From assembly GCF_900095385.1 (NCBI RefSeq), contig NZ_FMID01000019.1, positions 1 through 60,198 of the forward strand: DNA of 60,198 bases. Direction: 5' to 3'. Positions 1 to 60,198 of this stretch are shown here, piece by piece (the first letter of the stretch is position 1; the number at the start of each line of letters is the position of its first letter). Origin of the DNA: Methanoculleus chikugoensis (GTDB taxonomy: Archaea; Halobacteriota; Methanomicrobia; Methanomicrobiales; Methanoculleaceae). Below the pieces are notes generated by a model. It made no database searches. It saw nothing but the letters and a program-made list of their open reading frames with translations, and was not told the origin of the DNA. Both the position numbers and the translations under genes were made by a program.

Positions 1-128
1 GCTCATTGTCATTTAATACTATGAATTCCATAGCACGACTATCTGTGGAACCATACTCCAAGTCTGCACCCTGAGTTGCCTGACGCGAAGATGCCAAATT
101 TCGTTCCCCTGAATAGGATATGAATGTG

Positions 129-188
129 GGGGGGCATGCTCGATGAAGAACAGATTCAGGATGAGGAATTACCCCAGGCATGCCCCCC
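129..188. repeat. Inverted repeat, 11-bp perfect arms
   Basis: GGGGGGCATGC at 129-139 is the exact reverse complement of 178-188, with a 38-base spacer. It lies just outside the larger inverted pair at 217-284 and 596-660. Confidence 0.75.
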
Positions 189-216
189 TGTCTCCCCCTC
201 GTAGTTGCTCCTGTAG

Positions 217-284
217 CCCCCACCCCGCCCGCGCTTCGCGCTCCTCCCCCGCCCCGATGGGGCGGGGGCAGTGCGTGGCGATAG
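217..284 (+). repeat. Inverted repeat family C, left copy
   Basis: About 68 bases that recur in inverted orientation at 596-660 with a few substitutions and small gaps. Inside is a near-perfect hairpin: CCCCCGCCCC and GGGGCGGGGG around a three-base loop. The end of the unit (reverse complement CTATCGCCACGC) also occurs at about 50391-50402, so part of the element is dispersed. Confidence 0.75.
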
Positions 285-493
285 CCGATGGAAAGCCGTG
301 CCCTCGGAGTGCGACCATCGGAGGTGACTGATGGGCTCCTATGCATCAAAATTCCTAAAATTAGGGGGCACGATGCACTAGTACCGCTGGCACCAACTCC
401 ATCATACAAACTTCATTCACTTTTTTGGCTTTTATTAAAAGCGGCTTTAATAGTGTATGGCTATGCTGAGCACCGTGGTATCCCTGTGAGAAG

Positions 494-513
494 GAACACC
501 TCAAGGTGAAACG
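494..513 (+). repeat. Family B-like repeat (degenerate)
   Basis: GAACACCTCAAGGTGAAACG resembles the GAGCACCGTCRGGTGYGAAA unit seen near 33720, 33766, 50340 and 53051. The match is imperfect, so membership is tentative. Confidence 0.35.
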
Positions 514-595
514 GCAGGGAAGAAGTGCGCGACCAAATACCTCTGAGTATGTGCGCCGTCCATGAAGGAGATTCCTGCTTCGTCCCTGTCAGGGG

Positions 596-660
596 GTATC
601 GCCACGCACTGCCCGCCCCCTTGAGGGGGCGGGCGGAGCGCGAAGCGCGGGCGGTGGGGG
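596..660 (-). repeat. Inverted repeat family C, right copy
   Basis: Reverse-complement copy of 217-284. Its own hairpin (CCCGCCCCC and GGGGGCGGG around TTGA) is conserved although the loop and some stem bases differ, which suggests selection on the fold or a shared palindromic ancestor. The pair brackets about 310 bases, like the termini of a small non-autonomous element. Confidence 0.75.
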
Positions 661-741
661 TGTCTCGAACCTTCCGTTGCTTGAGGGTTGTCGCCCCCAG
701 AAAAATTGTTTTTGCGAAGGGGAGTGCCTTCCGCTCTCCGT

Positions 742-1767
742 TCACCCGATAGCGACGAGACCGAGCGCTTCGTTGGTCATCCGGATGGACTCTTGTGGAT
801 CTTTTACTGTTCCCATCAGGGCGCGGATGCAGTCGATGTTCTCGGGGACGACATCGGCCTCCTGGTGGATCGCCTGGAAGCAGTAGAACTCCTTGCCGTC
901 GAGCACCGAGACCGACTCCTCGAAGACCCCGTTCTCCCAGAGGTCCGTCCGCGGCCGGCCGAGATCCTGGGTGTACTCCCGGAGCTGGGCGTTGCTCTTG
1001 ATCCCGGTGGCCTTGCGGATGAGCCCGATCCGGCTGTGGTCCTCAAAGACCTTCAGCACCTCTTCGCGGGTGGTCTCCTTCTTCAAGTCCATCTGGATGC
1101 TGTGCATGTGCATGAAGGTCGTCGGGACGATCATCGCGAGGGTGACGATGTTGATGTGCGGGAGGACGGTGTTGACGTCGGGACCGTGGTGGCTCGGGAT
1201 GGTCGCCGGGTTGAGGACGATCGCGTCCACCGGGCCTCTCTTTACATCGTCGGGGTCCGCCGCCCGCCGGACCATCACCGCCCGGACCCGCGCGACGCCG
1301 AAGGCCTGGTCCAGAGCGTGGATGATCCGGACGAGCCCGGTGGAGTTGCACGAGACGACCCGGGCGAACTGGTGGTTTTCGGCCTCGCGGTAGTTCGCAT
1401 GAGCGTTGAACGAGAACCCGGCGACCTCGTGATCCTCGCCGCCCTGAAAGATTGCCTTTTTGCCGAGGCGCTCGTAGATCGGTCGGTTCTTCTCGCCGAC
1501 GCCGCCGGGGGTGGCGTCCACGACGATATCGGCGGCCTTGAGCATCGCCTCGACGTCGCCGGCGACCTCGATCCCGGCCTTCTCGAACGTCTCTCTCTTT
1601 GAAAGGTCCGCGATGTAGAGGGGGTACCCGCGCTCTTTTGCGATGTACGCCTCGGCGGAGACGCTCGTCTTAGAGACCCCGATAACTTCCATATCGGGCT
1701 GTTCGGCGACCGCATCGGCGACCCGTTTGCCGATGGTGCCGAACCCGTTGATTGCGACTTTGATCAT
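742..1767 (-). CDS. gap: Type II glyceraldehyde-3-phosphate dehydrogenase
   Basis: Archaeal type II GAPDH, interconverting glyceraldehyde 3-phosphate and 1,3-bisphosphoglycerate with NAD(P); in methanogens it serves mainly gluconeogenesis. The 341-residue product has a Rossmann start (INGFGTIGKR, residues 6-15) and the catalytic cysteine in VVSCNSTG at Cys140, the usual position in the archaeal enzyme. An in-frame upstream start would add seven residues; I chose the ATG at 1767 because the protein then begins MIKVAINGFG as in the family and because a TATA-like element (1791-1800) lies just upstream. Transcribed alone; the next gene is divergent. Confidence 0.96.
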   Translation of the reverse strand: MIKVAINGFGTIGKRVADAVAEQPDMEVIGVSKTSVSAEAYIAKERGYPLYIADLSKRETFEKAGIEVAGDVEAMLKAADIVVDATPGGVGEKNRPIYERLGKKAIFQGGEDHEVAGFSFNAHANYREAENHQFARVVSCNSTGLVRIIHALDQAFGVARVRAVMVRRAADPDDVKRGPVDAIVLNPATIPSHHGPDVNTVLPHINIVTLAMIVPTTFMHMHSIQMDLKKETTREEVLKVFEDHSRIGLIRKATGIKSNAQLREYTQDLGRPRTDLWENGVFEESVSVLDGKEFYCFQAIHQEADVVPENIDCIRALMGTVKDPQESIRMTNEALGLVAIG

Positions 1768-1790
1768 GCAAGATGGAATACAGAACAAAA

Positions 1791-1800
1791 ATTAATAAAG
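1791..1800 (-). promoter_or_regulatory. TATA box for gap
   Basis: On the minus strand CTTTATTAAT lies 24-33 bases before the gap ATG at 1767, implying a very short or absent leader and supporting that start. Confidence 0.55.
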
Positions 1801-2016
1801 GTTGCTGGTTCGCAAATAGAAAGATTATTAGAAACTCTTATCGGAAACGGGCTCTTCTGGATACCGGCAATACCCTGAACTCCCCGCAAAAGGAGCGAAC
1901 GGAACCTCAAGGTATAACCACGGCAGGGTTCGCGCGGGCCCGGGAACGCCAGGACGGTTCCTGCCGGCTCTCTTCTCCGCCCCCCTCCCCCCGGGCAGGG
2001 GCGCGGTGCGGCAGGA

Positions 2017-2025
2017 CTTATATCC
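2017..2025 (+). promoter_or_regulatory. TATA box for the GNAT pair
   Basis: CTTATATCC lies about 28 bases before the ATG at 2050. A GGAGGT at 2038-2043 is spaced correctly for that ATG and too close for the ATG at 2044. Confidence 0.55.
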
Positions 2026-2049
2026 GATCGAGGCGATGGAGGTATGTTC

Positions 2050-2634
2050 ATGGTTCAGCAGCCCGTCCTTGCAACCGACCGCCTGCTCCTGCGGCCGTAT
2101 ACCATGGCAGATGCCCGTGCGGTGCAGCGGCTTTGCGGAGACTACGCCGTCTCCGCGGCGACCCTTCTCCCCCACCCCTACCCGGACGGCCTCGCCGAGA
2201 TCTGGATCGCATCGCTCAGTGAAGGCGCCGAACGCGGCGAGGCCGCGGCGTTCGCCGTCACCCTCGCACGGGACGGGACACTCATCGGCGGTACCCGTCT
2301 CCGGATCGAGACCGATCACGCCCGCGGCGAGCTCGGGTTCTGGATTGCGAAATACTGCTGGGGCCGGGGCTACGCCACCGAGGCCGTCCGTGCGGTGATC
2401 GAGTACGGGTTCTCGGCCCTCGGGCTGCACCGGATCCATGCCATGCACTTCTCCCGCAACCCCGCATCGGGCCGGGTGATGGCGAAGTGCGGGATGGTGC
2501 ACGAAGGCCGGCTCCGCGGGCACATACAAAAATGGGGCATATACGAGGACGTCGATATCTGGGGGATTCTCAGCGCGCAGGTCGGTCTTACCGGAACGTA
2601 TACTTCTCCGGTGCTGTCGGGGGTGCCCGTATGA
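2050..2634 (+). CDS. GNAT family N-acetyltransferase (RimJ/RimL type), copy 1
   Basis: Predicted acetyl-CoA-dependent N-acetyltransferase; substrate unknown, but RimJ/RimL relatives acetylate protein N-termini. The 194-residue protein shows the opening ATDRLLLRPYT, the beta strand GELGFWIA, the acetyl-CoA loop WGRGYATEA and the C-terminal FSRNPASGRVMAKCGM segment typical of the group. The ATG at 2050 is preferred over the in-frame ATG at 2044 because GGAGGT (2038-2043) is six bases upstream. Its stop overlaps the start of the next gene (ATGA), so the two are translationally coupled. Copy 2 is a close paralogue, indicating tandem duplication. Confidence 0.93.
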   Translation: MVQQPVLATDRLLLRPYTMADARAVQRLCGDYAVSAATLLPHPYPDGLAEIWIASLSEGAERGEAAAFAVTLARDGTLIGGTRLRIETDHARGELGFWIAKYCWGRGYATEAVRAVIEYGFSALGLHRIHAMHFSRNPASGRVMAKCGMVHEGRLRGHIQKWGIYEDVDIWGILSAQVGLTGTYTSPVLSGVPV

Positions 2635-3218
2635 CCGGACAGCCCGTCCTTGCGACCGACCGCCTGCTCCTGCGGCCGTTCACCCTCGCGGATGCCCCGG
2701 AGGTGCAGCGGATTGCCGGCGACTACGATATCGCGTCCCGCACCCTCGATATACCCTACCCTTACCTCGACGGAGTGGCGGAGACCTGGATCGCCACCCT
2801 CGCGCCCGGATTCGGGCAGGGGGTCCAGATTGTCTACGCCGTCACCCGCCGCGGCGATCCGGGTCTCGTGGGCGCGGTCGGGTTCGTAGGGATCGACCAC
2901 AGTCACGGGCGGGCGGAGCTCGGGTTCTGGGTTGCGAGGTCCTGCTGGGGCAAAGGGTATGCCACCGAGGCCGCCCGTGCGGTGATCGAGTACGGGTTTT
3001 CGGTCCTCGGGCTGCACCGGGTCTACGCCACGCACTTCTCCCGCAACCCGGCCTCGGGCCGGGTGATGGCGAAGTGCGGGATGGCGCACGAGGCGCATCT
3101 CCGGGAGCACGCGAGGAAATGGGGGGTCTTTGAGGACGTCGAGGTCTGGGGAATTCTCAGCGGCGATTGGCGGGAGCGGTGCACGGCCCCGGCGATCGGG
3201 GAGTGCCGGGAGCATTGA
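2631..3218 (+). CDS. GNAT family N-acetyltransferase, copy 2
   Basis: Paralogue of the preceding gene: 195 residues with nearly the same opening (MTGQPVLATDRLLLRPFT) and the same C-terminal half. The acetyl-CoA loop reads WGKGYATEA. The middle (about residues 35-85) differs most and carries an aromatic/hydrophobic insert (IPYPYLDGVAETW), suggesting a different acceptor. It starts at the ATG overlapping the stop of copy 1, so both are made from one transcript. Function beyond acetyl transfer cannot be assigned. Confidence 0.93.
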   Translation: MTGQPVLATDRLLLRPFTLADAPEVQRIAGDYDIASRTLDIPYPYLDGVAETWIATLAPGFGQGVQIVYAVTRRGDPGLVGAVGFVGIDHSHGRAELGFWVARSCWGKGYATEAARAVIEYGFSVLGLHRVYATHFSRNPASGRVMAKCGMAHEAHLREHARKWGVFEDVEVWGILSGDWRERCTAPAIGECREH

Positions 3219-3298
3219 ACCCGCGGGTTCAACCTTCGAGCTTCCGTCGTACGGGAAATTTATCAGTCCGCCTGCAGACGAAGATAGCAGGGGAATGT

Positions 3299-3314
3299 GG
3301 GCGAGGTTCGCCCC
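3299..3314. terminator. Hairpin between convergent genes
   Basis: GGGCGA and TCGCCC around a three-base loop lie between the stop of the plus-strand GNAT gene (3218) and the stop of the minus-strand gene at 3372. Position suggests a bidirectional terminator, but there is no long T-run. Confidence 0.35.
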
Positions 3315-3371
3315 CCACTCTGTTATCGCCCCCGCCGAAGACTGCCCGCCTGTTTGAAGATCCCCGGGATC

Positions 3372-3581
3372 CTATCTCTCGAAAAAGACGGCGTAGCCCC
3401 GGCGCCCGCCTTCGGTGGCGGTTCTGAGGACGTGGACGTCCTTCTCCCGGCGCTCCAGTTGCTGGGCGTAGGTCTTTGCGGTCTGCTGGGTCTCGTAGAG
3501 CCGGTCGGCGTAGTACTCTCTTCCGTCGATGACCCGTCGCTGCCGTATCCCGATCCAATCGGCCCCTGACCTCCGATCCAT
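3372..3581 (-). CDS. Small hypothetical protein (69 aa)
   Basis: I do not recognise a family. The 69-residue product is basic and highly charged (RRSGADWIGIRQRR at the start, ERREKDVHVLR in the middle) and ends in AVFFER. No membrane segment or cysteine motif is visible. It follows the DUF5661 gene on the same strand by 67 bases, so the two may share a transcript. Composition and third-base GC use match the surrounding genes, which is why I accept it. Confidence 0.55.
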   Translation of the reverse strand: MDRRSGADWIGIRQRRVIDGREYYADRLYETQQTAKTYAQQLERREKDVHVLRTATEGGRRGYAVFFER

Positions 3582-3648
3582 GGTTTATCGTTGCAGCGGA
3601 CGGGCGATAGTTGTTGCGCACCACTCCGCCGGGAGCGATAACCGGATT

Positions 3649-3933
3649 CTAAGGCGCCTGCGCCTTCTGTTCCGCCCAGTAAGCCTCCGCTTCCTCCTCC
3701 ATCTCCTCGAGCCGGTCGTAGTAGTCCGGAAACTCGTTTAAGTGCGCAAGCGCTATCTTTGCCGTCAGGAAGAGGTCGTCGTCGGTGACGTTCGTCGCCG
3801 GGTCGCGGAGGCCGTGTTCGAGTTCCACGACCATGCCCCGCCGGAACTGTTCGACGTCGAACTCCTCCCAGGTGATGCCGAGGTGCGCGCCCATCGCCCT
3901 GGCTTCGTCCGCGGTTACGTCTCTTCGTGCCAT
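3649..3933 (-). CDS. DUF5661 family protein
   Basis: A 94-residue soluble protein that I recognise as DUF5661: it opens MARRDVTADEARAMG, has the core FDVEQFRRGMVVELEHGLRD and then ALAHLNEFPDYYDRLEEME. Function is unknown. An in-frame start 37 codons upstream would add a basic stretch that does not look like the family, so I start at 3933. The C-terminus is acidic and helical, ending in EQKAQAP. It is divergent from the KTSC genes. Confidence 0.85.
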   Translation of the reverse strand: MARRDVTADEARAMGAHLGITWEEFDVEQFRRGMVVELEHGLRDPATNVTDDDLFLTAKIALAHLNEFPDYYDRLEEMEEEAEAYWAEQKAQAP

Positions 3934-4220
3934 GTGGGTCTCGGGGAAGTGGGTCTTCGAGGTTATGAGCCTGACGGTGGCGTGAGACGGACGGGTCGAA
4001 GCCTCCTTCTCGCCCCGGCGAGCACGATACCTGCGGAGAACCATGTTTCGCCCCGGTTGTTCTCTTCATGGTCGCCTGGACGGCCGGGGTGCTCGCGTTG
4101 CTCACCCTTCTCGCGCTCGCGGCGTTCGCAGCCTTCATCACGGCGGCGCAGGTCTCACCCCATCACCGCGCGGCGGGTGCCCCGCAACTCTTATCCCCAC
4201 ACCGCCCGTTACCTCCGCCC

Positions 4221-4433
4221 ATGCAGCGCCAGACCGTCGAGTCCACCAACATAAAATCGGTCGGCTACGACCCGGAAGACGAGGTTCTGGAGGTCGAGTT
4301 CCACAGCGGCGGGGTCTACCATTACGTCGGGGTGCCGCCCGACGTCTACGAAGGAATGCTCGCGGCGCGGTCGAAGGGCCGGTATTTCGGCGACTTCATC
4401 CGGCTGCGCTACCCCTACGAGAAGGTCCGGTGA
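4221..4433 (+). CDS. KTSC domain protein, copy 1
   Basis: A 70-residue single-domain protein of the KTSC family (function unknown; possibly nucleic-acid associated by family annotation). It reads VESTNIKSVGYDPEDEVLEV, then HYVGVPPDVYEGML and SKGRYFGDFIRLRYPYEKVR, the standard KTSC pattern with a conserved Y-x-GVP-x-x-V-Y core. The frame is open upstream to 4068 and there encodes a hydrophobic stretch, but ACCTCCGCCC just before 4221 and family length favour the ATG at 4221. A second KTSC gene follows 46 bases downstream. Confidence 0.88.
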   Translation: MQRQTVESTNIKSVGYDPEDEVLEVEFHSGGVYHYVGVPPDVYEGMLAARSKGRYFGDFIRLRYPYEKVR

Positions 4434-4479
4434 GACCCGCCGCAACCGCTATCATCTTCGCCCGCCACAACCCGCCCGT

Positions 4480-4719
4480 ATGTCCCGACAGTCAGCCGGA
4501 CGTTCCGGCGCAGTACGGTCGGTCGGTTACGACCCGACGACGAAGGCGCTCCTCGTCATCTGCGAGAGCGCCGATGCCTATCGCTACGCCGGCGTTCCAA
4601 AAGAGGTCTACGACGCCCTCCTCGCGGCCCCGTCGAGGGAGCGGTTCGTTCGCGAGTCCATCGAGGGCAGGTACCCGCGGGAGAAGTATCCCTGCATGAT
4701 GGTGGGGGAGGAGATCTGA
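4480..4719 (+). CDS. KTSC domain protein, copy 2
   Basis: A 79-residue KTSC protein, diverged from the preceding copy: VRSVGYDPTTKALLVI, YRYAGVPKEVYDALL, then RERFVRESIEGRYPREKYP. It carries about nine extra N-terminal residues and an eight-residue tail. The pair looks like an old tandem duplication with specialisation. No catalytic residues can be named. Confidence 0.87.
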   Translation: MSRQSAGRSGAVRSVGYDPTTKALLVICESADAYRYAGVPKEVYDALLAAPSRERFVRESIEGRYPREKYPCMMVGEEI

Positions 4720-4874
4720 CGCAAACCCCCCTCACCGTTCGCGTCCCTGGAACTCCTCGAACGCCGCGAGGCACCGCCGGTCGTCCGGGCTTGCGGGGGT
4801 GAGAGAGCGGGTGCCGGGTGCGTCGTTCGCGGCCGTGGGCCCACTCTCGGATCCGCCGTCCCGGAGAAAGCAAG

Positions 4875-4883
4875 GTTTATCCC
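4875..4883 (+). promoter_or_regulatory. TATA box for the ROK operon
   Basis: GTTTATCCC about 60 bases before the ROK start at 4939, which would give a leader of about 30 bases containing GAGGAG at 4925-4930. Confidence 0.45.
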
Positions 4884-4938
4884 GGTAGTTCGCGTAATCC
4901 GAGAAGGAGAGCATCTGCTGCCCTGAGGAGTGACCCCT

Positions 4939-5877
4939 ATGACGACCGTGATTACCGTTGACCTCGGCGGGACCAACCTCCGCGCCGCCCTGGTTGGCTC
5001 CGACGCGACCATACTCGCCTACGGCGCCGTCCCGACGCCGACTACCGGGCCGTCAGGGGAGGTGATCACCGCCGCGATCGCCGCCCGGGTGGAGGCACTC
5101 CTCGCGTCGCCGGAGGGGAGTGGGGCCGCGGCCATCGGCGTCGCATCGGCCGGGCCGCTGGACCCCGGCCGCGGGTGGGTCGTCGACTCACCGAACATCG
5201 CGTTCCCGGTCGTGGAGATCGTCGAGCCGCTCCGGGAGCGGTTCGGGCTGCCGGTCACGCTCATCAACGACGCCCGGGCCGGCGTCCTCGGCGAACGGTG
5301 GGCGGGCGCCGCCCGCGGCTCCGATAACGCCGTTTACATCACCCTCTCGACCGGCATCGGCGGCGGCGCGGTGGTGAACGGCCGCCTGCTCTTAGGGATG
5401 AACGGGAACGCGGGGGATATCGGGCATATCCCCGTCGATACCTGTTACAACCTCGTCTGCGGGTGCGGGTTTGCCGGCCACTGGGAGGCCTACGCCTCAG
5501 CAAAGAACATCCCCGGGTTCTTTGCGGCGTGGCGGGAGGCAGCCGGCGTCCGGCAGGTAGCCTTCGACCCCTCCTCCACCCGGGCGATCTTCGAGGCGGC
5601 CCGGGCGGAGGACCCGGTCGCCCTTGCCTTCATGGAGGCGCTCGGGGAAGTGAACGCCCGCGGGGTCTCGGCGGCGATCGTCGCCTACAACCCCGAAGTG
5701 ATCGTCTTCGACGGGCCGCTCGCCCGCTACTATGGAGATATCGTGATCCGGCATATGGAACCGTTCATCGACCGCTACCTCGCCCTTCCCCGGCTCGTCG
5801 TCTCCGAACTTGCAGGGCGGGCGCCGCTTCTCGGGGCGGCGGCGTACGCGCTGGAGGCGACGGGGGCGGGACGATGA
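4939..5877 (+). CDS. ROK family sugar kinase (glucokinase-like)
   Basis: Predicted ATP-dependent sugar kinase of the ROK family, probably phosphorylating glucose or a related hexose. The 312-residue protein has the phosphate-1 motif DLGGTNLRAAL near its N-terminus, the NDARAGVLGERWAGA motif, an STGIGGG phosphate-2 loop and the ROK zinc signature CGCGFAGHWEAYAS. The ATG at 4939 follows GAGGAG (4925-4930); an in-frame GTG at 4930 lies inside that ribosome site. The stop overlaps the start of the phosphatase gene (ATGATGA region), so kinase, phosphatase and IMPACT gene form one operon. Confidence 0.92.
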   Translation: MTTVITVDLGGTNLRAALVGSDATILAYGAVPTPTTGPSGEVITAAIAARVEALLASPEGSGAAAIGVASAGPLDPGRGWVVDSPNIAFPVVEIVEPLRERFGLPVTLINDARAGVLGERWAGAARGSDNAVYITLSTGIGGGAVVNGRLLLGMNGNAGDIGHIPVDTCYNLVCGCGFAGHWEAYASAKNIPGFFAAWREAAGVRQVAFDPSSTRAIFEAARAEDPVALAFMEALGEVNARGVSAAIVAYNPEVIVFDGPLARYYGDIVIRHMEPFIDRYLALPRLVVSELAGRAPLLGAAAYALEATGAGR

Positions 5878-6383
5878 TCGAGATCTATCCGAACCTCTAC
5901 GTTGGGACGCAGGAGGACTACGAGGTCGCGGTGGAGGCGCACGAGACCTGGTGCGTGGTGCATGCCTGCCGGAGCCCCTACCACTGCCTTGCGGTCACCT
6001 ACTCACCCCTTGAGACGGTGCCGCCGGATCACCCCGAGCACCTGGTCGCCCGGCGGGGGAACCGGCTGATGCTCAACCTGGTCGATACGCGGGACCCCGA
6101 CGACATCCCGAAGGAGGCGATCGATGCGGCCCTCGCCTTCATCCACCGGTGCCTCGGGGCGGGCCGACCGGTGCTGGTCCACTGCGGGTTCGGCGTCTCC
6201 CGGTCGGCGGCGATCGGGCTCCTCTACCTCGCGGCCTACACCGACGTCCTGCCGACGGAGAGGTTCGTCGACGCCGAAGAGGCCTACCGTACGATATACC
6301 CGCCCTACAAACCCGGCCGGGGGATCCGGGGTTTTCTTATGGCGCACTGGGAGGAGTACGCGAGGAGGCGGGTGGCGGCGTGA
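5874..6383 (+). CDS. Dual-specificity/tyrosine protein phosphatase-like protein
   Basis: A 169-residue cysteine phosphatase of the dual-specificity fold. The P-loop LVHCGFGVSRSAA places the nucleophile at Cys104 and the phosphate-binding Arg at 110; Asp71 in LNLVDTRD is the likely general acid. Substrate may be a phosphoprotein or a small phosphorylated molecule; the upstream sugar kinase makes the latter possible, but this is inference. It starts four bases before the end of the ROK gene and its own TGA overlaps the GTG of the next gene, so translation is coupled on both sides. Confidence 0.88.
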   Translation: MIEIYPNLYVGTQEDYEVAVEAHETWCVVHACRSPYHCLAVTYSPLETVPPDHPEHLVARRGNRLMLNLVDTRDPDDIPKEAIDAALAFIHRCLGAGRPVLVHCGFGVSRSAAIGLLYLAAYTDVLPTERFVDAEEAYRTIYPPYKPGRGIRGFLMAHWEEYARRRVAA

Positions 6384-6748
6384 CCGCGGAGCCTCTCGGC
6401 ACCGCCGCGACCGAGGTCCGGCGGTCGCGGTTCTACGCGCACCTCTACCAGATCGAGAGGCCACAGGACGTCGCGGCGGTTCTCGCCGGCCACCGGAAGG
6501 CCTACCGGAAGGCCGCTCACCACTGCGCCGCCCTCCGGTGCGGTGCCCTTGAGGAGTTCAAGAACTACGGCGAGGTCGGCCGGCCGGGAAGGATCCTCCT
6601 CGACGTGCTGCGCAGGCACAGCCTCGGGAGCCACGCGCTGGTGGTCTCGCGGATCTTCGGGGGCGTCCTCCTCGGCCCGGGCAACGTCGGGCGGGCGTTC
6701 CGCGATGCCGGGGAGGCGGCGATCCGCGAGGCGGGGGTTACCCCGTGA
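6380..6748 (+). CDS. IMPACT/YigZ N-terminal domain protein
   Basis: A 122-residue protein with the IMPACT (UPF0029) fold: the opening RRSRFYAHLYQIERPQDV and the later GEVGRPGRILLDVLRR and VVSRIFGGVLLGPGNVGRAF match the family pattern (SRF, GEP-x-GT-x-G, RxFGG-x-LG). Typical members are about 200 residues with a second ferredoxin-like domain, so this is a one-domain form. Role in cells is unclear; eukaryotic IMPACT acts in translation control. It begins at GTG overlapping the phosphatase stop and overlaps the convergent gene at 6738 by 11 bases. Confidence 0.8.
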   Translation: MTAEPLGTAATEVRRSRFYAHLYQIERPQDVAAVLAGHRKAYRKAAHHCAALRCGALEEFKNYGEVGRPGRILLDVLRRHSLGSHALVVSRIFGGVLLGPGNVGRAFRDAGEAAIREAGVTP

Positions 6749-7130
6749 CGAGAACCTGCTGTCGGACGGTCGGGATGCCCGCGGGGAGGATTGCCGAGAC
6801 GGGAGCGAAGGCGGCAGTTCGGGCAAGGACGGCCCGGAGCGCCGCGGCCGGCACCGTGTAGCGCTCGCCGGTGACGAGTTTGAAGACGACCGCCTTCCCC
6901 GTCCGCGACCGCTCCGCGCGGCCGACCGTATCCCCGAGAACCGGGCCCCAGTCGTCGCGAAGGAGCCCGATCCGGGCGGGGCACCGGCCGCCGAGCATCT
7001 GCTGGAGCTCGCCGACCCTGGCGCCGAACCGCCGGCCGTCGAGGGCGATCTCGACGATACGGCAGGGTCTTCCCCATTCGTCGACGGCGGCGCACCTGCT
7101 GTTCTGGAGGTAGCCTGCTCTCTCTAGCAT
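6738..7130 (-). CDS. Hypothetical protein (130 aa)
   Basis: Family not recognised. The product is basic, opens MLERAGYLQNSRCAAVDEWG, has a beta-rich middle (RIVEIALDG, ARIGLLRDDWG, AVVFKLVTGERYTVP) and ends in QQVLVTG. No transmembrane segment. A TATA-like GGTTTTTAAAC element (7150-7160, minus strand) sits about 25 bases before the ATG, a typical leaderless layout that supports this as a real gene. Its 3' end overlaps the IMPACT gene on the other strand. Confidence 0.65.
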   Translation of the reverse strand: MLERAGYLQNSRCAAVDEWGRPCRIVEIALDGRRFGARVGELQQMLGGRCPARIGLLRDDWGPVLGDTVGRAERSRTGKAVVFKLVTGERYTVPAAALRAVLARTAAFAPVSAILPAGIPTVRQQVLVTG

Positions 7131-7152
7131 ACTCCCGGGGTCGCCCGCAGGG

Positions 7153-7161
7153 GTTTAAAAA
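7153..7161 (-). promoter_or_regulatory. TATA box for the gene at 6738-7130
   Basis: TTTTTAAAC on the minus strand, centred about 27 bases before the ATG at 7130; implies a leaderless message. Confidence 0.5.
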
Positions 7162-7303
7162 CCGCGCCGTGCGGGGGGTGAAAGTGAGATACTCTTCATG
7201 AACCGGGAGCCAGGTTGCCGGGTATTATTCCTGCCATACCCTGTCGCTCATGCGACATGGCGAAATTCGCGTGAGGAGGGATCTCGCTGCTATTCCTCCA
7301 CCG

Positions 7304-7375
7304 TTCACGCGAAGGCGCGAAGAGGGAGTCATCAACACCCCGCTGGACTTCGCGTTCTTCGCGTCTTCGCGCGAG
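7304..7375. repeat. Dispersed palindromic repeat family A, copy 1
   Basis: Left arm TTCACGCGAAGGCGCGAAG (7304-7322) and right arm ending CTTCGCGTCTTCGCGCGAG (7357-7375) form an imperfect inverted repeat around a loop that also resembles copy 2 (GTCATCAACAC here, GTCAACAACCAC there). A partial arm sits at 7258-7275. The region 7131-7408 holds no gene apart from this element. Confidence 0.75.
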
Positions 7376-7408
7376 TATCTCTTCTTACTCCCCAAAAATC
7401 CGGTTGCG

Positions 7409-8821
7409 TCAGTACGTCGGCATCTCCCACGCCTGCCACCTCGTCCGGGCGCGGGCGAGGAGGAACGCCGCGGGCGCGACGAGGAGGAGGCTCAGGGCCG
7501 CGTACGCGGGGTCGACGATCGAGGCGAAGATCAGGAGCAGGAGCGCCGGGCTTATCGCGAGGAGGTAGCGGAGGAAGACCCAGGCGTGATAGAGCATCAC
7601 GTTCGGGTGGAGCCCCGTGAGGTAGACCGTCACCGCGAGGGTGTAGGCCGAGACCGAGGCGAACGCGGCAAGTGCCGGGAGGAACGTCCCCGCACCGCCG
7701 GATGTCGCCGCCGCGAGCACGAGCACCCCGAGCGGGAGGAGGTTTGCAAGCGCGTAGCTCTTCAGTTTTGCGTCGATCACCTCCGAGATCTCCACCGGCA
7801 GGAAGGTGTAGGAGGTGAAGGAGTCGAACTCGGTCAGCCAGTTGTAGATGGTGGCCGATATCACCCCGAGCAGAACCGCAAAGACCACGAGGGGATCGAC
7901 CCCCGGGATGAACCGGATCAGGACCTGAAGGCAGACCCAGACGAGGCCCAGGGGGAGGAGGAACGAGAAGATAACCTTCCCGGCACCGCCTTCGCTGCGG
8001 AGGAGGTCGAGGGCGTCCTTCGCGATGAAGTGCGCGCTCCCGAGTCCGCGGAGTCTCCCCGCGAGAGGATCGAGGCGGTTGGTAAACCGCTTCGTCCGGT
8101 CGGGGTAATCGACGGTGACGAAGAGGACCGAGACGGCTGCCGGCACCAGGATGAGGAGGAGCGAGAGCGCGAGCGGTTCCGCGGCGGGGTCGAGGAAGAA
8201 GGCGTAGGGGGGGAGGACGGCGGAGACGGTGATCGCCCCGAGGCGGAATGCAGCGATGGCCGCAACCGCAAGCACCGCCGCCGTTCCGGCGAGGAGCGCG
8301 ACGGAGCGTGCGTAGAGGGTCGAGAGGAAGCAGACGGCGGAGAGCCCGAGAAGGAAGGCAAGCGCGAGAGAGACGAACGCGAGGAGCCCCAGAGCCGGGT
8401 CGAGGCCGGTGAACGGCGTCGCCGCGGTGAACCCGGCGGCAAAGGGAAGGACGTAGAGCAGGATGTAGTAGACGGTATCCTTTACGAGAAACGCAGCGAA
8501 GATCCGCCGTTCCGAGACCGGGAGGCTCCGGGAAGCGTAGGCGATGAGGCTTGCCTGCCCGAACCGCCGGTTCATGAACTCCCGGCCCATGAGGCCGAAC
8601 GATCCCACCATCACGCCCATGAGCATGAAGAGAGTGTGGATGAGGAGCGCGACCACGTCGTACGGAAAGACGTCTGCAAAGATCGGGAGGGTGAGCGCCC
8701 CGAAGAACGCGAAGACTGCGATGACCGCCGGGAAGAGCGCGAAGCCGAGGCTCCCGAAGATCGTCGAGTGCATCCGCCACTCTTCCTTCATCATCGCGCG
8801 AAAGAGATCAGGCACCGGCAT
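7409..8821 (-). CDS. ABC-2 type transporter permease
   Basis: A 470-residue multi-spanning membrane protein, the probable permease of an ABC exporter with the ATPase encoded immediately upstream. It starts with a soluble MPVPDLFRAMMKEEWRM segment typical of ABC-2 permeases and then shows about ten to twelve hydrophobic segments, for example FALFPAVIAVFAFFGA, LLIHTLFMLMGVMVG and a final AYAALSLLLVAPAAFLLA. The start overlaps the ATPase gene by 14 bases, so both are cotranslated. Substrate unknown; no dedicated neighbour gives a hint. Confidence 0.88.
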   Translation of the reverse strand: MPVPDLFRAMMKEEWRMHSTIFGSLGFALFPAVIAVFAFFGALTLPIFADVFPYDVVALLIHTLFMLMGVMVGSFGLMGREFMNRRFGQASLIAYASRSLPVSERRIFAAFLVKDTVYYILLYVLPFAAGFTAATPFTGLDPALGLLAFVSLALAFLLGLSAVCFLSTLYARSVALLAGTAAVLAVAAIAAFRLGAITVSAVLPPYAFFLDPAAEPLALSLLLILVPAAVSVLFVTVDYPDRTKRFTNRLDPLAGRLRGLGSAHFIAKDALDLLRSEGGAGKVIFSFLLPLGLVWVCLQVLIRFIPGVDPLVVFAVLLGVISATIYNWLTEFDSFTSYTFLPVEISEVIDAKLKSYALANLLPLGVLVLAAATSGGAGTFLPALAAFASVSAYTLAVTVYLTGLHPNVMLYHAWVFLRYLLAISPALLLLIFASIVDPAYAALSLLLVAPAAFLLARARTRWQAWEMPTY

Positions 8822-9533
8822 CGCCCCGCACCAGGTCGAGGAAGAAGGATTCGAGGTGCCTGCCCGTCGCGACGAGGTCTTCGACCGGGCCGGAGTGGAG
8901 GAGCCTGCCGTTGTGGATGATCCCGATACGGTCGCAGATCTCCTCGGCGATCTCGAGGATGTGGGTGGAGATGAAGACGGTCCCGCCGCCCTGGACGTAC
9001 CCCGTGAGGAAGTCTTTGACCGTCCGCTGCATGATGGGGTCCAGGTTGATCAGCGGCTCGTCGATGAGGGCGAGACGGGGCTCGTGGAGGAACGCCTGCG
9101 CAAACATCAGTTTCTGCCGGGTGCCCCGCGAGAGATCTTTGCAGAGGACGTCCCGCTTGTCGCGAAACTCCAGGAGGTCGAACCAGCGGTCGCACCGTTC
9201 GTCGACGGAGTCGAGGTTTCGGATGCCGGCCACGAAGTGGAGGTACTCCTCCGCGGTGAGGAAACTCGGCGGCGTCTCCTGCTCGGGGATGATCCCGACG
9301 AGCCCCCGGACGCCGATGGGATCGTTCGCCGGATCGAGTCCCATCACCCGGGCCGATCCTGCCGTCGGCGGAATCTGCCCGGTCAGCATCCGGATCATCG
9401 TCGTCTTCCCCGAACCGTTCGGCCCGAGCAGGCCGAAGAGCTCCCCCTCCGTGACAGAGAACGATACCCTGTTCACGGCGGTGACGTTGCCGTAGTTCTT
9501 CGTGAGTTCGGTTGCCTCGATCATCTGTCGCAT
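8808..9533 (-). CDS. ABC transporter ATP-binding protein
   Basis: A 241-residue ABC ATPase with Walker A GPNGSGKTT, signature LSRGTRQK, Walker B LALIDEP and H-loop STHILEIAEE. It resembles the CcmA/NatA type used by ABC-2 exporters. The start may be the ATG at 9533 or the ATG at 9524 (MIEATEL), which begins where family members usually do. It is first in a two-gene operon with the permease. A TATA-like TATTATATGC at 9585-9594 lies about 55 bases upstream. Confidence 0.94.
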   Translation of the reverse strand: MRQMIEATELTKNYGNVTAVNRVSFSVTEGELFGLLGPNGSGKTTMIRMLTGQIPPTAGSARVMGLDPANDPIGVRGLVGIIPEQETPPSFLTAEEYLHFVAGIRNLDSVDERCDRWFDLLEFRDKRDVLCKDLSRGTRQKLMFAQAFLHEPRLALIDEPLINLDPIMQRTVKDFLTGYVQGGGTVFISTHILEIAEEICDRIGIIHNGRLLHSGPVEDLVATGRHLESFFLDLVRGDAGA

Positions 9534-9584
9534 GCAGGTTACGCTCCTTTCGGGTCTTCTTGAAGGAAGATCGGTAAACGGCGC

Positions 9585-9594
9585 ATATAATACC
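9585..9594 (-). promoter_or_regulatory. TATA box for the ABC operon
   Basis: GTATTATATG on the minus strand in a locally AT-rich patch upstream of the ATPase gene. Confidence 0.45.
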
Positions 9595-9731
9595 TTTCAA
9601 TGTTCGTTTTCCATCGTGAGGCCGTATCCGCAAAAATAAGTATCCCATCCGCGCCGTCCTTCCGCTATCACCCCAAAGACCGCGAGAGGCGGTCTACCTC
9701 CCGCTCCCTCTGCCGCGCCGGGGTAAGGATA

Positions 9732-9741
9732 GATATACGTA
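9732..9741 (+). promoter_or_regulatory. TATA box before a 27-codon ORF
   Basis: GATATACGTA is centred about 28 bases before the ATG at 9764, the usual distance for a leaderless archaeal message. Confidence 0.45.
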
Positions 9742-9763
9742 TCCCGGTCCGTTACCGGAATCC

Positions 9764-9847
9764 ATGGACGAACAGGAACGGTATGCGCGTGCGGGGAGGC
9801 GTGTCGAGGAGATCCGGGAGTTCATGGAGCGCGAAGAGCGGCGGTGA
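9764..9847 (+). CDS. Possible 27-aa basic/acidic small protein
   Basis: A short frame encodes MDEQERYARAGRRVEEIREF followed by MEREERR and TGA, a single highly charged amphipathic helix. Support is its own TATA box 28 bases upstream and position just before glgP. It resembles the charged lead-in of small 2TM-type proteins without the membrane part, so it could be a remnant of such a gene. It could also be a leader of the glgP region, though glgP has its own TATA-like element. I am not certain it is expressed. Confidence 0.4.
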   Translation: MDEQERYARAGRRVEEIREFMEREERR

Positions 9848-9880
9848 GCCGGTTCCTGCCCGACCATCACCCGTGACAGA

Positions 9881-9897
9881 AGCACTTATCAGGTGCT
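9881..9897 (+). promoter_or_regulatory. glgP TATA element inside an inverted repeat
   Basis: AGCACTTATCAGGTGCT is a near-palindrome (one mismatch between arms AGCACTT and AGGTGCT) that contains the TATA-like CTTATC. It is centred about 27 bases before the glgP ATG at 9916. A dyad on top of the TATA box is a plausible repressor site. Confidence 0.45.
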
Positions 9898-9915
9898 ACA
9901 GGTAATGCCGGTCGA

Positions 9916-12129
9916 ATGAAGACGGAGATACCTTATGACCGGTTCGCCCACGTTCCGGAACGGATCTTCGGGCTGGTCGACCTCGCGTACAACCTCTGGT
10001 GGAGCTGGCACTCCTCGGCGAGCGTGCTCTTCAAGATGCTGAACCGGGCGGAATGGAAGATGAGCCGCCACAACCCGGTCAGGATGCTTCTCGACACCCC
10101 GCCGCGATTCTTCGAGCGGGCGGCGGCAAACCCGGAGTACCTCCGCCGCTACGACATCATCATGCACCGGTTTCACGAGTACATGACGCCGGGGACGAGC
10201 TGGTTTGCACAGCACTATCCCGGGCGGACCCCGCTGACGATAGCCTACCTCTCAAGCGAGTTCGGGCTGCACCACTCGCTCCCGTTCTACGCTGGAGGGC
10301 TCGGGATTCTCGCGGGCGACCACGTCAAGGCGTCGAGCGATCTCGGCGTGCCGACGGTCGCCGTCGGGTTCATGTACGCCGAAGGCTATCTCCACCAGCA
10401 CATCGAGGCGAACGGGTGGCAGAAGAACGTCGCGGAGATCCTGGACCGCGACGCAGCCCCGGTTCTCCGGGTGCTCGGCGACGACGGAAAGCAGCTCGTG
10501 GTGCAGGTGCCCCTGATCGACCCGCCGATCTACGTCGCGGTCTGGAAGGTGCAGGTAGGAAGGGTCCCCCTCTACCTCCTCGACACCCATATCGATGAGA
10601 ACCATCCCGAGAACCGGAACATCTCTCATCGCCTTTACTTAAAAGAGCTCGAGTGCCGGCTCCGGCAGGAGCTGGTGCTCGGCATCGGCGGGAGGAAGGT
10701 TCTCCATACCCTCGGCGTGGAGTATTCGGCGATGCACCTGAACGAAGGGCATTCGGCGTTTGCCCTCCTCGAGCGGCTCCGCGAGCGGCTCGTGGCCGGG
10801 ATGCCCCCCGATGAAGCGCGCGAACAGGTCCGGGGCACCTCGGTCTTCACCACCCACACCCCTGTGGCGGCCGCCCACGACGTCTTCCCCGAGGACCTGA
10901 TGGCGAATTACTTCCGGAGTTACTGCTCGTCGCTCGATCTCTCCTGGGACGGGTTCATGGCGCTCGGCGACGACCCGCATAATCCGGGCGCCGGGTTCAA
11001 CATGACCGCCTTTGCGCTCCGGATGACCCGGTTCCACAACGGTGTCTCCAAAAAACACGGCGAGGTCGCCCGGGAGATGTGGCAGCCCCTCTGGCCCGAC
11101 CTCCCTCCCGAGAAGGTGCCGATCGACGCCATCACGAACGGCGTTCACGTGCCGACGTGGCTGAACCATCGGATCGAGGCGCTCATCGACCGGTACATGG
11201 ATCCGGTCTACCCGAACTGGCGGGAGGATTACGACAACCCGATCATCTGGGAGGTTGTCGACGAGATCCCGGACGAAGAACTCTGGCGCGAGCACCAGTG
11301 GCTGAAGATGAAACTCTTTGCCCGGATCCGGGATCGGAAACGCCGTAAATGGGCGAGGCACCGGAATGAGCCTGCAAACCTCGCAGCCGAGGGGCTCATG
11401 CTCGACACCCCGGCGCTGACGATCGGGTTCGCCCGCCGGTTTGCCGAGTATAAGCGGGCGGATCTCATCTTCGAGGACCTGGACCGGCTCGATCGAATTG
11501 TGAACAACCGCTGGAGGCCGGTACAGTTCGTCTTCGCCGGGAAGGCCCACCCGGCCGACGAGCGGGGCAAGCGGATCCTGCAAACGATCTACCAGTACTC
11601 GCAGGATCCACGGTTCGGCGGCCGGATAGCGTTTGTAGAAGACTACAACGAGCAGCTTGCGCGCTACATGGTTCACGGCGTCGATGTCTGGATGAACACC
11701 CCCGTCCCGCTGATGGAGGCGAGCGGCACGAGCGGGATGAAGGCGGGGATGAACGGGGTGCTGAACCTCTCGGTTCTGGACGGCTGGTGGGTCGAGGGCT
11801 ACAACGGCAGGAACGGATGGGGTTTCGAGGGCCACGCGACCGCCCCGGGGGGTAACCGGGCCGATGCGGAGACGATCTACGACCTCATCGAGAACGAGGT
11901 TGCGCCGCTTTACTACTCGCGGACGATAAACGACGTCCCGCACAAGTGGGTCCGGATGATGCGGGAGTCGATAAAGAGCGTCGCCCCGCAGTACTGCTCT
12001 CTCCGGATGCTCAAGGAGTACGTCACCCGGTACTACCCTTCGGTCTGCAGGTATGCGGCCGGGCCGGGAGAGCAGCTGGCCGGGCTTGAGGGGGTCTGCC
12101 CTCCGGAGCCCGCACCCAGAATGAGATGA
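9916..12129 (+). CDS. glgP: Alpha-glucan (glycogen) phosphorylase
   Basis: GT35 phosphorylase releasing glucose 1-phosphate from storage glucan. The 737-residue protein is the short archaeal/bacterial form, with the DUF3417-type N-terminus (LVDLAYNLWWSWHSSA), the ENHPENRNISHRLY and NEGHSAF segments, and the PLP site EASGTSGMKAGMNG with the cofactor lysine at about residue 609. The C-terminus ends soon after RYYPSVCRYA. It is monocistronic here, with a TATA-containing dyad immediately upstream. Together with the phosphohexomutase at 53156 it could feed stored glycogen into glycolysis; that link is inferred. Confidence 0.95.
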   Translation: MKTEIPYDRFAHVPERIFGLVDLAYNLWWSWHSSASVLFKMLNRAEWKMSRHNPVRMLLDTPPRFFERAAANPEYLRRYDIIMHRFHEYMTPGTSWFAQHYPGRTPLTIAYLSSEFGLHHSLPFYAGGLGILAGDHVKASSDLGVPTVAVGFMYAEGYLHQHIEANGWQKNVAEILDRDAAPVLRVLGDDGKQLVVQVPLIDPPIYVAVWKVQVGRVPLYLLDTHIDENHPENRNISHRLYLKELECRLRQELVLGIGGRKVLHTLGVEYSAMHLNEGHSAFALLERLRERLVAGMPPDEAREQVRGTSVFTTHTPVAAAHDVFPEDLMANYFRSYCSSLDLSWDGFMALGDDPHNPGAGFNMTAFALRMTRFHNGVSKKHGEVAREMWQPLWPDLPPEKVPIDAITNGVHVPTWLNHRIEALIDRYMDPVYPNWREDYDNPIIWEVVDEIPDEELWREHQWLKMKLFARIRDRKRRKWARHRNEPANLAAEGLMLDTPALTIGFARRFAEYKRADLIFEDLDRLDRIVNNRWRPVQFVFAGKAHPADERGKRILQTIYQYSQDPRFGGRIAFVEDYNEQLARYMVHGVDVWMNTPVPLMEASGTSGMKAGMNGVLNLSVLDGWWVEGYNGRNGWGFEGHATAPGGNRADAETIYDLIENEVAPLYYSRTINDVPHKWVRMMRESIKSVAPQYCSLRMLKEYVTRYYPSVCRYAAGPGEQLAGLEGVCPPEPAPRMR

Positions 12130-12317
12130 TGCGGAACCGGCGCCTCCTCCGCCGGCCGGTTCCGGCAGGACGGCACCCGGAGGCTGTTTGCCCTCCCCTC
12201 TCTTGTATCCTCTATTAACTCATTTCGGAACGAACCTCACCCCGAGCAGAACAGTTAACGTTTTTTAGCGGTAGATAGCAAACATCTCTACCGGAGGCCG
12301 TTGTTCGGGATTCTGCT

Positions 12318-13247
12318 ATGGAGTGGAAGGACGTTATCCCGGTCATCGCGGGTGCGGTCGTGATCCTGGTCGTCGCCCTCGTAGTGAAACCCGCTCTCCT
12401 CGGGGAGCCGATCGGCAGTCCTCCCGTATACATCCCGCCCGCGCCGGTACCGACGCCGACGCCTTTCCCGGAGGACGGTGAGGTCTCCGCCCGGAATTTC
12501 CGGTGGACGGCGATCGACGGCGGCGTTCAGACGACAGAGGTCACGGTTCCGGAGGCGCTCTTCCTTGCGCACCGGGGAACCCCGCGGTTCAGCGACTATA
12601 CCTCCTGGGGGAGGTATGCGCTCGCGGACGCCGACCGGCCGGTCCTCGAGGATCTCGCCCGCCGGATCGCGCCCCCGAGCGCCAACCCGGACGAAGGCTA
12701 CTTCCGGCTGATGAACCTCGTCTTCTTCGTCCAGCAGATCCCCTACGATAGGGACGACAACACGACCTCCTACATCGAGGGCGTCCTCCCCCGCCACGCC
12801 ATGTACGTGAAGGGCGGTGTCGAGTATCCGAAATACCCCGTCGAGATGCTCGTCGACGGGAGGGGAGACTGTGAGGATGCGGCCATCCTGATGGCGGGGC
12901 TCCTCGACGCCCTCGGCTACGACACGGTGCTGCTCCGATACTCGGATCATATGGCCCTCGGCATCCGGATGAACGAGTTCAACCCCTACTACGCGAAGTA
13001 CACGCCGAGGTACTTCACGTATGGGGGGCGACACTACTACTACGTCGAGGGGACGGATTTTGAGTGGAGTAACGTCTCGGTCGGCTCCACGGCGATCCGG
13101 GGAAGACCGCTGGCCATCGGGGACGCCATCGGGACGGGTCTCCCGAGCGTGCAGTCCGAGACCCCAGAGATCGTCCCGCTCCGCTACATCCCCGTGCCGG
13201 GAGAATACCGCATCCGTCCGGCGCGTCTGCCAGCGGGGGGAGCGTGA
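12318..13247 (+). CDS. Membrane-anchored transglutaminase-like protein
   Basis: A 309-residue protein with one N-terminal membrane helix (about residues 7-27), a Pro/Thr linker (PPAPVPTPTPFPEDG) and an extracytoplasmic transglutaminase-like domain. The core DGRGDCEDAAILMAGLL places the nucleophile at Cys185, followed by His211 in DHMALGI and an acidic YYYVEGTD at 245-247 that may complete the triad. Such domains act as cysteine peptidases or transamidases; the substrate is unknown. Its stop overlaps the ATG of the next membrane protein by one base, so the two likely work together at the cell surface. Confidence 0.85.
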   Translation: MEWKDVIPVIAGAVVILVVALVVKPALLGEPIGSPPVYIPPAPVPTPTPFPEDGEVSARNFRWTAIDGGVQTTEVTVPEALFLAHRGTPRFSDYTSWGRYALADADRPVLEDLARRIAPPSANPDEGYFRLMNLVFFVQQIPYDRDDNTTSYIEGVLPRHAMYVKGGVEYPKYPVEMLVDGRGDCEDAAILMAGLLDALGYDTVLLRYSDHMALGIRMNEFNPYYAKYTPRYFTYGGRHYYYVEGTDFEWSNVSVGSTAIRGRPLAIGDAIGTGLPSVQSETPEIVPLRYIPVPGEYRIRPARLPAGGA

Positions 13248-13873
13248 TGGGCATGGATCCCGATAGCCCCGAACCATCCGGCGGCCTGAAGATCCCTAAA
13301 CTCCCGGACCTGAAGATCCCGAAACTGGCCGTCGACCGAAGGAAGGCTCTTACCGCCGCCGGGGTGGCGGTTGCCGCGATAGCGGTTCTTCTGGTCGGGG
13401 GGGTGCTCGCTATGAGTTACACCGAAGGTCAGCAGGTTGCGGCGTTCGAAAGCCACGTCGCGGCGTCGGAGGCCGATATCTTCCTGGTTTACGATAAGAT
13501 CTCCGCGCATATCCGCACCCCCACAAACGACCTCTCGGTTGCCGAATGTGACGCCCATGCCCGGGAACTTGCGGCAATCGCGAGGTACGGCAGAGACGTT
13601 ACGGCTTACCACCGCCAGATCGTCGCGGCCGACGCCGTCCCGGAAGCCTACGCCGGAGCGCAGTCGGCCTACGTCCGGGCGCTCGACAACCTGAACCGCG
13701 CGTTCACGCTCTGGTCGTCGGCCGCGGGCGCCTACGAGATGCATGATTACTTCGCAGCAAACCGGAACATCGGCGAAGCAGACAGTGCGTGGCGGGCGTA
13801 CGCCGCCGCGATCACCGATTACGATCGGGAGCTCCGCGCCGCAGAAGAGGGGGCGGAAGTTCCTCCCGCCTAG
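13247..13873 (+). CDS. Membrane-anchored helical protein, partner of the transglutaminase-like protein
   Basis: No family recognised. The 208-residue product has a short repeat of KIPKL (residues about 15-30), one membrane helix (about 36-58, ALTAAGVAVAAIAVLLVGGVL) and an extracytoplasmic Ala/Tyr-rich helical domain, probably coiled-coil, with motifs such as AAIARYGRDVTAYHRQIV. Start at the ATG 13247 overlapping the upstream TGA; an in-frame GTG at 13244 is one codon earlier. The coupled arrangement suggests it positions or regulates the transglutaminase-like enzyme. Its 3' end overlaps the convergent lipoprotein gene by four bases. Confidence 0.75.
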   Translation: MGMDPDSPEPSGGLKIPKLPDLKIPKLAVDRRKALTAAGVAVAAIAVLLVGGVLAMSYTEGQQVAAFESHVAASEADIFLVYDKISAHIRTPTNDLSVAECDAHARELAAIARYGRDVTAYHRQIVAADAVPEAYAGAQSAYVRALDNLNRAFTLWSSAAGAYEMHDYFAANRNIGEADSAWRAYAAAITDYDRELRAAEEGAEVPPA

Positions 13874-14535
13874 ACGAGGTACTTCTCCGGGACGGAGATG
13901 GTGATCTTGAAGGATTCCAGCGATTCCGAGCGGGTGACGAAGTAGTAGTCGTCGTACCCTTCCCGGATGAGGAACGTCTTCCCCTTTTCTACGGGGTTGT
14001 TTCGTGTAGCGTTGCTCTCGACATGGAGGATATCGCCCCGGAAGTATCGGATCTCCTCGACGAGCCGGTTCGGGTCGTCGGGATCGCGGATCTCCACCAC
14101 GAGCCAGGGGTAGTCGGTTCCCGCCTTTGCGCTCACGGTGGCCGCCCAGTAGGGGAACGGGATATGGTAGACCTCGGTGGTGAGAACGCGGCGCCCGTAA
14201 AGACCGTCATCGCAGGAGATCACCGCATACTCCACCATCTTTTCGGAGACGCGGATGTCGTTAGGCGGTTTCATCATCGTCGTCGTGGGCGTCGGGGTCA
14301 TCGAGAGGTGGTAGGTCGCGGGGTCGACGAATCCCACGCTCTGCGGCTGATCCTTCCCGCGGGGCGGCACGTGCGGCGTTGGGGCCGGCTGGCTCCCTCC
14401 CACCGCCTGCACCTCCGTCGGCGCGGGTGTCTGGGAGACCGGTTGCGCATCTGCGGTATCCTCTTCGGCCGTGCAGCCTCCGGCTATGACGGCTGCTGCA
14501 AGGAGGATCAGGACGAGGATTTGGCGCCCCTGCAT
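13870..14535 (-). CDS. Putative lipoprotein (221 aa)
   Basis: The N-terminus ILVLILLAAAVIAGGC is a lipoprotein signal with the lipid-modified cysteine at residue 21, followed by a Thr/Pro/Gln-rich spacer to about residue 90. The mature domain (about 95-221) is beta-rich: VEYAVISCDDGLYG, YPWLVVEIRDPDDP, FLIREGYDDYYFVTRS and a final SFKITISVPEKYLV. I do not recognise the family. It is anchored outside the cell membrane and convergent with the transglutaminase operon, so a role in envelope biology is possible but unproven. Confidence 0.75.
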   Translation of the reverse strand: MQGRQILVLILLAAAVIAGGCTAEEDTADAQPVSQTPAPTEVQAVGGSQPAPTPHVPPRGKDQPQSVGFVDPATYHLSMTPTPTTTMMKPPNDIRVSEKMVEYAVISCDDGLYGRRVLTTEVYHIPFPYWAATVSAKAGTDYPWLVVEIRDPDDPNRLVEEIRYFRGDILHVESNATRNNPVEKGKTFLIREGYDDYYFVTRSESLESFKITISVPEKYLV

Positions 14536-14598
14536 ACTGATCTCTTGTTTGCGGGCTCTATTAGAAGTTATCCATCAATGCCGCTCCAAACGACGACC

Positions 14599-14605
14599 AA
14601 AAAAA
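14599..14605 (-). terminator. Poly-T terminator of the HEAT gene
   Basis: Seven T residues on the minus strand about 18-24 bases after the stop of the HEAT-repeat gene, preceded by GGCCCCCC and CCCTCGGGG; fits an archaeal U-tract terminator. Confidence 0.55.
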
Positions 14606-14622
14606 GTACCCCGAGGGGGGCC

Positions 14623-15123
14623 TCACGTCCCCTCGAAGGCCTCCATGGCAAGGCCCCGGAACCCCGCGCCCGACCGCTCGAACTCCTTCTCCACTTCGGC
14701 GATCCCCGCGGGGTCGCCGAGTTTCAGCAGGGCCGCGGCGGTCAGGGCGCGGCAGCACTCGGACCGGCTGGTCCGGAGGGTGCCGACCAGTGGGTCGACC
14801 GCTCTCTGGTCGCCGATCTCGGCAAGCGCCCAGATCGCCGGGTTCTTGATCGCGTCGTCCGCGACGAGCACAACCCCGATGAGCGGTTCCACGGCTTCTG
14901 TTCCGGCGCGGGCGAGCGCCATCGCCACGGTCCAGCGTGCATTGCTGTCGACGGCAAGCAGCGCCCGCACCAGCGGCTCGACCGCCGGAGCCCCCATGGC
15001 CCCGAGGGCACTGATGGCCTGCAGGCTGGTGTAGGTGTCGCCGTTGAGCATGGCGTACATCAGCTCCCGGGTCTCCGCGTTGCCCTCCTCCTGTGCCTCT
15101 CTCCTCTCAATAGTCTTCTGCAT
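14623..15123 (-). CDS. HEAT-repeat protein (166 aa)
   Basis: An alpha-solenoid of about four HEAT units, for example LQAISALGAMGAPAVEPLVRA, ARAGTEAVEPLIGVV and IWALAEIGDQRAVDPLVGTL. HEAT proteins mediate protein contacts; in archaea many relate to phycobilisome-lyase-like HEAT repeats without known partner. A charged N-terminus (IERREAQEEGNAETREL) precedes the repeats. It is monocistronic with a strong TATA box upstream and a U-tract terminator downstream. A second HEAT gene lies at 29146. Confidence 0.85.
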   Translation of the reverse strand: MQKTIERREAQEEGNAETRELMYAMLNGDTYTSLQAISALGAMGAPAVEPLVRALLAVDSNARWTVAMALARAGTEAVEPLIGVVLVADDAIKNPAIWALAEIGDQRAVDPLVGTLRTSRSECCRALTAAALLKLGDPAGIAEVEKEFERSGAGFRGLAMEAFEGT

Positions 15124-15194
15124 CTCTTCACCCCCTTGGGCAGATGCGGAGTGTCTCCGGGGAACAATAAGCCTTTACGAACCAGAATTGCCGG

Positions 15195-15236
15195 GCAGTA
15201 CTGTAGATCGGTACTGTCGGGCATAGGCTTTTATAC
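15195..15236 (-). promoter_or_regulatory. TATA box and inverted repeat upstream of the HEAT gene
   Basis: GTATAAAAG on the minus strand (15228-15236) is among the clearest TATA boxes in the window. At the predicted start site lies a dyad, CAGTAC (15196-15201) and GTACTG (15211-15216), that could bind a regulator. Confidence 0.5.
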
Positions 15237-15269
15237 CCTCTGGGGTTGGCGGGGGTCACCCTGTGGCGC

Positions 15270-17153
15270 TCAAGTTACTGCCCTTCGGCCAGTAACTGCC
15301 GCCATCATCCCGATCACCCTGCCGCCTTCGGCCACAATCGGCGTCCCGAGGAGATCCGCCTGGAACTTCTCGCCGCCGTTCCGGAGGCCGGTCTGTTCGC
15401 CGTGCCAGGATCCGCCGCCGAGGACCATCCGGACGATCCCCCGCATCTCGTCAGGACGTTCCCAGAACCAGGAGAAATCTGAGCCCTGAACATCTTCCGG
15501 GGCCGGGTAGCCCCAGAGATCGAGGTATGCGGCGTTCGCGTAGGTCACCACCCCGTCCGGATCGAGGAGGGCGACCGCCCGTCGGGTGGAGGCTATCGCC
15601 CGGTCCTTGATGAGGAGTTCCTGCTCACGCCGCCGCAGGTCGGCGATATCCGCGACGAGGAGACGATAGGCACGGACCTCCTCGGTGATGTCCTCGCAGG
15701 TCGAGTACTCTGTCCCGTCGCAGAGGGTGACGGTGCGGGAAAGAACCGTCTTCCTCGACCCGTCCCGGCACCGGACAGTAAACGTCCGGGGCCTGACCTG
15801 GCCCGGAACCGAACGTTCGAGATCCGATCGCCAGGCACCGAGGGCCTCCTGCCGTGCCTCTTCATCCGGAAAGATCAGCCGGGTCCACTCTGTGACCGTG
15901 GGCACCTCGTCCGGGCCGTAGCCGAATATCTCCACGAATCTCTGGTTGACGTAGCTGAATCGCTTCTCGCGGTCGATGAGCGCGACCCCGAAGGGGGACG
16001 AGTCGACCATGTTCCGGAACCGGGCCTCGCTCCGCTGGAGTTGCTCGGCGGTCTCGCGCCGGGCAAGCGCGATGGACGCCTGCCGGACGAACGACTCAAC
16101 CGTCTCCCGGCTCTCGACCTCTCTTCCGGGAGGAAGGAAGACGCCCGCAATACCGTAGAGGCGATCCTGCCAGACCAGCCCCGTGAGGCAGATCTTCTCG
16201 ATATCGAACCGTTCGAGGATCGCCTTGCAGATCTCTTCCGGGATCGCCCGAAAGCAGAGGTCGTAGAACGACCACGAGGATGGTTCGGGGCGGAGGACGA
16301 AATCCCGGAGGCCGCGCAGCGATAGGGGAGTCTGGTGATAAGGGGCGTCGAAGGCGCGGGTGGCCGGGAAGGCCAGGTTGACGGGGTCCCTTCCCAGGAG
16401 TTCCGTGAGCCCCTCCCGGAATTCTTCACCCGCGACCGCCCGGATGGCGAACTGGTGGTCGGCCTCGCTGTAGGAGAGGATATAGGCGTATCCACCCGGC
16501 ACGAGTTCCCGCAGCCGGTCGAGGATGTAGCCGTAGATATCCTCCACCGGCTGGAGGTCGACGAGGTCGATCGCGGTCCGGGCGAGGAACGCCATGTTCT
16601 GGAGATATCGTTTCTGCTCGGTGATATCCTCGAGGACGAGCGTGCACCCCTTTTCTCCGCCCTCGAACGTCGTCGGGATCGCCTGCATACGATAGAAGGA
16701 CTCCCTGCCGGTGTTATGCCGGTGGCAGATGTCGGTGATCACCTGCTCCCGCTTGAGTTCCTCGACGACGGCGAGGGCTTCGGGGGAGGAGACGACCGGA
16801 AGGGCCGCTTCCCGGAGGTTCTGGCCCACAAGTTCCTCTTTTGCGCGCCCAAACCTTCTCAGGCACCGATCGTTGGCCTGAGCTATCGTGAGGTCGGCAT
16901 CCAGAACCAGGATCAGGTTCTTCGTGAAGCAGAGAAACGCCGAGAGGGGTATGCGTTGCGCGATGGAATAGACCTTGGCGTTGCCGACGATCCGGGCCTC
17001 GACATGGCCTTCCGCCTGCAGCACCTCAAGGTGCTTCGAGACCGAGTTCCGGTTTGCCCCGAGGGCCTTCGCGATCTCGGTGATCGTCATGCCCTTCGGC
17101 CGGAACTTGAGGGTCCTGAGGACGCTTCCGGGGATATCCCGTTCCGGCTGCAT
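15270..17153 (-). CDS. HTH-PAS-GAF signal protein (627 aa)
   Basis: Cytoplasmic regulator with an N-terminal winged helix-turn-helix (about 8-60: ITEIAKALGANRNSVSKHLEVLQAEGHV split over two helices), a PAS domain (75-185), a GAF-like domain (200-375) and two more PAS domains (385-500, 525-627). There is no histidine-kinase module, so it is best read as a ligand- or redox-sensing DNA-binding protein. The ATG at 17153 is 32 bases below a TATA box; an earlier in-frame start (17270) would lie upstream of that promoter. A paralogue of the same plan is at 23277. Confidence 0.85.
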   Translation of the reverse strand: MQPERDIPGSVLRTLKFRPKGMTITEIAKALGANRNSVSKHLEVLQAEGHVEARIVGNAKVYSIAQRIPLSAFLCFTKNLILVLDADLTIAQANDRCLRRFGRAKEELVGQNLREAALPVVSSPEALAVVEELKREQVITDICHRHNTGRESFYRMQAIPTTFEGGEKGCTLVLEDITEQKRYLQNMAFLARTAIDLVDLQPVEDIYGYILDRLRELVPGGYAYILSYSEADHQFAIRAVAGEEFREGLTELLGRDPVNLAFPATRAFDAPYHQTPLSLRGLRDFVLRPEPSSWSFYDLCFRAIPEEICKAILERFDIEKICLTGLVWQDRLYGIAGVFLPPGREVESRETVESFVRQASIALARRETAEQLQRSEARFRNMVDSSPFGVALIDREKRFSYVNQRFVEIFGYGPDEVPTVTEWTRLIFPDEEARQEALGAWRSDLERSVPGQVRPRTFTVRCRDGSRKTVLSRTVTLCDGTEYSTCEDITEEVRAYRLLVADIADLRRREQELLIKDRAIASTRRAVALLDPDGVVTYANAAYLDLWGYPAPEDVQGSDFSWFWERPDEMRGIVRMVLGGGSWHGEQTGLRNGGEKFQADLLGTPIVAEGGRVIGMMAAVTGRRAVT

Positions 17154-17184
17154 ACCGTATCCTCGGTGCTTTACCTCCCGGGAT

Positions 17185-17194
17185 GCTATATACG
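17185..17194 (-). promoter_or_regulatory. TATA box for the HTH-PAS-GAF gene
   Basis: CGTATATAGC on the minus strand, 32-41 bases before the ATG at 17153; decides against the longer upstream reading frame. Confidence 0.55.
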
Positions 17195-17374
17195 TTTTTC
17201 CCTTGTGATGGACCTGCATCCCCGGCAGATCGGGTCCCCTCTCCAGGGGCGGACCGCACTTCCGGAGCACGGGTGGTCGTCGATGGGCGTGCAGACCGCG
17301 AGAGGGCCGGTTATGTGCAGGGATTTATGCGGGAAAGGCGTAACCTGTATGACGGGCCCGGAGGACCGCCGATC

Positions 17375-18112
17375 ATGGAGCAGAACGAACTTGTCAGCAT
17401 AACCCAGGGAACGCTCGCGATCATGAACCCCACGACGCCCGAGAAGGTGCTTGCCGCAGGAAAGGCGGCCGGGCTCAGGGAAGGCTCCCGCGTCGTGGAG
17501 GTCGGATGCGGGAACGGGACGATCCTCGGCCTCTGGGGGCGCGAATACGGGATATCGGGCCTCGGCATCGAGGCCCGGGAGGATGCCTGCCGGCGGGCCG
17601 AAGAGGCGTTCCGGGCGGGGGGGCTTCGCGACCAACTCCGTGTCCGGTGCATGGATGCCCGGGAGTACGTCCCCGACGGTCCGTTCGACTGCGCCGCCTC
17701 GATCGGGGCCTCCCACATTCAGGGTGGCTTTTCGGCGACGCTCGACGCGCTGCTCGACCTCGTCCACGATGAGGGGACCATCGTCGTCGGCGACCGTTAC
17801 TGGCGATCCGATCGCGTCCCGCCGGAGTTCGCCCGGGAATGGCCCGATATCCCGACCGAGTACGAGATCCTCGGCACCGTGCGGGATGCGGGGCTCGACG
17901 TCGCCGCCGTCGTGCGGTCGGGCGCGGACGACTGGGATCGCTACGAGTCGGGGATCTGGCAGTCGGTCATCTCCTGGCTCGCCGAGCACCCCGATCACCC
18001 CGACCGCGACTTCATGATCGATTATTTCCACCGCATCCAGGACGAGTACTTCGGCTACGGTCGCGAGCATATGGGCTGGGCGTTCTACGTTCTGGTGCCG
18101 GGGTTTTATTGA
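17375..18112 (+). CDS. Class I SAM-dependent methyltransferase
   Basis: A 245-residue methyltransferase. Motif I reads VVEVGCGNGTIL, followed by LGIEAREDACRRAEEAF (motif II region) and IGASHIQGGF. It resembles the SAM-methyltransferases that act on small molecules, but the substrate is not evident. The ATG at 17375 follows GGAGGA at about 17360; the frame remains open upstream through the divergent promoter, which I exclude. It is single, divergent from the HTH-PAS-GAF regulator, which might control it. Confidence 0.83.
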   Translation: MEQNELVSITQGTLAIMNPTTPEKVLAAGKAAGLREGSRVVEVGCGNGTILGLWGREYGISGLGIEAREDACRRAEEAFRAGGLRDQLRVRCMDAREYVPDGPFDCAASIGASHIQGGFSATLDALLDLVHDEGTIVVGDRYWRSDRVPPEFAREWPDIPTEYEILGTVRDAGLDVAAVVRSGADDWDRYESGIWQSVISWLAEHPDHPDRDFMIDYFHRIQDEYFGYGREHMGWAFYVLVPGFY

Positions 18113-18256
18113 GCGGCTTAGAATAGGAAGGCTCCGGTTACGTATCGGCGAACAGCTCTCCGCCCGGGAGATAGCCGGAGTTGAGCCCTCCGGCACGTCG
18201 TCTCGCCGGAACCGGACAGGGGTGGCGGGTGCTGCCGCCGCCAGTTCCAGGCCGGC

Positions 18257-19084
18257 TCATGCCGCCGTCTCTTCCGCATCCGGGTTTTGCGTGACGACGA
18301 CGCGCCATTCGGTTCCGTCGATGCCGGCGGTCCCCCATACCGCCTCTTTCGTCACGGTCTGCGCCCAACCCGTGTCCCAGAACGAGTACACGAGCGACCC
18401 GGAAGGCTCGGCGGCGATACGGGAGAACGCGTCCTGGAGTGCCGGGGACCGGTATGCGGGGTCCGAGAAGAGGTTCTTCCCGATCTCTTCGGGCGTCGTG
18501 TCGTAGATCACGAGCCCGTCGGTCTGCGTCACCCAGATATCATAGGGGGAGCCGTTCGTCGGGGGCGCGACCGCCCGGCCGATGAGGGCGTCGGGACGGT
18601 AGGCGATGCTCACGAACCCGAGGTATTCCCCGCCCTTTCCAAAGACCGGATAACTCTGCGCAACCCCGGCGTATCCCTCTGCAAGAGGGAAGACCTCGCT
18701 TACGAGCGGCACCCGCTCCCGAACCGCCCGCGCGGTCTCCAGGTGGGACGAGATGTCGCTCCCCACCGTGCCGGCGTAGCTGTCGGGCACGGCCATGGCC
18801 ACGATGCCGTCTTTCGTCACCACCAGGGTCGACTCCGTATAGGGGTGGTTCAGCATCGCCTGCCGCACCGCCTCATTCCCTGCGGCGCTCGTGAGCCCGG
18901 CCTCGCCGAGCACCCGGGCACTCTCGCCTGCCGAGGTTCTTACCGACGCGAGTTCGCCGTTTATCCCGGCGACGGCCTCCTGGAGAACCGCCTCCCCCGG
19001 AGGCGGCCGGCTCTCTTCCATGCAGCCCGCCCCGAGCGCCGCGACGGCGATGAGAAGGGCGGCAATACCTGCAGTTATGCGCAT
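18257..19084 (-). CDS. Cache-domain lipoprotein
   Basis: A 275-residue extracytoplasmic sensor-like protein: signal peptide with lipobox LGAGC (Cys21), helical lead-in (about 35-75), then a double-Cache fold with STLVVTKDGIVAMAVPDSYAG split over the first beta sheet, a SYPVFGKGGEYLGFVSIAY core and SLVYSFWDTGWAQ near the end. Cache domains bind small ligands outside the cell. Unusually there is no cytoplasmic output domain, so it must signal through a partner or act as a binding protein. It is transcribed alone, from an AT-rich promoter at about 19100-19120. Confidence 0.83.
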   Translation of the reverse strand: MRITAGIAALLIAVAALGAGCMEESRPPPGEAVLQEAVAGINGELASVRTSAGESARVLGEAGLTSAAGNEAVRQAMLNHPYTESTLVVTKDGIVAMAVPDSYAGTVGSDISSHLETARAVRERVPLVSEVFPLAEGYAGVAQSYPVFGKGGEYLGFVSIAYRPDALIGRAVAPPTNGSPYDIWVTQTDGLVIYDTTPEEIGKNLFSDPAYRSPALQDAFSRIAAEPSGSLVYSFWDTGWAQTVTKEAVWGTAGIDGTEWRVVVTQNPDAEETAA

Positions 19085-19234
19085 AATCGAAGATATGCTG
19101 GAATATTATTAAATATGCTAAGTTTTCGTGGGACTGTTTGTGAAAGGGGATTCAACGGTGCCCCTGCCGATCCCGGGAGCGTCTTCGGCTGCGGCCGGAA
19201 AGATTGTAATGCCCGATCGCCGAAGTCCCCCGGC

Positions 19235-19927
19235 ATGGAGGTTCACGTCGGGACGAGCGGATGGGCGTATGCGTGGAACCGAGGAAGGAGCCTTGCGTGG
19301 TTCGCGGAGCACTCGGGTCTCGATGCCGTCGAGCTGAACGCGAGTTTCTATGGGTTCCCGTCGGAGAAGTCCGTCCGCTCGTGGGCCGCTACAGGGTCGA
19401 TGCTACGGTGGAGCGTCAAGGTGAACCGGTCGATCACCCACCGGCACCGGTTCAACGAGAAGGCCGTCCCTGTCTGGGAACGGTTTTACGAGAGGTTTCT
19501 TGCGCTCGACGATCTCGTCGACTTCTACCTCTTCCAGGCTCCGCCGGCGTTCGCGGACGTCGGTCGCCTCGTTGCGTTTGTGGAAGCGATCGATCTCGGG
19601 GCGCGGTGTGCCGTGGAGGTCAGGAATCCTGTGGTGCTCGGCGACGACGAGGCGTGCCGGAGGCTGCAGGAATCGGCCGTCCTGGTCTCGGTCGACTCTC
19701 CCGATTTCTTGGAGCGGGTATTTCCCGGCGATATCGTCTACTTCCGGATGCACGGCCGGGATGGCTGGTACCGGCATGACTACACAGAGGACGAACTCGC
19801 CGCTATCCGGGCTCGGATCGTCGCCGCCGGTCCTGAGCGAGCGTACGTCTTCTTCAACAACGATCATGCGATGCTCGAGGATGCGAGAGTAATGGTGCGC
19901 CTCTTCGACCGGCTGCCTTCCGGTTGA
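19235..19927 (+). CDS. DUF72 family protein
   Basis: A 230-residue TIM-barrel protein of the DUF72 (YecE) family: HVGTSGWAYAWNRG at the start, AVELNASFYGFPSEKSVRSW, then SVKVNRSITHRHRF and a C-terminal YVFFNNDHAMLEDA. The family is structurally known but biochemically unassigned. The start ATG at 19235 gives the usual MEVHVGTSGW beginning; the frame is open far upstream because of high GC, which I disregard. Confidence 0.92.
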   Translation: MEVHVGTSGWAYAWNRGRSLAWFAEHSGLDAVELNASFYGFPSEKSVRSWAATGSMLRWSVKVNRSITHRHRFNEKAVPVWERFYERFLALDDLVDFYLFQAPPAFADVGRLVAFVEAIDLGARCAVEVRNPVVLGDDEACRRLQESAVLVSVDSPDFLERVFPGDIVYFRMHGRDGWYRHDYTEDELAAIRARIVAAGPERAYVFFNNDHAMLEDARVMVRLFDRLPSG

Positions 19928-20089
19928 CGACAGAAAATGCCTCTCTTCCTCGACTAATGTCGGTATTTCACCTTTTTCATCATCCTGTGCCCCAATGCGG
20001 AGACTTTTTCCGGAATGTCGGACGGTTCAAAAGGTTTTCGACGAAATGGGGTGGAAACAGGGGTCAATTGACGATACGAAATAGAATTG

Positions 20090-20097
20090 TATAAATA
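20090..20097 (+). promoter_or_regulatory. Orphan TATA box
   Basis: TATAAATA in an AT-rich stretch (20080-20115) on the plus strand with no plus-strand gene downstream. Predicted transcription start is about 20117-20122. Confidence 0.5.
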
Positions 20098-20116
20098 TCG
20101 CATGGATCATCTAATA

Positions 20117-20205
20117 TCTTGGGGAACTATTACCCCGGTGACATGAGAGAACTGTAGACGCGAGTGGAGCGTCTCCCGGTGGGAGACGTTTGCACTCACT
20201 CGTCG
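20117..20205 (+). ncRNA. Candidate small structured RNA
   Basis: Downstream of the orphan TATA box come GGGGAACTATTACCCC (20120s) and a perfect 8-bp hairpin CGTCTCCC/GGGAGACG (20170-20188) nested in an outer CGAGTG/CACTCG pairing. No open frame starts here. The same hairpin lies just past the stop of the minus-strand larC fragment and could instead be its terminator. Ends are estimates. Confidence 0.3.
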
Positions 20206-20669
20206 CGTGCGGCGTTTGCTGCATTTGGGCGGTCGGGTGGGCATCCACCCCCTGCACCCCCTCTAATGGTTGCGCGTTCTCTTTTCCATTCCGATATGCG
20301 TAGCCTGACCTCCTCGTCCACGAATCGGAGGGGAATGCCCTCTTCCCGCGCTATCGCGGAGAGGTCGTCGTATTCGGGTTTCTCTGCGATAAGGCGGCCG
20401 TTCACCGTCGAGGTCTTCACCCGGATAGGGTACACCCTGCCGCCGAGACTGACCGGCACCGTCTCCTTCTCCCGGACGGCCACCACCTTCCGGAACTCGT
20501 GCACCCGCACCCCGAGCGTCCCGGTCTCTTCCATGAGAACCCGGATCAGGCGGTCTTCCTCTCCTGCCGCGGCCATCACCGATACGACGTTGACCGGCCG
20601 GTTCTTCTTCCCGAGCGCCGGGGTGACGAAGACGTCCACCGCCCCCTCGGCAAAGAGGCGCTCGTCCGG
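20196..20669 (-). pseudogene. larC: 3' fragment of larC (nickel-pincer nucleotide nickel insertase)
   Basis: The translation from about 20669 (PDERLFAEGAVDVFVTPALG, then KKNRPVNVVSVMAAAGEE and LMEETGTLGVRVHEF) matches the C-terminal half of LarC/DUF111, which inserts nickel into the pincer cofactor. The whole N-terminal half, normally more than 200 residues, is missing, and the codons before the fragment read a run of arginines. No plausible start exists except a GTG at 20639 inside the domain. The frame differs by one register from the conserved ORF that directly abuts upstream, so this looks like a deletion junction. A sequencing error alone would not restore the LarC N-terminus. Confidence 0.6.
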
Positions 20670-21079
20670 TCGCCGCCGGCGTGCATTCGGGCGATGGCGC
20701 CGAGTTTTCGGTTCCCGAGCGGGACTCCGGCACGGGCGCAGCTCCCGGAGAAGCAGGCGAGCGTCGCGACGATCAGGGCCGCGTTCGCCGGTTCCGCCCC
20801 GCCGCGTTTCGCTTCACCCGCCGCCCTCCCGATGACCGAGTCAAGCGGCAGGTGAGGGGCCGAGGCGTCGACTACCGTCATGTTCATGAGATGCATCTCG
20901 GGTGCGCCGATGGTGCAGAAGATGTCTTCCGCGAGTGAGTTCGCCGCGGCAAACGCGGGGATGACGAGCGCCCCGTGTCCCCGGGTCGCCGCCTCCAGCT
21001 TGTCGACGGTCATGTAGTCGGGCTTGAACGTCACGGCATGGGCCGCGGCAAGGAGCGCCCTCTCTCGTTCGGTATCCAT
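20576..21079 (-). pseudogene. Conserved hypothetical ORF, apparently truncated at the larC junction
   Basis: An open frame begins MDTERERALLAAAHAVTF and continues through RGHGALVIPAFAAANSLA, APEMHLMNMTVVDASAPHLP and ARAGVPLGNRKLGAIARMHAG. These look like real, conserved protein sequence, but I cannot name the family. From about 20660 the translation becomes Arg/Ser-rich nonsense in the shadow of the larC fragment, so the true 3' end has been lost. The natural protein was probably longer. A start ATG at 21079 has GAGG close upstream (GGAACAGGAGGTTACC on the minus strand). Confidence 0.5.
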
Positions 21080-21217
21080 GATCCGGTAACCTCCTGTTCC
21101 TCGGACGCGGGATGGAGGCTCCCGGCATAAAAACGTGCCGCCCCGGGGAGGGGGCGGAGGTTTCGGTTACATTCCGGGGCTTTCAGGCTGCAACGATAGA
21201 CACCTGGCTTTCATCAA

Positions 21218-21295
21218 TTCACGCGAAGCCGCGAAGAACGCGAAGGGGTTCGTCAACAACCACACGGACTTCGCGCCTTCGCGCCTTCGCGCGAG
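21218..21295. repeat. Dispersed palindromic repeat family A, copy 2
   Basis: Left arm TTCACGCGAAGCCGCGAAG (21218-21236) and a right arm CTTCGCGCCTTCGCGCGAG (21277-21295) preceded by an extra CTTCGCGC unit. The loop GTCAACAACCAC resembles copy 1. The element fills much of the gap 21080-21334, which has no gene. Confidence 0.75.
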
Positions 21296-21334
21296 ACTCC
21301 ATTGCAATGTATCCCCCGGTCAACCCGGAGTGCA

Positions 21335-21826
21335 TCATATATACAGCGCCTGGAGAGCGATGACCTCGGCGCTGTCTTTTGCCCGCGCGTAGTCCTCGAG
21401 GGGGTCGGCGTTCACCTCGAGGAACCGGAGCCCCCACCCGAACGCCGCGAGAACGTCATGCGCCTGTTCCTTCTCGCCGAGGATGTAGAGGGTTGCGGCC
21501 ATCGCCTCCACCGAGGTGAGCCGGAACGGGCGGCCGAAGTTCACCGGGTTTGCGGCGACAAGGAAAGGAAGGGCCCGGCGGTTGCGCCAGGAGGCGACGG
21601 TGCCGGTATCGAGCACTTCCCAGGAGCAGTCGAGCGCGGTTATCGAGGGGAGGTCCCGGTCGGCGGGGGAGACCGCTTGCTCCGCCGTCGGGTCGAGGAG
21701 GAGGGTCGAGCGGGGGATCTTTGCGATGCTCGTGACGATCCGGACAAGCCCGCGCCGGGCGAGTTTCTTCACCGTGCATTTCCGGGGGTCGCAGGTGTCG
21801 TCCCGGTAGGCGTAGAGCGATATCAT
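21335..21826 (-). CDS. tsr3: Tsr3-type rRNA aminocarboxypropyltransferase (DUF367)
   Basis: A 163-residue homologue of Tsr3, which transfers the 3-amino-3-carboxypropyl group of SAM to a hypermodified pseudouridine of small-subunit rRNA. Signatures: YRDDTCDPRKCTVKKL at the start, the ALDCSWEV motif, and FLVAANPVNFGRPFRLTSVEA. The ATG at 21826 gives the family N-terminus; an earlier in-frame start adds only a basic dozen residues. It is divergent from the desulfidase/deoxyribosyltransferase fusion, 35 bases apart, so the promoters overlap. Confidence 0.93.
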   Translation of the reverse strand: MISLYAYRDDTCDPRKCTVKKLARRGLVRIVTSIAKIPRSTLLLDPTAEQAVSPADRDLPSITALDCSWEVLDTGTVASWRNRRALPFLVAANPVNFGRPFRLTSVEAMAATLYILGEKEQAHDVLAAFGWGLRFLEVNADPLEDYARAKDSAEVIALQALYI

Positions 21827-21861
21827 CTGTCTTGTTATGGTACGCCGTCGAGATACTATCA

Positions 21862-22701
21862 ATGTACGTGCTCATCGCGCCCTGCATACAGAATCCCGCG
21901 TACCGCGCCCGCGGAATAACGACCGATGAGGACATCCGCTGCTTTCGTCGGGCGGTCGAGCGCTGCCGGCGCTTCTCGGTCGAGATGGTTCCGCTCCCCT
22001 GCCCGGAGACGATCTACCTCGGCGCCGACCGCTCCCCGGGCTCGTTCGTCGAGCGGTTCGCGACCGATGAGTTTAACGCGCTTCTCGACCGGCTCGAGGC
22101 GGAGGTCCGTGCTGCGATACGGGAGCGCGGAGAGCCGCCGCTCGCGATCGTCGGGGTGGACTCCTCCCCGACCTGCGGGGTGAACGCCACCTACTACTCG
22201 CCGGAGAAACAGCCCGGGCGCGGAGCGTTTCTCGCCCGGTTCCCGGAGATCCCGGCGATCGACGTGAAGGAGTTCGCCCGCTACCGTGTTTACCTCGCCG
22301 CCCCCCTCTTCTCGGAGGCTGAGAGGACCTACAACCTCGCGCTCCAGGAACTCCTTGAAGCGCACCTCTTCGACGTCTACCTCCCCCAGGAGGTGGGGGA
22401 CACGAGCCACACCCGGTGCCGGGAGGAGCACCGGGCCATCTTTTCGCAGCACACTGCGGCGCTCCGCGACGTCGACACCGTCGTCGCCGTCATCGACGGC
22501 GCGGACGCCGATTCGGGAACCTCGTGGGAGATGGGGTACGCGTATGCCCTCGGAAAGAAGGTCGTCGCGCTCCGCACCGACTTCCGGACCGCCGGCCGCC
22601 ACGAGCGGGTCAACCTGATGCTCGAAGAGTCCGCGACCGTGGTCACGAAGAAAGAAGATCTCCCCCGGGCGCTCGGGTCGTTTCTTACGGCGTCATCCTG
22701 A
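21862..22701 (+). CDS. TudS-related desulfidase fused to nucleoside 2-deoxyribosyltransferase
   Basis: A 279-residue two-domain protein. Residues 1-125 resemble the DUF523/TudS-related desulfidase group: three cysteines, Cys8 (LIAPCIQNP), Cys47 (PLPCPETIYLG) and Cys105 (SSPTCGV), are placed to hold a [4Fe-4S] cluster with one open iron. Residues about 136-275 are a nucleoside 2-deoxyribosyltransferase fold: RVYLAAPLFSEAE, AVIDGADADSGTSWEMGYA (the Glu is the expected nucleophile) and KKVVALRTDFR. The fusion suggests removal of sulfur from thiolated bases coupled to cleavage or exchange of the base, as salvage or detoxification; this is inference. Start at 21862 gives the clean MYVLIAPC opening. 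Confidence 0.8.
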   Translation: MYVLIAPCIQNPAYRARGITTDEDIRCFRRAVERCRRFSVEMVPLPCPETIYLGADRSPGSFVERFATDEFNALLDRLEAEVRAAIRERGEPPLAIVGVDSSPTCGVNATYYSPEKQPGRGAFLARFPEIPAIDVKEFARYRVYLAAPLFSEAERTYNLALQELLEAHLFDVYLPQEVGDTSHTRCREEHRAIFSQHTAALRDVDTVVAVIDGADADSGTSWEMGYAYALGKKVVALRTDFRTAGRHERVNLMLEESATVVTKKEDLPRALGSFLTASS

Positions 22702-22904
22702 CGCCGGCCGCGTCTTTCTCATCGAAAGGACGTTCTTCCCATCCTGGCGTAAGTTATGCTGTCTTTCTTGGTGATCTCAGCATACCCGCTCATTTAACGA
22801 ATTTTTCGTTCTGATAAAGGGATAGATGCCGCTCTCTTTTTTCGGACGTCTTGCAGAGAGCAAAAAAGAGGTATTTTATGGTGTGTGATAACCATGCGGT
22901 GCCT
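22702..22904 (+). promoter_or_regulatory. Intergenic: T-runs and a TATA-like element
   Basis: Past the stop at 22701 there are T-runs at 22802-22806 and 22837-22842 that could end transcription. At 22869-22880 GGTATTTTATGG resembles a TATA box pointing into the hairpin-rich region 22905-23150. No open frame starts at the expected distance. Confidence 0.35.
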
Positions 22905-23150
22905 GCGGGGAGTCCCGGGGCGGTTGTGCCATCCGCCCCGGTGCCGCATGCCGCCGTGCCGGTATGAGTGTTTAGAGAGGTGTGCCTGTCTGCACCGGGT
23001 CTCTTCCGGTGCATCGTGACGTTGATGCAGTCAGTGTGGCGAATGTTCCGTTCACCGATCCCAGCCGTTCTTGTGCCGGCCCGGGCCCGCCGTGCCTGTG
23101 CGGTCCGGGTTGTCGGAGAGATTCCCCGTCTCTCGACTCTGGGGATCATA
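22905..23150 (+). ncRNA. Candidate structured RNA with several perfect hairpins
   Basis: This stretch holds a 9-bp perfect stem CCGGGGCGG/CCGCCCCGG (22915-22941, 9-base loop), an 8-bp perfect stem TGCACCGG/CCGGTGCA (22991-23013, 7-base loop) and a 6-bp stem GAGAGA/TCTCTC (23116-23134, 7-base loop). A TATA-like element lies about 30 bases before it. No frame on either strand looks like protein; the minus-strand frame across it has random composition. It sits before the HTH-PAS gene, so it could be an independent RNA or a regulatory leader, although that gene has its own TATA box. Ends are approximate. Confidence 0.4.
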
Positions 23151-23242
23151 TGTTGACCAGTCGAGTATTTATGGTTTTCTGCTATTGCCTTGCATTGAGA
23201 TGTGGCGTTATGTGTAGCGACATGACATGCAGCACTGCAAAA

Positions 23243-23250
23243 CCCTATAT
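23243..23250 (+). promoter_or_regulatory. TATA box of the HTH-PAS gene
   Basis: CCCTATAT is centred about 29 bases before the ATG at 23277; a leaderless message is expected, which favours this ATG over the TTG at 23271. Confidence 0.55.
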
Positions 23251-23276
23251 CTCCCGGCGCGAAACACTGTTTGCAC

Positions 23277-24953
23277 ATGGATCCCACTACCGACGCACTC
23301 CCTCTCCTGCTTCGAGCCCTGAAAGAGCATCCGCGTGGCATGTCGGTCTCCGATCTTGCCGCCGCCGTCGGGATCAACCGAAACACCGTCTCCCGGTACC
23401 TCGACATCCTCCTGGTATCGGGTCAGGTGGAGATGGAGACCTACGGGAAGGCCAAGGTCTTCTACCTCTCGCAGAGGGTCCCCATCGCCGCCATGCTCAA
23501 CTTCTCGTCGGATCTCGTGCTGGTGCTCGACCGGGACCGCCGGATCGTCCAGGCTAACGACGCCGTCTGTTCGTTTGCAGGGAGGGAGCGAGACGATATC
23601 ATCGGGAACTCCATCGAGACTTCGCCGCTCGCCGCGTTCGACCACCCGCTGATACGGAGCCGGATCACCGACGCCCTGGGCGGCCGCGAGGTCACCGAAG
23701 AACTCCGGTTCCTGCGGCACGACGAGGAACTCTTCTTCCGGATCAAATTCCTCCCCACCGTCTTCAACGACGGAACGCCGGGCGTCACCATCATCCTCGA
23801 TGAGATCACCGAGAGCCGGCGGGCGGAGGAGGCCCTGCGCGAGAGCGAGCTCCTCTTCAGAAGTCTCGTCGAGAACATCAGCGACCTGATCCTGAACGTC
23901 GACGAAGCCTGCACGTTCACCTACGTCAGCCCGAAAAGCCGGGAGTTCCTCGGCTACGCACCCGAGGAGATGCTTCGAAAGACCGCGTGCGACTTCATGC
24001 CCCCGGAGAAGGCGGAGCCGGTCAGGAAGCAGTTTGCCGCACTCCTCGCCGATCCGAGACCGCGAGTCCTCTTCGAATGGACGATGCTCCATCGGGACGG
24101 GAGCCCTGTCGTCCTCGAGGTGAGCGCAACACCGGTCTACGACGTTATCGGCGACTTCACCGGCTACCGGATGGTCTGCCGCGACGTCACCGAACGGGCG
24201 CGTGCCGCAAAACGGGTGGCCCAGTGGAAGTCGTTCCTCTACTCGGTGGTCAACAACATCCCGAGCATGGTCTTTGTCCGGGAAGTGGAGGGGAACACGT
24301 TCGTCTTCTCGAACAAGGCCGCCGAGACGTTCCTCGGGATGACGCAGGAGGAGATGGTGGGAAAACGGGCCGCGGAGATCTTCCCCCCGGAGATGGCGGC
24401 CTTCTTCGCCGACGGGGACCGGGAACTCGTGGAACGGGCGGCCGCCCTGGAGAAGGAGATCCGGATCCCGGGCGGGCGGACGCTCTCCGCGAAGAAGATC
24501 CCGATCTTCAGTTCAAAAGGCATGCTGAAGTATATGCTCGGGATCGCCGAGGACGTCACCGATCGCGCCGCCGCGGAGATTCACCTGATCGCCGAGCGCG
24601 ACCGGGCGCAGGGATACCTGGAAGCGGCGGGCGTGGTGATCGCGGTGATCCGGGCGGACGGCACCATTGATCTCGTCAACCGGAAGGCGAGCGAGGTCCT
24701 GGGATACTCCGAGGGAGATCTCGCAGGAAAGAACTGGTTTGCAACGGTCGTCCCCGAACGGCTGCGCAACCGGCTCGCGCAGAACTTCAGCCGTCTCGTG
24801 GCCGGCGGTGCCGAGCCTCCGCCGTTCGAGGAGAGTCCGGTCGTCACGCGGGACGGGCGGGAGCGGCCGATCCTCTGGCACAACGCCCTTCTGCGGGACG
24901 CGGACGGCAACGTCGTGGCGATGGTGAGTTCCGGCGAGGAGATCGCGGAGTAG
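23277..24953 (+). CDS. HTH-PAS signal protein (558 aa)
   Basis: Paralogue in plan of the regulator at 15270. An N-terminal winged helix (about 8-60, SVSDLAAAVGINRNTVSRYL) is followed by four PAS domains at about 72-185, 190-310, 318-435 and 440-558 (for example LVENISDLILNVDEACTFTY and VVNNIPSMVFVREVEGNTF). No histidine kinase, GGDEF or other output is present, so DNA binding by the HTH is the likely output. The sequence YGKAKVFYLSQRVPIAAML after the HTH is shared with the paralogue (VGNAKVYSIAQRIPLSAFL). Preceded by the hairpin-rich intergenic region. Confidence 0.85.
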   Translation: MDPTTDALPLLLRALKEHPRGMSVSDLAAAVGINRNTVSRYLDILLVSGQVEMETYGKAKVFYLSQRVPIAAMLNFSSDLVLVLDRDRRIVQANDAVCSFAGRERDDIIGNSIETSPLAAFDHPLIRSRITDALGGREVTEELRFLRHDEELFFRIKFLPTVFNDGTPGVTIILDEITESRRAEEALRESELLFRSLVENISDLILNVDEACTFTYVSPKSREFLGYAPEEMLRKTACDFMPPEKAEPVRKQFAALLADPRPRVLFEWTMLHRDGSPVVLEVSATPVYDVIGDFTGYRMVCRDVTERARAAKRVAQWKSFLYSVVNNIPSMVFVREVEGNTFVFSNKAAETFLGMTQEEMVGKRAAEIFPPEMAAFFADGDRELVERAAALEKEIRIPGGRTLSAKKIPIFSSKGMLKYMLGIAEDVTDRAAAEIHLIAERDRAQGYLEAAGVVIAVIRADGTIDLVNRKASEVLGYSEGDLAGKNWFATVVPERLRNRLAQNFSRLVAGGAEPPPFEESPVVTRDGRERPILWHNALLRDADGNVVAMVSSGEEIAE

Positions 24954-25049
24954 CCGTTTTTCCCGTGGAAACGCGCTCATCGTGCGGGACCACCAATCTC
25001 TTCCGTACCGGTGTTTTTCCCGCTCCCCGCGCGGTTTCAAGAGTCATCT

Positions 25050-25058
25050 CTTAAATAC
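25050..25058 (+). promoter_or_regulatory. TATA box of the lemA operon
   Basis: CTTAAATAC centred about 28 bases before the GTG at 25082; leaderless spacing. Confidence 0.5.
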
Positions 25059-25081
25059 GCCGCGGGGCACATAGAGTACTG

Positions 25082-25654
25082 GTGACAACGTTGGACATCA
25101 TCTCCATTGTCCTTATCGTCGTCGTGGTGCTGGTCGTCATCGGCGTCGCGGCGGCAGCAATCGGTATCTACAACCGGTTCTTCTCCCTCAAAAACTCCGC
25201 TGAAGCGACGGTCGGGCAGGTGAAGGTCGCTATGAAGAAGCGGCTGGACATGATCGAGCAGCTCCTCGGCGCGGTGAAGAGTTACGCGACCTTCGAGAAG
25301 GAGACCCTGACCGGGGTGACCGAGATGCGGGCGCGCATCGGCAGCGCCGGCCCGGGCGACCTGAACGAACTCGAGCGCGAATCGCGGTCGGTTCTCGGGC
25401 GGCTGCTCGCCGTCGCGGAGAACTACCCCGATCTCAAGACCTCCCAGACGGTGCAGAACCTGATGGGCGCTGTCCAGGGTGTCGAAGACGAGATCGCCCG
25501 GCACCGCTACACCTACAACAACATCGCCCAGCAGTACAACACCATGACCGACACGATCCCCTCGAACCTGATCGCCGGCGTCATGGGCTTTCAGAAGCTC
25601 GAATACCTGGAGTTCGGCGAAGAGATAGAGCGGGTCCCGACGATAGCGTTCTGA
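25082..25654 (+). CDS. lemA: LemA family protein
   Basis: A 190-residue LemA protein: short outside N-terminus, one membrane helix (about 5-28), then a long helical bundle with YNRFFSLKNSAEATVGQVKV, RLDMIEQLLGAVKSYATFE, and the typical TYNNIAQQYNTMTDTIPSNLIA region. LemA proteins are widespread and lack a fixed function; they often pair with TPM or DUF2207 proteins. The start is GTG at 25082, set by the TATA box; a TTG three codons later is possible. The DUF2207 gene follows six bases after the stop. Confidence 0.92.
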   Translation: MTTLDIISIVLIVVVVLVVIGVAAAAIGIYNRFFSLKNSAEATVGQVKVAMKKRLDMIEQLLGAVKSYATFEKETLTGVTEMRARIGSAGPGDLNELERESRSVLGRLLAVAENYPDLKTSQTVQNLMGAVQGVEDEIARHRYTYNNIAQQYNTMTDTIPSNLIAGVMGFQKLEYLEFGEEIERVPTIAF

Positions 25655-25660
25655 TAAACC

Positions 25661-27487
25661 ATGCGGATAACTGAGCGGCAGCAGATACTCACCCTCATCA
25701 CCATCACCCTGGTCGTCGGGGTGCTGGCGGTCGTCGGAGCGAATGCGCTCCCCGCCCTCTTCCGGGGGAGCCTGGACGTCGAGCACTATGACGCGGTCTT
25801 TTACGAGAACGGGGCCCTGATCGAGCGCTACACCTACGACGTCCGCGCCGCAGGCGAGTACCGGATGCTCTTCCGCTACTGGGACGCGCCGCTCGCCTTC
25901 TCCGCAACCGATCGGCCGCATATCGAGTTCGTCGGGATGATTGCTCCGCCCGGAACCATCGGCTACGTCAAGGATGATCGGGGCGAGGTGCGGATTGCCG
26001 CCGGTATCTCGACCTCCTCGGATATCTCGACGATCCGGAGCCTTGCGTACGATAACGAGGTGGGCCTCTACAACCCCGGCTACTTCACTCCGGGCACCTA
26101 TACGGTGGAGTACCGCTACCGGGTCCGGCCGCCGATCGAGTACGACGAGGAATGGGCGCACCTGAACCTGAAGCTCGTGGACGAACACGTCCCCTTCCGC
26201 AGCCTCCGGGTCACGCTGCCGTTCGCCGGGCAGATCGAGGAGGTTTACACGCATCCTCCGACCCTTGAGGTCGAGCGGACGACAGAGTCTGTCATCATCA
26301 CGGGGGCCGCCCCGCAGGACGACGCGCTGAACATCGAGATGATCCTCGACCCCGCGTTCGTGGACGAGATCGAGGGGTTCCCTGCGTACGTCCCGGACGT
26401 GCGACAGCAGACGCTCGACGCTCACCGCTGGCCCCCGATCCTCTATGCGGCGGCGAACGTTCTCTACGGCCTTGCGACCGTCCTCGTCCTCGCGATGCCG
26501 TTCATCCTTCTCGGCGTCTACCTCCGCTACGGCAGGGAGAAGCCGTTTACCGTGCCGGAGTACCTGAGTTTCACGCCGAACACCGCGCTCAAGCCCTGGC
26601 AGGTGAACCTTCTCTTTAAGGGCGACGCGCTTGAGTTCGACGAGAACGGGTTCTACGCGACGATCCTCGACCTTCACCGGCAGAAGAAGATCGTGGTGGC
26701 CGAGAAACCGGACGGCAACGGCGTCACGGTCCGGATCGTCTCGGGGGAGTCGACCGATCCCTACGAGCAGCGGGTGCTCACCTTCCTCGCCAATATCGCT
26801 GACGATCACGTCGTGGACACCGCCGAACTCGAGGAGTTCGCCAAAACCGCCCGGCGGAGCCCCGGCTACCAGCACCGGATCGTGCAGTACCAGCAGTCGC
26901 TTGCCGGCCTGACCCGGGACGTGGACACCTCGCTCGCCCACCGGTATATCAAGGACGGCCGGACGATGATCCTCCCGCTCGTCTTCCTCGGCGCCATCCC
27001 GTGCGGGCTATCCATCCTCGCGTTCATCCTCGCGCCGGGAGCGGCCTATCTCCTGATCCCGGCAAGCGTCCTCTCCTTCATCGCCGCGGTCCAGGTCGGG
27101 ATCGCGGCCCTCTTCCCCTCGACGCTGTTTGGGTTCTGGAAGGGCGACCGCTACAAGGAGAAACTCGAGTGGGACGCGTTCTCCTACTTCCTCTCGGATC
27201 TCGCGCTGATCCGGCAGTATTCTCCCGCCGACCTCTCGATGTGGGGAGAGTGGCTGGTCTACGGGACGGCGCTCGGTCTCGGTGAGGCGGTGGAGCAGGC
27301 GATGAAGAACCTGCATATCGACCTGCCGGATGTCGGGGTGCCGCTCTACTCGAACATGCCGGTGATCTTTGCCCCGATCGTCCTCTACTCCCCGCCGTCG
27401 AGCGGCGGCGGCAGCGGCGGGTTCGGTGGCGGCGGGTCGTTCGGCGGTGGCGGCGGCTTTGGGGGCGGCGGCGTCGGGGGACGGTAA
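25661..27487 (+). CDS. DUF2207 membrane protein with glycine-rich tail
   Basis: A 608-residue envelope protein. An N-terminal signal/anchor helix (about 8-28) leads into a large extracytoplasmic DUF2207 beta domain (about 35-255, with EYRMLFRYWDAPLAF and YTVEYRYRVRPPIEY), a membrane helix near 270-290, a cytoplasmic part and a hydrophobic pair near 435-480. The final 30 residues are almost only Gly with Ser and Phe, as in most DUF2207/TPM-associated proteins. It forms an operon with lemA and may build a surface-associated complex with it; partner and function are unknown. Confidence 0.9.
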   Translation: MRITERQQILTLITITLVVGVLAVVGANALPALFRGSLDVEHYDAVFYENGALIERYTYDVRAAGEYRMLFRYWDAPLAFSATDRPHIEFVGMIAPPGTIGYVKDDRGEVRIAAGISTSSDISTIRSLAYDNEVGLYNPGYFTPGTYTVEYRYRVRPPIEYDEEWAHLNLKLVDEHVPFRSLRVTLPFAGQIEEVYTHPPTLEVERTTESVIITGAAPQDDALNIEMILDPAFVDEIEGFPAYVPDVRQQTLDAHRWPPILYAAANVLYGLATVLVLAMPFILLGVYLRYGREKPFTVPEYLSFTPNTALKPWQVNLLFKGDALEFDENGFYATILDLHRQKKIVVAEKPDGNGVTVRIVSGESTDPYEQRVLTFLANIADDHVVDTAELEEFAKTARRSPGYQHRIVQYQQSLAGLTRDVDTSLAHRYIKDGRTMILPLVFLGAIPCGLSILAFILAPGAAYLLIPASVLSFIAAVQVGIAALFPSTLFGFWKGDRYKEKLEWDAFSYFLSDLALIRQYSPADLSMWGEWLVYGTALGLGEAVEQAMKNLHIDLPDVGVPLYSNMPVIFAPIVLYSPPSSGGGSGGFGGGGSFGGGGGFGGGGVGGR

Positions 27488-27576
27488 CACCTTTTTCCCG
27501 CCCGCCCTCCTGATCCGACAGCATCAATCCCTTCTTTCCCTTTGTGTGAGCTACTTGCCGAGGATACCAGTAAAGT

Positions 27577-27641
27577 CTCACGCGAAGCCGCGAAGTGCGA
27601 GCGCAATTGTGGGAATAGTCCCCTTCGCGGCTTCGCGTGAG
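27577..27641. repeat. Dispersed palindromic repeat family A, copy 3 (perfect 19-bp arms)
   Basis: CTCACGCGAAGCCGCGAAG at 27577-27595 and its exact reverse complement at 27623-27641 around a 27-base loop. This is the cleanest copy. It lies in the gap 27488-27773, which has no gene. Confidence 0.85.
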
Positions 27642-27773
27642 TTTCCTCGACCTCTCATCGTTCCGGCAGCCGCACCCTCCCCGGCGCATATGGCCTCGTC
27701 GGCCGAATAAGTCCGAATTTGTTCGTAGTTAAGGAAACCTACTTACTTCGGACGGCGCAATGTATCTCTGTTG

Positions 27774-28955
27774 ATGCCTATGACGGGATCCTATCCGAAC
27801 TATCTGGTTATCTTCTCCGTTCTCCTCGGGGCCGTCATCGCCTGTGGGTGCATTGCCGCCGGGGGAGAGGAGACGGCGGCCGACCGCGTCTCCGGGAACG
27901 GCACGATCGCTTTCGTCGATCTCGAGGGCGGGTTCTACGGCATCGTCGCCGATGACGGCGAACGCTACCTCCCCGCCGACCTCCCGCAGGAGTTCCGCGC
28001 CGACGGCCTCCGGGTCAGGTTTGTCGTCGATCTCGTAGACGAGACGGCGACCATCCAGCAGTGGGGAACGCCGGTCGAGGTTGTCGAGATCGCGGCGGAC
28101 GACACCCGGCGGACAGTCGCAGCGAACGCCACGGTCACCTACATCGACCTCGAGGGCGGGTTCTACAGCCTCGTCACCGATGACGGCAGAAACTACCTGC
28201 CCGCTAACCTTCCGGCGGAGTACCGGCAGGACGGTCTTTCAGTGCAGTTCAGCGCCGACGTGCAGGACGATGCAGCGGGAATCCAGATGTGGGGAACCCC
28301 TGTGGAGATCAGGTCGATCGAGGTGATTGAAGGCGTCCTGCTCGTCTCCGGGAACGCCACGGTCACTTACATCGATCTTGAAGGCGGGTTCTACGGCCTC
28401 GTCGCCGATGACGGCAACTACCTCCCGCTCAACCTGAACGAGACCTGGCAGGTCGACGGCACGAACGTGACGTTCGTCGCCCGGATCAAGGAGAACACCA
28501 TGACCATCCAGCAGTGGGGCACCCCCGTAGAGGTCATCGCCATCGATACGGCAGGGAACGCGACCTACGTCGCAACGACCGGAACAGTCACGTACATCGA
28601 CCTCGAGGGCGGGTTCTACGGGATCGCCGCCGACAACGGGGAACGCTACCTCCCGCTCGACCTCGAAGAGCGCTATCGCGTCGACGGGATGCGGCTCACC
28701 TTTGCCGGTGAAGTCTCCCGCGACACCATGACCATCCAGCAGTGGGGAACCCCGGTCGAGATCCTCGCCGTCCCGTCGGCCTGTGCCGCGTGCGGCGGGA
28801 ACGCCGGCATCGCGAACCCGGCAGCGGTCTGGTGCATCGAGCAGGGCCACGCCTACGAGATCCGGAAGAATCCCGACGGCAGCGAGTACGGCGTCTGCAT
28901 CTTTGCAAACGGGACCGTTATCGACGCGTGGGACTACTACCGGCAGACCCACTAA
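27774..28955 (+). CDS. Repeat lipoprotein with C-terminal DUF333 domain
   Basis: A 393-residue secreted lipoprotein: lipobox VIACGC near residue 25, then four units of about 75-90 residues, each with a core like TYIDLEGGFYGLVADDG, a YLPLNL-type strand, VDG-x-x-V-F and TIQQWGTPVEV. The units alternate in their linkers but share near-identical cores, indicating recent internal duplication. Residues about 345-393 form a DUF333 domain (NPAAVWCIEQGHAYEIRK, YGVCIFANGTVIDAWDYY) with two cysteines. The repeats look like small beta (OB/SH3-like) modules; ligand unknown. Start at the ATG 27774; an ATG at 27780 is equally possible. Confidence 0.8.
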   Translation: MPMTGSYPNYLVIFSVLLGAVIACGCIAAGGEETAADRVSGNGTIAFVDLEGGFYGIVADDGERYLPADLPQEFRADGLRVRFVVDLVDETATIQQWGTPVEVVEIAADDTRRTVAANATVTYIDLEGGFYSLVTDDGRNYLPANLPAEYRQDGLSVQFSADVQDDAAGIQMWGTPVEIRSIEVIEGVLLVSGNATVTYIDLEGGFYGLVADDGNYLPLNLNETWQVDGTNVTFVARIKENTMTIQQWGTPVEVIAIDTAGNATYVATTGTVTYIDLEGGFYGIAADNGERYLPLDLEERYRVDGMRLTFAGEVSRDTMTIQQWGTPVEILAVPSACAACGGNAGIANPAAVWCIEQGHAYEIRKNPDGSEYGVCIFANGTVIDAWDYYRQTH

Positions 28956-29047
28956 CCCCCTTTTTGGAAAAGCGAAGTTTCACGTGAGTGATATGTGCGC
29001 CCGGTGAGAAACGGGCGATTTTTCTTCTCTTACGCCGAAAAGCAACC

Positions 29048-29149
29048 ATGGATGTAACGGTCAGCGAGCGGGATGATACGGCGGTCGCATCGGTTGACGG
29101 CGGAAGAGCGGGCGGCAAAAAGAAGGAAGAGGAGAGAACGTCGCCGTGA
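29048..29149 (+). CDS. Possible 33-aa small protein coupled to the HEAT gene
   Basis: A short frame encodes MDVTVSERDDTAVASVDGG then RAGGKKKEEERTSP and a TGA that overlaps the GTG start of the HEAT-repeat gene (GTGA). The acidic start and basic Lys-rich end have no known family. The four-base overlap is typical of coupled operon genes, which is the main support. It could instead be a leader peptide for the HEAT gene. Confidence 0.45.
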   Translation: MDVTVSERDDTAVASVDGGRAGGKKKEEERTSP

Positions 29150-29457
29150 CAGACAGAACGAATGCGCTGATCGGTATCCTCCGCGCCGGCAGCAGTGCCG
29201 ACCGGATGGCAGCGGCGGCGGAGCTCGCCGCACTCGGCCCGGTTGCCCTTTCGCCGCTTCTTTCTGCGCTCGACGATCCCGATCCCCGCCTCCGGATGTG
29301 GGCGGCCTACACCCTCGGGATGATAGGGGATGTCGGAGCGGTTCCGGCGCTCATGCAGGCGCTTGAGGACGCCGATCCGGGCGTCGCGAAATGGGCGGCG
29401 GCCGCCCTCCGCGGCATCAGGGACGCGGCCGGCGGTTGCGGCTGCCGGTTCTGCTAA
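29146..29457 (+). CDS. Small HEAT-repeat protein (103 aa)
   Basis: Begins at a GTG overlapping the upstream 33-codon frame. Two to three HEAT units are visible (ALGPVALSPLLSALDDPDPR, RMWAAYTLGMIGDVGAVPAL, DADPGVAKWAAAALRGI). The C-terminus GGCGCRFC is a cluster of three cysteines that could bind metal or form disulfides. Role unknown; presumably a small scaffold. Confidence 0.8.
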   Translation: MTDRTNALIGILRAGSSADRMAAAAELAALGPVALSPLLSALDDPDPRLRMWAAYTLGMIGDVGAVPALMQALEDADPGVAKWAAAALRGIRDAAGGCGCRFC

Positions 29458-29461
29458 TTTT

Positions 29462-30469
29462 TCACCGCCGCCTGCCGGCGAGCGCCAGGGCGAACCCGAC
29501 CGCTGCTACGGCCTGGGCGGCCGGGAGCGGTGCCGCGGTCGGTGTCGGGGTTGCCGGTTCCGTCGTCGCGGTGGGCGTTGGGGTCTCTGTCGGTTCGGTC
29601 GTGGGAACCGTCGTCGGGGGTGCGGTCGTCGGCGTCGGAGTTGCCGTCGGCGTCGCCGTCACGGTTGCGGCAGGTGTCGGCGTCGCGGTCGTGTCCACCC
29701 CGATACGGTTTGCTACCGTGAACGTCACCGGCTCGGAGTCGGGAGCATAGGCGTCGAATCCCGAAGGCGTCCTCCATACGGCCCGGACGGAGTACGTCCC
29801 CGGCCTACCGATGTCGCCGATCCGGACTGCGCCCGGTCTCGCGGGGTCGTCGGTGTAGAACCGGGTCGAACTGACGTTCAGCCCGGCCAGGTTGACCCCC
29901 CCGATCCTCGTCGTCTCGGCGCCGCCCGGTGTGGTGAGCACGATATCGATCGTCGCCGGGTAGACCCCGCCCGCCTCGTAGAACGCCCCGACGTCGGGGG
30001 CGGATACCCTGAAGGCTATCCGGGTGTTCGGGGAGACGGTCAGCCCCTCCAGGGGCTCGTTGTGGTAGGGGTCCGCGAGCACCACATCGAGGAAGAGCCT
30101 CGGTTCGCGGATCATGACCTGCGCCGTCGCCCCGTCCGTGGGGTTGAAGGCGTAGTACGTCCCGTAGTCTTCGCGCACCTGGAATTCCTGCACCTCGAAG
30201 TTCGTGTCGTCGGGGACCGGGATGCTCCTCGTGGCCCCCCGGTTGGGATCGTCGTTCTGGTACTTCCGCAGTTCCGTGACGCGGTTGTTCGTGGCCGGGT
30301 CGCGGAGTTGCGTGAGGTCGAGCCCCTCTTCGTAGACGAAGATGGTGTCGTAGGGCTGGATATCGTTTATCGCCGGCCCGCGGGCTCCGGCCTGCCCTGC
30401 AGAGAGGGCAAGGAGACAGACGGCGAGGAGGATGACAGGGCCTCGCCTGCGGATCCAATCTGGTCTCAT
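29462..30469 (-). CDS. DUF3821-type secreted surface protein
   Basis: A 335-residue surface protein typical of Methanomicrobiales: signal peptide (ILLAVCLLALSAGQAGARG), an N-terminal DUF3821-like domain beginning INDIQPYDTIFVYEEGLDLT, a second beta domain (about 150-255), a low-complexity Thr/Pro linker (about 265-315) and a C-terminal hydrophobic helix with an RRR stop (ALAGRRR) that anchors it. Likely a glycosylated S-layer-associated protein. The start at 30469 yields MRPDWIRRRGP before the hydrophobic core; earlier in-frame starts would bury the signal. A second, shorter protein of the same design is at 33852. Confidence 0.85.
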   Translation of the reverse strand: MRPDWIRRRGPVILLAVCLLALSAGQAGARGPAINDIQPYDTIFVYEEGLDLTQLRDPATNNRVTELRKYQNDDPNRGATRSIPVPDDTNFEVQEFQVREDYGTYYAFNPTDGATAQVMIREPRLFLDVVLADPYHNEPLEGLTVSPNTRIAFRVSAPDVGAFYEAGGVYPATIDIVLTTPGGAETTRIGGVNLAGLNVSSTRFYTDDPARPGAVRIGDIGRPGTYSVRAVWRTPSGFDAYAPDSEPVTFTVANRIGVDTTATPTPAATVTATPTATPTPTTAPPTTVPTTEPTETPTPTATTEPATPTPTAAPLPAAQAVAAVGFALALAGRRR

Positions 30470-30643
30470 GACATTCCCTGTGCTGATTTTACTGATATAG
30501 GTTGGTGTGACGGCGCGGCGATCCCCCTGCATCCGACCCCGTTCCGGCCGCAATGCGTTCTCCCGGTCGTAGGCGTGAAGCCGACAGGGGGGGTCGGAGT
30601 TAGCCGCAAACCGCCAGAATCACGTGCAAGCAGATTCCTTACC

Positions 30644-30652
30644 CTTAAATAT
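30644..30652 (+). promoter_or_regulatory. TATA box of the DASS transporter gene
   Basis: CTTAAATAT centred about 26 bases before the ATG at 30674. It decides the start of an otherwise open frame that extends more than 1.3 kb upstream. Confidence 0.55.
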
Positions 30653-30673
30653 TCTCTTCGCCAATTCCTGACG

Positions 30674-32182
30674 ATGAAAAAGGTCGCCATAATCGTTGCG
30701 TCGTTACTTGTTTTCTTTGCGATCCTGGCGATCCCTGTGGATCCCACCGTCCTTGCGCCCGAGGCCAGGTCCGTCGCGGCAGTCACCGTCCTTATGATCC
30801 TCCTCTGGGGTACGGGCGTCATCCCCCTTGAGGCGACCGCCCTCCTCCCGCTGGTCCTCTTCCCGGCACTCGGTGTCCTTTCCCCGGTGAAGGTGGCGGA
30901 ATCGTACGGCAACGAGGTGATCTTCCTCTTCCTCGGGGGGTTCATCATCGCGATGTCGATGCAGCGGTGGAACCTGCACCGGCGGATAGCCCTGCATATC
31001 ATCCGGATCGTCGGTACGAGCCCGAGACGCCTGGTGCTCGGGTTCATGGTCGCCACCGCGTTCCTCTCGATGTGGATCTCGAACACCGCGACGGCGATGA
31101 TGATGATCCCGATCGCGGTCGCGATCATCCTGACGATCATTCCCGGGACCGACAAAACCCTTGAGAATCTCGACGGCAAAGAGCAGGCCCTTGCCCGGTG
31201 CCTGGTCATATCCATCCCCTACGCCGCGAGCATCGGGGGGATTGCGACGATCATCGGCACGCCCCCGAACGGGATCTTCATCTCCCAGCTCGCGACGATC
31301 TTTCCCGACGCGCCCACTATCGACTTCTTCACCTGGATGAAGTTCGGCGTTCCGTTCGCTGCCATATTCATCATCATCGCATGGCTCTGGCTCACGCAGG
31401 TTCCCTACCGCCGGATGGTGGCAACCCTCCCGAGTGCAAAGGGGCTCATTCGTGAAGAACTTGCAAAACTCGGCCAGATATCGACGGGAGAGCGGTGGAC
31501 GCTCATCGTCTTCGCCCTGACGGCCCTCGCCTGGATATTTGCCCAGACAAAGGATATCGGCGGGTTCGTCATCCCCGGCCTCGACATGATCTTCCCCGGG
31601 ATCAAGGACTCCACCATCGCGATCTTCGGGGCGCTCCTCCTCTTCGTCCTCCCGGTCGACCGGAAGGAGGGCATCTTCACCATGGACTGGGAGTGGGCGG
31701 TGAAGATCCCCTGGGGCATCCTCCTCCTCTTCGGCGGCGGCATCGCCCTCTCAAACGGGTTCATTCAGAGCGGGCTTGCTGTGGCGATCGTCGAGTCGCT
31801 CACGCTTATCCACGGACTCCCGATTGTCATTCTGGTCTTCGTCGTGGCCCTGGGCGTCTCGCTTGCGACGGAGGTCTCTTCCAACACCGCCATGGCCGCC
31901 GTCCTGATGCCGATCATGGCGGTCACGGCCATCAGTGTGGAGGTCAACCCGGTCATTCTGATGATGACCGCCGCGGTCTGCGCCTCGATGGCGTTCATGC
32001 TCCCGGTCGCCACCCCGCCGAACGCCGTCGCCTACGGGAGCGGGTACGTCACCGCAAGAGATCTGCTCCGGTCCGGCTGGGCGCTTGACCTCATCGGTGT
32101 GATTCTCTGGACGTTCTTCCTCTTCACCCTCGTCCTCTGGGCACTTGGGGTCCCCCTGGACATTCCCGCCTGGGCGCTCTGA
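30674..32182 (+). CDS. DASS family (SLC13) anion/dicarboxylate transporter
   Basis: A 502-residue sodium-coupled carrier with about 11-12 membrane segments. It has both SNT motifs that form the substrate and sodium sites, ISNTATAMMMIP in the first half and SSNTAMAAVLMP in the second, plus the loops TIIGTPPNGIF and VATPPNAVAYG. Substrate may be a dicarboxylate, sulfate or phosphate; the sequence alone does not decide. The N-terminus MKKVAIIVASLLVFFAILAIP starts right after a leaderless promoter. It is divergent from the DUF3821 gene. Confidence 0.93.
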   Translation: MKKVAIIVASLLVFFAILAIPVDPTVLAPEARSVAAVTVLMILLWGTGVIPLEATALLPLVLFPALGVLSPVKVAESYGNEVIFLFLGGFIIAMSMQRWNLHRRIALHIIRIVGTSPRRLVLGFMVATAFLSMWISNTATAMMMIPIAVAIILTIIPGTDKTLENLDGKEQALARCLVISIPYAASIGGIATIIGTPPNGIFISQLATIFPDAPTIDFFTWMKFGVPFAAIFIIIAWLWLTQVPYRRMVATLPSAKGLIREELAKLGQISTGERWTLIVFALTALAWIFAQTKDIGGFVIPGLDMIFPGIKDSTIAIFGALLLFVLPVDRKEGIFTMDWEWAVKIPWGILLLFGGGIALSNGFIQSGLAVAIVESLTLIHGLPIVILVFVVALGVSLATEVSSNTAMAAVLMPIMAVTAISVEVNPVILMMTAAVCASMAFMLPVATPPNAVAYGSGYVTARDLLRSGWALDLIGVILWTFFLFTLVLWALGVPLDIPAWAL

Positions 32183-32224
32183 TCCCCCGGCACCTATTTT
32201 ATCCCCTACGTCTATCCCGGTCGG

Positions 32225-33580
32225 ATGACAGGCAACCGGTACCATGACCCGGCGGTGGAGACGCTTGCCCGCCCGGATCTCGATACGCTGATCGACGAGC
32301 GGATCCGTCTGACCGTCCGGTACGCGAGGGAGCACTCGCCCTTCTACCGCCGGTGGTTCGAGCGGCACAACATCCGCCCGGAGGCTATCCGGGAGCACGA
32401 GGATCTCCGCGATCTGCCCATCATCTCCGGGGCGACGATCCGGCGATACCAGCCCCCGCACGAGCAGGAGTTCTGTTTCAAGAGCGTCCCCTGGGAGGCG
32501 GTCTTCACCGTCAACGAGACCTCCGGGACGAGCGGTATCCCGAAGAGTTTCTTCCTCACCTGGGAGGACTGGGAGCGGTATGCGGAGAAGTACGCCCGGC
32601 TTTTTGTCTCGCAGGGCTTCGAGGCCGGCGACCGGGTGGTGGTCTGCGCTTCCTACGGGATGAACGTCGGTGCGAACACCATGACCCTCGCCGCCCGGGA
32701 CCTCGGGATGGCGATCGTCCCGGAGGGGAAGTGCACCTTTCCGGTCAGGGTGATGGAGCAGTACCGCCCGACGGCGTTGATCGGGAGCGTCTTCAAGCTC
32801 CTCCGGCTCGCCCGCAGGATGGAGGCGGAAGGGCACCCGCCACAGGACTCGGGCGTGAAACGCCTCGTCGTCGGGGGCGAGAGTTTCGCCCCGGAATCGA
32901 GGCGCTACCTGGAGGAGGTCTGGGGATGCCCGGTCTACAACTCCTACGGGAGCACCGAGGGGACGATGTGCGGCGAATGCACCCGTCAGGCAGGACTCCA
33001 CGTCCCCGAGGATCTGGTTCACTTCGACCTCTACGACCCCGGGATGAACCGGTTCGTCCATGACGGCGAGACGGGGAGGCTGGTCTATACGACGCTCCTT
33101 GCGCCGGGCAAGAGGGCGGGGACGCTCCTCATCAACTACGATACGGAGGATACCTGCTCGGTCGTCTCCCGGGAGCAGTGCGGGTGCGGGCGGACGCACA
33201 TGCGGATCGCCTCACCCCGACGCGAGGCGGAGACGATCCGGATCGGGGATATCGCGCTCAACCGGGTGGACGTGGAGGCGGCGGTCTTTGCGCCCGAGAA
33301 CATGGCCCGCCTGAACGGGGAGTACGAGGCGTTCGTCTACGGCGGCGACGAGGCGGGGGAGACCATCCTCCGGGTGAGCGTGGAGTGCTTCGATCCCGCC
33401 CGCGTCGATGCGGACGAGGTCGGGGAGACGTTCCTTGCCGCCCTCCTGCGGTCGGTTCCGGCCCTTTCGGGGGCATACGAGGACGGGTCGCTCCAGATCC
33501 TCTGCAGCGTCGCGCCGCCGGGCGGGCTCGAACTCCACCGGGCGCCCGGCCGGCCGAAGCGGATCGTCGACCGGCGGTGA
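32225..33580 (+). CDS. Coenzyme F390 synthetase / phenylacetate-CoA ligase family protein
   Basis: A 451-residue adenylate-forming enzyme. It has the nucleotide loop ETSGTSGIPKSFF, the NSYGSTEGTMCGE motif and INYDTEDTC, and a C-terminal CGCGRTHMRIASPRRE domain with a CxC pair. In methanogens this branch of the PaaK family contains F390 synthetase, which adenylylates or guanylylates the deazaflavin F420 on oxygen exposure; I favour that reading, but a CoA ligase for an aromatic acid cannot be excluded. It follows the DASS transporter by 42 bases on the same strand. Confidence 0.8.
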   Translation: MTGNRYHDPAVETLARPDLDTLIDERIRLTVRYAREHSPFYRRWFERHNIRPEAIREHEDLRDLPIISGATIRRYQPPHEQEFCFKSVPWEAVFTVNETSGTSGIPKSFFLTWEDWERYAEKYARLFVSQGFEAGDRVVVCASYGMNVGANTMTLAARDLGMAIVPEGKCTFPVRVMEQYRPTALIGSVFKLLRLARRMEAEGHPPQDSGVKRLVVGGESFAPESRRYLEEVWGCPVYNSYGSTEGTMCGECTRQAGLHVPEDLVHFDLYDPGMNRFVHDGETGRLVYTTLLAPGKRAGTLLINYDTEDTCSVVSREQCGCGRTHMRIASPRREAETIRIGDIALNRVDVEAAVFAPENMARLNGEYEAFVYGGDEAGETILRVSVECFDPARVDADEVGETFLAALLRSVPALSGAYEDGSLQILCSVAPPGGLELHRAPGRPKRIVDRR

Positions 33581-33621
33581 GGAGTGCGGGAAGTGCAAGG
33601 GTTCGTGTTGGGACACCGGGT

Positions 33622-33691
33622 TTCGCGGCTTCGCGTGAGCGGCTTGTGAGGATAGTAATACGGCCTCACGCGAAGAGCGCGAAGCCGCGAA
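33622..33691. repeat. Dispersed palindromic repeat family A, copy 4
   Basis: TTCGCGGCTTCGCGTGAG (33622-33639) faces CTCACGCGAAGAGCGCGAAG (33665-33684) and a further CCGCGAAG unit. Here the arms have the opposite order to copies 1-3, so the hairpin is turned inside out relative to them. Confidence 0.75.
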
Positions 33692-33713
33692 GTGCGACGT
33701 TCCGGTAGGAACG

Positions 33714-33786
33714 GAGCATGAGCACCGTCAGGTGTGAAAGACGACGGCCCTTTGGACTGGAGTTCGAGCACCGTCGGGTGCGAAAA
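33714..33786 (+). repeat. Dispersed repeat family B, two tandem units
   Basis: Two related units: GGAGCATGAGCACCGTCAGG followed by TGTGAAAG (33714-33741) and GGAGTTCGAGCACCGTCGGG followed by TGCGAAAA (33759-33787). The first 20-mer recurs exactly, inverted, at 50339-50358. No gene lies in 33581-33851. Confidence 0.7.
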
Positions 33787-33851
33787 CGTGAAGTTCGACA
33801 GATGGGTCCAGGCGACGTGAATTCACCCCTATGGTGCTCCCGAGCCGCCCC

Positions 33852-34385
33852 CTACCGCCGTCGCACCAGGTAGCCGGCCAGCCCTGCCGCGAGGGCAGCC
33901 GCCGGGAGAACGGATCCTGCCGCGGTCGGCGTGGGGCTTGCCATCGTCGTCGGCGGTGTGGTGGCGGCCGGGGTTGCCGTCGGCGTCGGGGTCGCCGGCG
34001 CCGCCTCGACGACGGTGAAGGTGGTGCTTGCGGTGGCGTCGCCCTCGACCCACTCCACGGTCACGCTGTACTCCCCGGGCTCGAACCCGGTCGTGTCCAC
34101 GTCGAACGACCAGGTGTTCGCGGTGTTGTTCCCCTCCTCTACAACGGCCGTTCCCGACGTCCCTCCCTGCACCGAGGCGTTCCCCGGCCCGAACCCGACC
34201 GGCGTCACCTTGATGAGCAGGCGGTTGCCGGGGGCGAGGTTCGTCGTCCCGCCGATGGCGACCGTCTCTCCGGCGGCGACCGTACCGATATCGTCGATAC
34301 CCGTCTGCTGTGCGGCGGCAGTGCCGCAGATACATGCCGCAATCACGAGCGCGGCCGCGATGCCGGCAAATCTCCTGACGTTCAT
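33852..34385 (-). CDS. Small secreted C-terminally anchored protein
   Basis: A 177-residue surface protein of the same design as the gene at 29462: signal peptide (RRFAGIAAALVIAACICGTAAA), one beta domain (about 28-120, starting IDDIGTVAAGETVAIGGTTN), a Thr/Pro-rich linker and a C-terminal hydrophobic helix ending VRRR. The domain resembles the carboxy-terminal domains of methanogen S-layer-associated proteins. The ATG at 34385 gives the proper signal; the earlier start adds nine charged residues. Ligand or partner unknown. Confidence 0.8.
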   Translation of the reverse strand: MNVRRFAGIAAALVIAACICGTAAAQQTGIDDIGTVAAGETVAIGGTTNLAPGNRLLIKVTPVGFGPGNASVQGGTSGTAVVEEGNNTANTWSFDVDTTGFEPGEYSVTVEWVEGDATASTTFTVVEAAPATPTPTATPAATTPPTTMASPTPTAAGSVLPAAALAAGLAGYLVRRR

Positions 34386-34633
34386 GCCTTCTCTCACCTC
34401 TCCTTCCTGCACGGCAGGATAAGAAGTTACCCGGGCCCGGCCGTCCGGCCGGCCATTCCTCTTTACGAGGAAAACCCCGTCTTTTTTTCTCTCTCCCCTG
34501 CGGTGCAGCCCCGGTTCGGGCTCTTGGGAACGGTGCCGGCCTGTTTCTGATCCTCAAGCCCGCTTCCTCCGGGGCAAGATACTTACCTTCGGCCCCCGTA
34601 GCAGGGAGAGATGGAGGGAGTTTTCTGGTAGAG

Positions 34634-34909
34634 ATGCAGCACGTCCCCGGCGAGGACCGCGGCAGGGTGATGCTCTACGCCCTGAGCACCTGCGGCTGGT
34701 GCGCCCGGACGAAGGAACTTCTCACCGACCTCGGCGTCGGGTTCTCGTACGTCTACGTGGACCTGCTCGCGGGGGAGGAGCGCGACCGCGTGGTCCGGGA
34801 GGTCGAACGCTGGAACCCTCGGCTCTCGTTTCCGACGGTCGTCATCGACGACGCAACGGTGATCGTGGGGTTCCGGGAGGAAGAGATCCGGGAGGCGGTC
34901 GGTGCCTGA
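34634..34909 (+). CDS. Glutaredoxin/thioredoxin-like redoxin
   Basis: A 91-residue redoxin. MLYALSTCGWCARTKELL carries the CGWC active site and RLSFPTVVIDDATVIVGF the cis-proline loop (FPT). The short length and GFREEEI ending resemble NrdH/glutaredoxin-like proteins. It overlaps the ferredoxin:thioredoxin reductase gene by eight bases, so it is very probably the disulfide substrate of that enzyme. Confidence 0.9.
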   Translation: MQHVPGEDRGRVMLYALSTCGWCARTKELLTDLGVGFSYVYVDLLAGEERDRVVREVERWNPRLSFPTVVIDDATVIVGFREEEIREAVGA

Positions 34910-35414
34910 TGCGGTGAGTGACGGAGAGGTGAACCGGCTCATGCGCGACCTCGAAGCCGAGGCAGAGGCCGGCGGGTACCACCTCAACCCCGACCGGGAG
35001 TTCACCTGCGATCTCGTCAGGGGCCTGCTCGCGAACCGGGAGCGGTACGGCTACATCTCCTGCCCCTGCAGGCTTGCCTCGGGAAACCGGGACGACGACC
35101 TCGACATCATCTGCCCCTGCGACTACCGGGACCCCGATCTCGCCGACTTCGGGGCCTGCTACTGCGCGCTCTACGTCACCGCCGATGTGGAGAGCGGGAA
35201 GCGTGCCGCCGCCCCCGTCCCGGAACGGCGGCCGCCCCCGGCGGAGCGCACCCGGCAGAAGGAGGAACGCGCCTTGGTGGGCCGCGCACCGGGAACCCTG
35301 AACTACCCGGTCTGGCGGTGCCGGGTCTGCGGTTACCTCTGCGCCCGGAACGAGCCGCCCGAGACCTGCCCCATCTGCCGGGTCTCCCGCGACCGGTTCG
35401 AGCGGTTTATGTGA
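34902..35414 (+). CDS. Ferredoxin:thioredoxin reductase catalytic subunit with C-terminal rubredoxin domain
   Basis: A 170-residue protein. Residues about 10-95 are the FTR catalytic chain, with cluster and disulfide cysteines in ISCPCRLASG, IICPCDY and GACYCALY (the usual CHC is CYC here). Residues about 135-170 form a rubredoxin-like zinc/iron site (WRCRVCGYLC and ETCPICRVS). Such fusions in methanogens take electrons from ferredoxin to reduce redoxins. A charged linker joins the parts. The start is GTG at 34902, spaced eight bases from GGGAGG; an in-frame GTG at 34914 is an alternative. Operon with the redoxin. Confidence 0.92.
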   Translation: MPDAVSDGEVNRLMRDLEAEAEAGGYHLNPDREFTCDLVRGLLANRERYGYISCPCRLASGNRDDDLDIICPCDYRDPDLADFGACYCALYVTADVESGKRAAAPVPERRPPPAERTRQKEERALVGRAPGTLNYPVWRCRVCGYLCARNEPPETCPICRVSRDRFERFM

Positions 35415-35761
35415 ACCGGGAGGCGACGGCGTAGAGCGCGAGTATCGCGCTCCCGGAGAGGATGACCGGGGCGGGAGCGCAACCCCGATATCCGCGCCGC
35501 CCTCCTCGGTTCGAATTGCTGCCGTTCTCGATGGTTGAATGTCTCTCTGCGGAGAGAAGATTCTTTGCGGACAATTCTATGGTCTAAACTCCGCGCGGCG
35601 GCGCGCCATGCGGTGAAAACCGATCTTATGCAGTCTTTCTCCTCCCTCCCGGTATCCTCACCCGGCCGGAGGCGGAGATGAGGCGCGTTATACCGAAAAA
35701 ACCACACATGGCCGCCGGCCGATCCAGAGGAGTCATATATCGGACAGGGTGAGTATCCTGT
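35415..35761. other. Intergenic region without a recognisable gene
   Basis: About 350 bases with no convincing frame on either strand. The only clear signal is CATATATCG at 35734-35742, a TATA box 24 bases before the ATG at 35762. Confidence 0.5.
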
Positions 35762-35977
35762 ATGCCGAGGGTGCGGATCAACGACGGAGACCTCCCCACC
35801 GGAACCGGCGTGGAGGGAGGACGGAAGAAGAAGCCCGACGAGGCCCCGGCCCCCGGCCGCCGGGAGCCCGAACGGGAGACTGCGAAGAAGGAGGAGAGCC
35901 GCGGGAAGTCCCGGCGGGGAGAGCCCCTCTTCGGGGACGCCGACGACGCCGATATCTTCTACACGAAGAAGAAGTAG
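35762..35977 (+). CDS. Small charged hypothetical protein (71 aa)
   Basis: Family unknown. The product is very hydrophilic (PRVRINDGDLPTGTG, GGRKKKPDEAPAPGRREPER) and ends DADDADIFYTKKK; it is probably disordered. A TATA box at leaderless distance upstream and a codon pattern like its neighbours support expression. It ends two bases before the convergent OB-fold gene's stop. Confidence 0.65.
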   Translation: MPRVRINDGDLPTGTGVEGGRKKKPDEAPAPGRREPERETAKKEESRGKSRRGEPLFGDADDADIFYTKKK

Positions 35978-35978
35978 T

Positions 35979-36344
35979 TCATCTCAGAACCCGGATGTCC
36001 CCGGATGAGGATACCACCACCTCCCGTTTTCCGCGATAGGTCTGAACGACCCCGTACAGCGTTATGTTCTCGTTTTCGTGCAGTTCGAGCCCGGCGGCCA
36101 CGTTCTCCGGCAGGAAGACCGCGGTGCCGTTGACGGTGAGGATCAGGTGATTGCCGGTCGAGGTCTTCGCGATCCCTTCGATGCTCCCTTCGAGGAGAAC
36201 CAGCGCCCCGTCCGGGACCTCCGGTGAGTACGGCTCCGCCACCAGCGGCCGGCCGACGGCGTCGAAGAGGAGGTGCGCCGCAAGCACGATCCCGACGACG
36301 CATACGAGGGTGACGAGTGCTGCTTTCTCCTGCCGTTCCAGCAT
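35979..36344 (-). CDS. Membrane-anchored OB-fold protein
   Basis: A 121-residue protein with one N-terminal membrane helix (about 8-29, AALVTLVCVVGIVLAAHLL) and an extracytoplasmic small beta barrel resembling a nucleic-acid-binding OB fold (ALVLLEGSIEGIAKTSTG, HLILTVNGTAVFLPE, ITLYGVVQTYRGKREVVV). This type occurs next to nucleases in other genomes; here the secreted PLD protein is nearby (36968) but not in the same operon. Ligand unknown. Confidence 0.75.
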   Translation of the reverse strand: MLERQEKAALVTLVCVVGIVLAAHLLFDAVGRPLVAEPYSPEVPDGALVLLEGSIEGIAKTSTGNHLILTVNGTAVFLPENVAAGLELHENENITLYGVVQTYRGKREVVVSSSGDIRVLR

Positions 36345-36392
36345 AGTAATCCCTATCGACTCCCGGGCTAATAACTTCCGTCACGTTGATAT

Positions 36393-36407
36393 GTTAACAG
36401 CGTTAAC
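36393..36407 (+). promoter_or_regulatory. Candidate operator GTTAAC-N3-GTTAAC
   Basis: Two copies of the palindrome GTTAAC separated by AGC lie 9-23 bases before the ATG at 36416, where a TATA-proximal repressor site would sit. The winged-helix protein encoded next is the obvious candidate to bind it (autoregulation). The flanks are AT-richer than average. Confidence 0.5.
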
Positions 36408-36415
36408 TATCCTCT

Positions 36416-36649
36416 ATGGATGATGTGAACCTCCCCCCTTCCTCGAGAAAGATCCTCCTCCTGCTCGAAGATGGGGGCGCCCTGACCCACAAGGAGCTCG
36501 TCCGCCTCAGCAGCCTTGCCCCCCGCACCGTCCGGTATGCTTTAAAACGACTCAAAGACAACGATATGATCGTGGAGAAGTTCAACTTCAGGGATGCACG
36601 GCAGATCCTCTACGAGTACAAAGACTCCCAGATGGTGTCTGCGCAATGA
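36416..36649 (+). CDS. Winged-helix transcriptional regulator (77 aa)
   Basis: A single winged-helix domain of the MarR/ArsR-like type: RKILLLLEDGGALTHKELVR, then SSLAPRTVRYALKRLKDNDM as recognition helix region and IVEKFNFRDARQILYEY as the wing. No sensor domain. It begins nine bases after a GTTAAC-N3-GTTAAC element, and its stop overlaps the ATG of the next HTH gene. Likely an autoregulated local regulator; targets unknown. Confidence 0.88.
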   Translation: MDDVNLPPSSRKILLLLEDGGALTHKELVRLSSLAPRTVRYALKRLKDNDMIVEKFNFRDARQILYEYKDSQMVSAQ

Positions 36650-36963
36650 CCGAGCCTTCCCCCTGCGACATCATGCGGTGCGATACCCTCGTCCGGAGGC
36701 TGCTTCCGCAGATGCGTGCCGAGATGGTCTATCGTCTGGTGAATGAGCGGGGGATCACGCAGAGCGAGGCCTCGAAGCGTCTCGGGATCAGCAGGGCCGC
36801 GATATCCCAGTACATGAGCCGGAAACGCGGATTCAACCGGGAAGTTCTCCCCGACAACCTTGAATCGGTCATCGAGCGGTGGGTCTCCGCCGTCGCCTCG
36901 GGCGAGGGGACGATCACCATCTGCGACGTCTGCCGCTCCGCCGAGTTTGCCGGCAACCGGTGA
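36646..36963 (+). CDS. HTH protein with cysteine pairs (105 aa)
   Basis: A predicted DNA-binding protein of the XRE-like archaeal kind: YRLVNERGITQSEASKRLGI and SRAAISQYMSRKRGF form the helix-turn-helix. Cysteines in PCDIMRCDTL near the start and ICDVCRSAEF near the end could bind iron-sulfur or zinc, giving redox sensing. It is translationally coupled to the preceding winged-helix gene by an ATGA overlap, so both regulators act as a unit. Confidence 0.85.
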   Translation: MTEPSPCDIMRCDTLVRRLLPQMRAEMVYRLVNERGITQSEASKRLGISRAAISQYMSRKRGFNREVLPDNLESVIERWVSAVASGEGTITICDVCRSAEFAGNR

Positions 36964-36967
36964 CGTA

Positions 36968-38644
36968 TCAGGCGCGCCTCCGGCGGTAGAGGTAGAGCCC
37001 CGTCAGCGCGACGAGGATGCATGCCGCCGCCGCTATTTTGATCCGATCCGGTTCCCGAACGCCGTTCGCTCCACTCCCGTCCGAAGCGTCCCAGTCGTCT
37101 TCAAAGACAGCGGTATAGTACGCGGCGATATCGGTGTGCTCGACGATCACGCCCGTTTCCCGGTTGAGCGCCGGTGAGTTGGCGTTCCAGTTGATGCTGC
37201 TGACGAGCACCGTTTTTCCGTCGACGATGACGCCTTTGTTGTGGATCTTTGCGAGATCGTTCGCTTCGAGGTCGGCGAGCCGGGCTTCGAGCGGCAGCCC
37301 CTCGGCCGCGGCGATCCGGTTGATAATCTCGACCATCTCGTCGTTGTCCGCGGCGCCCTCGGTGTTGAACCAGGCAGAGTCGAGGAGCACCCGCACCGCG
37401 ACGCCCCGCCGGGAGGCCTCGATCGCGGCCGCGAGGTAGGGGTTGAGGTCGTACGGGGTCTCGTTCGTGATGTAGGCCTGCTCGATCGCGATGCTCTCCT
37501 CTGCGCCCTCGATCAGGTCGAGGATGAGGACGCTGGTGTCCGGGGATATGACCGGGGTCACCCGCGCCCCCTCCGCGCGGCAGGGGGCGAACTCGACCGT
37601 GTAGTCGGGCGCCCAGGGCGTGTAGAGTTCGGCCGTCGTCCCTTCGAGCGGGACGATGTCGCCGCCCGCCGAATCGAATGAGAAGACCTCCCGGAAGTAG
37701 GCCGCGAGTGCCGGATCCTCGAGGAGGACGCCCCACCCGCGGTTGCCCTGCAGCCCCGCCGCCGGGTAGCCGCCGGGCTTGAAGTTCTCGCTCCCGAGGA
37801 GGACGGTGCTCCCGTCGATGACGATGTATTTTGCGTGGTCGTAGCGGTACTTCGCGTGGGCGGCATCGGTCGTCGTCATCGAGAGAACCGGGATGCCGCT
37901 CCGGTTGAGGGCGCCGGCGACCGCGCGCCCCTCCGGCGAGACCCCGCCCACCGGCCCGCCCTCGAGGAGGATTGTCACGGCAACCCCTCGTTTGCGGGCG
38001 GCGATGAGGTCGCCTGCCATCTTCTCGTCGGTGAACTCGTAGACGTTTACGAGGATCTCGCGCTCCGCCGCCGCGACGGTCGCCGAGAAGACCTCGTAGG
38101 AGCAGTCCGGGGCGGCGAACGCTGTTACCGCCACCTCTTCGAAGGTTTCTGGCGCAAAACGGGACTGGCCGATAAAGAGCGGGCGCGGGTCCCAGACACC
38201 GTCATCGAGGTAGTGGACCTGGCCTTCCCGGGCGCAGACGTCGCCGGGCCAGGCGATCTGCTGGACGAGGGTTGTTTTGTGGTAGAGGAGGAGTTCATCC
38301 GCCCGGTTCGCCATCAGGAGGTTTCCGTTCGGGATCACGTCCGGCACGGCCGGCGTCCGCTCCTGGATCTCAAAGTCGGGGAGGTAGCCGTGCGACTGCT
38401 CGAACGCCGGACCGCTCCTCGCGACCACCAGTCGCCCGTCGATCCGCGTTCCGGGCGGGAACCGGTAGCCGCCTTCGCCGTCCGAGAGGACGAACCCGTC
38501 GAGGATCCCCGTCCCCTCGAGCACCAGGTACTCGTCGGGGTCGCCGGGCTGGTAGGGGTCCGGGCAGAACTCGACGATCTGAATACCGGCGGTCGTGCCG
38601 GCAAGGAGACAGAGGAGCAGGACGGCGGCGGCGATCCGGCGCAT
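36968..38644 (-). CDS. Secreted phospholipase D-like protein with lamin-tail-like domain
   Basis: A 558-residue exported protein: signal peptide (AAAVLLLCLLAGTTAG), an N-terminal lamin-tail-like beta domain (about 20-110: IQIVEFCPDPYQPGDPDEYL), two PLD modules with HKD motifs HAKYIVIDGSTVLLGSENF and HNKGVIVDGKTVLVSSINW, and a C-terminal helix with RRRR that keeps it in the membrane. PLD domains of this kind are nucleases or phospholipases; the lamin-tail fusion is often seen on extracellular nucleases. Proposed role: DNA uptake or scavenging at the surface (inference). Convergent with the HTH pair. Confidence 0.88.
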   Translation of the reverse strand: MRRIAAAVLLLCLLAGTTAGIQIVEFCPDPYQPGDPDEYLVLEGTGILDGFVLSDGEGGYRFPPGTRIDGRLVVARSGPAFEQSHGYLPDFEIQERTPAVPDVIPNGNLLMANRADELLLYHKTTLVQQIAWPGDVCAREGQVHYLDDGVWDPRPLFIGQSRFAPETFEEVAVTAFAAPDCSYEVFSATVAAAEREILVNVYEFTDEKMAGDLIAARKRGVAVTILLEGGPVGGVSPEGRAVAGALNRSGIPVLSMTTTDAAHAKYRYDHAKYIVIDGSTVLLGSENFKPGGYPAAGLQGNRGWGVLLEDPALAAYFREVFSFDSAGGDIVPLEGTTAELYTPWAPDYTVEFAPCRAEGARVTPVISPDTSVLILDLIEGAEESIAIEQAYITNETPYDLNPYLAAAIEASRRGVAVRVLLDSAWFNTEGAADNDEMVEIINRIAAAEGLPLEARLADLEANDLAKIHNKGVIVDGKTVLVSSINWNANSPALNRETGVIVEHTDIAAYYTAVFEDDWDASDGSGANGVREPDRIKIAAAACILVALTGLYLYRRRRA

Positions 38645-38686
38645 ACGTAAAGAGTTATGTCATCTCCGGTTTAATAGCGAAACGAT

Positions 38687-39289
38687 ATGAATTCGCCCGC
38701 ACCCCCGCTGGTCGTCAAGGTCGGAGGGAGCCTCTTCGATCGGGTCGTCCCCCTGATCGAGATCTTCAGGGAGGTCGGACGCCCGGTGCTGATCGTGCCC
38801 GGCGGCGGGAAGTTCGCCGACCTCGTCCGGCGGCTCGACGTCTCCGAGGACGCCGCCCACTGGATGGCGATCGCCGGCATGGAGCAGTTTGCGTGGTACA
38901 TCGCCTCGCACGGCATCCCGGCAACCTCCACCCTCGCGCTTCCCGCGGAGGCGACGGTCCTCCTCCCCTACTGCGGCCTGCGTGAAGCCGACCCCCTCCC
39001 CCACTCCTGGGACGTCACCTCCGACACCATCGCCGCCTGGGTCGCTCGCGAACTCTCGGCCGACCTCCTCCTCCTGAAATCGGTCGACGGCATCCATCAC
39101 CACCGTAAGCTCCTCTCGCGGGTCGAAGATCCCGATCTCGTCTCCGACGAGGTCGATCCCGCGTTCATCCGGTTCGTCTTCGATCACGATCTCCGGGCCC
39201 GGGTGGTCAACGGCAGGCACGACGAGCGTCTCCGCAGTGCCCTCCGTGGCGAGCCGGTCGTCGGGACTCTCGTCGATCCGAGATTTTAA
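38687..39289 (+). CDS. mfnE: Amino acid kinase family protein, probable MfnE
   Basis: A 200-residue kinase of the amino acid kinase fold: VVKVGGSLFDRVVPLI, then LIVPGGGKFADLVRRLDVS, and DLLLLKSVDGIHH. Size and pattern fit MfnE, which phosphorylates the aminomethylfuran alcohol phosphate in methanofuran synthesis; other small archaeal amino acid kinases are possible. The next genes on the same strand are the zinc ribbon and EF-1 beta. AUG at 38687 is preceded by a short AT-rich promoter (GTTTAATAG). Confidence 0.75.
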   Translation: MNSPAPPLVVKVGGSLFDRVVPLIEIFREVGRPVLIVPGGGKFADLVRRLDVSEDAAHWMAIAGMEQFAWYIASHGIPATSTLALPAEATVLLPYCGLREADPLPHSWDVTSDTIAAWVARELSADLLLLKSVDGIHHHRKLLSRVEDPDLVSDEVDPAFIRFVFDHDLRARVVNGRHDERLRSALRGEPVVGTLVDPRF

Positions 39290-39334
39290 TTGCTGCGGCA
39301 GCGATATGATAGGTTAACATTCGAGGAAGCAACG

Positions 39335-39499
39335 ATGACAGCGAGAGACCGATGTACCTCCTGCAACGCCACACTGGCTGAGGAAGGCTCCACCTGGTTC
39401 CCATGCCCGGTGTGCGCGCACGAGATCAACCGGTGCTACCGGTGCAGGGAGCAGAGTATAGGATATACGTGCCCGAAGTGCGGGTTCCAGGGGCCATAA
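39335..39499 (+). CDS. Zinc-ribbon protein upstream of EF-1 beta
   Basis: A 54-residue protein made of two zinc ribbons: CTSCNATL with CPVC, and CYRC with CPKC. This gene precedes the archaeal EF-1 beta gene in many archaea, and the two are only two bases apart here. Probable role in translation. The ATG at 39335 gives MTARDRCTSC; the frame extends upstream to 39290 without a ribosome site. Confidence 0.9.
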   Translation: MTARDRCTSCNATLAEEGSTWFPCPVCAHEINRCYRCREQSIGYTCPKCGFQGP

Positions 39500-39501
39500 C
39501 C

Positions 39502-39756
39502 ATGGGAAACGTAGCCATAATCGTGAAGATCATGCCGGAGTCGCCGGATGTCGACCGTGAAGCGCTCAAAGCGGCGGTCAGGGCGGCCGTCCCGGTCGAC
39601 GATATTCAGGAAGAGCCGATCGGCTTCGGCCTCGTGGCGCTGAAAGCCGCCGTCGTCGTCCCCGACAGTGCCGGGGCTCCCGATAAGGTCGAAGCAGCGC
39701 TCCAGAAGATAGAAGGCGTCGCAAGCGCCGAGATCATCGAATCCACTCTTGTATGA
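39502..39756 (+). CDS. ef1b: Translation elongation factor 1 beta (aEF-1 beta)
   Basis: An 84-residue protein with the archaeal EF-1 beta pattern: VAIIVKIMPESPDVDREALK, the core IQEEPIGFGLVALKAAVVVP, and the ending VASAEIIESTLV. It is the GDP/GTP exchange factor for EF-1 alpha. Cotranscribed with the zinc-ribbon gene. Convergent with mdh, with a short T-run in the 24-base gap. Confidence 0.95.
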   Translation: MGNVAIIVKIMPESPDVDREALKAAVRAAVPVDDIQEEPIGFGLVALKAAVVVPDSAGAPDKVEAALQKIEGVASAEIIESTLV

Positions 39757-39780
39757 GTGGGACTTCGATACCTACTTTTG

Positions 39781-40734
39781 TTAACGGGCCTCTTCGAGCC
39801 GTTCCATCACGTCGGCAGTGACGTTGCGGATCTTCTTGACCGACTCGCGGAACCCGGTAACTTCGTCCTCTTCGAGGCTGAGCGGAACCGGAAAGACGCC
39901 GTCGCGGTTGATGCGGGCGGGTACCCCGATGCAGACATCGCCGATCCCGTGGATCTCGCTCTTGATGTAACTCGAGACGGTGAGGATACGGTTCTCGTCC
40001 CTGAGGATCGTCCTTACAAGCGTCGCAATCGCTTCTCCCGGCCCGTAGACGGTGGCTCCCTTGTCCCTGATGATCGCCTCGCCGCTCGTTCTGACGGTCT
40101 CGATCATCTCCTGCGCGGGCAGTCCCGAGAAGGTGGGCAGGTTCGTGATTCGGATGCCGCCGATCGTCGTCGCCGACCAGAGCGGAACCATGCTGTCGCC
40201 GTGCTCGCCGATGATACGGGTGTGCACCTCGCTGACGTGGACGCGGAAGTATCGCGCAATCAGGGACTTCAGGCGCATCGAGTCGAGATGCGTTCCGAGG
40301 CCGAAGATCTGTCTCGGCTGGAGCCCCGAGTATTTCAGGGCGACGGCGGTCATGACGTCGACGGGATTTGTGACGAGAAAGAGAATGGCGTCGGGCGATG
40401 TCCGGCCGATCGTCTCAGCGGTTTCGGCAACGATCTTTGCGTTCTCGAAGGCGAGGTCGTTTCTGTCCTGTCCCGGACGGCGGGGCACCCCTGCGGTGCA
40501 GATGATGATGTCCGAGTCTTTCGCATCGAGAAGACTGGTGCTGTAGGAGAGGCGGACGTCGGTGCCGCGTGCGGCAAACGAGTCGGATAGGTCACGGCAG
40601 CAGCCCGCGAGGAAATCTTCGCGTCCGGGTCTTCCCACGAGCAGCATGTCGCTGACGTAGGGGATCTCGGATACGGTGTGGGCCGCAAATACGCCGACGT
40701 TCCCTGTAGCTCCAAGAATCGTTACTTTTGCCAT
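39781..40734 (-). CDS. mdh: Malate dehydrogenase
   Basis: A 317-residue member of the LDH/MDH family: NAD-binding TILGATGNVGVFAA, active-site loop CTAGVPRRPGQDRNDL with an arginine where malate enzymes have one (lactate enzymes have glutamine), NPVDVMTAV, and IIGEHGDSMVPLWS with the catalytic His. Interconverts malate and oxaloacetate in the incomplete TCA cycle of methanogens. The ATG at 40734 gives MAKVTILGATG; the long frame upstream lies in the SRP RNA gene and is excluded. Confidence 0.94.
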   Translation of the reverse strand: MAKVTILGATGNVGVFAAHTVSEIPYVSDMLLVGRPGREDFLAGCCRDLSDSFAARGTDVRLSYSTSLLDAKDSDIIICTAGVPRRPGQDRNDLAFENAKIVAETAETIGRTSPDAILFLVTNPVDVMTAVALKYSGLQPRQIFGLGTHLDSMRLKSLIARYFRVHVSEVHTRIIGEHGDSMVPLWSATTIGGIRITNLPTFSGLPAQEMIETVRTSGEAIIRDKGATVYGPGEAIATLVRTILRDENRILTVSSYIKSEIHGIGDVCIGVPARINRDGVFPVPLSLEEDEVTGFRESVKKIRNVTADVMERLEEAR

Positions 40735-40764
40735 GAAGATCGCCGTTGGGGACACGTCCTTGGT

Positions 40765-41050
40765 CGACCGTGCGCACAAGCATTCACCGCAGCATCCCTC
40801 CTCCACCCCGCAACCCCATGGGCGCCGAACGTCCACGGTAAGTCTGCTCCCTTCCGGGCCTGAACCGGTACCCGCGGCAAAAGGTCGCCGCCCCCTCCGG
40901 GACTTTGATCCCTCTCCGCCGACCTCATGGGACGAGGTTTCTCCGTCGGGACGCAGAGGTTCCTGCAGGCCGCTGCGGCCTTCCTCAGACTTCGCCCCCC
41001 GCTGACGGCGGTTTCGGGTAACAAGTGACGCCGAGCCACCCGGGCTAGTC
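40765..41050 (-). ncRNA. ffs: Archaeal signal recognition particle RNA (7S RNA)
   Basis: The minus strand carries the hallmark SRP helix 8 element CAGGCCCGGAAGGGAGCAGA (about 40844-40863) that binds SRP54. The 5' end ACTAGCCCGGGTGGCTCGGC near 41050 matches archaeal 7S RNAs, and long complementary stretches such as GCCGCAGC with GCTGCGGT build helix 5. A TTTTTATCCC element at 41073-41082, inside the 3' end of the methyltransferase gene, sits at promoter distance. The 3' end is not well fixed (about 20 bases either way). Confidence 0.93.
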
Positions 41051-41067
41051 CCCGTATATACTGGAAT

Positions 41068-42093
41068 CTATGGGATAAAAATAGCTCCGCCCACCCGGGC
41101 ACGCCAGGCTCCGGTGATCTCCTCGACCTTGCGCCCGTCATTCTTCTCGAAGAGGTCGAGGGCGGCAAGATCGATACCGGGCGGGAGGACGGCCGAAAGC
41201 AGCCGCAGGTCGCCCTGGTAGACCTCGATCTCCTGCGCCCCGGCGGCGCTGGCGACCCTGACGGGATCGCGCGCGACCGGCCGGCGGCGGAGGCCGTCGT
41301 AGGATACGTGCATCGCCACCTCCCCGACACCGAGGAACTCCCGGTTCACCGCGATGTTGCAGGCGGTCCAGAAGGCCGCGGCGTACCAGGCGTCGTTCGC
41401 GATCACGCGGGGAACTCCCGCCCGGGCGGCGGCGATGCCGAGGGTCCCGGCACCCGAGCAGGCGTCGACGAACGTCCGGGGGCGGTGCCGGTCGATCTCG
41501 CGCTCGAGCGAGAGGATCTTCTCGTCGCGGTCACGCGGGAACTCGACGTGCAGGGCTGACTGCTGTTTGTAGACGACGATCGGTCCCACCCGGGTCGGGA
41601 AGACGTCGGCCCGGACGTCGCATCCGGCAAGGAGGGTATGCCCGGCGGGCTCGGCATCGGTATCGCTGATCCCCGGTGCTCCGGCACCCGTCCTGACGAC
41701 TCCCCGGACCTCGGGAACCTCGGCAACCAGGCGGGCGGCGGCACGCTTCCCGGCCGACCGGGAGAGGAGGACGAGGGATCCGGGCGGGAGGTAAGGAGCC
41801 GAGCGCATGGCAAACCCGGGATGGACAAGCGGCATTCCGGCCGCGGCGAGGGGTTCGGTCCCGGCGAGATCCCCTTCGGCGGCCATCACCCGGTAGATGT
41901 GGGCGAAGACCTCGTCGATGAACCGCTTCCCGCAGGAGGGGCAGGGCTCGGCCGTATCGATATCGGGGGGAGCGCTCCTCTTGTCGTAGACGAGCCCCAT
42001 GCAGTCGGGGCACGGGGCGAACCGCCCGGGAAGTTCCGCGAAGATCGTGCGGGCGTCCGTGACGCAGTCGTGCCCGCAGACCGGACAATGCAT
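41068..42093 (-). CDS. Zinc-ribbon methyltransferase-like protein
   Basis: A 341-residue protein. The N-terminus has zinc-ribbon cysteines (MHCPVCGHDC, APCPDC, EPCPSCGKRF); a middle part resembles a PUA/THUMP-like region; and residues about 205-290 are a SAM-methyltransferase core (TFVDACSGAGTLGIAAARAG, RVIANDAWYAAAFWTA). It probably modifies RNA, but the exact site is unknown. A TATA box (42114-42122) lies 21-29 bases before the ATG, so the message is leaderless. The SRP RNA promoter overlaps its stop codon. Confidence 0.8.
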   Translation of the reverse strand: MHCPVCGHDCVTDARTIFAELPGRFAPCPDCMGLVYDKRSAPPDIDTAEPCPSCGKRFIDEVFAHIYRVMAAEGDLAGTEPLAAAGMPLVHPGFAMRSAPYLPPGSLVLLSRSAGKRAAARLVAEVPEVRGVVRTGAGAPGISDTDAEPAGHTLLAGCDVRADVFPTRVGPIVVYKQQSALHVEFPRDRDEKILSLEREIDRHRPRTFVDACSGAGTLGIAAARAGVPRVIANDAWYAAAFWTACNIAVNREFLGVGEVAMHVSYDGLRRRPVARDPVRVASAAGAQEIEVYQGDLRLLSAVLPPGIDLAALDLFEKNDGRKVEEITGAWRARVGGAIFIP

Positions 42094-42127
42094 ACCGATG
42101 CGTTGGAGCCCACGGTATATAGGCGTT

Positions 42128-42523
42128 TCACGCCGCCCGCGGCGTCGTTATCACGAGCCCTTCTCGGAGCCAGCCCCATGCGTCCCGGAGACGGCTCTCC
42201 GGGAAGTAGCGCACGTCGACCCCGTTAAATCCGACAAAGAGCCCCGGCAGGCGGTTCATCCATTCCCGCCACCGCTCTCCGCCGACGACGGCGATCCGGT
42301 CGACCTCCTCCAACCCGGGCCACTGTTTGAAGGCTTCCCACCCCTCCCCCGGCCTCCAGCTGCGGAATCCCTCGATCTTCAAAAGAAGCCTGACGTTCCG
42401 GTTCTCTCCCATTGCTCGTTCGAGCTCAGGGATCAGGATGGTGGCGTAATCGCTCTCGCTCAGCTTTCCGTCGAACCTGAACCCGAGAATACTTCCTGAA
42501 CTTTCCTTCATCCGGTCAAGCAT
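42128..42523 (-). CDS. SpoIIAA-like protein, copy 1
   Basis: A 131-residue STAS/SpoIIAA-like domain: ILGFRFDGKLSESDYATILI, the NVRLLLKIEGFRSWRPGEGW segment and RIAVVGGERWREWMNRLPG. Members bind lipids or nucleotides, or act as anti-anti-sigma-like regulators; archaea lack sigma factors, so the role is open. Its paralogue at 45037 shares most of the core. The ATG at 42523 begins MLDRMKESSG; the longer frame upstream is antisense to the cardiolipin synthase and rejected. Confidence 0.88.
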   Translation of the reverse strand: MLDRMKESSGSILGFRFDGKLSESDYATILIPELERAMGENRNVRLLLKIEGFRSWRPGEGWEAFKQWPGLEEVDRIAVVGGERWREWMNRLPGLFVGFNGVDVRYFPESRLRDAWGWLREGLVITTPRAA

Positions 42524-42584
42524 GGGTGCCCCTATAGCGCTCTGAAGAAAAAAAGGTATGGCTGACCGGTGGTGATCTCCCGGC

Positions 42585-42600
42585 GGGTACGTATATACCC
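42585..42600 (+). promoter_or_regulatory. Palindromic TATA element of the cardiolipin synthase gene
   Basis: GGGTACGTATATACCC has five-base inverted arms (GGGTA/TACCC) around CGTATA and provides a TATA box. It lies upstream of 42650 but downstream of the GTG at 42569, so it excludes the longer reading frame. Confidence 0.5.
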
Positions 42601-42649
42601 CTGCGGGGAGATAGACGGGAACGCCCTGCTCCGGCAGGGGGTCTCTCGA

Positions 42650-44083
42650 TTGGAACTGCTGCTCTTGATAGGGTTCGTCCTGGCGCTCAACGTCGTGTTT
42701 GCCGTTACGATCGTCTTCTTCGAGCGGAGAAACCCGACGGCGACGACGGCCTGGTTGGTCGTTCTCTTCCTTCTGCCCCCCGTCGGGTTCGCCCTCTACC
42801 TCTTCTTCGGGCAGAACTATACCCGGCAGAGGATGTTCGTCGTCAAGGAGCACGAAGACCGCTGTTTTCTCCAGGAGACTTTCGAGGAGCAGCATCGGGC
42901 GCTCGCCGGCAACCATCATCGGTTCGCCACCCCGGCGGCGGAGGAGTTCCGCGACGCAATCTTCCTCCTCCTCCGGAACAACCGGGCCTACCTGACCGAG
43001 GGGAACCGGGTCGACGTCTACACCCGGGGCGAGGATATCTTCGACGCGCTCTTTGCCGTGATCCGCATGGCACGCCATAACATCCACCTGGAGTACTTCG
43101 TCATCAATAACGATGAACTCGGGCGGGCGGTCGTCCGCGCCCTTACCGAGAAGGCCCGGGAGGGCGTCGAGGTCCGTCTCCTCTTCGATGCGATGGGCTC
43201 CCGGGCAGGGGGCGGGTCGCGGGAGGCGTTCTCCGAACTGGAGGAGGCGGGCGGGCAGATCGGCGTCTTCTTCCCCTCGATCTACCGGATAAACTACCGT
43301 AACCACCGCAAAATCGCCGTCATCGACGGGGAGGTCGGGTTCATCGGCGGGTTTAACATTGGAAACGAGTATCTCGGGAAGGGGCCGCTCGGCCGCTGGC
43401 GCGATACCGCCGTTCGGATCACGGGAGAAGCCGTCCGGATGCTCCAGCTCCGGTTCTTCCTCGACTGGCATTACGTGACCGGCGAGTACCCGGGCCTCGA
43501 GACCTGCTACTTCCCCGAGGAGGACGCTCCCGGCACAACGCCCGTCCAGATCGTCTCCGGCGGCCCGGATACCCGGTGGAGCCCGATAAAGGAGGGGTAC
43601 CTCAAACTGATCAACTCCGCCCGGGAGTCGGTCTCCATCCAGACGCCCTACTTCATACCGGACGAGAGCATCGCTGACGCCCTGCGACTCGCGGCGCTCT
43701 CCGGGGTCGACGTCCGGATCATGATCCCCTGCAAGCCCGACCACCCGTTCGTCTACTGGGCGACGCTCTCGTTCATCGGCGACCTGCTGGATGCCGGGGT
43801 GCGGGCCTACACCTACGACGACGGGTTCCTCCACGCAAAGACGATCGTCGTCGACGGTAAGGCGGGTTCGGTCGGGAGCGCGAACTGGGACGTCCGGAGT
43901 TTCCGGCTGAACTTCGAGGCGAACGCGTTCTTCTACGACGCGGCCGTCGGTGCCGAACTCGTGCGGGCGTTCGAGGAGGATCTCGCGGTCTCGACCGAGA
44001 TCACGCCGGAGGATTACCGAACGCGGTCTCGGAGAATCCGGGTGAAGGAGTCGGTCTCCCGCCTCTTCTCGCCGCTCGGGTGA
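42650..44083 (+). CDS. cls: Cardiolipin synthase
   Basis: A 477-residue membrane phospholipid synthase joining two phospholipids, making (archaeal) cardiolipin. Two N-terminal membrane helices (LLLIGFVLALNVVFAVTIV and TTAWLVVLFLLPPVGFALYL) precede two PLD catalytic modules: NHRKIAVIDGEVGFIGGFN and LHAKTIVVDGKAGSVGSANW. The start is probably TTG at 42650: it has CAGGGGG spaced about eight bases upstream, gives the usual length and lies below the TATA box at 42590. Divergent from a SpoIIAA-like gene and followed by a convergent PHP gene. Confidence 0.92.
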   Translation: MELLLLIGFVLALNVVFAVTIVFFERRNPTATTAWLVVLFLLPPVGFALYLFFGQNYTRQRMFVVKEHEDRCFLQETFEEQHRALAGNHHRFATPAAEEFRDAIFLLLRNNRAYLTEGNRVDVYTRGEDIFDALFAVIRMARHNIHLEYFVINNDELGRAVVRALTEKAREGVEVRLLFDAMGSRAGGGSREAFSELEEAGGQIGVFFPSIYRINYRNHRKIAVIDGEVGFIGGFNIGNEYLGKGPLGRWRDTAVRITGEAVRMLQLRFFLDWHYVTGEYPGLETCYFPEEDAPGTTPVQIVSGGPDTRWSPIKEGYLKLINSARESVSIQTPYFIPDESIADALRLAALSGVDVRIMIPCKPDHPFVYWATLSFIGDLLDAGVRAYTYDDGFLHAKTIVVDGKAGSVGSANWDVRSFRLNFEANAFFYDAAVGAELVRAFEEDLAVSTEITPEDYRTRSRRIRVKESVSRLFSPLG

Positions 44084-44089
44084 GAGCCT

Positions 44090-44956
44090 TCACCGGTTCA
44101 GCCGGCCCGCAACAAACTTCCTGATCCGGGGGAGGTCCTGCTCCCAGCGGGCCTGGAGGATGGGGACGGTGTAGGGGAGGTGGTGCGGGAGGACCGCCGT
44201 CCCCATCACCGCCTTCTCGAAGAACGGCCGCTCGCGCCCGATGACGGCGGTCTTTTTCGCCTGGATGGCGTCCAGGAACTCTTCGACGGTATCGGCCTCG
44301 GCGCAGGTGACGACCCCCCCGAGCTCGTAGAGGAGGTGGCCGTCGGTTCCGCCGGTCCGCCCGAGACCGTGGGCGACGGCGAGCCCGGCCGCCTTCAGGT
44401 TGTGGCTCCGGGCCATCCCGCCGCAGATCACCTCGAGCCCGTCCAGGCGGGAGAAGATATCTTCGCCGATGCACCTGCCGGCGACGCAGCGCTGGACACC
44501 CCGGTTCAGGAAGGCGTAGCCGCAGGGGTGCGCCTCGACGGCGATGCAGGCGTAGCCTTCCCGGCGGTCGAGGATCTCGGGGGTATCGAGGAGTATCGCG
44601 GTGTACGGACCGTCCCTCCGGTTCTTCTCGACGTGACGCCGGTAGAAGTCCAGGAGGTCGGATGCCGAGTAGAAGTAGAGCAGGATGTGCGGGCCGTCGT
44701 TGGCGCTGACCTCGATCCCGGGGATGAGGGGGACCCGGATCCCCTGTCGCTCCGCCTCGGCCACGCCGCTTGCCTGGTTGTGGTCGGTGATCGCAAGCCC
44801 GATCCCCCGCCGTGCCGCGAGTTTCAATGCATCGCGCACGCGGGTGGGGGAGTCGGAGTGCCGGGTATGGAAGTGAAGGTCCGCCGGGAGCAGCCCGAGA
44901 CGCCGGATCTCTTCAGGCAGGGGTTTCTGGAAAACGATGTCTTTATAGTATAGCAT
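44090..44956 (-). CDS. PHP-domain phosphoesterase-like protein
   Basis: A 288-residue PHP protein with the metal-binding motifs DLHFHTRHSDSPTR, ITDHNQAS, PGIEVSANDGPH (about 85-96), AVEAHPCGY and GTDGHLL. It may be a small-molecule or nucleic-acid phosphoesterase, or histidinol-phosphatase-like; no partner gene identifies the substrate. Four cysteines, including CVAGRC and EVICGG, are not part of the standard site. It starts at 44956 (MLYYKDIVF) and ends close to the cls stop. Confidence 0.88.
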   Translation of the reverse strand: MLYYKDIVFQKPLPEEIRRLGLLPADLHFHTRHSDSPTRVRDALKLAARRGIGLAITDHNQASGVAEAERQGIRVPLIPGIEVSANDGPHILLYFYSASDLLDFYRRHVEKNRRDGPYTAILLDTPEILDRREGYACIAVEAHPCGYAFLNRGVQRCVAGRCIGEDIFSRLDGLEVICGGMARSHNLKAAGLAVAHGLGRTGGTDGHLLYELGGVVTCAEADTVEEFLDAIQAKKTAVIGRERPFFEKAVMGTAVLPHHLPYTVPILQARWEQDLPRIRKFVAGRLNR

Positions 44957-45036
44957 GGGGTGTCTGTCTGATCACCGGTAGGTTGCCCGGGATGAAAAAA
45001 GGTTGCCTGTTCTCCGGAAACAGGCGTGATCGGCAC

Positions 45037-45429
45037 CTATCGCGCTTCCGGAACAACCGGTATCGGCTCCCGCAACCAGCCGATGGCGACGTCCAGGTGG
45101 CCTTCGGTGAAATAGCGCACGTCGATGCCCGTAAAGCCGGTGAAGAGCCCCGGCAGGTAGTTCATCCACTCCTCCCACTTCTCCCCGCCGACGATCGCGA
45201 TCCGGTCGACCTTCTCCATTCCCGGCCGGTCCTTGAGCCTCTCCCAGTAGCCGTGCGGTTTCCAGCCGTGGAAGTTCACGATATGAAAGAGTATCCGGAG
45301 AACCGGGTGGCTCCTCTCCGCCGCCTCAAGCGCCGGGATCAGTGTCCCAACGTAGTCGTTTGCCGTCATCTCGCCGTCGAACCGGAATCCGACGACGTTT
45401 CCCGCACCGGTTGCCATCCGCTCGAGCAT
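45037..45429 (-). CDS. SpoIIAA-like protein, copy 2
   Basis: A 130-residue paralogue of 42128-42523: VVGFRFDGEMTANDYVGTLI, RILFHIVNFHGWKPHGYW and RIAIVGGEKWEEWMNYLPGL are near-identical in layout. The C-terminus differs (REPIPVVPEAR). The two copies bracket cls and the PHP gene, so a past duplication of the region or functional link with membrane lipids is possible. Confidence 0.88.
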   Translation of the reverse strand: MLERMATGAGNVVGFRFDGEMTANDYVGTLIPALEAAERSHPVLRILFHIVNFHGWKPHGYWERLKDRPGMEKVDRIAIVGGEKWEEWMNYLPGLFTGFTGIDVRYFTEGHLDVAIGWLREPIPVVPEAR

Positions 45430-45471
45430 GGCGCCCCCTCTCCGGGGCGGATTTAAAAAAGGTTCCGGCCG

Positions 45472-46086
45472 TCATTCGGCCGGGGGCTCTTTCGGGATCA
45501 CCAGTGTGTCGGTGATCTCCTCCTTCGAGAACCGGGAGAGATAACGGTTCCCGGCAAGCGCGACGATGACCGACCCGACCAGAACGAAGATCATATCGAG
45601 CATGGTATCGTCGAGCCCGTGCTGGAGGTTTGTTCCGAGGAAGGTGTCGAAGATCCACTCGTAGATCTCCCAGAACCCCTCCATCGCCATCGCGGTGATG
45701 ATGATGAACCCGACGATCATCCCCCTTGAGAGGTTGAGCCTGCTGAACCGGTCGAGCAGCAGGACGATGGCGAAGGCGAGTATCGAGACGGTTATCCCGG
45801 CGATGAGGTGGGCGATCTTGTCGTAGTAGGGGTAGTAGAGCAGGTAGTATCCCTGGATCTCGCCGGCGACATGGAGGTAGAGCAAGAAGGCGATGAGAAG
45901 ATTGACCTGCCAGGGGAGCGTGATGCTCCACCTGCGGGTGGCGATGGCGGGAACCAGGGTCAGGAAAAGCCCGATGACGCCGGTGAAGACCTGCGAGTAT
46001 TCGCCGAGCGAGAGCGCGATGAGGATGTTTGCGGCGATGAGGAACTGAAAGAGGTAGGCGAGGTAGAGGCCGGCTGGTCTCTTCAT
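45472..46086 (-). CDS. YjdF/DUF2238-like membrane protein
   Basis: A 204-residue integral membrane protein with about six helices. Conserved charged residues lie inside membrane parts: YDKIAHLIAG, EGFWEIYEWIFDTF and LDDTMLDMIFV, the pattern of YjdF/DUF2238 proteins of unknown function. The C-terminal tail KEEITDTLVIPKEPPAE is soluble. The start MKRPAGLYLAY follows directly on the AI-2E gene's stop region, 45 bases away on the same strand. Confidence 0.8.
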   Translation of the reverse strand: MKRPAGLYLAYLFQFLIAANILIALSLGEYSQVFTGVIGLFLTLVPAIATRRWSITLPWQVNLLIAFLLYLHVAGEIQGYYLLYYPYYDKIAHLIAGITVSILAFAIVLLLDRFSRLNLSRGMIVGFIIITAMAMEGFWEIYEWIFDTFLGTNLQHGLDDTMLDMIFVLVGSVIVALAGNRYLSRFSKEEITDTLVIPKEPPAE

Positions 46087-46131
46087 GGATCATGGGTTGG
46101 GCGGCGTCCTGTAAACATCTTGCGCCGTGGC

Positions 46132-47157
46132 CTACCTCTCCCGCTCTCCGCTGCCCATAATCTCCCCGATCCACCGGGTCTCTTTCCAGCTCTCGAGGAA
46201 GAGTTTCACCGCGATCGTCAGCGGTATGGCGAGGAAGATCCCGACCGCACCGAGGATGAATCCCCAGAAGACGACGGAGAAGAGGACGACGAACGGCGAG
46301 AGGTTGAGATCCCGTCCGGCCATCCGGGGGAGGACGAGGTTCTCTGCGGCGGCGTCGATGAGGGCGACGGCGGCGATGACGGCCACGGCTCCGGCCGGCC
46401 CGAACTCGATGAGCGCGAGGAGGGTGGGCGGGATTGCGGCCACGACGAGGCCGATGTAGGGGACGTAACTCAGGACGAAGGCGATGAACCCCCAGAGCAC
46501 CGCGAAGTCGACCCCGAGGAGGGTGAGAAAGAGCCCGGTCCCGACGCCGGTGATCAGGTTCACCTTCGTCCTGACGATGACGTACTCGATGAGGAGCCGG
46601 CCCGACTGCGCGAGGTGCCGGTAGGGAGCGCTCTCTGCTCCCAGGTAGCGCGCGAGAACGGTCGTAAGGCGGGGTGCCTCCAGGAGCAGGAACCCGATCC
46701 CGACGAGGACCAGGAAGGCATCGACGGCGATGCTCCCGACCTCGCGGGCTATCCCGGCAACCTGCTGGAGGACGAACCCCTGGTCGATGTAGTCCCATAT
46801 CGTGAAGGTGCCGGGGTCGATGCCGTAATCGGCAAGGACGGCGATCTCCTCTTCAAGGCTCGCCTGGTAGCCCGGCAGGGAACGGATAAACCCGGTGAGG
46901 GCCACTCCGAGGAAGGCGATTGCGCCGGCGAAGAGCCCGATGAGCCCCGCTACCACCAGTATGGCGGCGAGGATCCGCGGCACCCTACGCCGGGTTAGCC
47001 ACACCATGACGGGCGCGGTGATCATCGCGAAGAAGACGGCAACGAGGAGCGGGGCGAGGATCGGCGTTGCTGCTCTCACCCCCGCGAGCACGATGACGAC
47101 CGCGGCCCCGACGATCGCGATGCGGGCAGGGGGAGGGAGGTTCCCGGCGATGTTCAC
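46132..47157 (-). CDS. AI-2E family transporter (UPF0118)
   Basis: A 341-residue polytopic protein of the AI-2 exporter family: paired N-terminal helices (ARIAIVGAAVVIVLAGVRAA, LLVAVFFAMITAPVMVW), a central region with LAQSGRLLIEYVIVRTKVNL, and the conserved GFIAFVLSYVPYIGLVVAAIPP. Substrates in archaea are uncertain; some relatives exchange Na+/H+. It starts with GTG at 47157. Forms a loose minus-strand run with SulP (upstream) and the YjdF-like gene. Confidence 0.92.
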   Translation of the reverse strand: MNIAGNLPPPARIAIVGAAVVIVLAGVRAATPILAPLLVAVFFAMITAPVMVWLTRRRVPRILAAILVVAGLIGLFAGAIAFLGVALTGFIRSLPGYQASLEEEIAVLADYGIDPGTFTIWDYIDQGFVLQQVAGIAREVGSIAVDAFLVLVGIGFLLLEAPRLTTVLARYLGAESAPYRHLAQSGRLLIEYVIVRTKVNLITGVGTGLFLTLLGVDFAVLWGFIAFVLSYVPYIGLVVAAIPPTLLALIEFGPAGAVAVIAAVALIDAAAENLVLPRMAGRDLNLSPFVVLFSVVFWGFILGAVGIFLAIPLTIAVKLFLESWKETRWIGEIMGSGERER

Positions 47158-47204
47158 AGGAACGGTATGGGTGCTTCACAGAGAAGAGTTTTCCGGCAGG
47201 GCTC

Positions 47205-48854
47205 TCACGTTCCGGCCTCCGCCGCCCGGATCGCCTCCATGAGCGACTCCCAGACGACCGGTGTTGCGAAGAATATATTGTCGCGGCCGATCTCCGCCGC
47301 CGCTCCGGTCTCTACAAGCCCTGCAAGGAACTGGGGATCGACCTCGGCGAGGATGAGCCGGTTCCCCCCGACCGCGACCCGCCGGGCGTAGCGCTCCAGC
47401 ATCCGGAAAAGCCCGGTTCCGGCCTCGACCCTTCCCCGGAGAGCGAGGATCACGACGGCGCCCTCTGATCCCTCGGGGGATGGGAGCGACCGCTCGATCG
47501 CCCTGAGGGTTGCGAAGTAGACGCTCCCGGAGATCGAGAGCACGGTGAGGGTGTCGTCCACAAGCCGTCCGGGCGCCGGTTCTTCCCGGAACATGCCTCC
47601 TCCGACCGGGACGAGGCGGACGACGGAGGCCTCCCGGGTGGAGGTGACGAGGTAGATCGCAAGCGAGAGGAGGACCCCGACGTAGATGCTGTACTGGAGC
47701 GGGAGGACCTGGGTGGAGATGAAAGTGGCGAGCATCGCCCAGCGTCCCGGGCGGGAGTACTTCCAGATGCAGGCGATCTCGTGAGGCTGGTAGATGAGTT
47801 CGGCCCCGATGAGGATCAGGATGCCGGCGAGGGCCGGGAGCGGGATCTGTTCCGCGAGCGGTCCCGCGAGGACGACGACCACCCCGACGAGGGCGCCCGA
47901 GATGAGGTTTGCCGCCCGCGTCTCTGCCCCTGCGGCGACGTTGAGCGCCGTCGCCGAGAGCGACCCGCTTGCCGGTGCGCACTGGAGGAAGCTCGCGAGG
48001 ATGTTCGTCACCCCCTGCCCGGTGAAGTCCCGGTTCACGTCGGCGATGGTGCCGTCGGGCTCGGGGATCGCCTCGGTGACCCCGACGGCCATCACGAGCC
48101 CGATGATGGCGAGGGCGAGCGCCGGGACGAGGAGGCCGGGAATGAGGGCGAGATCGGGGATGACCGGGGCCGGGAGCCCGGCAGGGATGGTGCTGATGTC
48201 GCCGACGAGCGCGACGTCCGGGAATACGGCCGGAACGAGGAGGGTTGCGACGACGATCGGGAGGAGGAGGGCGACGGAACGGAGGTGCGGCACCCGCCGG
48301 AAGGCGAGGACGAGGACGATGGTCACGAGCCCGACGGCGAGCGCCTCGGGCTGGATATCGCCTGCGTGGAGGAGGAGGTCGGGGATGGCGAGGATCTGGA
48401 TTGCGTCCCGCGGGAGCTGGTGGCCGGTGAGGTTCCCGAGCTGGCCGAGGACGATGAGGAGCGCTGCTCCCGTGACGAACCCGGTGAGGACGGCGTTGGA
48501 GATGAACCGGGTCAGGCTGCCTGCCCGGAGAAGCCCGAACCCAAGCTGGAAGGCCCCGACGAGGATGGTCAGCACAAAGAGGGTTGCCGGGACGTCGGCC
48601 TCCGGGACCGGGGCGAGGACAGAGAAGATCGAGACCGCGAGGACGTTTGAGAGCATCACCTTGAGGTAGGTGGAGCCGGTGAGGAACGCCCCGATCGCCG
48701 TCGAGAACGCGGCGGTGTAGAGGCCGTAGATCGGGTTGATCCCGGCGACGAGGGCGAACCCCATCGCCTGCGGGATGCCGACGAGGGCGGTGGTCGTCCC
48801 GGCGGCGAGGTCGGCGGGGAGGCTCTTCCTCCAGTTCGTCTCACCCGCGGGCAT
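47205..48854 (-). CDS. SulP family anion transporter with STAS domain
   Basis: A 549-residue permease: MPAGETNWRKSLPADLAAGT, the hallmark AGINPIYGLYTA region, about ten to twelve membrane helices, and a C-terminal STAS domain (about 435-549; TVLSISGSVYFATLRAIE and VVILALRGRVEAGTGLF). SulP proteins move sulfate, bicarbonate or dicarboxylates. The STAS part may control activity, as in other members. A TATA box (CCTATATCC, 48878-48886) sits 28 bases upstream, a leaderless arrangement. Confidence 0.94.
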   Translation of the reverse strand: MPAGETNWRKSLPADLAAGTTTALVGIPQAMGFALVAGINPIYGLYTAAFSTAIGAFLTGSTYLKVMLSNVLAVSIFSVLAPVPEADVPATLFVLTILVGAFQLGFGLLRAGSLTRFISNAVLTGFVTGAALLIVLGQLGNLTGHQLPRDAIQILAIPDLLLHAGDIQPEALAVGLVTIVLVLAFRRVPHLRSVALLLPIVVATLLVPAVFPDVALVGDISTIPAGLPAPVIPDLALIPGLLVPALALAIIGLVMAVGVTEAIPEPDGTIADVNRDFTGQGVTNILASFLQCAPASGSLSATALNVAAGAETRAANLISGALVGVVVVLAGPLAEQIPLPALAGILILIGAELIYQPHEIACIWKYSRPGRWAMLATFISTQVLPLQYSIYVGVLLSLAIYLVTSTREASVVRLVPVGGGMFREEPAPGRLVDDTLTVLSISGSVYFATLRAIERSLPSPEGSEGAVVILALRGRVEAGTGLFRMLERYARRVAVGGNRLILAEVDPQFLAGLVETGAAAEIGRDNIFFATPVVWESLMEAIRAAEAGT

Positions 48855-48877
48855 ACATAAGGAGGGAACGAACCGCG

Positions 48878-48886
48878 GGATATAGG
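48878..48886 (-). promoter_or_regulatory. TATA box of the SulP gene
   Basis: CCTATATCC on the minus strand centred 28 bases before the ATG at 48854. Confidence 0.55.
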
Positions 48887-48949
48887 TTGCCCTGACGGCC
48901 GAGTATCCGGGATCTCCGGATAGTTGATGGAGGGCGGGCGAACGTCCCG

Positions 48950-49016
48950 GGGCTCGTGGTCTAGCTGGTTATGACGTCGCCCTGACAAGGCGGAGTTATA
49001 CCACTAGACCATGGGC
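48950..49016. pseudogene. Head-to-head tRNA 5' halves (tRNA-Val GAC / tRNA-Asp GTC-like)
   Basis: Plus strand from 48950: acceptor GGGCTCG, a D-arm with GTCTAGCTGGTTATGAC, anticodon stem TCGCC, loop CTGACAA (anticodon GAC) and GGCGG. That is a normal tRNA-Val 5' half, but the T-arm and 3' acceptor strand are missing. Minus strand from about 49016 reads GCCCATGGTCTAGTGGTATA and runs into the same anticodon arm, where GAC read backwards is GTC (Asp), again with no 3' half. Arms GGTCTAG (48958-48964) and CTAGACC (49004-49010) are exact inverses. I read it as a tRNA-derived palindrome or broken tRNA, not a working tRNA. Confidence 0.55.
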
Positions 49017-49185
49017 AGCCCATCTCATCTGTGTGCGGAAGCGGGACTGATATTCTTCCTGTTTCATCCGGCCGCGGCAGGTGGGTGTCATCCCCTCGCC
49101 GTTTTGCTGCCGGTCATAACCGCCGGCCCGGAGCGAAGGCACTATCTGTACCGGGGTCCGATCTCTACTCCAGGAGATCGGTAGT

Positions 49186-49563
49186 ATGAACGAGAGAGAG
49201 CCCGGCGAGGGACGCGGCCGCCGCGGGCGGGGGCGCCCCCGGGTCCGCCGGAGGATCGGGAACCAGGGGGCGTTCCGCTGTTTCGGCCCGCTCTGCGGGG
49301 CGCCCGACGAGTTCGTCGTCGTCCTGCCCGAGGAGGTGGAGGCGCTGCGGCTCGTCGATCTCCAGGGGCTTGAGCAGGAAGAGGCGGCCGCCGCTCTCGG
49401 CGTCTCCCGAAAGACCCTCTGGCGCGACCTCCACGAGGCGCGGGCGAAGGTCGCCGATGCCCTGGTGCACGGGAAGACGATCCGGATCGTCGGGTGCGGC
49501 CGCGAGCGGGAGGAGGGGTGCCCGGAGGACGAGGATCCCTCCTTCGATCCGGCGTCCGGGTGA
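49186..49563 (+). CDS. DUF134 family HTH protein
   Basis: A 125-residue DNA-binding protein of the DUF134 (UPF0251) family. It opens with a basic Arg/Gly-rich segment (GRGRRGRGRPRVRRRIG), then FRCFGPLCG, and a sigma-like helix-turn-helix (EEVEALRLVDLQGLEQEEAA and ALGVSRKTLWRDLHEARAKV). The acidic tail has CGREREEGCPEDED. In other organisms these genes often neighbour NifX/NifB-like iron-sulfur genes, which here lie 9 kb away. A T8 run follows the stop by 27 bases. Confidence 0.92.
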   Translation: MNEREPGEGRGRRGRGRPRVRRRIGNQGAFRCFGPLCGAPDEFVVVLPEEVEALRLVDLQGLEQEEAAAALGVSRKTLWRDLHEARAKVADALVHGKTIRIVGCGREREEGCPEDEDPSFDPASG

Positions 49564-49590
49564 CCGGATCTGAGGGTATCCGTTCCGAAC

Positions 49591-49598
49591 TTTTTTTT
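49591..49598 (+). terminator. Poly-T terminator of the DUF134 gene
   Basis: Eight T residues 28 bases after the DUF134 stop on the plus strand; typical archaeal U-tract. Confidence 0.65.
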
Positions 49599-49648
49599 GC
49601 GAAGGGCGTTGACCCGAAGACGGTTCAAAACCCGATACGGCCGTACGG

Positions 49649-50212
49649 CTAGTTCATCCCCATATCGCGCAACCGGTTGGTCTCTTCGTCAAACGACTGG
49701 TGGATGGTGGAGTACTGCACCCGCCCGGCTTTGATGCACTCCCTGACGGCACGCTCCCGTTTGCTCAGGTTGGCGGCTTTACCCGTCTTTATCTCGACGA
49801 ACACCACCTTCTGCACCTCGTCGGCGTCGGACAACCCGTCGAAGACGATGAGATCGACCGGGGTCCCTAAAAATCGTGCATCCTTCGGATTGTAGGGGAA
49901 GTCCGGGAAGTACGGGATGAGGCACTCCGTGACCTTCCCCCGAGTCACCGACTGGCTGCGCCTGACCGCATCGGTGCGGATATTCCCTTCTTCGTCAAGT
50001 CTCCACTTCTCAAAGAGGATCTTTGCCTTCTCATCCGAGAGGCGCCTGAGTTCCCGCTCTTTCCAGGCCTCAATATCCTCCTGCTCTCCCCGGCGCCAGG
50101 ATTCAAATAGCTCACGTGCTTTCTGCTCGACCCGACCCTGAATCCTGGAGTATTTGTAAAAGAGTGCTAAGAGCGCAAGAAACAGTAAAAGGATGACGGC
50201 CCATTCGATCAT
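49649..50212 (-). CDS. Membrane-anchored Holliday-junction-resolvase-like nuclease
   Basis: A 187-residue protein of the Endonuc_Holl family: one N-terminal membrane helix (EWAVILLLFLALLALFYKY), a long charged coiled coil (about 30-85), then a PD-(D/E)XK fold with GTPVDLIVFDGLSDADEV, the catalytic FVEIKTGKAA and ERAVRECIKAGRVQY. The association of a nuclease fold with the membrane is characteristic of this archaeal/bacterial family; true activity is untested. The ATG at 50212 has GGGAGA just upstream; the TTG at 50272 would extend the N-terminus by 20 residues before the helix. Confidence 0.85.
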   Translation of the reverse strand: MIEWAVILLLFLALLALFYKYSRIQGRVEQKARELFESWRRGEQEDIEAWKERELRRLSDEKAKILFEKWRLDEEGNIRTDAVRRSQSVTRGKVTECLIPYFPDFPYNPKDARFLGTPVDLIVFDGLSDADEVQKVVFVEIKTGKAANLSKRERAVRECIKAGRVQYSTIHQSFDEETNRLRDMGMN

Positions 50213-50338
50213 AGTCTCCCAGAATTCTCTCACGCCCCGGTAGATAGGCCTTTCTAACGGGTTTTCCTGCAATGTATTGGATAGATGCTCATTTCTGGAA
50301 CCCCATAGTGCTCGGACTCCGTTCCATAGGAAGGTCGT

Positions 50339-50452
50339 TCCTGACGGTGCTCATGCTCCGGCCGCTTGCGTCCTTCGGGGCACGCACCGCCTATCGCCAC
50401 GCGGAAAACGACTGCCGCAACGCGCGACGGTCCGCTGGAGCCGGAGCATGAG
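50339..50452. repeat. Repeat cluster with families B and C in a 13-bp inverted repeat
   Basis: CTCATGCTCCGGC (50350-50362) and GCCGGAGCATGAG (50440-50452) are exact inverses. The left end, read backwards, contains the family B 20-mer GGAGCATGAGCACCGTCAGG (50339-50358). Between the arms CTATCGCCACGC (50391-50402) repeats the end of family C from 217-284 and 596-660. The surrounding 50213-50531 has no gene. Confidence 0.7.
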
Positions 50453-50531
50453 AGGTTCACCCGGCCTGCGGGCGACTGTTGTTCGTTCGGCACGAAGTCG
50501 TCGTCCCGGGTGCAGCGAAGATAGAATATGG

Positions 50532-51758
50532 TCAGGGGAACCGGACAACAGCCCAGTTCTCCGTGAGGTTGTTCTGCTGAGGCACCGGTTGCGCTGAGAA
50601 CGTGACGTAATCCCCGAACTCCGAATATATCCGGGTTATCGGGTAATCGGACCCGGATGATCTCTCTTCCACAAGGGTCTGATTGACCCCGCCGATCACG
50701 TCGAACGACCGGTACACGTGGGGATAGCCCTCGGCCCCGAGGAAGGAGGGGGTATCCGTCACGACCTGGAAGTGGAGATGCGGAAGATCGGAGTTCCCGC
50801 TGTTGCCCATCAGGCCGAGAACCTGCCCCTCGGTGACGCTGTCGCCGATCCCGACCCGGAGCGAGCCGGGGATCATATGGGCGTAGCAGGCGAACTTCTG
50901 GTTCCCGATATCGACGATGACGTAGTTGCCGGCTGCGGTTGCAACAGTCGCCGGTGGGGCGGAATAGATGCACTCATGGTCCGGAAGGCCGTCCATGGCG
51001 TCCACCACCGTCCCGTTGGCGACCGAGTAGATCTCCCTGCCGTATCCGAAGAAGTTCTTCGCCAGGGTCACGTTCCCGGCGGCCGCCTGCCCGGTGGCCG
51101 GGTCCAGGTATATCCAGTCCTGTGCGTAGCGCTGGGGAACGCGGGTCACCCCGTTCATCGTGATCTGGCCGAGGAAGTGATGGGTCATGGGATCCGTGGT
51201 CTCCGCCGCCGTCCAGCCCGGGCCGCGCACCGGCGAACCGATGACCACCGGCGCAAGATCCTTACGCACCGTGACGTTGCCGCCGGTGAGCGTAACCGGC
51301 GGGAGCCCGCTTCCGGCCGGGTTCAGGGTGAGCCGGTGGACGAGCCGGTCCGGTACGGCGTCGGGAGCGACCTTGAACCAGAGGGAGATTCGCGGCAGGG
51401 GCAGCTTGCCGGTGCCGTCCTCGAGTTCCTCTGCGGTCGGCGGCGGGCTTGTGGCCGGGTGGTAGAGCACGGCCAGCAACTCCCCGTCAACCGACCAGAG
51501 TACGTCTCCCGTGGCCGGATCGATGACTTCGACATTTTCCGGTACGAACGTCTCGTCTCCTGTCGGTGAGAGTTCAAGTTCGTAGGCGAGGTTGACGCCG
51601 TTCTGGCTGGAGACCGGGATGGGCGCAAACGGAACGGTCACGTTCACCGGCGGAGCCGCGGGCGCCGGTTGCGGTTCCGTTGTGGATTGCATACACCCGG
51701 CGGTGAGGATCGCTGCCGTTACGACGGCGAGGATGAGGATCTGGCGAATGGGCGACAT
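50532..51758 (-). CDS. M23-family peptidase-like lipoprotein
   Basis: A 408-residue lipoprotein. Lipobox ILTAGC puts the lipid cysteine at residue 22; a beta-sandwich part follows (about 35-170); the C-terminal half is an M23 metallopeptidase fold with VPQRYAQDWIYLD, FFGYGREIYSVANGTVVDAM, NYVIVDIGNQKFACYAHM and the zinc motif LPHLHFQV. The first zinc histidine seems lost (RYAQD where active members have H or R-x-x-D), so it may bind rather than cut. Methanogens of this group lack murein, so a pseudopeptidase role at the envelope is likely. Confidence 0.85.
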   Translation of the reverse strand: MSPIRQILILAVVTAAILTAGCMQSTTEPQPAPAAPPVNVTVPFAPIPVSSQNGVNLAYELELSPTGDETFVPENVEVIDPATGDVLWSVDGELLAVLYHPATSPPPTAEELEDGTGKLPLPRISLWFKVAPDAVPDRLVHRLTLNPAGSGLPPVTLTGGNVTVRKDLAPVVIGSPVRGPGWTAAETTDPMTHHFLGQITMNGVTRVPQRYAQDWIYLDPATGQAAAGNVTLAKNFFGYGREIYSVANGTVVDAMDGLPDHECIYSAPPATVATAAGNYVIVDIGNQKFACYAHMIPGSLRVGIGDSVTEGQVLGLMGNSGNSDLPHLHFQVVTDTPSFLGAEGYPHVYRSFDVIGGVNQTLVEERSSGSDYPITRIYSEFGDYVTFSAQPVPQQNNLTENWAVVRFP

Positions 51759-51834
51759 GGTAATGACGTTTGAGCGGTTGGCGTGCCGGGTAATAAACCA
51801 GATAGATCTCGATCCGGTATTCCGGCTGATCTAT

Positions 51835-51870
51835 GGGCGCGCAGGGATTCGAGTCCCCCGGTGGATGGCG
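51835..51870 (-). other. tRNA 3'-end-like fragment
   Basis: On the minus strand GGGGGACTCGAATCCCTGCG followed by CGCCCA looks like a tRNA T-arm and acceptor end, and on the plus strand GGGATTCGAGTCCCC has the same look. No matching 5' half is present nearby. It may be a tRNA remnant or an attachment-site scar. The rest of 51759-52111 holds no gene. Confidence 0.3.
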
Positions 51871-52111
51871 GTTACTGCGAAAGAACGTCCCGTTGGTACC
51901 CCCTGCGATCTTACGTCCGGGTTCGACGGTCGCCTTCACCGGTTTCCTCTTCTCGGGGTAGCGCCGAATAGTTGTTCCCGGAAAGATCTTTCGCTGCTCC
52001 CCCGATGACCTCGATGCTCCGGATAAGCGATCGTTGCATCATATCGTCCCCGAGAGAACAACGGCACGCAGTCAAAACGCAACGCTACAGGCGACGGTAT
52101 CCTGGAAAACA

Positions 52112-52186
52112 TGGGCCCGGAGGGATTCGAACCCACGACCGCCCGGTTATGAGCCGGGCGCTCTGACCGGACTAAGCTACGGGCCC
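52112..52186 (-). tRNA. tRNA-Met (CAT)
   Basis: Full cloverleaf on the minus strand: acceptor GGGCCCG pairs with CGGGCCC, D-arm GCTTAGTCCGGTCAGAGC, anticodon stem CCCGG/CCGGG with loop CTCATAA (anticodon CAT), T-arm GTGGGTTCGAATCCCTC with one mismatched pair, discriminator A. CCA is not encoded. It may be elongator Met or the CAT tRNA that is modified to read Ile AUA. Confidence 0.92.
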
Positions 52187-52266
52187 GAGAATTGGTATGC
52201 AGCCGGCCTGAATTCGGAGATGATGCACATATCTCAGACGTCCGGGAGATCCCGGAATACTACTGC

Positions 52267-52275
52267 ATATAAATA
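52267..52275. promoter_or_regulatory. AT-rich TATA element near tRNA-Met
   Basis: ATATAAATA lies in an AT-rich patch (52255-52300). It could serve the minus strand (tRNA, start site about 80 bases below) or the plus strand, where it points at a hairpin-rich gap. Confidence 0.4.
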
Positions 52276-52296
52276 TTGTTCTTTAATCATAAAAAC

Positions 52297-52400
52297 ATTG
52301 TGCGCGCTCTTGCGGGCGCACGCATCCCGGCAGGCGCAGCGCCCGGAAATCCGCCGTGCAGACCTGCCGGCGGACGTCCGGCGCCTGGTGTGAAAGACCG
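52297..52400 (+). ncRNA. Candidate structured RNA beside tRNA-Met
   Basis: Downstream of a TATA-like element come GTGCGC/GCGCAC (about 52301-52322) and a larger stem CCGGCAGG/CCTGCCGG (about 52329-52373). No coding frame is convincing. A GGTGTGAAAGAC at about 52388 resembles family B. It ends at the 3' end of the ATP-cone gene on the other strand. Confidence 0.28.
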
Positions 52401-52424
52401 CCTGCGGGAAGCTCTGAGACGTTC

Positions 52425-52718
52425 TTACTGCGAACTCTGGTGCTGCTCCTTCCACTGCATCCAGTTGTTGTAGGCGTTCATATCCTTCTGCCTGAGGGTC
52501 TCCTGGATGTTGCTGTCGATCTCGGAGGTTGTCATCCCGCTGTGCGTGCTCCCCTGGATCTGCTGGGTGATCTCGTCCGCCAGTTGCTGGCTTGCTCCGG
52601 CGTTCTGCACCGACCTCCTGATCTTGTCGGGGTTGAACTGCTCCTCCTGGTTGTTCGACTTCCGGACCATCGTCTCCTGCCAGGACAGGGACTCCATCTG
52701 CTGTGCCGCCATTCTCAT
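52425..52718 (-). CDS. ATP-cone-like protein (97 aa)
   Basis: A short protein consisting of an ATP-cone-like fold: TMVRKSNNQEEQFNPDKIRR, SVQNAGASQQLADEITQQI and then a helical end IDSNIQETLRQKDMNAYNNW. ATP cones normally sense dATP/ATP at the N-terminus of ribonucleotide reductase or NrdR; as a free-standing protein its role is open. Gln-rich composition is unusual here. Start among MRM at 52718/52712, both after GTGGTG. The promoter may be CTTATAAGT near 52860, giving a long leader. Confidence 0.7.
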   Translation of the reverse strand: MRMAAQQMESLSWQETMVRKSNNQEEQFNPDKIRRSVQNAGASQQLADEITQQIQGSTHSGMTTSEIDSNIQETLRQKDMNAYNNWMQWKEQHQSSQ

Positions 52719-52985
52719 CACCACATCAATTATCAGTTCTCTCTTCCCGGCTCGAGGCTCGGGTGCCCGTTGCATCCCGGCTTCTTTCCGGGAGCTCAAC
52801 CCGGCCCCGTTTCGGTTGCAAGCTGCAGCCTGCCGGCCAACAGTGGGGTATCGGATACTTATAAGTTGCGGCTGCCGGCCATCGTCTTCTTCCCGCGGAA
52901 GCAATGGATTAACGGCGCCTTCTCGGGCGGCGAAGAATTGAATGGCTCTTCCGCGTGGGGCATGCTGCATGGCGGCGAAGGTGCG

Positions 52986-53112
52986 AGCCGCGAAGAACGC
53001 GAAGCACGAAGGCCCGGGCTCAAGAAATCCGGGGATTTCGGGCAGGATCTCGAACACCGGAGGTGCGAAAGAGACTGTTGATATCCATTCAGATTTCGCG
53101 CCTTCGCGTGAG
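52986..53112. repeat. Repeat family A, copy 5, with a family B unit inside
   Basis: AGCCGCGAAGAACGCGAAG (52986-53004) is the left arm and TTTCGCGCCTTCGCGTGAG (53094-53112) the right. The long spacer contains CTCGAACACCGGAGGTGCGA (53049-53068), a family B-like unit. This copy is the most degraded of the five. Confidence 0.65.
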
Positions 53113-53155
53113 CAGGCAGTTCGCACCGCCCCCCGAATCCGTGCAGATCCGGCCC

Positions 53156-54490
53156 TTACGCACCCTCGGCCTCCCGGATGGCCGCGAGCACCTCCCGCTC
53201 CTTCTCATCAAGGAGGCTCCTCGTATCTGCCTCGATGTTCAGCCGCACCACCGGCTCGGTGTGGGAGCGGCGGATGTTGAACCACCAGTCGGGATAGGTC
53301 GCCGTCAGCCCGTCGAGCCTGTCAAGCTCCGCGTCGCGGTAGCGTGCCGCAAGCACCGCGAACACCGCCGCGGGGTCGCGCACCACGAGGTTGATCTCCC
53401 CCGTCGAGGGGTAACGGTCAAGGGGTTTGACGAGGTCGGAGAGCATCCGGCCGCTCGCGGCGAGGATGTTTGCAACCATGACCAGCGTGAGAAGGCCGTT
53501 GTCGGTGAACCCCATATCCCGGTAGTAGTAGTGCCCGGAGAGTTCCCCGGCAAAGAGGGCGTCCTCCTCGCGCATTGCAGCCTTGATGAAGGCGTGGCCG
53601 ACCCTTGAGCGCACGCCCCGGCCCCCGGCCCGCTCGATCGCCTCGCGGACCGCCCGGCTCGACCGCAGGTCGTAGAGGATCGTCGCCCCCGGGTTCTCTT
53701 CGAGCAGGTACTCCGCGATAAGCCCGGTCACCAGATCTTCCCGGACGCGCTCGCCCCGTTCGTCGATGAGCCCGCACCGGTCGCCGTCGCCGTCGAACGC
53801 CACCCCCATATCCGCGCCCTCGGCCACCACCCGCTCCTGCAGTTCCCGGGTGGTTGCGGGGTCGAGCGGGTTTGCGTGGTGGTGGGGGAACCGGCCGTCG
53901 GGCTCGGTATACATCGGGACGAGCCGCCATGCCGGGATCCGCTCGAAGAGCCGGGGGACTTCCGGCCCGACCATCCCGTTCCCGGCGTCCACGACGATCG
54001 TGAGGCGTTTCGGCGCCCGGACGAACCCGGCCACCGCTCCGATGTAGGCGTCCAGCATCCCGGTCTCGCGGGCCGACCCTCCCGCACGGGCGACCCGCTC
54101 CTCCCCGGTCCGGGTCTCGAGGAGCGGCAGGTCGCGGTCGCCGGAGAGGGGGACGGCGTTCTCGCGGGCAAGTTTGAACCCGTTCATCTCCCCCGGGAGG
54201 TGGGAGGCGGTCACCATCGCCCCGCCGTCGAATCCCCCGGCGGTTATCGCGTAGTTGAGGAGGGGCGTGCTCGCCATACCGATATCGGCGACCTCCGCCC
54301 CGGCCTCGACCGCCCCGCGAGTGAACGCCCGGGAGAGCGATGCCGACGAAAGACGCATGTCCCGCCCGACGACGATCCGTTCCGCCGCAAGAAGCGCGAC
54401 GAAGGCGTTTCCGATCCGCTCTGCCGTCGCCTCATTGAGTTCGTCCGGGTAACGTCCCCGGATGTCGTTGGCCCGGAAGATCCCGGCCAT
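53156..54490 (-). CDS. Phosphomannomutase/phosphoglucomutase
   Basis: A 444-residue alpha-D-phosphohexomutase: IFRANDIRGRYPDELN at the start, catalytic TASHLPGEMNGFK (Ser96, first of the phosphoserine loop), the metal loop AFDGDGDRCGL, sugar-binding GELSGHYYYRD, and RRSHTEPVVRLNIEA that binds phosphate. Interconverts hexose 1- and 6-phosphates and could serve sugar-nucleotide supply for the S-layer or glycogen turnover. It follows the cysteine desulfurase directly (stop of that gene and start here are adjacent), so a shared transcript is likely. Confidence 0.95.
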   Translation of the reverse strand: MAGIFRANDIRGRYPDELNEATAERIGNAFVALLAAERIVVGRDMRLSSASLSRAFTRGAVEAGAEVADIGMASTPLLNYAITAGGFDGGAMVTASHLPGEMNGFKLARENAVPLSGDRDLPLLETRTGEERVARAGGSARETGMLDAYIGAVAGFVRAPKRLTIVVDAGNGMVGPEVPRLFERIPAWRLVPMYTEPDGRFPHHHANPLDPATTRELQERVVAEGADMGVAFDGDGDRCGLIDERGERVREDLVTGLIAEYLLEENPGATILYDLRSSRAVREAIERAGGRGVRSRVGHAFIKAAMREEDALFAGELSGHYYYRDMGFTDNGLLTLVMVANILAASGRMLSDLVKPLDRYPSTGEINLVVRDPAAVFAVLAARYRDAELDRLDGLTATYPDWWFNIRRSHTEPVVRLNIEADTRSLLDEKEREVLAAIREAEGA

Positions 54491-55657
54491 TCACGCCTCC
54501 CCCCGGAGCGGCGAGATCTCCCGCAGCCGCTCGATGATCCCCGGGAGCACTTCAAGGACGTAGTCGATGTCTTCCCCGGTGTTCGCGTACCCGAGGGTGA
54601 GCCGGAGCGAGCCGTGGGCGTGCTCCGGCGGGAGGCCGCACGAGGTCAGGACGTGCGAGGGCTCGAGCGACGCGGAGGTGCAGGCGCTCCCCGTCGAGGC
54701 GGCTATCCCGAGAGCGTCGAGCATGAGGAGAATCGACTCTCCCTCGACGTAGCGGAACGCGACGTTCACGTTGTTTGCCAGCCGCTCGGTCGGGTGGCCG
54801 TTCAAGCGGGTGTCCGGGATCGCGTCCAGGATCCCCCGGATCAGCCGATCGCGCATCGCGGCAAGCCGGGGAGCGTTCTGGGGCATCCCGGCGATCGCGA
54901 GTTCGATCGCCCGCCCGAGCCCCACGATCCCGGGAACGTTCTCGGTTCCGGCCCGCTTGCCCCGTTCCTGCGCCCCGCCGTCCATGAACGTCCCGATACG
55001 GGTTCCTCTCCTGACGTAGAGCGCTCCCGTCCCCTTCGGGCCGCCGAACTTGTGGGCTGAGAGGGCGAGGAGGTCGGCACCCATCTCGTCCACGTCGACC
55101 GGGAATGCCCCGATCGCCTGGACGGCGTCGGTGTGGAACGGGATCGTGTGGTCGTGCGCGATCTCTGCTATCGCCCGTACCGGCTGGATCGTCCCGATCT
55201 CGTTGTTCGCGGCCATCACCGAGACAAGGATCGTCCGATCGGTGATCGCCTCCTCGACGGCTCCCGGCTCCACCCGCCCGAACTCGTCGACCGGGAGGTA
55301 GGTGACGCGGTAGCCCTGCTTCTCCAGGCTCCGGCAGGTATGGAGGACGGCGTGGTGCTCGATCGCGGAGGTGATGATATGGTCGCCCTTTCCCCGGAGG
55401 GCCGTCCCCTTGATCGCCCAGTTGTCGGCCTCCGTCCCGCCTGAGGTGAAGTAGACCTCCGCAGGTGTAGCGCCGATCGCCGCCGCCACGCGTCCCCGCG
55501 CCTCCTCAAGCGCCTCCTGCGCCTCGCGGGCGAGGGAATAGAGCGAGGAGGGGTTCCCGAACCGCTCCGAGAAGTAGGGGAGCATCGCCCGGGCGACCTC
55601 CGGCCGCACCGGCGTCGTCGCCGCATGGTCCATGTAGACCGACCGTTTCCGCTCCAT
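54491..55657 (-). CDS. Cysteine desulfurase (NifS/IscS family)
   Basis: A 388-residue PLP enzyme that takes sulfur from cysteine for iron-sulfur clusters or tRNA thiolation. MDHAATTPVRPEV, the PLP-binding LSAHKFGGPKG (Lys203), and the active loop STGSACTSASLEPSH with Cys326 mark the class I (NifS/IscS) type. No scaffold gene (IscU) is next to it; the NifX-MinD operon lies 2.6 kb away. The start MERKRSVYMDH at 55657 is preferred over 55666, which overlaps the Lon gene by four bases. Confidence 0.95.
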   Translation of the reverse strand: MERKRSVYMDHAATTPVRPEVARAMLPYFSERFGNPSSLYSLAREAQEALEEARGRVAAAIGATPAEVYFTSGGTEADNWAIKGTALRGKGDHIITSAIEHHAVLHTCRSLEKQGYRVTYLPVDEFGRVEPGAVEEAITDRTILVSVMAANNEIGTIQPVRAIAEIAHDHTIPFHTDAVQAIGAFPVDVDEMGADLLALSAHKFGGPKGTGALYVRRGTRIGTFMDGGAQERGKRAGTENVPGIVGLGRAIELAIAGMPQNAPRLAAMRDRLIRGILDAIPDTRLNGHPTERLANNVNVAFRYVEGESILLMLDALGIAASTGSACTSASLEPSHVLTSCGLPPEHAHGSLRLTLGYANTGEDIDYVLEVLPGIIERLREISPLRGEA

Positions 55658-55662
55658 CCCGG

Positions 55663-58062
55663 TCACTTCGCCGTCATAGGCTGGAACCCGCGCATCGTCT
55701 CCGCCATCTCCCGGAGGCGCCGATCCACCAGGTAGTTCACGGTTCCCTCCTCGTAGGTCCCGTCTTCCCGCCGCATGCCCGCCGGGACACCCGTGAGGAT
55801 CTCGATCCCCTCGTCGATCGTCCGCACCGGGTAGATCCGGAACTTCCCCGCCTTCGCGGCCTCGACGATCTCCTCTTTCAGCATCAGGTTCTGGACGTTG
55901 CTCGCCGGTATCAGCGCGCCCTGGTTCCCGTTGAGCCCTTTGGCCTTGCAGACCTCGAAGAACCCCTCCAGTTTCTCGTTCACGCCCCCGATCGCCTGGA
56001 CCTCGCCCCGCTGGTTCACCGAGCCCGTGACGGCGAGGTACTGCTTCAGCGGAAGCCCCGAGAGCGCCGAGAGAAGGGCGTAGAGCTCGGTGCTCGACGC
56101 GGAGTCGCCCTCGATCCCCTCGTAACTCTGCTCGAAGACCAGCCGGGCGGAGAGGGAGAGCGGCTTATCCCGCGCGTAGTTGTTGTTGAGGTAGCCGCTG
56201 ATGATCAGGACGCCTTTCGTGTGGATCGGCCCGCCGAGCGCAGCCTCCCGCTCGATGTCCACGATCCCCTCGCGGCCGACCCCGATGCTCGCGGTCACCT
56301 TCGACGGCCGGCCGAAGGCGAAGTCCCCGAGCCCGATGACCGAGAGGCCGTTCACCTGGCCGACCTTCTCGCCCTCGGTATCGATGAGGAAGATCCCTCG
56401 CCGGATGTACTCCTCGATCTTCTGCTGGATCAGGTTCGAGCGGTAGATCTTCTCCTCGATCGCCTTCGTGACGTGTCTCCTCTCGATCTGCTCGGCCCCG
56501 TCCGCTGCGGCGTAGAAGTTCGCCTCCCTGATGAGGTCGGCGACCGCAGAGAACTGGGTCGAGAGTTTCTCCTTGTCCGCAGCGAGTCTCGACCCGTACT
56601 CGATCACCCGGGCGATCGCCTCCCGCTCGAGGTGCCGGAGGTTCTCCTCCCGGACGAGGTTGCAGATGAAGTCGGCGTATTTATTGGCGTTCTCGTCGTT
56701 TCGCTCCATCACGATGTCGAAGTCGGCCTTGACCTTGAAGAGTTCCTTGAAGTCGGGGTCCATCCGGTAGAGGAGCTGGTAGATCATCGGCGTCCCGATG
56801 AGGGCCACCTTGATGTCGAGAGGGATGGCCTCGGGCTTGATCGTCTTTGCCGTGATGAATCCCATTCGCTCCCCCGGTTCCTCGATGACGGCTTCCCCGG
56901 TCTTCAATGCCGTCTTCAGCCCGTCCCAGGAGAGGGGTGCCCTCAGCAGGTCTTCGACGTCGAGGACCAGGTAGCCGCCGTTGGCCTTATGCAGCGAGCC
57001 CGGCCGGATCATCGTGAAGTCGGTCGTGAAGATGCCGAACTGCACCTCTTTCTCGATCTTTCCAAGGAGGTTCTGGAAGGTGGGGTTCTGCTCGAAGACA
57101 ACCGGCGCGCCTTTCGTCGCGGCGTTGTCGACGACGACGTTCACCTCGTACTTCCGGAAGGGAATCTCGCGCATGAAGGCCTGGAACTGGGGCGGGACGC
57201 CCTGCTGCTGCTCGGGGAGGCCGAGGAAGACCTGGATGTTCTCAAGGATGTCGTTCTGGACGGCGTCGATATACTCGGGAACCTCCGCGACACCGGCATA
57301 CTTCTCCTTGAGTTCGGCGACGAGGTTGCCGATCGCGTAGAGGGCGATCTCGCGGTTTAAGTTCGTGACCGCTTCGGCTCCCTGCCGCTCGATATCCTGC
57401 ACCTGCCGGAGCATGCTCCGGAGTTCGGTGCCGAGAGCCTCGCGCCGCCGCTGAACCTCCGCCCGGACCTCGTCGGGGAGGTTGATGAACTCCTCCTCGG
57501 GGATCGGCCTCCCGTCGATGACCGGTATGGTCAGGAGACCGATGGGGCTCATCTGGATGACGAACCCCGCTTCCTGGGCGCGCTGGTTGATCCGGGCGAT
57601 GAGATCCGTCCTGTTCCCCTGGAGCGACTGGAGCGTCTCGTCCCGGCGTTTGGCATACTCTTCGCTCTGGAACGCCCGGGGAAGCGCCTGCCGCGCCTCC
57701 TCGATGAACCGTTTCACGTCCTCCCGAAATGCCGTTCCTCTCCCGGCGGGGAGGGCGACGGCGTTGGGCTCATACTGGTTCTCGAAGTTGTGGACGTAGA
57801 CCCAGTCGCTCGCCCGGGGCTTGGCCTTCGCGAGTTCGTCGAGGAAACTCCGGACGGCTCTCACCCGCCCGGTCCCCTGGGCGCCCGCGGCGTAGACGTT
57901 GAACCCGGCCTCCCGGATCTCAAGGCCGAACCGCAGCGCCCGGAGCGCCCGTTCCTGGCCGATGATCTCCTCGAGCGGCCGCATCTCCTCGGTGCTGGCG
58001 CACTCCACCTTTCCCGGTTCGTAGACGTTCCGGTACTCTTTGATATCCAAGGGCTGAATCAT
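55663..58062 (-). CDS. Lon-family protease with AAA_32-type N-terminus
   Basis: A 799-residue protease of the Lon-like AAA_32/Lon_C group. The P-loop is degenerate (GAQGTGRVRAV, with R in place of K), and GGYLVLDVEDLL replaces Walker B, so ATP use may be lost or altered. A coiled-coil insert (about 185-275) follows. The C-terminal protease domain has the Ser-Lys dyad Ser654 (EGDSASSTE) and Lys697 (GGVNEKLEGFF), 43 residues apart as in Lon. It starts at the ATG 58062 after GGTGAG; an in-frame GTG lies at 58071. The cysteine desulfurase follows. Confidence 0.93.
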   Translation of the reverse strand: MIQPLDIKEYRNVYEPGKVECASTEEMRPLEEIIGQERALRALRFGLEIREAGFNVYAAGAQGTGRVRAVRSFLDELAKAKPRASDWVYVHNFENQYEPNAVALPAGRGTAFREDVKRFIEEARQALPRAFQSEEYAKRRDETLQSLQGNRTDLIARINQRAQEAGFVIQMSPIGLLTIPVIDGRPIPEEEFINLPDEVRAEVQRRREALGTELRSMLRQVQDIERQGAEAVTNLNREIALYAIGNLVAELKEKYAGVAEVPEYIDAVQNDILENIQVFLGLPEQQQGVPPQFQAFMREIPFRKYEVNVVVDNAATKGAPVVFEQNPTFQNLLGKIEKEVQFGIFTTDFTMIRPGSLHKANGGYLVLDVEDLLRAPLSWDGLKTALKTGEAVIEEPGERMGFITAKTIKPEAIPLDIKVALIGTPMIYQLLYRMDPDFKELFKVKADFDIVMERNDENANKYADFICNLVREENLRHLEREAIARVIEYGSRLAADKEKLSTQFSAVADLIREANFYAAADGAEQIERRHVTKAIEEKIYRSNLIQQKIEEYIRRGIFLIDTEGEKVGQVNGLSVIGLGDFAFGRPSKVTASIGVGREGIVDIEREAALGGPIHTKGVLIISGYLNNNYARDKPLSLSARLVFEQSYEGIEGDSASSTELYALLSALSGLPLKQYLAVTGSVNQRGEVQAIGGVNEKLEGFFEVCKAKGLNGNQGALIPASNVQNLMLKEEIVEAAKAGKFRIYPVRTIDEGIEILTGVPAGMRREDGTYEEGTVNYLVDRRLREMAETMRGFQPMTAK

Positions 58063-58236
58063 CAGTCTCACCAGGTTTCTGCAACTTACACCGCAGGGAG
58101 GTCGCTCGCCTTAAAAAGGTTCCCCGGCCCGGGACCGGATGGTACGATGGGTGGTTTTACTTTCTTTCGCGCATATGTGTAGTACGGTTGTATGCGGCCG
58201 ATACCGGATACGGGGCCGCGTAAATTCGGTGATATC

Positions 58237-58596
58237 ATGAGGATAGCAATCGCACAGGACGGAAACAGGGTATCCGAACACTTCGGGCACTGCGAGGGTT
58301 ACGCAATATTCGACGTCGAAGACTCGATCATCTACAGGAGAGACGATCTCCCGAACCCCGGCCACGAACCCGGCCGTCTCCCGGTCTTTCTCGCGGAGCA
58401 CGGGGTCAACCTGATCATCGCGGGTGGCATGGGGCCGCGGGCCGTCGAACTCTTCCACGGGAACGGTATCCAGGTTCTCCTCGGCGTCGGCGGAAACACT
58501 GATTACGTGGCACAGGATTATATTGCCGGCCGTCTCTCTCCGGGGAAGAGCTCCTGCAACCACGAGGAAGGCGGCGAGTGCGACGGGCACCACTGA
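58237..58596 (+). CDS. NifX/NifB-type (dinitrogenase FeMo-cofactor) domain protein, 1
   Basis: A 119-residue protein: MRIAIAQDGNRVSEHFGHCE, FLAEHGVNLIIAGGMGPRAV, GIQVLLGVGGNTDYVAQDY, the fold of NifX/NafY proteins that carry iron-sulfur or iron-molybdenum precursors. The tail SSCNHEEGGECDGHH is Cys/His-rich and could bind metal. It opens an operon with another NifX-like gene and two MinD-type ATPases. These proteins are common in anaerobes without nitrogenase; function is not proven. The ATG at 58237 gives the family start; an upstream in-frame ATG at 58192 is possible. Confidence 0.9.
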   Translation: MRIAIAQDGNRVSEHFGHCEGYAIFDVEDSIIYRRDDLPNPGHEPGRLPVFLAEHGVNLIIAGGMGPRAVELFHGNGIQVLLGVGGNTDYVAQDYIAGRLSPGKSSCNHEEGGECDGHH

Positions 58597-58660
58597 GGCG
58601 GGTGCACCATCCATAGTATTATGCTCATATGAGTAAAAATCACCAGAGAGGTGTATCAGG

Positions 58661-59002
58661 ATGATAGTCGGTATCACGGCACGTGCAGCAGGCACGGACG
58701 CCCCGGTCGAGCAGCGGTTCGGCCGGGCACCTTATTTCGTCTTCGTCGACACGGAGACGGGGAAAGCGGAATCGGTTGAGAATCCCCTCGTCGACGCTGC
58801 GGGGGGGGTCGGGCCCCGGACGGTCCAGATCTTCTCGGAGCACGGCGCGACGGCGGTCATCACCGGCCAGGTCGGCGGGAACGCCGCGAAAGCCCTCGAA
58901 GCGGGCGGGATCAAGGCTTACGCCTACCGCGGAAGCGGCAGCGTGGCCGATGCCCTCGCGGAGTATACTGCCGGGAACCTGCAGCCGCTCCCCCTTGCGT
59001 GA
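58661..59002 (+). CDS. NifX/NifB-type domain protein, 2
   Basis: A 113-residue relative of the preceding protein: MIVGITARAAGTDAPVEQRF, YFVFVDTETGKAESVENP, and the TAVITGQVGGNAAKALEAGG motif. It lacks the Cys/His tail. The pair likely form a complex or deliver an iron-sulfur precursor. A TATA-like element may lie in the 64-base gap before it, but the operon arrangement is more obvious: the next gene starts 13 bases after its stop. Confidence 0.9.
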   Translation: MIVGITARAAGTDAPVEQRFGRAPYFVFVDTETGKAESVENPLVDAAGGVGPRTVQIFSEHGATAVITGQVGGNAAKALEAGGIKAYAYRGSGSVADALAEYTAGNLQPLPLA

Positions 59003-59015
59003 AGCGGGATTCAGC

Positions 59016-59867
59016 ATGAAGATCGCGATTGCAAGCGGGAAAGGCGGCACCGGGAAGAGCACGGTGGCGGCGAATCTCGCCTGCACGCTCTCCCGCACCC
59101 GCGAGGTGGCGCTCGTCGACTGCGACGTCGAGGAGCCGAACCTCCACCTCTTCTTCCCGGGCTCTGCCGTGGACGTGCCGGTGACGACCCCGGTTCCGGA
59201 GATCGACCCGGCCCGCTGCACCCTCTGCGGCGAGTGTGGGAAGTTCTGCCGGTTCGGAGCGCTCTCGGTCTTGAAAGACCGCGTCCTTGTCTTCCCGCAC
59301 CTCTGCCACTCGTGCGGGGGTTGCTCTCTCGTCTGCCCGCAGGGAGCCGTCCGTGAGGTCCCGCGCACCATCGGCCGGGTCGCGTGCTCCTGCCCGGTCC
59401 CCCGTCTCACGCTGGTGAGCGGGATCCTGAACGAGGGGGAGGTGCAGGCACCGGCGGTCATCCGGGCGGCAAAGATGCTCGCACAAGGGCACCCGCTCAT
59501 CCTCTACGACGCCTCCCCGGGGATCGCCTGCCCGGTGATCGAGACGCTTGAGGGGAGCGACGCCTGTATCCTGGTGACGGAATCGACTCCGTTCGGGCTG
59601 CACGATCTCCGCCTCGCGGCCGAGGTGGTGGAGCGGATCGGTATTCCCGCCGGGGTCGTGATCAACCGTAGCGACGGCAAGGACGAGGAGACCATCGAGT
59701 TCTGCCGGGAGCGCGGGCTCCCCGTCATCATGACCATCCCGTTCTCGCGGGAGATAGCCGCCGTCCAGAACCGGGGCGGGCTCATCGCTGCGCTCCTTCC
59801 CGGGTGGGAGGAGTGGTTCGCCGGCCTCTTTGAAGCGACCGTGAAGATTGCGGGGGTGAGCCCGTGA
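59016..59867 (+). CDS. MinD-superfamily P-loop ATPase with inserted ferredoxin domain, 1
   Basis: A 283-residue ATPase: Walker A ASGKGGTGKST (about 6-16), ALVDCDVEEPNLHL, and an inserted two-[4Fe-4S] ferredoxin (CTLCGECGKFC and CHSCGGCSLVC) at about residues 67-110, then the second ATPase part (LYDASPGIACPVI and TESTPFGLHDLRLA). The family links ATP hydrolysis to iron-sulfur handling, related to Mrp/NBP35. It pairs with the next gene, which has the same plan; the two overlap (GTGA) and may form a heterodimer. Confidence 0.94.
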   Translation: MKIAIASGKGGTGKSTVAANLACTLSRTREVALVDCDVEEPNLHLFFPGSAVDVPVTTPVPEIDPARCTLCGECGKFCRFGALSVLKDRVLVFPHLCHSCGGCSLVCPQGAVREVPRTIGRVACSCPVPRLTLVSGILNEGEVQAPAVIRAAKMLAQGHPLILYDASPGIACPVIETLEGSDACILVTESTPFGLHDLRLAAEVVERIGIPAGVVINRSDGKDEETIEFCRERGLPVIMTIPFSREIAAVQNRGGLIAALLPGWEEWFAGLFEATVKIAGVSP

Positions 59868-60198
59868 TCCGGCTTGCGGTCGTGAGCGGCAAGGGCGGCA
59901 CCGGGAAGACGATGGTGGCGGCGGCGCTTGCGGATATCAGCGGAGTGCCGCAGGTTCTCGCCGACTGCGACGTGGACGCCGCGAACCTGGAGCTCCTCTT
60001 CCACCCCCGGCGGCTCACGACGGAGGAGTTCCGGGGGCTCGCGGCGGCCCGGATCGACCCGGAGCGGTGCCGCGACTGCGGTATCTGCGCCGACCACTGC
60101 CGGTTCGGGGCAATCGTGCGCCGCAACGACGCCTGGGAGGTGGACGCGCTGCACTGCGAAGGCTGCGCTGTCTGCACGTATGTCTGCCCCATGGGCGC
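59864..60198 (+). CDS. MinD-superfamily P-loop ATPase with ferredoxin insert, 2 (3' end beyond window)
   Basis: Begins at a GTG overlapping the stop of the first ATPase and runs off the window after about 111 codons. It reads VIRLAVVSGKGGTGKTMVAA (Walker A), LADCDVDAANLELLF, then the ferredoxin cysteines CRDCGICADHC and CEGCAVCTYVC, followed by PMG. No frame break is visible. Partner of the upstream paralogue. Confidence 0.93.
   Translation, partial: MIRLAVVSGKGGTGKTMVAAALADISGVPQVLADCDVDAANLELLFHPRRLTTEEFRGLAAARIDPERCRDCGICADHCRFGAIVRRNDAWEVDALHCEGCAVCTYVCPMG

What the first reader, a model, noticed from the sequence alone, without database searches (positions are those of the whole stretch)
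48950..49016. Two tRNA 5' halves meet head to head and share one anticodon arm
The plus strand gives a normal tRNA-Val(GAC) 5' half through the anticodon arm, then stops being tRNA. The minus strand from 49016 gives a D-arm of another tRNA that runs into the same anticodon arm as GTC. Neither has a T-arm or 3' acceptor strand. GGTCTAG/CTAGACC are exact inverses, so the locus is a palindrome built from tRNA. Options: relic of an inverted duplication, an integration scar, a split-tRNA-like 5' half, or a hairpin RNA. Split tRNAs are known in a few archaea, not, to my knowledge, in methanogens.
Basis: partly seen in the sequence, partly recalled or inferred. Interest (0 to 1): 0.6.

Follow-up and report, generated by a model that had tools for sequence, protein, structure and literature searches.

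The report
Conserved hairpin made from half tRNA
A palindrome made from the front half of a valine tRNA gene is not a broken or split tRNA but what is left, in this genome, of a non-coding hairpin element that sits beside the same transporter gene in most sampled species of the methanogen genus Methanoculleus, probably as an undescribed structured RNA of unknown use.

Summary
48950-48995 is 96% identical to the 5' half of the genome's own tRNA-Val(GAC), and 48989-49012 pairs back onto it as one long hairpin (-45.5 kcal/mol, z -5.2). The genome has 44 intact tRNAs, including Val GAC, CAC and TAC and Asp GTC, so this is not a split tRNA. It is not private to this assembly: the element lies upstream of, and divergent from, the same SulP gene in 21 of 35 Methanoculleus genomes, some of them closed. 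Up to three tandem units occur; this window holds one unit, left after deletion between two tRNA halves. Hairpin arms are 71-86% identical across species, while the flanking bases are at about 33%. A covariance model finds related hairpins in other families, beside toxin-antitoxin, restriction or Wadjet-like genes. Every non-Met tRNA fragment found (43 of 43) is a 5' half; classical integration scars nearby are 3' tRNA-Met pieces. The tRNA-sense strand folds better than its complement in 21 of 27 cases, which suggests selection on an RNA. Compensatory changes are few, and no promoter, terminator or transcript was shown. Best reading: a tRNA-Val-derived structured non-coding RNA family absent from Rfam, function unknown. 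Relic array and recombination site remain open rivals.

The parts
48950..48995 (+). tRNA-Val(GAC)-type 5' half: acceptor 5' strand, D-arm and anticodon arm
   Evidence: 96% over 46 nt to the genome's own tRNA-Val(GAC), contig C37; 25.3 bits with Rfam tRNA, below the 29 cut-off
48957..49012 (+). hairpin: 5' arm 48957-48981, 7-nt loop 48982-48988 (CTGACAA), 3' arm 48989-49012
   Evidence: fold; conserved in 27 aligned units; covariance model R1 scores 80 bits here
   Evidence: 18 of 19 nt like tRNA-Gly(TCC) positions 7-25; an inverted Val half fits nearly as well
48902..48925 (.). palindrome P0 (TATCCGG-N5-CCGGATA core), part of the element in most one- to three-unit loci
   Evidence: present in G003, G005, G006, G007, G009, G010, G011, G024, G025, G027, G033; no strand bias in folding, 5 vs 6
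48880..48886 (-). TATA-like box, inferred to serve the SulP gene
   Evidence: about 29 nt upstream of the ATG; kept in genome G016, which lacks the element
47205..48854 (-). SulP-type sulfate permease gene, divergent neighbour of the element
   Evidence: PF00916, E 1.3e-66; syntenic in relatives
49186..49563 (+). DUF134 / sigma-70 region-4-like gene on the other side of the element
   Evidence: PF02001, E 3.4e-22; in some relatives 1-8 kb of cargo lies between it and the element

Best explanation
The locus is the one-unit form of a conserved non-coding element of Methanoculleus. A tRNA-Val 5' half, or a tandem array of such halves, gained a 3' arm complementary to itself, so each unit folds into a long hairpin instead of a cloverleaf. 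The fullest layout seen is P0 palindrome - unit 1 - linker A - unit 2 - linker B - unit 3 (genome G024). Recombination between the near-identical tRNA halves deletes units; here the front of unit 1 was joined to the back of the last unit (shown by comparison with G003). The most likely role is a small structured RNA transcribed in the tRNA sense, between the divergent SulP and DUF134/DUF5320 genes. A mimic carrying a D-arm and anticodon arm but no T-arm, so unlikely to be aminoacylated, could bind tRNA-handling proteins or regulate neighbours. The anatomy, conservation and deletion history are shown; transcription and target are inferred.
For: Same element at the same locus in 21 of 35 genus genomes. 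Arms 84.5% (5') and 71% (3') identical across 27 units, loop 44%, flanks 31-33%. In several species pairs the element is as conserved as or more conserved than SulP coding DNA, e.g. G033/G011 90-100% against 83%. Pairing kept at 88% of cells against 30-49% for slid structures, with 7 pairs changed on both sides. GU:AC cells 45:14 in A1. The tRNA-sense strand is more stable in 21 of 27 units (sign test p 0.006, Wilcoxon p 8e-4), while a perfect palindrome shows no bias. Linkers A and B are homologous (59% within G024; shuffles mean 37%, max 51%). No Rfam family other than tRNA fits.
Against: Shuffling leaves compensatory change only modestly above chance: 93 of 500 shuffles reach the number of pairs changed on both sides. 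Counted as events on a tree, WC->GU (24) does not exceed WC->AC (22). The strand test ignores relatedness of the sequences. No promoter of its own or T-run terminator was found by eye; the only clear TATA box serves SulP. Several genomes keep SulP without a recognisable or intact element. Genomes G028 and G026 carry the hairpin flipped relative to SulP. No expression data were available.
Confidence: 0.5

Rival explanations
1. Relic: the remains of a tandem tRNA(-Val) array brought in by a mobile element, now decaying; palindromes persist through template-switch correction and occasional conversion by the three real tRNA-Val genes, without function.
For: Units are lost freely (1-3 copies) and some genomes lack the element or carry a decayed one. 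An array with Val, Asp, Glu and Ile pieces lies in an ORF-free block in G002, 86% identical in part to one in another family, G043. Units 1 and 2 keep acceptor-like closing pairs.
Against: Arms stay 71-86% identical while flanks are at chance; strand bias in folding; only 5' halves survive, 43 of 43, whereas random decay should also leave T-arm halves; linkers and P0 are conserved without any donor tRNA copy.
Confidence: 0.27
2. DNA-level site: a recombination or attachment site, e.g. left by an integrase that targets the 5' half of a tRNA as pTN3-type integrases do in Thermococcales, with crossover at the anticodon loop.
For: Archaeal pTN3-like integrases use the 5' half of tRNA genes as attB and the anticodon loop can be the overlap region (PMC8371274). 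The element sits at the edge of variable cargo, loses units and was once inverted. Related hairpins lie beside defence or toxin genes.
Against: No intact tRNA-Val and no integrase at the locus; the genome's two tyrosine integrases are on other contigs. Cargo has no second copy at its far end. Loop length varies 6-7 nt and its sequence is not kept. A DNA site gives no reason for the tRNA-sense strand to fold better.
Confidence: 0.15
3. 5' half of a split tRNA that is trans-spliced to a 3' half elsewhere.
For: A normal 5' half ends at the anticodon arm.
Against: tRNA-Val GAC, CAC and TAC and tRNA-Asp GTC are all intact. Split tRNAs form a bulge-helix-bulge at the junction (PMC3218864); here the following bases pair with the same half. 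No lone 3' half of Val was seen among held sequence.
Confidence: 0.01
4. Assembly artefact (collapsed or chimeric repeat).
For: Only this genome has this exact unit 1/last-unit junction, and the halves are near-identical repeats.
Against: The element with the same flanks occurs in independent assemblies, including one-contig genomes G003 and G019; one-unit forms occur in G005, G010, G021 and G033 too.
Confidence: 0.03

Closest known systems
tRNA-Val genes of Methanomicrobiales
   Same: 5' arm is nearly identical (96% here) through D-arm and anticodon arm
   Different: no T-arm; the 3' part pairs back on the 5' half; anticodon loop not kept across species
Split (trans-spliced) tRNAs of Nanoarchaeum and Desulfurococcales (PMC3218864)
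   Same: a tRNA 5' half ending at the anticodon arm
   Different: intact copies exist, no bulge-helix-bulge junction, no partner half
Integration scars and att sites in tRNA genes, including pTN3-like 5'-half sites (PMC8371274)
   Same: tRNA fragment centred on the anticodon arm, at the edge of variable DNA
   Different: no intact tRNA, integrase or second att copy; tandem hairpin units with conserved linkers
Degenerate tRNA arrays of mobile elements
   Same: several tRNA-like pieces in tandem; a mobile block with Val, Asp, Glu and Ile pieces in G002/G043 holds a related hairpin
   Different: only 5' halves, folded into long hairpins, held at one chromosomal locus across a genus
Tandem or palindromic repeats of the REP/MITE type (from memory)
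   Same: short palindromes in non-coding DNA
   Different: one locus per genome, not dispersed

Membership tests
split tRNA | no intact gene for the same isoacceptor elsewhere | tested here: not met
   intact Val GAC, CAC, TAC and Asp GTC
split tRNA | bulge-helix-bulge junction formed with the other half | tested here: not met
   bases after the anticodon arm pair with the same half; definition from PMC3218864
functional tRNA gene | cloverleaf above the Rfam/ARAGORN cut-offs | tested here: not met
   25.3 bits vs 29; ARAGORN none
classical tRNA integration scar | intact tRNA at one end of an island and a displaced fragment, usually the 3' end, at the other | tested here: not met
   fragments are 5' halves; no tRNA-Val or integrase at the locus; the 3' preference is stated in PMC8371274
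pTN3-like 5'-half attachment site | cognate integrase and recombination between copies | tested here: inconclusive
   no integrase on this contig; units do recombine, but simple deletion between repeats explains that
structured non-coding RNA | conserved base pairing with compensatory change | tested here: inconclusive
   88% of cells paired, 7 pairs changed on both sides, only modestly above shuffles
structured non-coding RNA | strand-specific folding | tested here: met
   21 of 27 units fold better on the tRNA-sense strand; not corrected for phylogeny
structured non-coding RNA | transcription | not testable with these tools
   no RNA data held
known Rfam family | match above gathering score | tested here: not met
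   no family besides sub-threshold tRNA

The most novel reading that the evidence does not exclude
Methanomicrobiales carry a family of RNAs built from tRNA 5' halves (Val in Methanoculleus; Val with Asp, Glu and Ile pieces in a mobile, defence-linked block) that keep the D-arm and anticodon arm but not the T-arm, and act as tRNA mimics, for instance as bait for anticodon nucleases or for tRNA-modifying enzymes.
Probability: 0.12. Interest if true: 0.8.

Novelty: new variant of a known kind. Interest (0 to 1): 0.5.

Why it matters
tRNA genes are often copied and broken, but a tRNA half reshaped into a hairpin and kept at one place across a genus would be an example of a tRNA turned into a different RNA in archaea. 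It gives an explicit RNA model and named species in which to look for the transcript. It also adds a caution: tRNA 5' halves in archaeal genomes need not be split tRNAs or integration scars.

Tried and rejected
Split tRNA and Asp(GTC) partner: rejected. Misassembly: unlikely. Dispersed repeat: only one locus in the genome besides real tRNAs. Phage or plasmid origin of the unit: no match in the phage or plasmid collections. The one IMG/VR contig (L177) with the 24-nt half carries a normal tRNA-Val-tRNA-Phe pair. Leader RNA of the downstream gene: by eye, an AT-rich promoter-like stretch lies between hairpin and DUF5320 in the G030 group, and the DUF134 upstream region is conserved even in G016, which lacks the element. 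Tree-counted GU versus AC events gave no strand preference, so the strand argument rests on folding energies and cell counts only. Literature searches for a described element of this kind found none.

Full report
What is in the window. The window is contig 31 of a 2.65-Mb, 99.7% complete genome. The genus is Methanoculleus: two of its congeners in the set match named Methanoculleus contigs by sequence and contig length (FWC-SCC3 54,398 bases and Afa-1 678,369 bases). At 48950-48995 the plus strand matches the genome's own tRNA-Val(GAC) at 96% over positions 1-46. Past the anticodon arm the tRNA ends. The next 24 bases (48989-49012) pair back onto the D-arm and anticodon arm as a single long hairpin: -45.5 kcal/mol, 0 of 200 shuffles as stable. 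The tRNA model scores below its cut-off and ARAGORN finds no tRNA there. The minus strand looks like another tRNA half because it is the inverse of one; the best match is the D-arm of tRNA-Gly(TCC), with an inverted Val half close behind, not Asp.

Not a split tRNA. The genome has 44 tRNA genes above the Rfam cut-off, with intact Val GAC, CAC and TAC and Asp GTC. Split tRNAs are joined through a bulge-helix-bulge formed between the two halves (PMC3218864); here the sequence is complementary to the same half.

A genus-wide element. The same hairpin lies between the divergent SulP and DUF134 (or DUF5320) genes in many congeners. A covariance model built from 16 units finds it at this locus in 21 of 35 Methanoculleus genomes (tRNA-Val genes themselves score much lower). 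Genome G016 shows the empty site: same SulP TATA box and DUF134 upstream region, no element. G008, G013 and G029 keep SulP with another neighbour and no element, and G009 keeps P0 with a decayed unit. G020 has a diverged copy without SulP.

Unit structure and history. Many loci have two units about 130-140 nt apart and G024 has three. The linkers between units are homologous to each other: the two linkers of G024 are 59% identical, against a shuffled mean of 37% and maximum of 51%. G006 and G011 keep the linker-A type; G003, G027 and G007 keep the linker-B type. This fits an ancestral array P0-unit 1-A-unit 2-B-unit 3 that loses units by recombination between tRNA halves (inference from these alignments). 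The window is the extreme case: its left part aligns with the left of unit 1 of G003 (91%) and its right part with the last unit and beyond. Upstream units fold with an outer acceptor-like stem (GGCTC/GAGCC), the last unit as a tight hairpin.

Selection. Across 27 units the 5' arm is 84.5% identical, the loop 44%, the 3' arm 71%, and the flanking bases 31-33%, which is chance level. In several species pairs the element is as conserved as or more conserved than the adjacent SulP coding DNA; part of that could be recent exchange. Pairing is kept in 88% of cells, against 30-49% in slid controls, but compensatory changes exceed shuffles only modestly.

RNA or DNA. The tRNA-sense strand folds better than its complement in 21 of 27 units (p 0.006; Wilcoxon p 8e-4), while an exact palindrome of tRNA-Val shows no such bias. 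Non-Watson-Crick cells are mostly G-U, not A-C, in that sense (45:14). Both point to selection on an RNA. Against this, a parsimony count of changes on a hairpin tree gives no excess of G-U events (24 vs 22), the strand test does not correct for relatedness, and no promoter of its own was recognised. P0 shows no strand bias (5 vs 6) and may be a protein-binding site.

Not a classical integration scar. A census of tRNA-like fragments over the larger held loci found 43 Val, Asp, Glu, Ile and Gly pieces; every one is a 5' half by midpoint (one runs on to position 66). The only 3' pieces are three tRNA-Met fragments, consistent with classical scars of the tRNA-Met gene nearby. [quoted passage not shown] pTN3-like enzymes are the exception and use the 5' half (PMC8371274). 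The locus has no intact tRNA-Val and no integrase; the genome's two tyrosine integrases are on other contigs. A pTN3-like relic therefore remains a rival.

Relatives outside the genus. The model also finds the hairpin in three genomes of another family (G044, G039, G059) and in G043. In G044 it lies 31 bases after an XRE-ImmA/PIN-DUF3368 operon; in G039 beside a transposase-like ORF and an EcoO109I-type restriction-modification pair. In G002 and G043 it lies in a non-coding block of about 640 nt, 86% identical between these two distant genomes, with 5' halves of tRNA-Asp, Glu and Ile in both orientations; an Asp half pairs with an inverted copy about 600 nt upstream in G002 and about 375 nt upstream in G043. 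Neighbours in G002 are a radical-SAM gene (Pfam) and large ORFs that read to me as a TcmP-like and a Wadjet JetC-like protein; the last two gave no Pfam match and were not tested further.

Conclusion. The anatomy, the conservation and the loss of units are shown. The role is inferred: most likely a structured RNA made from a tRNA half (0.5), otherwise a decaying tRNA array (0.27) or a recombination site (0.15).

Noticed in passing
L157:2180-3320 (G002 contig 15) and L156:5725-6400 (G043 contig 27): ORF-free block, 86% identical over 637 nt between two different families, made of 5' halves of tRNA-Val, Asp, Glu and Ile in both orientations, beside a radical-SAM gene and a large Wadjet JetC-like ORF (G002) or XRE-ImmA (G043). 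Looks like a mobile array of tRNA halves.
   Followed up: partly
L153:4808-6447 (G044): XRE-ImmA/IrrE gene, PIN-DUF3368 gene and then the tRNA-half hairpin 31 bases downstream, on the same strand.
   Followed up: partly
L103:3600-11300, L104:5010-9660, L107:2700-9150, L110:6470-11280 (relatives of the window): Between the hairpin element and DUF134 several species carry 4-8 kb of variable cargo: surface/S-layer-like proteins and toxin-antitoxin-like genes (MNT-HEPN-like, RelE-like); names by eye.
   Followed up: partly
L109:5073-5100, L115:7992-8013, L159:7337-7366: 3' fragments of tRNA-Met(CAT), the tRNA at window 52112-52186, consistent with classical integration scars at that gene.
   Followed up: no
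window 48902-48925: Palindrome TATCCGG-N5-CCGGATA conserved upstream of the element in many species, with no strand preference in folding; possible operator.
   Followed up: partly
L158:6560-6628 and L159:6511-6579 (G028, G026): The hairpin is flipped relative to SulP in these two genomes: the tRNA half lies on the SulP strand.
   Followed up: partly
window 40746-41055, minus strand: Archaeal SRP RNA, 176 bits; ordinary.
   Followed up: no
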